From the NCBI GenBank assembly GCA_003553005.1, contig PUPG01000006.1:1-22543 (forward strand): a stretch of 22,543 nucleotides of DNA, in the 5' to 3' direction. The DNA comes from Bacteroidales bacterium. Lineage in GTDB: Bacteria > Bacteroidota > Bacteroidia > Bacteroidales > UBA7960. The position numbers and the translations under genes are program-made. Of the stretch, positions 1 through 22,543 are shown piece by piece. Below the pieces are notes generated by a model that saw only the letters and a list, made by a program, of their open reading frames with translations, ran no database searches and was not told the origin of the DNA. Position 1 is the stretch's first letter; each line of letters begins with the position of its first letter.

Positions 1-436
1 AATAGACCGTGTGCGGATCGTTGTTGAGTTTTTTGGCCAGCGCGGCGCCGTTTGCCACGCTAAGTCCCTGGCCAAGCGAACCGCTGGCCACACGTACACC
101 TGGCAAGCCCTCCTCGGTGGCCGGATGGCCCTGCAGGCGGGTATCGATTTTCCGGAAGCTCCCGAGTTCGCCCTTGTCGAAATACCCACTGCGCGCCAGC
201 ACACTGTACCAACCGGCAGACAAATGGCCATTGGACAGGAAGAAAAGGTCTTCCCCTTTCCCGTCCATGCTAAATGGGGAGGGATTGTGTTTCATCACGC
301 GAAAATACAGGGCAGTGAACAGGTCTGCACAGCCCAGCGGTCCGCCGGGGTGACCGGATTGTGCCGCGTGGACCATCCGCAAAATATCGCGGCGCACCTG
401 TGTGGCAATGTCTTGTAAAGCTTTGATGTCTTTCAT
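1..436 (-). CDS. tkt: Transketolase, N-terminal (thiamine-binding) part, 5' end only
   Basis: Transketolase moves two-carbon ketol units between sugar phosphates in the non-oxidative pentose phosphate pathway, in the cytoplasm. About 145 codons are visible from an ATG at 436; the rest lies beyond the window edge. Seen in the translation are the thiamine-diphosphate domain signatures SGHPGGPLG (about residues 27-35), a GHLSAGWYSVLA segment, and LQGHPATEEGLPGV followed by ASGSLGQGLSVA. The short N-terminus (MKDIKALQDIA) resembles the stand-alone N-terminal subunit of about 280 aa found in many Bacteroidota, where a separate C-terminal subunit follows. A full-length single chain cannot be excluded because the 3' part is missing. 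It lies 56 bp downstream of ettA on the same strand, with no -7 box match or terminator in the gap, so read-through from ettA is plausible. Confidence 0.9.
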   Translation of the reverse strand, partial: MKDIKALQDIATQVRRDILRMVHAAQSGHPGGPLGCADLFTALYFRVMKHNPSPFSMDGKGEDLFFLSNGHLSAGWYSVLARSGYFDKGELGSFRKIDTRLQGHPATEEGLPGVRVASGSLGQGLSVANGAALAKKLNNDPHTVY

Positions 437-492
437 GATCTTCGGTAATTTATCAATGTATTGGTTCAGTTAAATATTGGTCATGGCAGCAC

Positions 493-2175
493 TCAATCGG
501 CTTTGAGCTTGCGGTACTTGATTCTTTTGGGACCGTGATCGCCCAGGCGTTTTTTCCGGTTGGCTTCGTAGTCGGTATAGCCCCCTTCAAAGAAATAGAC
601 CTGCGAGTCGCCCTCAAATGCCAGGATATGGGTGGCCACCCTGTCGAGGAACCACCTGTCGTGGGTAATGATCACCGCACACCCGGCAAAGTTTTCCAGA
701 CCTTCTTCCAGGGCCCGGAGTGTGTTCACGTCGATGTCGTTGGTAGGCTCATCAAGCAGGAGCACATTGGCTTCGCTTTTCAGGGTCATGGCCAGGTGAA
801 GGCGGTTACGTTCTCCCCCGGACAGCACGCCGCACTTTTTGCCCTGGTCCGGACCGGTAAAATTAAAGCGTGCCACGTAGGCGCGGCTGTTCATCTCCCG
901 GCCGGCCAGCTTAATGGTTTCATGGCCGCCTGAGATCACCTCCCATACACTTTTTTCCGGATCAATATCGGCATGGGCCTGGTCCACGTACCCGATCTGT
1001 ACGGTATCTCCAATGTGGAACTGCCCCTCATCAGGAGGAACCTGCCCCATCATCATCCGGAAAAGCGTGGTCTTGCCGGCGCCGTTGGGTCCGATGATCC
1101 CTACGATACCGCCCGGGGGCAGGGCAAAACTCAGGTCGGTAAACAAGAGCTTGTCATCGAAGGCCTTTCGCACATTGTCTGCTTCAATCACCTTTGAGCC
1201 CAGCCTGGGGCCATTGGGAATAAAGATTTCCAGGCGTTCCTCCTTCTGTTTCACATCTTCGCCAAGCATCTTCTCGTAGGCATTAAGCCTGGCCTTTCCC
1301 TTGGCCTGGCGGCCTTTGGGTGACATGCGCACCCATTCCAGCTCGCGTTCCAGGGTCTTGCGGCGCTTGCTTTCGCTGCGCTCTTCCATCTCCAGGCGTT
1401 TGGCTTTTTGTTCCAGCCAGGAGGTATAATTCCCTTTCCAGGGGATGCCTTCTCCCCTGTCCAGCTCCAGGATCCAGCCAGCCACGTTATCCAGGAAGTA
1501 CCTGTCGTGGGTGATGGCGATCACCGTGCCCTTGTATTGTTGCAAATGTTGTTCGAGCCAGTCGACACTTTCTGCATCCAGGTGGTTTGTCGGCTCGTCG
1601 AGCAGCAGGATGTCGGGTTCCTTCAGCAGCAGCCGGCAGAGTGCTACCCGCCGGTGCTCACCGCCGCTCAGGGTGGAGATGCTGGTGCCCGGATCGGGGC
1701 ATCGCAGGGCATCCATCGCCCTTTCCAGCTTGCTGTCCAGCTCCCAGGCATCGTGTTGTTCAATCAGGTCGGAGAGTTCTCCCTGCCGTTCAATCAGCCT
1801 GGCCATCTCCTCATCGTCCATGGGTTCGGCAAACTTCAGGTTGACCTCCTCGTATTCCTTGAGGATGTCCACCACCTCCTGCACGCCTTCCTGCACGACC
1901 TCCTTTACCGTCATGTTGGGATCCAGCTGCGGGTCCTGGGGAAGATAGCCGATGGAGTGGCCGGGTGAATAGACCACCTCTCCCTGGTAAGATTTTTCTT
2001 CGCCTGCAATGATCCGCATCAAAGTGGACTTACCGGAACCGTTCAACCCGATGATTCCGATCTTTGCCCCGTAAAAAAATGAAAGATAAATGTCCTTAAG
2101 TACTTGTTTATTGCTGGGAGGAAAGGTCTTACTCACTCCTACCATCGAAAAAATGATCTTTTTGTCGTCACTCAT
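493..2175 (-). CDS. ettA: Energy-dependent translational throttle protein EttA (ABC-F ATPase)
   Basis: EttA is a cytoplasmic ABC-F ATPase. It binds the ribosomal E site and gates the first elongation steps according to the ATP/ADP ratio. The 560-aa length matches the family (about 555 aa in E. coli). Seen are two ABC cassettes without membrane segments: Walker A GLNGSGKST (43-51), signature LSGGEHRR and Walker B LLLDEPTNHLD in the first; an Arg/Lys/Glu-rich P-site tRNA-interaction linker; then GPNGAGKTT, LSGGERNR and LLLDEPTNDID in the second. The frame stays open upstream to 2247, but those 24 residues have no family counterpart. The start at 2175 gives MSDDKKIIFSMVGVSK, which fits the family N-terminus. 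It is divergent from the 201-aa gene at 2301. The GGYTDYEANRKKRLG tail is typical of EttA rather than Uup or YheS. Confidence 0.95.
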   Translation of the reverse strand: MSDDKKIIFSMVGVSKTFPPSNKQVLKDIYLSFFYGAKIGIIGLNGSGKSTLMRIIAGEEKSYQGEVVYSPGHSIGYLPQDPQLDPNMTVKEVVQEGVQEVVDILKEYEEVNLKFAEPMDDEEMARLIERQGELSDLIEQHDAWELDSKLERAMDALRCPDPGTSISTLSGGEHRRVALCRLLLKEPDILLLDEPTNHLDAESVDWLEQHLQQYKGTVIAITHDRYFLDNVAGWILELDRGEGIPWKGNYTSWLEQKAKRLEMEERSESKRRKTLERELEWVRMSPKGRQAKGKARLNAYEKMLGEDVKQKEERLEIFIPNGPRLGSKVIEADNVRKAFDDKLLFTDLSFALPPGGIVGIIGPNGAGKTTLFRMMMGQVPPDEGQFHIGDTVQIGYVDQAHADIDPEKSVWEVISGGHETIKLAGREMNSRAYVARFNFTGPDQGKKCGVLSGGERNRLHLAMTLKSEANVLLLDEPTNDIDVNTLRALEEGLENFAGCAVIITHDRWFLDRVATHILAFEGDSQVYFFEGGYTDYEANRKKRLGDHGPKRIKYRKLKAD

Positions 2176-2257
2176 GGCCTGTTGTTTTGCATTTTTGCAA
2201 AATTGCGAAAAATAAGCTTGTGAAGCACAGAAAATTCGGCTTTTCAAAGCAATCCTT

Positions 2258-2265
2258 TATCTTTG
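2258..2265 (+). promoter_or_regulatory. Bacteroidota -7 box for the 201-aa gene
   Basis: TATCTTTG matches TAnnTTTG exactly and ends 35 bases before the ATG at 2301. About 20 bases upstream, TTCG (2235-2238) is a one-mismatch fit to the -33 TTTG element. Confidence 0.5.
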
Positions 2266-2300
2266 TAAAACAATAACCTGAAAGTTGAGAGTATTTAAAT

Positions 2301-2906
2301 ATGCATGCCCCAAACGCCATCAAAGTTGTTCCTTGTACGGAAGCCCCCTTTATGTTCAATGGCTGGAAACACCACATGGGCTTTCTGGTCAGCCAGGTAC
2401 GCAAATGGACCCTGAAACCGGAACAGCTTTATCCCCTGTTTGTGGCAAAGCTCAAGGTGTTGGGTGATTCTTTGTTCGATATCTATACCGGAAAACTCGA
2501 GCCAGGGCAGATTACTGGCGAGCTAACGGAAACCCTGCAGGGCTTCAATGTTTACGATAAAGAAGCCTATACCCGTTGGATAGACAGTTCATCCCAGCTT
2601 TTCTGGCAGCTGAGCATTTCGGATGGCTCTGAGTGGACCATGCGCCATGGCGACTCTGAAGCGTTTTACATTCACATCCATCCTGCCCGCCATGGCTTGC
2701 ACACGGAGCGGTTAAAGGCCAACCAGTTGCGTACTGCCCTCGCTACCCTGGTCCTGGCCAACATGCGTGGCGAACAGCCCAACATGACTATACTTAATCA
2801 CGTGCGCCAGGATTATCTCGGACTCTCCAGGGTCACCAAACCGATGGCCAAGGAAATATTCGCCCTGATGAACGGGATGGCTAAAATAGCTGATGTCCCG
2901 CACTAA
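2301..2906 (+). CDS. Conserved-looking protein of unknown function, 201 aa
   Basis: I do not recognise this family. It is a soluble-looking protein with no signal peptide or membrane segment. The N-terminal part contains FNGWKHHMGFL (about 18-28), followed by mixed charged and helical sequence. A His-rich stretch, FYIHIHPARHGLHTERLKANQLRTA (split here at about 114-138), has several histidines that could be catalytic or metal-binding. The C-terminal half is helical (ALATLVLANMRGE, PMAKEIFALMNGMAK). A canonical -7 box precedes it and codon use resembles neighbouring genes, so it is probably real. It is divergent from ettA and convergent with prmC, with only 12 bases between the two stop codons and no terminator hairpin there. 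Function cannot be assigned; the context gives no firm clue. Confidence 0.8.
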   Translation: MHAPNAIKVVPCTEAPFMFNGWKHHMGFLVSQVRKWTLKPEQLYPLFVAKLKVLGDSLFDIYTGKLEPGQITGELTETLQGFNVYDKEAYTRWIDSSSQLFWQLSISDGSEWTMRHGDSEAFYIHIHPARHGLHTERLKANQLRTALATLVLANMRGEQPNMTILNHVRQDYLGLSRVTKPMAKEIFALMNGMAKIADVPH

Positions 2907-2918
2907 ACCGTGATGATC

Positions 2919-3890
2919 TTATCCCAGGTGATCCTTTCCATCCTTTGGTTGAATGCTCCGTCCGGCCACATACCTGTCCTTGCCGTGAAAATCATGGCTT
3001 AACTCCACATCCTGAAAACCGTGTAATTTCATCAAGGCGACGCACGCTTCGCCCATCACCTCATTGATCTCAAAAAATAACCAGCCCCCTGGCCGCAAGG
3101 CAGTCCTGGCGAATGCGCATATCGCCCGATAAAACAGCAAGGGATCTTCATCCGGCACAAATAGCGCGCCGGCCGGTTCAAAAGCGCGCACCTGTTTCTG
3201 CAGGCCTGCCTTTTCCAACTGCCGCACATAAGGTGGATTGCTTACGATCACATCGACGTCGCAGGCGGAGGGCGGCTGCGTATCCTGTAAAATATCGGCC
3301 AGAAAAAAGTTTATTAAAACATTGTTTTGCTGTGCATTATTTTGAGCTACTTCAAGTATATTCTGATCGATGTCGCAGGCGCTGACCTGGTATTCGGGCA
3401 GCTTGGCCGCCAAGGCGATGGCGATGCAACCGCTTCCCGTGCCGATGTCCAGGATGTCGCCGGCCTTTTCTTCGCTTCCTGCTGTTTGTGTTGGCGTCTT
3501 TTTGCCTGAACCTGGGTGCTCAGCGTGCCTTTCCTTTTCCTTCCGGATGACTTCCTCCACCCACAAGACGAGGCCCTCGGTTTCCGGCCTGGGAATCAGG
3601 ATGCCCGGTTTAACCCGGATGGCATGGTCCAGAAAGGTGCTGATTCCGGTAATGTACTGGACTGGTTCACCTTGATTCAGGCGTTTCTGCGCTTTGATCA
3701 GCTTCACGATGCCTGTTTCGCTGATGCGCTCAGTGGCTTTGATCACCCGTTGATCTTTGGGTAAGTCAAGCAGGCGAAGAAACACCTCATCGGCCACGGC
3801 TGTGCGTTCGCGGTCTGATGGGAGGCCCCATAGGTTATTCTTAAACCAATGATAGAGGACAGCTATTTTATTGCTTTTTATGCCAGTCAC
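2919..3890 (-). CDS. prmC: Peptide chain release factor N5-glutamine methyltransferase PrmC (HemK)
   Basis: PrmC methylates the glutamine of the GGQ motif in release factors RF1/RF2 using S-adenosylmethionine, which improves translation termination. Seen are an N-terminal helical domain (1-75), RPETEGLV (101-108), SAM motif LDIGTGSGCIAI (147-158), acidic loop ACDID (171-175), catalytic NPPY (218-221) and the FEINEVMG strand near the C-terminus. At 323 aa it is longer than the usual 275-290 aa. The extra length is mainly a charged, Lys/Glu/Gly-rich linker at about 116-144 between the helical and catalytic domains. No ATG lies near the conserved N-terminus and the best start is GTG at 3890, directly after an in-frame TAA. 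It is the last gene of a likely lipA-namZ-prmC operon, 19 bases after the preceding stop codon. Confidence 0.92.
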   Translation of the reverse strand: MTGIKSNKIAVLYHWFKNNLWGLPSDRERTAVADEVFLRLLDLPKDQRVIKATERISETGIVKLIKAQKRLNQGEPVQYITGISTFLDHAIRVKPGILIPRPETEGLVLWVEEVIRKEKERHAEHPGSGKKTPTQTAGSEEKAGDILDIGTGSGCIAIALAAKLPEYQVSACDIDQNILEVAQNNAQQNNVLINFFLADILQDTQPPSACDVDVIVSNPPYVRQLEKAGLQKQVRAFEPAGALFVPDEDPLLFYRAICAFARTALRPGGWLFFEINEVMGEACVALMKLHGFQDVELSHDFHGKDRYVAGRSIQPKDGKDHLG

Positions 3891-3909
3891 TTAGAGTGTG
3901 TTTGTGCGA

Positions 3910-5145
3910 TCATTGCTCAGGATAGATGAGGTAGGGTGCTCTTTGGTCTTGGAATGCTTCCAGGTCATCTTGCCAGCTTTTCCGTATTTCTTCAGCACCA
4001 TGGCCCTTTTTTATCTGCCGCCGCAGGGTGGATGTCCCGGCCAGCCTTTCAAAGAAAGGGTTGAAGAAGTTTTCCTGGTCCGGGTAGCTGCGATAGGCAT
4101 CAATGAGGTATTGCAGGTTGATCTTTCCCTTGTTGCGCAGTTCATGCAGCTCGTGGTTGCGCAGATCACGTCCCTGGCACTGCATTCCTTCGTGGGGCGG
4201 ATTGGGTGCTGCCCTCACGCTCTCCGGCGTAAAAGTGAACGGGTAATCTCCGGCGGGCAGCTCCGGGTGCCCGAATACCTGGAACGGCATTTCCGTACCG
4301 CGGCCCACGCTGATCGTGGTGCCTTCAAAAAAACACAGGGAGGGATAGAGGTAGATGGCGTGCATATTTGGCAGGTTGGGTGATGGTGGGACCGGCAGAT
4401 GGTAGGATTGGCCCCTCACGTAGTTTTGCACCGGGATGACGGTCAGATGCAGCTCCCGGCCTTCAGTTTCCAGCCATCCCTCCCCACTGGCCATCCGGGC
4501 GTATTCCCCTACAGTTAAGCCGTGCACGATGGGCACGGGGTGCAAACCCACAAAAGACCGGTAATCTGGCTCAAGTATGGGGCCATCCGTGAAATGTCCG
4601 TTGGGGTTTGGCCTGTCCAGGATGATCACGGGAATCTCAAGGGCCGATGCTTCTTCCATGATATAGGTCATGGTGGAAATATACGTATAGAAACGGGTTC
4701 CCACGTCCTGCATGTCGAACACAATGATATCCACATCTTCAAGCTGTGCAGCCGTTGGCCTCCTGTTGTCGCCGTAAAGGCTGATCACGGGAAGTCCACT
4801 TTGCGGGTCCTGGCTGTCGTCTACCATTTCGCCCGCCGCAGCTTCTCCACGGAATCCATGTTCAGGGCTGAACACCTTCACCACGTTTATGGTCGAACGC
4901 AAAAGCGTGTCCACCAGGTGCACCTCGCCGACCTTGGAGGTGTGGTTGCCTGCTACGGCTACCCGTTTTCCTTCAAGTAGCGGCAGGTATTTCTCCATTT
5001 GCCAGGCGCCGGGAGTCACTTCCCGGCTGCCATCACCGTAGTTCGTCATGGCCGATGCCTGCGGCATGAATGTCCCGGTACCAATGAGCAATGCCCACAG
5101 GAGCATGGAGATGTGATGCGGAAAAAAGCCAAATAAAGTGTTCAT
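3910..5145 (-). CDS. namZ: DUF1343 / NamZ-like exo-beta-N-acetylmuramidase, secreted
   Basis: The DUF1343 family (CAZy GH171, type member NamZ/YbbC) removes N-acetylmuramic acid from the non-reducing ends of peptidoglycan fragments, supporting wall turnover or recycling. The 411-aa length fits. Seen are an N-terminal hydrophobic signal (about 12-32, ending MPQASA) predicting export, then AGNHTS (65-70), SPEHGFRG (93-100), FDMQDVGTRFYTY (143-155), LDRPNP (176-181) and HGLTVGEYA (208-216), all typical of DUF1343. The frame is open far upstream, but that region overlaps lipA. The ATG at 5145 places the signal peptide at the N-terminus. A run of ten A residues in the sense strand lies just upstream of the start. 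The gene sits between lipA (50-base gap) and prmC (19-base gap), probably in one transcript. The family assignment is firm; the exact substrate is inferred from family members. Confidence 0.9.
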   Translation of the reverse strand: MNTLFGFFPHHISMLLWALLIGTGTFMPQASAMTNYGDGSREVTPGAWQMEKYLPLLEGKRVAVAGNHTSKVGEVHLVDTLLRSTINVVKVFSPEHGFRGEAAAGEMVDDSQDPQSGLPVISLYGDNRRPTAAQLEDVDIIVFDMQDVGTRFYTYISTMTYIMEEASALEIPVIILDRPNPNGHFTDGPILEPDYRSFVGLHPVPIVHGLTVGEYARMASGEGWLETEGRELHLTVIPVQNYVRGQSYHLPVPPSPNLPNMHAIYLYPSLCFFEGTTISVGRGTEMPFQVFGHPELPAGDYPFTFTPESVRAAPNPPHEGMQCQGRDLRNHELHELRNKGKINLQYLIDAYRSYPDQENFFNPFFERLAGTSTLRRQIKKGHGAEEIRKSWQDDLEAFQDQRAPYLIYPEQ

Positions 5146-5150
5146 GGTAA

Positions 5151-5160
5151 TTTTTTTTTT
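5151..5160 (-). repeat. Homopolymer A10 (sense strand) before the namZ start
   Basis: Ten consecutive T on the plus strand read as A10 on the coding strand, five bases upstream of the namZ ATG. A-rich start regions replace Shine-Dalgarno sites in Bacteroidota, so this probably helps translation. Its length makes it slippage-prone. Confidence 0.6.
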
Positions 5161-5195
5161 AAGACAGCACTGACCACACTTGCCCCCGACCCGCT

Positions 5196-6056
5196 TTACA
5201 CATGTTTTTCGGCATGGTAGGAAGACCGGACCAGCGGAGCGCTTTCGGCGTGAAGAAAACCTTTTTCCAGGGCGATCCGGCCATACCTGGCAAAGGTATC
5301 GGGATGGATGTACTCCTGCACGGGAAGGCTTTTGCGGGAAGGCTGCAGGTATTGCCCGATGGTGATCACCTGGCAATTGACGGCACGGAGGTCGTCCATG
5401 GTGCGCAGGATTTCTTCCTCCGTTTCACCCAGACCGAGCATGATGCCCGACTTGGTGCGGATGTGGCTGTGATCAGCAATGTATTTGAGCACCTGCAGAC
5501 TGCGGTCGTAGTCAGCATACACCCTTACCGGCCTGGTCAGTTCCCTGACCGTTTCCAGGTTGTGGCTGATCACCTCCGGCGCGGCGTCCATTACTGTTTG
5601 CACATCTTCCATGTGGCCTTTGAAATCCGGGATCAGGGCCTCGATAGTCGTTTCAGGCGACAGGGATTTGACGGCACGAATGGTGGCTGCCCAGTGTGCG
5701 GCGCCCCCATCTTCGAGATCATCACGGTCTACGCTGGTAATCACGCAGTGCCTGACGCCCATGGAAGCTGCTGCCCTGGCTACCTCTTCCGGCTCACGTG
5801 GATCCGGCGGCAGCGGTTTGCCTGTTTTTACGTTGCAAAAGCGGCAGCTGCGCGTGCATACGTCGCCAAGGACCATGAAGGTAGCCGTGCCATCCGCCCA
5901 GCATTCTCCTTTATTGGGACAGGCCCCGCTTTCACAGATCGTGTGCAGGTTGCCGGACTTTAATGTCCGGCTGATATGGCCATAATCGCTTGCACGGGTG
6001 AGTTTGGTGCGTAACCATGGCGGCTTTTTTAAATAGTTGTCTCTGAACTTCCTCAC
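5196..6056 (-). CDS. lipA: Lipoyl synthase LipA
   Basis: LipA is a radical-SAM enzyme that inserts two sulfur atoms into protein-bound octanoyl groups to form lipoyl cofactor on 2-oxoacid dehydrogenase E2 and glycine-cleavage H proteins. The 286-aa length is typical. Seen are the auxiliary cluster cysteines in CESGACPNKGEC (C41, C46, C52), the radical-SAM CxxxCxxC in CTRSCRFC (C67, C71, C74), VITSVDRDDLEDGGA in the middle, and the terminal RSSYHA (277-282), whose serine is a cluster ligand in the family. Nothing appears to be missing. It starts a probable minus-strand operon with namZ and prmC and has an exact -7 box 58 bases upstream. No lipB or H-protein gene lies nearby, but gcvT, a downstream user of lipoylated H protein, is about 9 kb away. 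Confidence 0.97.
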   Translation of the reverse strand: MRKFRDNYLKKPPWLRTKLTRASDYGHISRTLKSGNLHTICESGACPNKGECWADGTATFMVLGDVCTRSCRFCNVKTGKPLPPDPREPEEVARAAASMGVRHCVITSVDRDDLEDGGAAHWAATIRAVKSLSPETTIEALIPDFKGHMEDVQTVMDAAPEVISHNLETVRELTRPVRVYADYDRSLQVLKYIADHSHIRTKSGIMLGLGETEEEILRTMDDLRAVNCQVITIGQYLQPSRKSLPVQEYIHPDTFARYGRIALEKGFLHAESAPLVRSSYHAEKHV

Positions 6057-6113
6057 AGCAATCTTTGATTAGGCATCCATCTGGATCCAGGTGATACATA
6101 TTAATCTGCAGCA

Positions 6114-6121
6114 CAAAATTA
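6114..6121 (-). promoter_or_regulatory. -7 box of the lipA operon
   Basis: Read on the minus strand the site is TAATTTTG, an exact TAnnTTTG, 58 bases upstream of the lipA ATG. No clear -33 element is visible at the expected spacing. Confidence 0.5.
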
Positions 6122-6147
6122 CACAATTCCGGTAGCCTGTGCCGCAT

Positions 6148-6184
6148 AAAAAAGCCATCCGCCGATATTTTCGGGGATGGCTTT
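6148..6184 (-). terminator. Rho-independent terminator of the 81-aa gene
   Basis: A perfect 10-bp inverted repeat (6151-6160 with 6175-6184) encloses an inner CCGA/TCGG stem and a 5-base loop. On the minus strand it ends in six U (6148-6153). It lies just past the stop of the gene ending at 6216 and separates it from the lipA promoter. Confidence 0.88.
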
Positions 6185-6215
6185 AGTCATCAAATCAGTA
6201 GTACAGATCAGGAAC

Positions 6216-6461
6216 TTAATTGCTCAGCATGAACAGCGTCTCACCATTCCGGGTTTTGAACGCATCCAGGGCCCTGGCGTAGTTCAGGATGTTGTTGATC
6301 ACCGATCGGTCTGGTGTTTGCTGATCAGCATTTACCCCTTCCGTATCCGGGCGACCGAAAGGTGCATGCGGGCCGGTGATGCAATCATCAAGTTTCGGAT
6401 TTTTGTGCAAAGCGTGTAAGTAATTCATGATCTCTTGTTCATTGGTATTGGATTGTTTCAT
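6216..6461 (-). CDS. Small protein of unknown function, 81 aa
   Basis: I do not recognise a named family. The protein is soluble, without a signal peptide or membrane segment. It has an N-terminal helix-like part (EQEIMNYLHALHKNP, about 8-22), a Pro/Gly-rich middle (CITGPHAPFGRPDTEG, about 27-42) and a C-terminal helix-like part (DRSVINNILNYARALDAF, about 51-68). It has a clear dedicated terminator and lies on its own between the lipA promoter and the divergent sucC, which supports a real gene. The start at 6461 is the only reasonable ATG. A second in-frame ATG (residue 12) would remove most of the first helix. The overall look, two helices around a proline-rich hinge, might suit a small binding or regulatory protein, but this is speculation. 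Confidence 0.7.
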   Translation of the reverse strand: MKQSNTNEQEIMNYLHALHKNPKLDDCITGPHAPFGRPDTEGVNADQQTPDRSVINNILNYARALDAFKTRNGETLFMLSN

Positions 6462-6576
6462 AGGCCAAGGTTTGATTGTGGGTTAAATTGCTTTTTTAGA
6501 ACGGCTTGCGTTGGCCGATTATTTTGTGATCCAGAAAAAAATTGCAACGGATGTTCTTAAAAAATCAGAATAAACG

Positions 6577-6584
6577 TATATTTG
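6577..6584 (+). promoter_or_regulatory. -7 box of sucC
   Basis: TATATTTG is an exact TAnnTTTG match, with 71 bases between it and the sucC ATG. The -33 region is weak. The surrounding 6462-6655 gap otherwise holds only AT-rich sequence serving the two divergent genes. Confidence 0.5.
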
Positions 6585-6655
6585 CTTAAGGGAACTCCTG
6601 TCCCGAAAAATATTTAAGGGAATCCTTCATCTACACTGATCTAAAAAAACCATTT

Positions 6656-7849
6656 ATGAATTTACATGAATACCAGGGAAAGCAGTTGCTGATGCGTTAT
6701 GATGTCCCCGTAGCCATGGGCATTCTGGTTGAGGAAGTCAAAGAGGCCATCCCGGCCGCAAAAAAGATTCAGGAAGCTACTGGCATCGACCTTTGGGCAA
6801 TTAAGGCCCAGGTACATGCAGGTGGTCGTGGCAAGGGCGGCGGAGTGAAAATCGCCAAAAGCCTGGAAGAGGTGGAACAGCATGCCGGTGCCATCCTGGG
6901 GATGCAACTGGTCACGCCGCAGACCAGCGCCAAAGGCAAGCTGGTCAGAAAGGTGCTCGTGGAACAGGGCATCTATTACCCCGGAGAAAGCGAGCCACAG
7001 GAGTTTTACATGAGCATGCTGCTCAACCGGGAAACTTCGAGAAACATGATCGTCTATTCCCCAAGGGGGGGCATGAACATCGAAGAGGTTGCTGAAGAAA
7101 CCCCCGACCAGATCTTTACGGAAGAAATAGACCCAGTAGCCGGGGTACAGCCTTTTCAGTGCCGGAGAATTGCTTTCAACCTTGGACTGAGCGGACAGGC
7201 ATTCAAGAACATGGTGAAATTCATTCCGAAACTGGTGAAGGCATACCAGGAGAATGACGCCACCCTCGTGGAGATCAACCCCTTGTTCAAAACCTCGGAT
7301 AACAAGATCATTGTGGTGGATACCAAGATGAGCATTGACAGCAATGCGTTGTTCCGTCACCCCGACATTGTGGAGATGCGGGATATTCACGAAGAAGACC
7401 CGATGGAGGTGGAAGCTGGCAAGCACGACCTGAATTACATCAAACTGGATGGAAATGTGGGATGCATGGTTAACGGAGCGGGGTTGGCCATGGCTACGAT
7501 GGACATCATCAAGTTGAGTGGAGGGGAACCTGCCAACTTCCTGGATGTGGGTGGTTCTGCCAGTGCCAAACGCGTAGAAGAGGCCTTTCGCATCATTCTG
7601 AAAGATGACCGCGTGAAAGTGATCCTGATCAACATCTTTGGTGGGATTGTGCGTTGCGATCGCGTAGCTCACGGTATTGTGGATGCCTGTCAGAACATCG
7701 GGGACATTGATGTTCCGATCATCGTAAGGCTCCAGGGGACCAATGCCGAAGAAGCCAAAGAGCTCATTGATGCATCCGGACTGGAGGTGCAGTCAGCCAT
7801 TCAGCTCAAGGAAGCGGCAGAACTCGTGGCGCAAGTCATGAATCAGTAG
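6656..7849 (+). CDS. sucC: Succinyl-CoA synthetase (ligase) beta subunit
   Basis: SucC is the nucleotide-specificity and CoA-transfer subunit of succinyl-CoA synthetase, which interconverts succinyl-CoA and succinate with substrate-level phosphorylation in the TCA cycle. The 397-aa length is normal. Seen are MNLHEYQGKQLL at the N-terminus, the ATP-grasp nucleotide loop AQVHAGGRGKGGGVK (51-65), the NGAGLAM segment (273-279) and GGIVRCD (329-335) in the ligase/CoA domain. The start is supported by the family N-terminus and the upstream -7 box. The alpha subunit gene sucD, which carries the phosphohistidine and is often directly downstream in other phyla, is absent: the next gene is an unrelated surface protein after 218 bases. 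Its partner is presumably elsewhere in the genome. Confidence 0.97.
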   Translation: MNLHEYQGKQLLMRYDVPVAMGILVEEVKEAIPAAKKIQEATGIDLWAIKAQVHAGGRGKGGGVKIAKSLEEVEQHAGAILGMQLVTPQTSAKGKLVRKVLVEQGIYYPGESEPQEFYMSMLLNRETSRNMIVYSPRGGMNIEEVAEETPDQIFTEEIDPVAGVQPFQCRRIAFNLGLSGQAFKNMVKFIPKLVKAYQENDATLVEINPLFKTSDNKIIVVDTKMSIDSNALFRHPDIVEMRDIHEEDPMEVEAGKHDLNYIKLDGNVGCMVNGAGLAMATMDIIKLSGGEPANFLDVGGSASAKRVEEAFRIILKDDRVKVILINIFGGIVRCDRVAHGIVDACQNIGDIDVPIIVRLQGTNAEEAKELIDASGLEVQSAIQLKEAAELVAQVMNQ

Positions 7850-7919
7850 CGGCGCAATGAATCAATTGAGGTGATGTTTTAAGTTTCTGTTAAGTGCTGC
7901 ACATAAGAAAAATATGGGG

Positions 7920-7927
7920 TAAATTTG
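7920..7927 (+). promoter_or_regulatory. Possible -7 box for the T9SS surface gene
   Basis: TAAATTTG is an exact TAnnTTTG match about 140 bases upstream of the ATG at 8068, so transcripts would have a long leader. No good -33 element is visible. Confidence 0.4.
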
Positions 7928-7940
7928 CTACCTGTATTGG

Positions 7941-7975
7941 TTTGGTTAAGATGCTCATCGGCAATTTTGGTTAAG
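7941..7975 (+). repeat. Direct repeat TTTGGTTAAG x2 in the leader of the surface gene
   Basis: Ten identical bases occur at 7941-7950 and 7966-7975, 25 bases apart start to start. They lie just downstream of the possible -7 box. The second copy is itself flanked by GCAATT on both sides. This could be a regulator-binding site. Confidence 0.5.
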
Positions 7976-8067
7976 CAATTGAATAGCCTGTAAACAAATC
8001 GAAATCAAATTGAAATACCCGCATTATAGATAATTCAACCAAAGCACAAATTAAAAAAACGCTGATT

Positions 8068-10311
8068 ATGAAAAAAAATTTACAAAGCACCATCAGTTTG
8101 CTGGTCACCTGCCTGTTGCTTGCACCAACGGCAGTCTGGGCCAGTGATGCCACAAGGGACGTGGTAGAGGTAAACACGATTGCCGAGCTTCGTGACCAGG
8201 AAGATGACGGGGAAACGGTTTATCAGCTCACCGCTGAGGCCATCCTCACCTACCAGGAAGACTGGCGAAACAGCAAGTACATCGAAGACGGCACGGCAGG
8301 AATCCTGATTGACGATAATGATGGCATCATTACCACTGAGTATGAGATTTATGACGGGATTACCGGCATCAAGGGAACGCTCAGTGTGTTTGGCAACATG
8401 CTCCAGTTCGTGCCGGAGGAAGACCCCGGTGAGGCGACGTCCAGCGACAATGTGATTGATCCGTTGGTGATTAGCATGGAAGACTTTGTCAACAACTTTA
8501 TGGACTACCAGGCGCGGCTGGTTACGATTGAGGAGGTGGAGTTCATGGTAGATGCCGGGGAAAATTTCGCCAACGGACAGGTCTATGATTTTACCGATGG
8601 AGATTTTGTCGGGGAGTTCAGGTCCACATTTTTTAATGTAGACTATATCGGCGACCCCATTCCTTCAGGCTTGCTTAATCTCACCGGTTTACCCAACTCA
8701 AGAGCCGAAGGCGATTTCCTGACGGCCAGGAACTGGGACGATATTGAAACCCTGGCTTCCTTTTCAGTGGAGTTTGACATCACCGATGAAGACAACAACG
8801 AGGTGCACGATGTGGAACTGGAGTTTTTTGGGGAAACTGTTACAGAGCCGCCCTACTTCTTTGAGGAAGTACCGGTGGGAACCCATCCCTATACGGCCAC
8901 AAAAGAGGGCTATCACACGTCGACAGGACAAGTCACCGTGAGTGACGAAGACGTGGTATATCATCTCGTGATGGTGGAGATCGATCCCAACATGGTGACC
9001 GAATTTCCCTGGCACGAAGATTTCTCCGGTGACTTTCCACCGGCGCATTGGGCACATCATGCTTTAGGTGCAGGTGGCTGGGAACAGGATGATGAGCGTG
9101 CATTCCATGATGCCACTTCGCAGGGTGAGGAAGCGGATAGCTGGCTCATTACCCCGCAAATCCAACTCCCTGAGGATGAAAACATGCTGATCTCCTTCTT
9201 CGAAAACAATCAGTTCATGACAGAATATGACTATAGCGGACTGATGATCTCCACAGGTAGCGGTAACCCTGAGCATGAGCACTTCCAGGAGCTTTATGAG
9301 TCGGATGACAACATCGGTGTGGGTGACCCCCAGGAAGCCCTGGTCTCACTCGGTGATTATGCCGGCGAAGTGGTTTATCTGGCCCTCAATTACCAGGGCG
9401 AGTTTGCTCACCGCTGGTGGGTTGATGACTTCATGATCGATGAAGCGCCTGGAGCCATAGAAGTGCCGGATATTGCCACCCTGAAGAACCAGGAGGTGGA
9501 TGGCGACCTGCCTTTCATGATCACTGGTGAAGTCGTGGTCACGGCTTTGCAGCAAGCCTATCGCGGTCAATTCTTTGTGCAGGACGAAACGGCTGCGATC
9601 CTCGTGGATGACCCGGATGGCATCGTGGAAGCCGAGCTAGAGCTGTATGATGGCATTACCGGCTTCACGGGTAACCTCACCGAATTCCAGGAAATGCTTC
9701 AACTTTCCCCCACCGAGGATCCGGGAACGCCTTCCTCTCATGATAATGAGGTTGAACCCCTGATGATTACCCTGGAAGACCTGGATTATGAACATCAGGG
9801 CATGCTGGTCTATGTCGCCAACGTCTTTTTTGAGGAAGACAATCCAGAAAACTTTACGCACAATGAATCCTTTTTTATTTACGACGACACCGCTGAAGGA
9901 GTAATTCGTACGCCAAACTCTGAGGGTTTGTTCGACTACTTCGGTGAACCGGTACCCGGTCCGGATGATCCCAAAGACATCGTTGGGGTGATTCATCAGC
10001 GTTTTGAAGTGCTCAGGCTGCAACCACGTATGCTGGCTGATTTTATGGAGCCCACGAACGTGGTACATATAGATGCACTGGAATTGCGCGTATATCCGAA
10101 CCCGGCAAATCATATGGTGTTTGTGGAAACCGGAGAGGGCGCCATTGACCAGGTGCGGGTGTATAACATCCAGGGGCAAATGGTGCTTGATCACGCTGGA
10201 GACGCATCCGGCAGGGTGCAACTCAACGTGTCTGCGCTCACTCCCGGCATATATATGATGCAGGTCAGCTCGGGCAACTCCGTAAGCACACAAAAACTAC
10301 AAGTTCAATAA
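8068..10311 (+). CDS. T9SS-secreted multidomain surface protein with duplicated DUF5689/OB-like modules and a choice-of-anchor J-like domain
   Basis: This 747-aa exported protein is acidic throughout. Seen in order: a signal peptide (1-26, ending VWASD); module A (about 33-229); a short PEGA/carboxypeptidase-regulatory-like beta-domain (about 231-305, with PVGTHPYTATKEGY); a choice-of-anchor J / cleaved-adhesin-like domain (about 313-458, with PWHEDFSG, DSWLITPQI and WWVDDFMID); module B (about 465-661); and a T9SS C-terminal sorting domain (about 669-747, with LRVYPNPA, VRVYNIQGQ and LTPGIYMMQV). Modules A and B are clear duplicates: both have AELR/ATLK-Q-E, GxAAILxDDxDGI-like, LYDGITG/IYDGITG and a matching LQF/LQLxPxEDPG. 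They resemble the Bacteroidota DUF5689/OB-fold type, which I infer from memory. It should be exported by T9SS and cleaved or anchored at the cell surface. A receptor and a lipoprotein follow; the substrate is unknown. Confidence 0.88.
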   Translation: MKKNLQSTISLLVTCLLLAPTAVWASDATRDVVEVNTIAELRDQEDDGETVYQLTAEAILTYQEDWRNSKYIEDGTAGILIDDNDGIITTEYEIYDGITGIKGTLSVFGNMLQFVPEEDPGEATSSDNVIDPLVISMEDFVNNFMDYQARLVTIEEVEFMVDAGENFANGQVYDFTDGDFVGEFRSTFFNVDYIGDPIPSGLLNLTGLPNSRAEGDFLTARNWDDIETLASFSVEFDITDEDNNEVHDVELEFFGETVTEPPYFFEEVPVGTHPYTATKEGYHTSTGQVTVSDEDVVYHLVMVEIDPNMVTEFPWHEDFSGDFPPAHWAHHALGAGGWEQDDERAFHDATSQGEEADSWLITPQIQLPEDENMLISFFENNQFMTEYDYSGLMISTGSGNPEHEHFQELYESDDNIGVGDPQEALVSLGDYAGEVVYLALNYQGEFAHRWWVDDFMIDEAPGAIEVPDIATLKNQEVDGDLPFMITGEVVVTALQQAYRGQFFVQDETAAILVDDPDGIVEAELELYDGITGFTGNLTEFQEMLQLSPTEDPGTPSSHDNEVEPLMITLEDLDYEHQGMLVYVANVFFEEDNPENFTHNESFFIYDDTAEGVIRTPNSEGLFDYFGEPVPGPDDPKDIVGVIHQRFEVLRLQPRMLADFMEPTNVVHIDALELRVYPNPANHMVFVETGEGAIDQVRVYNIQGQMVLDHAGDASGRVQLNVSALTPGIYMMQVSSGNSVSTQKLQVQ

Positions 10312-10333
10312 GACCAATTTTGGGTTGATAAAC

Positions 10334-10392
10334 CTGTGAACAGCCGGTTGCCATATAACCAGATCCTAAGCAGCCCGGCTGTTTGCAGTTTT
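10334..10392 (+). terminator. Large hairpin with U tract between the surface protein and the receptor
   Basis: Arms 10334-10347 and 10375-10388 pair over 14 bp (two G-U pairs) around a 27-base loop and are followed by four T. The long loop and short U tract suggest a partial terminator or attenuator, so the downstream receptor may be transcribed at a lower level or from its own promoter. Confidence 0.6.
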
Positions 10393-10444
10393 ACACTTAC
10401 CCTGTTTGCAATAGTATTTCATCAATAACTAAAGGTGACTCCTT

Positions 10445-13021
10445 ATGAACAAATTCAGATTCTTTATTCATTTTTGCCTGATAACTGCCTTCCTGGCATT
10501 GTCAGGACATCAGCTTTACGGCTCGGTGATCTCAGGCCGTGTGGTTGATGAGGAGGGCAACCGTTTGCCCTCTGCCCTGGTGGAGCTTGTGAACGTGGAA
10601 ACAGACAGGAGCTATGGAACCACAACCAATATCGACGGAGAGTTTCAGATTACGGTAGAAGCGGGCACCTATTCCATGAAAATATCCTATATGGGATATG
10701 AGGAAAAAACACGCACGGTGGATGCCACAACCGACAAGGACCTTGGCAGGCTGGTGATGAGCGCCACGGCCATTGGTCTACAGGAGGTGATGGTGGTATC
10801 TTCTTTTGCGCGGGACCGGCAGACCCCGGTGGCCATATCCAACATCTCGGCTGAAGCGATTACAGAGCGTCTCGGTACGCAAGAATTTCCGCAGCTGCTG
10901 CAATCTACGCCCAGTGTGTATGCCACACGTGATGGTGGTGGTTTTGGTGATGGCAGGATCAATATGCGCGGCTTTGACTCCAACAACATTGGTGTGCTGA
11001 TCAACGGTGTGCCCGTGAACGATATGGAGAACGGTCGCGTCTACTGGTCGAACTGGGCCGGACTCTCCGATGTGACGGAGACCATGCAGGTGCAGCGCGG
11101 ACTCGGTGCTTCCCGGTTGGCCATCAGCTCAGTGGGAGGCACAATCAACATCATCACGCAAAGTACCGATGCCAATAAAGGTGGTACCTTGCTGTATGGC
11201 ATCGGCCATGATGGCCACAGGCAAGAGTCCGTCACGCTATCCACAGGTATGATGGACAATGGTTGGGCAGTGACCGCCCTTGGTGGCCGTCGTTCCGGTG
11301 AAGGTTTTGTGAGAGGCCTGGACTTCGAAGGCTGGTCTTATTTTCTGAATGTATCCAAAAGAGTGAACAGGCAGCATACGCTGTCGCTGACCGCTTTCGG
11401 GGCACCCCAGTGGCACAATCAGCGCTGGCCCAGGATGAGAATCCAAACCTATCGCGATCACCCTGATGGTATTCGCTATAATCCCTCACTTGGCGTCATG
11501 AATGGGGAAAAGATCAGCGCCTCATTTAACCAGTACCACAAGCCACAAATATCCCTGAACCACTTCTGGTCCATCAGCGACGAAACCACCCTGACCACTG
11601 CGGCATATGTGTCCATTTCTTCGGGCGGTGGCCGCAGGATTGTGGGTGAGCGCAGTGACTGGCTGGAATACAACCGCGATACCGGATTGCCTACTGATGC
11701 AACCAAGCTCACCCCCGACGGTTTGCTGGACTTTGATGCGGTGATGGCCGAAAACGCCCTCTCCGAAACAGGATCAAAAGCCATCAAGGCCATGGCCGTC
11801 AACAGCCACGACTGGTACGGTATGCTATCCACACTGCAGCACGAATATGATGACTTCATCACGCTAACGGGTGGACTGGACCTGCGTTATTACAAAGGTT
11901 ATCATTACCAGGAGATTACCAACCTGCTTGGGGGTACACACTTCGAAGACTTCAGCGACATCAACCAGGATCCGTCTACCAGGCTGAAAGAAGGCGATAA
12001 GATCAACTATTATAACCTCGGAGAGGTGATGTGGGGTGGCCTTTTTGCCCAGGCAGAATACACAACGGATGAGTATTCTGCTTTCGTTTCTACAACGGGT
12101 TCATTAACAAACTATCGCCGTACCGATTATTTTGATTATGCGGATGATGATCCCATGCAGCAAACGGACTGGGTGGACTTTTTTGCCTGGAGTCTCAAAG
12201 GTGGAGCAAACTACAACCTGACAGAAAATCATAATGTGTTCGCCAACGTGGGGTATTTTACCCGTGCACCTTTCTTCCGCTGGGCTTTTGTCGGACATAC
12301 CAACATCATCAATGAAGATGTTCGTCACGAAAGGGTCTTTTCTTCAGAGGTAGGGTACGGTCTGCGTACCCCACTGGTTGCTGCCAACGTTTACCTGTAC
12401 AGGACAGAATGGCTGGACAGGGCCCTGGTAAGAAATCTTGGACAAGGGGTTATTGCCAACATTACTGGCCTGAATGCACTGCACCAGGGCGTCGAAATAG
12501 ACGCTACCCTCAGGCCTACCGACAGGCTTGAGGTGCGGGCGATGTTCTCTTATGGCGACTGGCAGTGGCAGGATGACCTTACGGCAGAGATTTTTGATGA
12601 CCAGCAGGTGTTCATTGACAGCATCGAAGTGTTTGCAGGAGGCCTGAAAGTGGGGAACAGTGCACAGACCACCGCCGCACTGGGTGTTAGTTATGAAGTG
12701 TTGGACGGACTCCGGCTTGGATTCGATGCCAATCACTTCGATCGCCTGTTTGCCGACTTTAACGTGGAAGATCGCGGCGACTTTGAAACACGCGGAACCG
12801 ATTCCTGGCAGATGCCTTCATACCAGATGCTGGATCTGAACCTCAGGTATCGCTTTGACATCGCCGGACTGGATGCCACTTTTATCGCCAACGTCAACAA
12901 CGTCTTTGATACCGAGGCCATACGGGATGCCACCGACGGACGATCCTTCGATTATGATACGGCCCTGGTCTACTATGGCTGGGGACGGTCGTGGACTACA
13001 ACCCTAAGGATCAGATTTTAA
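10445..13021 (+). CDS. SusC-like TonB-dependent outer-membrane receptor
   Basis: TonB-dependent receptors import substrates across the outer membrane using energy from TonB-ExbBD. The 858-aa chain has a signal peptide (about 1-26), an N-terminal carboxypeptidase-regulatory-like domain (27-110, with ISGRVVDEEGNRLP and SYMGYEEKT), a possible TonB box at EVMVVS (114-119), a plug domain (about 125-238, with RINMRGFDSNNIGVLINGVP and GGTINIITQ), and a long beta-barrel of alternating residues ending in the C-terminal phenylalanine (TTTLRIRF). At 858 aa it is shorter than many SusC proteins of about 1000 aa, and no SusD gene follows. The next gene starts only 11 bases later and encodes a lipoprotein, so the two are probably co-transcribed. 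The ligand cannot be inferred from the sequence. Confidence 0.94.
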   Translation: MNKFRFFIHFCLITAFLALSGHQLYGSVISGRVVDEEGNRLPSALVELVNVETDRSYGTTTNIDGEFQITVEAGTYSMKISYMGYEEKTRTVDATTDKDLGRLVMSATAIGLQEVMVVSSFARDRQTPVAISNISAEAITERLGTQEFPQLLQSTPSVYATRDGGGFGDGRINMRGFDSNNIGVLINGVPVNDMENGRVYWSNWAGLSDVTETMQVQRGLGASRLAISSVGGTINIITQSTDANKGGTLLYGIGHDGHRQESVTLSTGMMDNGWAVTALGGRRSGEGFVRGLDFEGWSYFLNVSKRVNRQHTLSLTAFGAPQWHNQRWPRMRIQTYRDHPDGIRYNPSLGVMNGEKISASFNQYHKPQISLNHFWSISDETTLTTAAYVSISSGGGRRIVGERSDWLEYNRDTGLPTDATKLTPDGLLDFDAVMAENALSETGSKAIKAMAVNSHDWYGMLSTLQHEYDDFITLTGGLDLRYYKGYHYQEITNLLGGTHFEDFSDINQDPSTRLKEGDKINYYNLGEVMWGGLFAQAEYTTDEYSAFVSTTGSLTNYRRTDYFDYADDDPMQQTDWVDFFAWSLKGGANYNLTENHNVFANVGYFTRAPFFRWAFVGHTNIINEDVRHERVFSSEVGYGLRTPLVAANVYLYRTEWLDRALVRNLGQGVIANITGLNALHQGVEIDATLRPTDRLEVRAMFSYGDWQWQDDLTAEIFDDQQVFIDSIEVFAGGLKVGNSAQTTAALGVSYEVLDGLRLGFDANHFDRLFADFNVEDRGDFETRGTDSWQMPSYQMLDLNLRYRFDIAGLDATFIANVNNVFDTEAIRDATDGRSFDYDTALVYYGWGRSWTTTLRIRF

Positions 13022-13053
13022 CGGGCTGATTTATGAACTTTAATCAATTTGAC

Positions 13054-14394
13054 ATGATGAACTATCTTAAAAAAATAAGCCTTCTGCTTGCCTTGTCCGC
13101 GGCATTCATCTTCCAGGCATGCGATCCCAATGAAGACCTTTATGAAAAAATGGATGCGGACATCCCGCCCCATAGCGAGAACATCGAATATACGCTAACG
13201 GGGTCCGACTACAACAACATTGGTGGCGTGATCGCCGACCACCAGGCTTTCAACGACACGATGCCAGCGATGGATTATGTGCCGGATATCCTGGCCAGTC
13301 GCTTCGTGACCCTTAACGTGGGAAGTGCTGCCAATGTGACCTTCAACCACTTGATGCTGCACCCCGAATGGTGGGATGCCGGTTTTGGCTACGAACTGAC
13401 CGAACAGGACTATGCCTTCCTGGGCATTGATGGCGCGTTTTCCCCTGATAATCCGGCCTACCAGCATGTGCCTGATTTTCTCGACAGGGAATATCCGGAT
13501 GCCGAAGAAGAAGACGTGGTGCAGATCATTTATAATTACGATCTGGATGGCGAGATCGTGAAAAACGAAGATACCTACGAACTGACCGAAGGAGAATGGA
13601 CCCTTATTGAAACCAGGGAAGATGTGCCTTATGTGGGCTACGAGATGACACCGGAAGATTACGACTTGTTTGGTGGCAGCGTGGCAGACTTCAACAACTT
13701 CTCGGAAGAGGATCCCCCCGAGGTCCTGATCCCTGTTTTTCTCAAGAACCAGTTTCCGATGGCACTGCCCGACGCGGAGAAGGTGATCAAATACCGCTAT
13801 TTTGATGGCAGCCAGACTGTAGACAACATCGATAAGTTTGTCTATGACGGCGTAACCTGGGAAATGATTCCATATATCGAGGAACGCACCGAGCAATATG
13901 TATTTGGCGATGAAGGATGGGCCTTTGACCCGACGGTTATCTTTACGCTCGCGAGAGGCGATTACCAGTACCTGGTAGACATTGACCCCATTGGTCAGCA
14001 GGAATTCCAGTATGACGACTTTGCTTACTATTACGGGGCCAGTGCATTTTATCAGAATTTCGACATCCGGATCATCGGAAGAAGACTGGATAAGCTGGAA
14101 AGCGGTGAATACGCTGACCCCGAACTGGGAGAGATCTATGAGAACGAAGGCGCAGATGCCGTGATGGATGAGATGGTCAGGCGCATCAAGGAAGAAGGAA
14201 TCATCGAATTGCTGCAGCACAAGTACCCGGATGCGCAACCGCAGCTTGGCGGCCTGGACGTGCACTTTTTCGTGCGTTATGAGACATTCGCCGACAACTG
14301 GGTGCGCCGCTTTCCGGAAGCAGAATATATCTGCACGGAACCCGGCGATCCGCCTCAATTTGAGCTGGTAAACTATATCGATAACATCGAATAA
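13054..14394 (+). CDS. Repeat-containing surface lipoprotein, not SusD-like; unknown function
   Basis: A lipoprotein signal is seen: Lys-Lys, a hydrophobic core (LLLALSAAFIF) and the lipobox FQAC with Cys23. Two adjacent ATGs (13054, 13057) give the usual short N-region; an in-frame ATG at 13033 would add seven residues and is less likely. The mature part carries three related blocks, at about 13186, 13384 and 13633, each starting with a Y-(L/M)-T-x-x-DY motif and then a hydrophobic VPDFL/IPVFL-type strand followed by a (Y/F)P-rich, acidic segment and a Y-x-Y/W stretch. A C-terminal region contains YYYGASAFYQNFDIRI. It lacks the helical TPR architecture expected of SusD/RagB. It is acidic and follows the receptor by a few bases. 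It may be a surface partner or lid of the receptor. I do not recognise a named family with confidence. Confidence 0.82.
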   Translation: MMNYLKKISLLLALSAAFIFQACDPNEDLYEKMDADIPPHSENIEYTLTGSDYNNIGGVIADHQAFNDTMPAMDYVPDILASRFVTLNVGSAANVTFNHLMLHPEWWDAGFGYELTEQDYAFLGIDGAFSPDNPAYQHVPDFLDREYPDAEEEDVVQIIYNYDLDGEIVKNEDTYELTEGEWTLIETREDVPYVGYEMTPEDYDLFGGSVADFNNFSEEDPPEVLIPVFLKNQFPMALPDAEKVIKYRYFDGSQTVDNIDKFVYDGVTWEMIPYIEERTEQYVFGDEGWAFDPTVIFTLARGDYQYLVDIDPIGQQEFQYDDFAYYYGASAFYQNFDIRIIGRRLDKLESGEYADPELGEIYENEGADAVMDEMVRRIKEEGIIELLQHKYPDAQPQLGGLDVHFFVRYETFADNWVRRFPEAEYICTEPGDPPQFELVNYIDNIE

Positions 14395-14417
14395 CTTGTG
14401 CGCGATTAACTAAGTTT

Positions 14418-14455
14418 AAAGAGGGTGTCTCAAAGCTCAGAGACGCCCTCTTTTT
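14418..14455 (+). terminator. Strong Rho-independent terminator of the surface locus
   Basis: A 14-bp stem (14418-14431 with 14440-14453, one G-U pair) has an 8-base loop and a run of five T (14451-14455). It lies 24 bases after the lipoprotein stop codon and ends the receptor-lipoprotein transcript. Confidence 0.92.
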
Positions 14456-14587
14456 ACTTGTACTGCTGGCCTGAAAAGTTTTTCCAAAATTCAATTCTCC
14501 GATTCTTTAACAAACTTTTGACATGGCCTCGTTGGTTTGCAACCCATGATCAAAAAGCGCAATGAACCAATGATCCATCTATTTTGT

Positions 14588-14595
14588 TAAATTTG
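14588..14595 (+). promoter_or_regulatory. -7 box of gcvT
   Basis: TAAATTTG is an exact TAnnTTTG match within the 331-base gap between the lipoprotein and gcvT. It implies a leader of about 120 bases. The stretch 14456-14587 holds nothing else I can recognise. Confidence 0.55.
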
Positions 14596-14624
14596 CGCAA
14601 TCGTTGTGCCTTGCACCGGGAATA

Positions 14625-14671
14625 AGAAAGCAATTGGCTTTCTAGCCCAAAAGCCAACACCAATAGCCAAT
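14625..14671 (+). promoter_or_regulatory. Structured gcvT leader with competing inverted repeats
   Basis: Three inverted repeats share one arm. AGAAAGC (14625-14631) pairs with GCTTTCT (14637-14643). TTGGCTTT (14634-14641) pairs with AAAGCCAA (14650-14657). ATTGGCT (14633-14639) pairs with AGCCAAT (14665-14671). These cannot all form together, which suggests a switching leader or simply repeated AGCCAA sequence. It does not show glycine-riboswitch core motifs. Confidence 0.4.
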
Positions 14672-14725
14672 CTGATTCTAAAAACACAAACCTCAGTTAT
14701 CCAGGAATTTCAAAAACTATTACAC

Positions 14726-15823
14726 ATGAAGACCACCGTATTTAAGGAGAAGCACGAAGAGATGGGTGCCAAAATGGTACCTTTTGCCGGATTTTACATG
14801 CCCGTACAGTTCGAGGGCGTGAATGTGGAACATGAAACCGTGCGGAACGCCCTGGGTGTATTTGATGTATCGCATATGGGCGAGATTTGGGTGGAAGGCC
14901 CCAAGGCATTCGACCTGGTTCAATGGGTGAGCTCCAATGATGCATCGGTGTTAACCGACGGGAAGGTACAGTATACTTGCTTCCCAAACGACCAGGGTGG
15001 CATTGTGGATGACTTCCTGGTATACCGTTTCAATGCGGAAAAATACCTTTTGGTGGTCAATGCTTCAAATATTGAGAAAGACTGGGAATGGCTTAACAAA
15101 CAAAATGAACAGATCGGGGCCAATTTGCGGAATGCGTCAGACGAGATCGCCCAGCTGGCGGTTCAGGGCCCCCTGGCCATGAAGGCCATGCAAAAGCTTA
15201 CTGATGAAAATGTGGAAGAGATGCCGTTCTTTACCTTTAAGGTGATGCGCTTTGCCGGTGTGGATGAGGTGATCTTTTCCAATACCGGGTATACAGGCTC
15301 TGGTGGCTGTGAGATCTATTTCGACAAGAAAGATGGCATGAAGATCTATGACGCGGTGCTCGAAGCCGGAAAGGAATATGGCATCAAACCCATAGGTCTG
15401 GCTGCGCGCGACACCCTGCGATTAGAAGCCGGCCTTTTGCTTTATGGCAATGACATCGACGAAACTACCTCGCCCATCGAAGCGGGCCTGGGATGGGCCA
15501 CCAAGTTCACGGATGACAAAGACTTTGTGAACCGGGAAGAACTCCTGAGGCAAAAAACCGAGGGGACCACCCGCCGCCTCGCAGGCTTTGTGTTGCTCGA
15601 CAAAGGCATCCCACGTAAGGGATATCCCATCAAAGATGCCGATGGCAACACCCTTGGCGAAGTGACATCCGGTACGATGTCGCCCACATTGAAAAAGCCC
15701 ATCGGCATGGGTTACATCAAAAAACCCTTCAACAAGGCAGACACGGAAGTCTACATTGAAGTGCGCAAAAAGTTGCTCAAAGCAAAAGTGGTGAAGCTAC
15801 CGTTCTATAAAAAAGAGAAATAG
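14726..15823 (+). CDS. gcvT: Glycine cleavage system T protein (aminomethyltransferase)
   Basis: GcvT releases ammonia from the aminomethyl-lipoyl H protein and passes the methylene group to tetrahydrofolate. The 365-aa length is typical. Seen are [13 protein letters not shown] near the N-terminus (17-29), FDVSHMGE (46-53), [11 protein letters not shown] (91-101) containing the conserved active-site Asp, [14 protein letters not shown], and the C-terminal barrel with [21 protein letters not shown]. The frame is open upstream to an ATG at 14606, but the added 40 residues have no family counterpart and overlap the structured leader, so the start at 14726 ([10 protein letters not shown]) is preferred. 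comB follows 8 bases after the stop codon, so the two are co-transcribed. Other glycine cleavage genes (gcvH, gcvP) are not in the window. Confidence 0.96.
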
Positions 15824-15831
15824 GTTGAGGG

Positions 15832-16578
15832 ATGTATAATGAATCTGGCGATTATAGCGTAAGCGTGTGTTATTCTCCCCTCTCCTGGCATTTGTTTGCG
15901 CCAAAAGGGGGTGTGGTGATCGTGACGGATGTGTTCCGGGCTACTACCGCAATGTGCGCGGCCTTTGAAAACGAAGTGAAGGCCATCATTCCGCTGGAGA
16001 CCATTGCCGAAAGTGAGGCTTACAAGGCCCGTGGATATATCTGTGCCGGCGAACGGGATGGACAAACACTCGATTGTGCGGATTTTGGCAACTCGCCATA
16101 CAACTTCATGGAGCCCAGCCTGAAGGGAAAAGTCCTGACCATGAACACCACCAATGGCACCCGGGCGATCAGGATGGCCTCGGCCGGAGACAACCTGGTG
16201 CTGATCGGTGCGTTGACCAATATTTCGGCCGTTTGCGATTATGCCGTTAATCTCAAAAAGGATGTGGTCATCCTATGCGCTGGATGGAAAGACCGCTTCA
16301 GCATGGAGGACTCCTTGTTCGCTGGGGCTGCCGTGCAAAAAATAATCGAATCCGGACAAGGAAAGTTCCATACTACCTGCGATTCAGCCATTGCAGCCGC
16401 CGACCTTTGGAGCCTGGCAGCTCCCGACCCGGTGGCATACATCCAGAAAGCCGCGCACCGGCATCGCCTCAGAAGACTTGGCCTGGATGACATCATCGAA
16501 TATAGCCTTACCCCCGACTCCACCTCCGTCGTTCCCATTTATCACGACGACCGCTTAATCAATAAAGGCGACATTTAG
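15832..16578 (+). CDS. comB: 2-phosphosulfolactate phosphatase family protein (ComB-like)
   Basis: ComB hydrolyses 2-phosphosulfolactate to sulfolactate, a step known from coenzyme M synthesis in archaea; bacterial homologues are common and less well defined. The 248-aa length fits. Seen are VVIVTDVFRATTA (28-40), FGNSP (85-89), TTNGTRA (106-112) and LCAGWKDRFSMED (148-160), the family's phosphate and acidic metal-binding motifs. It sits 8 bases after gcvT, with the ATG at 15832, and is followed by a strong terminator, so it belongs to the gcvT transcript. Neither comA nor any other coenzyme M gene is seen here. The physiological substrate in this organism is therefore uncertain; sulfolactate metabolism or sulfonolipid precursors are possible but inferred. 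Confidence 0.9.
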   Translation: MYNESGDYSVSVCYSPLSWHLFAPKGGVVIVTDVFRATTAMCAAFENEVKAIIPLETIAESEAYKARGYICAGERDGQTLDCADFGNSPYNFMEPSLKGKVLTMNTTNGTRAIRMASAGDNLVLIGALTNISAVCDYAVNLKKDVVILCAGWKDRFSMEDSLFAGAAVQKIIESGQGKFHTTCDSAIAAADLWSLAAPDPVAYIQKAAHRHRLRRLGLDDIIEYSLTPDSTSVVPIYHDDRLINKGDI

Positions 16579-16620
16579 GGTTAATTAGACCATAAAACAT
16601 ATTTTTAAGTCGTAATTTAG

Positions 16621-16651
16621 CCATATGGCCATTATGCCATATGGTTTTTTT
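16621..16651 (+). terminator. Rho-independent terminator of gcvT-comB
   Basis: A 9-bp perfect stem (16621-16629 with 16636-16644) with a 6-base loop is followed by seven T (16645-16651). Each arm contains the palindrome CCATATGG. Confidence 0.9.
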
Positions 16652-16723
16652 ATCTCAATGCCAAATCGCTTGGCTTTCCGAATCGCGTTGCTCTCGAAAC
16701 TTGCAACACGGGTCTTTGCTAAG

Positions 16724-16771
16724 CCTCAACCTCAATCTCAACCTTAACCTTAACCTTAACCTTAACCTTAA
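16724..16771 (+). repeat. Telomere-like hexamer array, CCTTAA x5 plus three degenerate units
   Basis: Eight consecutive 6-base units: two CCTCAA, one TCTCAA and five perfect CCTTAA (16742-16771). The array ends 12 bases before the ATG at 16784, so it would lie in the 5' leader of the phospholipase C-like gene. Related CTCAAC/CTTAAC words occur on the opposite strand at about 19882-19920. Confidence 0.85.
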
Positions 16772-16783
16772 TCCTACGCCGCC

Positions 16784-17767
16784 ATGAAAACATTCTCCTA
16801 CCCGCTTTTTGTCCTCTGCCTGCTCTTCTCCATCCACTCTCCCAACGCCCATCCTTTTGGTTTCCATGCGCATCGGAAAATCAACCGGATGGCCGTATTC
16901 TCCCTGCCACCGGAGATGATCGGACTGTACAAGACCCACATCGAATTCCTGGCTGAGCGCTCCATTGATCCGGACAGGCGGGCACATGCCGTCGAAGGAG
17001 AGGCACCCAGGCATTACATCGATATCGACCACTTTGGGGAAGATCCTTTTGTGGTGATGCCCGGAGAATGGGACGAAGCCGTGGAAAAATTTACGGAAGA
17101 CACCCTGGTGCAATATGGCGTGCTGCCCTGGCACATCCATGTGATGATGGGCAGGCTGACCCGTGCTTTCCGGAACAACGACATGGATGATATCCTCCTG
17201 CAGTCAGCACATATCGGCCACTACATTGCCGACGCCTGCACCCCCTTGCATACCACAAAGCATTACAATGGCAGGACACCGGATGAGCGGGGCATTCATG
17301 CCTTCTGGGAGAGCCGGCTCCCAGAGCTGTACGCCCATGAGTATGACTATTTCGCCGGAAGGGCATCCTATATTCATGATCCCCTGGAACGTGCATGGGA
17401 GCTTGTGGAGACCAGTCACCTTAAGGTAGATACCGTTTACATGGTTTTTGACAGTTTAAGGCAGCATATGCCGGAAGACATCATGTATGCGCACGAAACG
17501 CGAGGACAGGCCATCAACAGGGTCTACTCCAGGGACTTTTCCCGTGCGTTTCACGATGGCATGGAGGGTATGGTAGAGCGACAAATGCGCATGGCAGTTC
17601 GTGCTGTGGGTGATTTTTGGTTTACCGCCTGGGTAAATGCAGGCCAGCCGGCGCTGGAACCCCTGCAAGGGCGAAGCATCAGCCAGCGGCTGCGAAACCT
17701 CCTGCGCCAGGAAGAACAAGACTGGGAGGAGTCAGAAACCAGTGTTGGACGTTATGCCCCCGAATAG
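16784..17767 (+). CDS. Secreted zinc-dependent phospholipase C / S1-P1 nuclease-fold protein
   Basis: The fold family includes phosphatidylcholine-hydrolysing phospholipase C and S1/P1 nucleases, trinuclear-zinc phosphoesterases. Seen are a signal peptide (about 1-22), then likely zinc ligands with spacing matching B. cereus PLC (D55, H69, H118, D122, H128, H142, E146): D82 (HYIDIDHF), H117 (PWHIH), H146 and D150 (GHYIADACTPLH), H156, and H172 and E176 (IHAFWES). Residue H30 (FHAHRKIN) fits the N-terminal histidine. The tryptophan normally near the mature N-terminus of family members is phenylalanine here (FGFHAH). It is exported and lacks a lipobox. It stands alone: a terminator and a hexamer array lie upstream and 157 bases separate it from the debranching enzyme. 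Substrate choice (lipid, nucleotide or other phosphoester) cannot be told from the sequence. Confidence 0.82.
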   Translation: MKTFSYPLFVLCLLFSIHSPNAHPFGFHAHRKINRMAVFSLPPEMIGLYKTHIEFLAERSIDPDRRAHAVEGEAPRHYIDIDHFGEDPFVVMPGEWDEAVEKFTEDTLVQYGVLPWHIHVMMGRLTRAFRNNDMDDILLQSAHIGHYIADACTPLHTTKHYNGRTPDERGIHAFWESRLPELYAHEYDYFAGRASYIHDPLERAWELVETSHLKVDTVYMVFDSLRQHMPEDIMYAHETRGQAINRVYSRDFSRAFHDGMEGMVERQMRMAVRAVGDFWFTAWVNAGQPALEPLQGRSISQRLRNLLRQEEQDWEESETSVGRYAPE

Positions 17768-17924
17768 CTCTTTCAAAGGTTACTTTCATCCTTTAAGTAT
17801 TTGTCCTTTCGGCATCTTATTTTTTTCTCATATTCTTAACATACGAATCATCCAAATGCGGTAAAAAAATCCTTATCTTAGATTCCAGATAATTTTACAC
17901 AATAGTTTATGCATACATGGTCTG

Positions 17925-19874
17925 ATGGCATACATACAATTCGATAAAACGCAACTGGTCAACCTGGAATACTCGCTGAACAAAGAGATGGTTCGATCCA
18001 ATCTCTCGGGTGCTTTTTCCTGCACCACCATCATTGGGTGCAATACCCGCAAATACCACGGATTGCTGATCACCAGGCAGCCCCAACTCGATGGCGATCA
18101 CCACGTTTTGCTGTCGCAGGTTGACGAAACCGTCATCCAGCGCGAAGCTGAATTTAACCTTGGGGTGAATAAGTACGCGGACCATTTCTATCCCAAAGGG
18201 CACAAATACATCAGGGATTTCACCGCCGACCCGATCCCTTCGGTTACCTACCGGGTGGGGGGCGTCTTGCTGACCAGGGAGACCATGTTTGTATCGGACC
18301 GCGACATGGTCATGATCCGCTATACACTCGTAAAAGCCCGTTCAGCAACCCGTTTGCGCTTAACGCCTTTTCTTGCTTTCCGAAACATGCACGAGCTCAG
18401 CAAAGCCAATGCCTATCACGACACCAGTTATGAAAAAACTTCCCATGGTATAAGGGTCCGCATGTATGATGGTTATCCCTGGCTGTATATGCGGTTATCC
18501 AAAGAGAATGCGGATTACCAGCATCATCCGGAGTGGCATCACGGCCTGCACTATTTCCAGGAGGAGGAACGAGGTTATGCGGCCAGTGAAGACTTGTTGG
18601 TGCCCGGCATATTTGAAACCGAAATCGGCAGGGGGGAGAGCCTGATCTTTTGTGTAAGCACATCAGAGGCCCCGGATATTGACTTGCAGCGGCTATTCGA
18701 CAGTGAGGTCTCCAGGCGTGTACCCAGGGATTCATTCCTGCACAGCCTGCATAATGCAGCTGCCCAATTTTTCGTGGTCCGGGACGATAAGGCCATGCTG
18801 GTGGCCGGATTTCCATGGATTTCCTACAGTGGTCGTCATACCTGGATTGCGCTGCCCGGATTATTGCAGGCAGCGCCGCATGAAGGCATCTGCCAGGCCA
18901 TACTGGACCACATGATCAGCCAAATACAGGGGGCGCTCTTCCCGGAATCCTATCAAAAAGATCAGGTGATATTTGATGCAGCAGACACGGCGCTTTGGTT
19001 TTTTCACGCCTTGCCCCATTGCTGCGCAGAGAAATCAAAGCCGGCGATCTGGCAGGCCTATGGTTCGGTGATGCGAAAAATTCTGGATGCCTATGCCGAT
19101 GGTTTGGATATTGGCGTGTCCCTGCATGACAATGGGCTATTGTTCATTGATCCTGCCGCGGATGCCCTGACCTGGATGAATGCCGGCAGCGATGGCCGCT
19201 GCCACACGCCACGTGCAGGCTATGTGGTGGAGATCAATGCCTTGTGGTATAATGCCTTGCAGTATGCACTGGAATTGGCGCATACAGCTGGTGATGAGGC
19301 TTTCGTCGCAAAATGGGAGACCCTGGCCAATAAAGCAGCGGATGCTTTTATTGCTGTTTTCTGGAATGAACAGCAGGGCTGCCTGGCAGACTATGTGCTG
19401 CACGATGTGCCCAACCTGCAGGTTCGTCCAAACCAGGTGATTGCCGCTGGTCTTGCCCATTCGCCACTTAATCAATTCCAAATCAAATCGATACTGGACG
19501 TAGCCACCCATGAATTGTTGACACCCCGGGGTCTCCGAACTTTATCGCCGAAGGATCCACAATACCAGGGTCGTTACCAGGGCGATGCATTTGCCAGGGA
19601 TGCCGCTTACCACCAGGGTACGGTATGGGTCTGGCCATTAGGGTTTTATGCCTGTGCCTGGAAAAAAATATATGGACCTGAAGGGATGGCACCCATTCAG
19701 AAAATATTGGATGATTTTGAACCTTGTCTGACCGAAGCCGGTGTGGGTACGATTTCGGAAATTTATGAAGGCGCCCCGCCGCATCACGCACGCGGGGCCA
19801 TCTCGTTTGCCCCAAGCCTGGGGGAGGTTTTGCGTATGCAGTCACTTATGGTGGAAGTAAGAAGTAAGAAGTAA
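17925..19874 (+). CDS. Glycogen debranching enzyme (amylo-alpha-1,6-glucosidase, GH133-like)
   Basis: It removes alpha-1,6-linked branch stubs from glycogen in the cytoplasm. The 649-aa chain has an N-terminal GDE_N beta-rich domain (about 1-250, with TRKYHGLLI near 41-49) and a C-terminal alpha/alpha-toroid GDE_C domain (about 285-640). Typical motifs are seen: VEINALWYNAL (435-445), RPNQ (501-504) and YHQGTVW (562-568). There is no signal peptide. The ATG at 17925 gives MAYIQFDKTQL, which fits the family start. The last residues (VRSKK) and the stop codon are encoded by a GAAGTAA heptamer array, so the C-terminal tail is repeat-derived. GT4 and GH57 genes follow on the same strand, which together make a glycogen metabolism cluster. 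Confidence 0.93.
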   Translation: MAYIQFDKTQLVNLEYSLNKEMVRSNLSGAFSCTTIIGCNTRKYHGLLITRQPQLDGDHHVLLSQVDETVIQREAEFNLGVNKYADHFYPKGHKYIRDFTADPIPSVTYRVGGVLLTRETMFVSDRDMVMIRYTLVKARSATRLRLTPFLAFRNMHELSKANAYHDTSYEKTSHGIRVRMYDGYPWLYMRLSKENADYQHHPEWHHGLHYFQEEERGYAASEDLLVPGIFETEIGRGESLIFCVSTSEAPDIDLQRLFDSEVSRRVPRDSFLHSLHNAAAQFFVVRDDKAMLVAGFPWISYSGRHTWIALPGLLQAAPHEGICQAILDHMISQIQGALFPESYQKDQVIFDAADTALWFFHALPHCCAEKSKPAIWQAYGSVMRKILDAYADGLDIGVSLHDNGLLFIDPAADALTWMNAGSDGRCHTPRAGYVVEINALWYNALQYALELAHTAGDEAFVAKWETLANKAADAFIAVFWNEQQGCLADYVLHDVPNLQVRPNQVIAAGLAHSPLNQFQIKSILDVATHELLTPRGLRTLSPKDPQYQGRYQGDAFARDAAYHQGTVWVWPLGFYACAWKKIYGPEGMAPIQKILDDFEPCLTEAGVGTISEIYEGAPPHHARGAISFAPSLGEVLRMQSLMVEVRSKK

Positions 19875-19881
19875 GAAGTAA
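19854..19881 (+). repeat. Heptamer array GAAGTAA x4 containing the debranching enzyme stop codon
   Basis: Four perfect copies of GAAGTAA. The stop codon TAA (19872-19874) lies in the third copy. The array continues into a GGTTAAG/TTGAGG-rich stretch (about 19882-19918). Confidence 0.85.
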
Positions 19882-20002
19882 GAAGGTTAAGATTAAGTTG
19901 GGGTGTTGAGGTTGTGGCAGCGCCAGGGTTGCACAGTAGATTTTAAACAATTGAAGCGGATGTAGTGACAGGGATTGTCCTGTTGTAAAACAATACGTGG
20001 GT

Positions 20003-21289
20003 ATGCAAGTACTGATGTTTGGATGGGAGTTTCCGCCCCACATTTCCGGTGGATTGGGTACCGCCTGCTATGGGCTGACCAAAGCCATGCTCAGGGCAGA
20101 TATGGATCTTCTTTTTGTGGTGCCTAAGCTCCATGGGGATGAGCCGGAAGAAAACATGGAACTGATCAGCGCTTCCGCTGTGGAAATGCATCCCGCTGAT
20201 GAAGTCTTCCAATCTGCTGATGGCAAAATCAGCTTATTCGAGATTGACTCTACCCTCCTGCCTTACACGACGGAAGAAGAATACCTGAAGCTGGCCAAAG
20301 AACTCGCAGAGGTGCAGCACGTGAAGAAGCTGCAATGGGATTCCAAAACCTATTCCTTTTCGGGAGGGTATGGAAAGAACCTGATGGAAGAGGTCAAAAG
20401 ATACGCCATCGTAGCTTCCAACATCGCCAAAACGCACGATTTTGACATCATCCACGCCCACGACTGGCTTACCTACCTGGCAGGCATCGAGGCCCGGAAG
20501 ATCAGTGGCAAGCCGCTGGTCGTGCACATGCATGCCACGGAGTTTGACCGATCCGGGCAGCACGTGAATCCTGCGGTTTTTGAAATCGAACAAACGGGCA
20601 TGCAGGCTGCGGACAAAGTTGTTGCAGTGAGCCACCTGACAAGGGATACCGTAATCAAAAAATATGGCATCGACCCGGAAAAGGTCATCACCGTGCACAA
20701 TGGCGTAGACCCCCCTGCAGAGAAGGCGCCAGTGGAAACTACCAGGCATTTCCCGGAAAAGATCGTCACCTTCCTGGGACGGGTCACTTACCAAAAAGGT
20801 CCGGAATATTTTATTGAAGCGGCACATAAGGTGTTGCAGCGCGATGACAACGTACGTTTTGTGATGGCGGGCAGCGGGGACATGCTTCCGCGCATGATCC
20901 GGCGCGTGGCCGCACTGGGCATGGGTAACCGCTTTCATTTTACCGGGTTTCTCCGTGGTGCGGATGTAGACAGGATGTACGGAATGAGTGATGCCTACGT
21001 GATGCCTTCCGTGTCTGAACCATTTGGCATCTCTCCGCTGGAAGCCATGCGGTCTAACGTACCCGTGATCATCTCCAAACAATCAGGCGTGGCTGAAGTG
21101 CTTAAGCATGCCCTGAAAGTGGACTACTGGGACGTAGACGGCATGGCAGATGCCATCTACGGTACGCTCAACTACCCGGGACTGCGCACCATGTTCAAAA
21201 AGCACGGAAAAAACGAGGTGGAAGGCATCAAATGGGATCAGGCCGCACATAAGCTGAAGAAAATATACCATCATATGCTCAATGATTAG
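20003..21289 (+). CDS. GT4-family glycosyltransferase, probable glycogen/glucan synthase
   Basis: The 428-aa GT-B enzyme probably elongates glycogen or a related alpha-glucan from a nucleotide sugar. Seen are the N-terminal GWEFPPHISGGLGT (7-20), a starch-synthase-like glycine loop; the HAHDWLTYL segment; the donor pyrophosphate-binding R260 and K265 in GRVTYQKG; and the EX7E motif (E339, E347) in EPFGISPLE. There is no signal peptide. An upstream GTG (19997) is in frame, but the ATG at 20003 gives MQVLMFGWEFPP, the usual start of this family, and is preferred. No exact -7 box is visible in the 128-base gap, which consists largely of repeat-derived sequence. It sits between debranching enzyme and GH57 genes, which is the basis for the glycogen role. 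Family membership is firm; the donor and acceptor are inferred. Confidence 0.9.
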   Translation: MQVLMFGWEFPPHISGGLGTACYGLTKAMLRADMDLLFVVPKLHGDEPEENMELISASAVEMHPADEVFQSADGKISLFEIDSTLLPYTTEEEYLKLAKELAEVQHVKKLQWDSKTYSFSGGYGKNLMEEVKRYAIVASNIAKTHDFDIIHAHDWLTYLAGIEARKISGKPLVVHMHATEFDRSGQHVNPAVFEIEQTGMQAADKVVAVSHLTRDTVIKKYGIDPEKVITVHNGVDPPAEKAPVETTRHFPEKIVTFLGRVTYQKGPEYFIEAAHKVLQRDDNVRFVMAGSGDMLPRMIRRVAALGMGNRFHFTGFLRGADVDRMYGMSDAYVMPSVSEPFGISPLEAMRSNVPVIISKQSGVAEVLKHALKVDYWDVDGMADAIYGTLNYPGLRTMFKKHGKNEVEGIKWDQAAHKLKKIYHHMLND

Positions 21290-21305
21290 GGTATGTGTCC
21301 ATAAA

Positions 21306-21313
21306 TATGTTTG
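21306..21313 (+). promoter_or_regulatory. Possible -7 box for the GH57 gene
   Basis: TATGTTTG is an exact TAnnTTTG match in the 144-base gap after the glycosyltransferase, about 120 bases upstream of the GH57 start. No -33 element is visible. Confidence 0.35.
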
Positions 21314-21385
21314 ATGACAGGAATAGTGCCAGACAAGGGAAACTTTACACCCCAAATCTCAAACTCATTTGACTGTCAACCCGGC

Positions 21386-21417
21386 GACCTTTAGACATTT
21401 TGACATTTTGACGTTTA
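21386..21417 (+). repeat. Octamer array GACNTTTW x4 before the GH57 start
   Basis: Four consecutive 8-base units: GACCTTTA, GACATTTT, GACATTTT and GACGTTTA. The array ends 10 bases before the ATG at 21428, so it lies in the leader of the GH57 gene. Confidence 0.75.
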
Positions 21418-21433
21418 GACAAAATCCATGCAT

Positions 21434-22543
21434 ATGAATATCTGCCTCTACTTCCAGGTCCACCAGCCCTATCGATTGGCGACCTACCGGTTCTTCGACA
21501 TTGGCGATCACGATCGTTACTTTGACGCGTATGCCAACCGTTTCATCCTGCAGCAAGTGGCTGAGAAATGCTATTTGCCTGCCAATGAGGTGTTGCTGGA
21601 GCTCATCGAAAGGTATGGCGACGATTTCAAGGTCGCCTTCAGCATTTCCGGCATGGCACTTGAGCAATTCAAGGCCTATGAGCCCAAGGTCATTGAAAGC
21701 TTTCAGAAATTGGCCAATACTGGTTCGGTGGAGTTTTTGACCGAGACTTATGCACATTCCCTGGCGTCTTTGAAGAGCAAAAAGGAGTTTGAAGCCCAGG
21801 TGTCTTTGCATGAGCAGGCCATATGGGATCTTTTTGGTCAGAAGACCCTGTCGTTCCGCAACACGGAGCTGATCTATTCCAATAAGATTGCCCAAATGGT
21901 GAAAGACATGGGATACAACACCATGCTCACGGAAGGTGCCAAACACATCCTGGGCTGGCGAACTCCGAATAAATTATACAATAGTGCTGAGGTCCCAGGA
22001 CTGCGGTTGCTGCTAAAGAACTTCAGGCTTTCCGATGATATTGCCTTCCGGTTTTCCAACAGGGAGTGGAATGAGTGGCCCCTGACGGCGGAAAAGTATG
22101 TGTCCTGGTTGCAACAAGTGGCGCCGGAAGACGATGTGATCAACCTCTTTATGGATTATGAGACCTTTGGCGAGCACCAGTGGAAGGAAACAGGGATTTT
22201 TGATTTTCTGAAGGCTTTCCCTGCTTTGGCGATTGAGCAAGCCGGGATGCGCTTTAAGACCCCTGGAATCCTGGCAGCGGAACTAAAGCCTGAAGCGGAA
22301 CTGGATGTCCCCTACCCCATATCCTGGGCCGACGAAGAGCGGGACCTCACTGCATGGCTGGGCAACGAGCTGCAGGATGAAGCCTTTGAGAAACTTTACC
22401 AGATGGAAGAAGACATTTACAAGATTGGTGATGAAAAACTCCTGTACACCTGGCGTCTCTTGCAAACCAGCGACCATTTCTACTACATGTGCACCAAGTG
22501 GTTTTCCGATGGCGACGTGCATAAATACTTCAATCCGTATAAC
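21434..22543 (+). CDS. GH57 alpha-amylase / glucan-processing enzyme, 3' end missing
   Basis: GH57 enzymes are retaining alpha-glucanases or glucanotransferases; with its neighbours, this one probably degrades or remodels glycogen in the cytoplasm. 370 codons are visible and run open to the window edge. Seen are ICLYFQVHQPYRLATYRFF at the N-terminus (3-21), ETYAHSLASL (104-113), the likely nucleophile E145 in FRNTELIYSN and the likely acid/base D241 in FMDYETFGEH. There is no signal peptide. Two in-frame ATGs lie close together (21428 and 21434). The second gives MNICLYFQ, closer to relatives, but the first cannot be excluded. An octamer repeat array lies immediately upstream. Confidence 0.93.
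   Translation, partial: MNICLYFQVHQPYRLATYRFFDIGDHDRYFDAYANRFILQQVAEKCYLPANEVLLELIERYGDDFKVAFSISGMALEQFKAYEPKVIESFQKLANTGSVEFLTETYAHSLASLKSKKEFEAQVSLHEQAIWDLFGQKTLSFRNTELIYSNKIAQMVKDMGYNTMLTEGAKHILGWRTPNKLYNSAEVPGLRLLLKNFRLSDDIAFRFSNREWNEWPLTAEKYVSWLQQVAPEDDVINLFMDYETFGEHQWKETGIFDFLKAFPALAIEQAGMRFKTPGILAAELKPEAELDVPYPISWADEERDLTAWLGNELQDEAFEKLYQMEEDIYKIGDEKLLYTWRLLQTSDHFYYMCTKWFSDGDVHKYFNPYN

What the first reader, a model, noticed from the sequence alone, without database searches (positions are those of the whole stretch)
8068..14394. SusD-less surface import locus: T9SS-secreted duplicated-module protein, SusC-like receptor and repeat lipoprotein
Three consecutive exported proteins form a unit that is not a standard SusC/SusD pair. 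The receptor is followed after 11 bases by an acidic lipoprotein with three sequence repeats and no SusD features, and is preceded by an acidic T9SS-secreted protein with duplicated modules around an adhesin-like domain. By analogy with SusCD, the lipoprotein could be a substrate-binding lid and the secreted protein a capture factor. That role is inference, and no substrate is visible: there are no glycosidases, peptidases or nucleases in the trio. It is the best candidate here for a poorly described uptake or adhesion system.
Basis: partly seen in the sequence, partly recalled or inferred. Interest (0 to 1): 0.7.

Follow-up and report, generated by a model that had tools for sequence, protein, structure and literature searches.

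The report
Candidate DNA-uptake pair, non-SusD lipoprotein
A bacterial outer-membrane import gate and its partner lipoprotein, which matched no family in the libraries searched, stay together across many Bacteroidota and sometimes sit beside secreted DNA-cutting enzymes, which suggests that they bring in pieces of DNA or other nucleic acid.

Summary
The trio is real. The receptor (10445-13021) is TonB-dependent but far below the SusC cut-off. The lipoprotein (13033-14394) has four related modules and matches no Pfam family (0 of 86 family members scanned, SusD included). The two are a conserved pair: adjacent in 73 of 77 loci with downstream sequence and in 7 of 7 genomes with this receptor in a sample of 198; all 84 lipoprotein-bearing receptors fall on one branch. 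The third protein (8068-10311; two DUF5689 modules, adhesin/MAM domain, T9SS tail) accompanies the pair only in close relatives. Neighbours point to nucleic acids: Endonuclease I follows in 14 of 68 loci; one locus joins Endonuclease I, DUF5689 and a T9SS tail; 13 of 20 other DUF5689 proteins carry an EEP nuclease domain. In four genomes the pair lies two or three genes from a paralogous receptor/DUF5689-lipoprotein pair whose apparent Riemerella homologues are essential for natural transformation (receptors about 23% identical, so not the same system). Best reading: a non-SusD importer for nucleic-acid pieces, with the T9SS protein as capture factor. Cargo is inferred, not shown; confidence about 0.5.

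The parts
8068..10311 (+). T9SS-secreted protein with two DUF5689 modules around a cleaved-adhesin/MAM-like domain (P1)
8158..8757 (+). first DUF5689 module of P1 (about residues 31-230)
   Evidence: Pfam PF18942 best stretch 124-226; alignment with the second copy, score 318 vs shuffled mean 37
9001..9447 (+). cleaved-adhesin/MAM-like (choice-of-anchor J) domain of P1 (residues 312-460)
9454..10047 (+). second DUF5689 module of P1 (about residues 463-660)
10090..10305 (+). T9SS type A sorting domain of P1 (residues 675-746)
   Evidence: PF18962 2.1e-14, TIGR04183 4.3e-15
10445..13021 (+). TonB-dependent receptor with CarboxypepD-like N-terminal extension, plug and barrel; not SusC
13033..14394 (+). 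repeat lipoprotein partner; start probably 13057 (Met9), conserved Cys30 at 13120-13122, four modules at residues 48-112, 115-199, 199-301 and 300-452

Best explanation
The receptor and the repeat lipoprotein are a two-component outer-membrane importer that works like SusC/SusD but with an unrelated lipoprotein. The lipoprotein, anchored at the cell surface, captures cargo or closes over the TonB-dependent barrel. The cargo is most likely nucleic acid: DNA fragments, oligonucleotides or nucleotides. In this lineage the T9SS-secreted protein with two DUF5689 modules is an extra capture factor that holds nucleic acid near the receptor; in some other lineages the neighbouring gene is a secreted nuclease. 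Shown here: the pairing, the receptor clade, the nuclease neighbours in part of the loci, the DUF5689-nuclease fusions and the co-location with a competence-type pair in four genomes. Inferred: surface exposure, the lid or capture role, cargo identity, energy from TonB.
For: Pair: lipoprotein directly downstream in 73 of 77 loci with sequence there; in the 198-genome phylum sample 7 genomes have a receptor above 900 bits, all 7 with a lipoprotein match adjacent. Tree: 90 high-scoring receptors are one side of a branch, support 98; 84 have the lipoprotein next, 2 are cut, 4 lack it. L064 joins Endonuclease I, DUF5689 and a T9SS tail in one protein after the pair. Phosphodiesterase/nucleotide pyrophosphatase-family genes follow in 3 loci. 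DUF5689: of 20 sampled proteins 13 match Exo_endo_phos, 3 PLDc_2, 1 Endonuclease I, and 3 an OB-fold nucleic-acid-binding family, at E<=0.001; L085 fuses DUF5689 to a DNA/RNA non-specific endonuclease. Competence link: in L047, L067, L125 and L027 two or three genes separate the pair from a second receptor with a DUF5689 lipoprotein and EEP nuclease genes beside it; in R. anatipestifer a pair of that description is essential for natural transformation (PMC8459023) and tonBA or tonBB mutants transform less (PMC8383284, passages).
Against: No binding or uptake data. No nuclease domain was found in the trio. 54 of the 68 loci have no Endonuclease I next, and most show none of the nuclease kinds I looked for. 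Other neighbours are unrelated or ambiguous: class II ribonucleotide reductase (5 loci), polyphosphate kinase, seryl-tRNA synthetase, quinolinate synthetase. P1 and the lipoprotein are strongly acidic, which does not favour direct DNA binding, although two of five lipoprotein homologues are basic and the Endonuclease I-DUF5689 protein of L064, which presumably meets DNA, has pI 4.2. The Riemerella-type receptors are only 21-26% identical. That DUF5689 is an OB fold rests on sequence matches alone (in L064 below cut-off); the fold search of P1 tested mainly residues 311-471. The gene at 16784, which I first took for a nuclease, matched only a phospholipase C family weakly (0.0016, below cut-off). 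In the 15-of-32 linkage, 14 receptors score in the lipoprotein-less range (9 of them seen in fetched loci, none with the lipoprotein next) and most share one arrangement.
Confidence: 0.5

Rival explanations
1. A phosphorus or nucleotide scavenging importer: secreted nucleases and phosphodiesterases cut DNA and nucleotides outside, and the pair imports small phosphorylated or nucleoside products rather than DNA.
For: Phosphodiesterase/nucleotide pyrophosphatase-family genes next in 3 loci and after one lipoprotein-less relative, L119; polyphosphate kinase next in L061 and, by similarity, after the relative in L114; class II ribonucleotide reductase two or three genes on in 5 loci.
Against: Co-location with the competence-type pair in four genomes suggests larger DNA; no nucleoside transporter was met among the neighbours whose Pfam families were read.
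Confidence: 0.2
2. A non-nucleic importer, for example of peptides, metal complexes or cofactors; nucleases are next door by chance or shared regulation.
For: Most loci lack a detected nuclease neighbour; TonB receptors with lipoprotein partners are known for haem, siderophores and cobalamin (recalled); class II ribonucleotide reductase needs cobalamin (recalled) and is near in 5 loci.
Against: No riboswitch or other Rfam match in the window or L009, L015, L017, L020, L022; Endonuclease I next in 14 of 68 loci although 15 of 19 genomes searched have only 1-3 matches; 13 of 20 sampled DUF5689 proteins carry an EEP domain.
Confidence: 0.25
3. A variant SusC/SusD glycan locus whose lipoprotein is a highly diverged SusD.
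For: Receptor with a CarboxypepD-like N-terminal extension followed at once by a lipoprotein.
Against: SusC model 69.6 vs 368 bits; no SusD match in any of 86 lipoproteins; predicted alpha/beta repeat modules at pLDDT 91.6 rather than the helical fold of SusD (recalled); no glycosidase among the neighbours whose Pfam families were read.
Confidence: 0.04
4. An adhesion module: P1 and the lipoprotein are adhesins and the receptor is incidental.
For: P1 central domain resembles gingipain adhesin domains.
Against: Receptor and lipoprotein are paired in most of the receptor clade while a full P1 was met beside few of them.
Confidence: 0.05

Closest known systems
RA0C_RS04915 / RA0C_RS04920 of Riemerella anatipestifer (natural-transformation outer-membrane pair, PMC8459023)
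   Same: Outer-membrane protein with a CarboxypepD-like domain, neighbour of a DUF5689 + DUF5017 (choice-of-anchor J) protein; pairs of that description sit beside EEP nuclease genes and, in four genomes, near the window-type pair.
   Different: Its apparent relatives (L027, L047, L067) form a separate receptor branch, about 23% identical to the window receptor; the partner is a different lipoprotein; the window's DUF5689 protein is T9SS-secreted and upstream. The Riemerella sequences themselves were not compared.
SusC/SusD and RagA/RagB importers
   Same: TonB-dependent receptor with N-terminal extension plus adjacent lipoprotein.
   Different: Receptor below the SusC cut-off; lipoprotein unrelated to SusD by profile search.
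Non-SusD receptor/lipoprotein pairs for haem, siderophores and cobalamin (HmuR/HmuY, XusA/XusB, BtuB/BtuG; recalled)
   Same: A TonB-dependent receptor served by an unrelated surface lipoprotein.
   Different: The window lipoprotein matched no curated Pfam family; no riboswitch found. No direct comparison with these proteins was made.
M949_1556 family lipoprotein (NCBIfam NF052645)
   Same: Its choice-of-anchor J half matches the domain inserted in some members of the window's lipoprotein family (61.3 and 66.1 bits in L033 and L014).
   Different: The window lipoprotein lacks that insert and has no DUF5689.
Secreted DUF5689 nucleases (EEP, Endonuclease I and PLD types)
   Same: DUF5689 module and T9SS tail.
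   Different: No nuclease domain detected in P1 or among its 57-member family.

Membership tests
SusC/SusD importer | receptor above the SusC/RagA family cut-off | tested here: not met
   69.6 vs 368.25 bits
SusC/SusD importer | SusD/RagB family lipoprotein | tested here: not met
   no Pfam match in the window protein or in any of the 86 members of its alignment
TonB-dependent receptor | plug plus beta-barrel domains | tested here: met
   PF07715 1.6e-15, PF00593 1.6e-12
T9SS-secreted protein (P1) | type A C-terminal sorting domain | tested here: met
   57 of 57 family members
Riemerella-type transformation pair (RS04915/RS04920) | receptor orthologous to RS04915 | tested here: not met
   tested against apparent homologues, not the Riemerella sequence itself: 21-26% identity and a separate branch, support 100
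Riemerella-type transformation pair (RS04915/RS04920) | adjacent DUF5689 + DUF5017 lipoprotein | tested here: not met
   the window has a T9SS-tailed DUF5689 protein upstream instead
Riemerella-type transformation pair (RS04915/RS04920) | loss abolishes natural transformation | not testable with these tools
   bench work
DUF5689 proteins | PF18942 above cut-off | tested here: met
   42.2 vs 28.6 bits
known fold for the lipoprotein | solved structure with the same fold | tested here: inconclusive
cobalamin receptor system | cobalamin riboswitch (a common mark, not a strict requirement) | tested here: not met
   no Rfam match in the window and five loci

The most novel reading that the evidence does not exclude
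The pair is a second, so far unrecognised outer-membrane DNA importer of Bacteroidota and Chlorobiota: a TonB-dependent channel with a repeat-lipoprotein lid that takes up DNA without type IV pili, feeding natural transformation and/or DNA nutrition, and forming with the Riemerella-type pair a family of TonB-driven DNA receptors.
Probability: 0.25. Interest if true: 0.88.

Novelty: new variant of a known kind. Interest (0 to 1): 0.66.

Why it matters
How DNA crosses the outer membrane of Bacteroidota looks open: the one screen that I found (PMC8459023) names an outer-membrane protein and a DUF5689 protein of unknown mechanism and suggests a new machinery. A conserved receptor/lipoprotein pair that in part of its loci keeps company with secreted nucleases and with that kind of locus gives a concrete, testable candidate. 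It also adds a lipoprotein family without a Pfam match to the partners of TonB-dependent receptors, and suggests that DUF5689 is a nucleic-acid-binding module of secreted nucleases.

Tried and rejected
Orthology of the window receptor with Riemerella RS04915: rejected on identity to apparent homologues and tree. The Riemerella proteins themselves were not obtained; comparing by eye, no genome of the order sample has comEC a few genes from the DUF5689 lipoprotein (nearest about 15 kb, G390). Cobalamin regulation: no riboswitch. The gene at 16784-17767 as an S1/P1 nuclease: not supported. SusD: rejected. A fold match for the lipoprotein: none convincing. For P1 the Foldseek list also holds a HIN-domain/double-stranded DNA complex (rank 24, E 9e-5, rmsd 20.8 A); too poor a fit to count. 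A lipoprotein profile search of 198 genomes had a weak first look (at most nine candidates scored per genome); the receptor profile was used beside it. Iron regulation as a lead: passages of PMC10434189 list choice-of-anchor J genes, no DUF5689 or DUF5017; not informative. M949_1556: seen only as cited in passages of two papers; whether it is the same gene as RS04920 was not established. The tree holds receptors of 740-1000 residues; two remote ones were dropped before it; the program warned of some long branches.
Full report
What is there. The window carries three consecutive genes on the + strand. P1 (8068-10311, 747 aa) has a T9SS sorting domain, DUF5689 and a choice-of-anchor J domain. Its two DUF5689-type modules are a true duplication (score 318; 200 shuffles: mean 37, sd 6, maximum 57), and the domain between them matches cleaved-adhesin and MAM domains. 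The receptor (10445-13021, 858 aa) has all parts of a TonB-dependent receptor but scores 69.6 against the SusC cut-off of 368. The lipoprotein (13033-14394) matches nothing in Pfam at E<=1 and one NCBIfam row at E 0.12. Profile comparison of its parts shows modules 1-3 related at 98.6-99.6% probability and a diverged fourth at 77-92%, against at most 1.4% for reversed profiles. Its model (mean pLDDT 91.6) is a chain of alpha/beta modules without a convincing match in the PDB.

Is it a unit? A scan of species genomes with an alignment of 20 receptors gave 80 loci, the best of 587 relatives, from Bacteroidota and Chlorobiota. With profiles of the lipoprotein family, 73 of the 77 loci with downstream sequence have it as the next gene on the same strand (a first, less sensitive pass gave 71 of 77). 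The exceptions are L031, L048, L077 (lipoprotein before a second receptor) and L079. Of 78 gaps measured, 73 are 8-51 bases. In a sample of 198 genomes of the phylum, 7 hold a receptor above 900 bits and all 7 have a lipoprotein match adjacent; in G015 its first residues lie in another frame than the rest, so that copy may be disrupted or misread. The other 26 matches, in 25 genomes, score 558-815; of 15 that I fetched none has it. In a FastTree tree of 133 receptors the 90 high-scoring ones are exactly one side of a branch (support 98): 84 with the lipoprotein, 2 cut off, 4 without. So the partnership marks one receptor clade. P1 is looser: directly upstream in 8 of 80 loci (L001-L006, L008, L010), eight genes away on the other strand in L007; no full P1 was met beside the rest, some of which have no upstream sequence.

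What it may carry. The script's Poisson value (2e-31) takes two copies per 3500 genes and ignores kinship, so it only says that the excess is large. In 4 of the 9 such genomes searched whole it is the only Endonuclease I found; 15 of 19 genomes searched have 1-3 matches. In L064 the neighbour is one protein with Endonuclease I, DUF5689 and a T9SS tail, which ties together the window's P1 type and the nuclease type. Phosphodiesterase/nucleotide pyrophosphatase-family genes follow in L014, L015 and L033 (family read on L033; the others by similarity). Not fitting or ambiguous: class II ribonucleotide reductase (L009, L015, L017, L020, L033), polyphosphate kinase (L061), seryl-tRNA synthetase, quinolinate synthetase and others. 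Most loci show none of the nuclease kinds that I looked for.

DUF5689. In 92 of 198 phylum genomes the family is found. I took 20 proteins from 20 genomes, below the lipoprotein type in that list and with some rows skipped: at E<=0.001 all 20 have DUF5689, 17 a T9SS tail, 13 Exo_endo_phos, 3 PLDc_2, 1 Endonuclease I, and 3 match an OB-fold nucleic-acid-binding family (overlaps between these counts are not reported). L085 joins DUF5689 to a DNA/RNA non-specific endonuclease. The family also rings in Bacillus subtilis; I recall that its secreted nuclease YhcR has OB-fold parts, but did not test that this is the hit. P1 keeps the module and has no nuclease detected, which fits a binding rather than a cutting role. 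The fold of DUF5689 itself was not tested: the structure comparison of P1 covers mainly residues 311-471.

The competence link. A transposon screen in Riemerella anatipestifer found two adjacent genes, an outer-membrane protein with a CarboxypepD-like domain (RS04915) and a DUF5689 + DUF5017 protein (RS04920), whose clean deletions abolish natural transformation; a DUF1343 gene is also essential (PMC8459023: abstract, Results, Discussion and passages read). Deleting tonBA or tonBB lowers transformation, for tonBB perhaps through iron (PMC8383284, passages). Pairs of that description occur in L027, L047 and L067: receptors whose CarboxypepD-like domain is above cut-off in two of three and whose plug is below cut-off in two of three, followed by a DUF5689 lipoprotein, with an EEP nuclease gene (PF19580) beside them. 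The lipoproteins match the NCBIfam model named after Riemerella M949_1556 over nearly its whole length (175-325 bits), below its cut-off of 475. In these three genomes two or three genes separate this pair from the window-type pair; L125 has the same order up to the start of the second receptor, and its DUF5689 lipoprotein lies where expected. The two receptor types are only 21-26% identical and form separate branches. In 196 genomes of the order, 32 have both a receptor of the wider window type and the DUF5689 lipoprotein, and 15 of 32 have them within 20 kb against 0.3 expected; but 14 of these 15 receptors score in the lipoprotein-less range (9 seen in fetched loci, none with the lipoprotein next) and most share one arrangement, so this is one or few events. 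Counter-examples with a lipoprotein-bearing receptor exist: in G001 and G361 the two pairs are 285 kb and 3.95 Mb apart on one contig, in G063 and G164 on different contigs.

Mechanism. I think that the lipoprotein captures cargo or caps the barrel as SusD does for SusC, and that the cargo is nucleic acid at about even odds, with nucleotide or phosphate scavenging and a non-nucleic cargo as main rivals. The acidity of P1 and the lipoprotein (pI 4.05) does not favour direct DNA binding, but it varies in the family (two of five homologues at pI 8.1-8.8) and an Endonuclease I-DUF5689 protein has pI 4.2. The nearest relatives come from CSSed metagenome bins, which I recall to be soda-lake sediment; that would explain acidic surface proteins.

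Novelty. In the held open-access library DUF5689 occurs in one paper and RS04915 in the same one; the listings of searches around TonB, competence and DNA uptake showed no description of this pair (listings only, showing 25 of 139). Preprints and most subscription papers are not held. I therefore call it a new variant of a known kind: a TonB receptor with a new lipoprotein partner.

Noticed in passing
window 3910-5376 (-): NamZ-type (DUF1343) exo-muramidase gene near the trio, with a homologue at that place in L001, L004, L006 and L008; a DUF1343 gene is essential for transformation in Riemerella (PMC8459023). Possibly coincidence.
   Followed up: partly
window 16784-17767 (+): Protein with only a weak zinc-dependent phospholipase C match (PF00882, 0.0016); a homologue sits at the same place in L008. 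Function unclear.
   Followed up: partly
window 2301-2906 (+): 201-aa ORF without any Pfam match at E<=0.001; L001 has an ORF of the same length at the same place (sequences not compared).
   Followed up: no
window 16724-16771 and 19854-19885: Short tandem repeats: CCTTAA x8 just upstream of the 16784 gene and GAAGTAA x4.6 across the end of the debranching-enzyme gene; possible phase-variable tracts.
   Followed up: no
L107-L121: Sister receptors without the lipoprotein; several stand between genes of the same sizes (about 310, 420, 545 aa before; 141-146 aa after) as the lipoprotein-bearing ones in Flavobacteriaceae: apparent gain or loss of the lipoprotein (and nuclease) at one locus.
   Followed up: partly
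L009, L015, L017, L020, L033: Class II type ribonucleotide reductase two or three genes after the receptor in five Bacteroidota loci; meaning unknown.
   Followed up: no
L044 9980-12601: The receptor of this Alistipes bin is split into two ORFs (146 and 700 aa), so it may be broken or misassembled there.
   Followed up: no
L122 (G015): The lipoprotein beside this receptor matches in two frames, so it may be disrupted or misread.
   Followed up: no
L005: Contig filed under Candidatus Nealsonbacteria carries a typical Bacteroidales trio, so the bin is probably contaminated.
   Followed up: no
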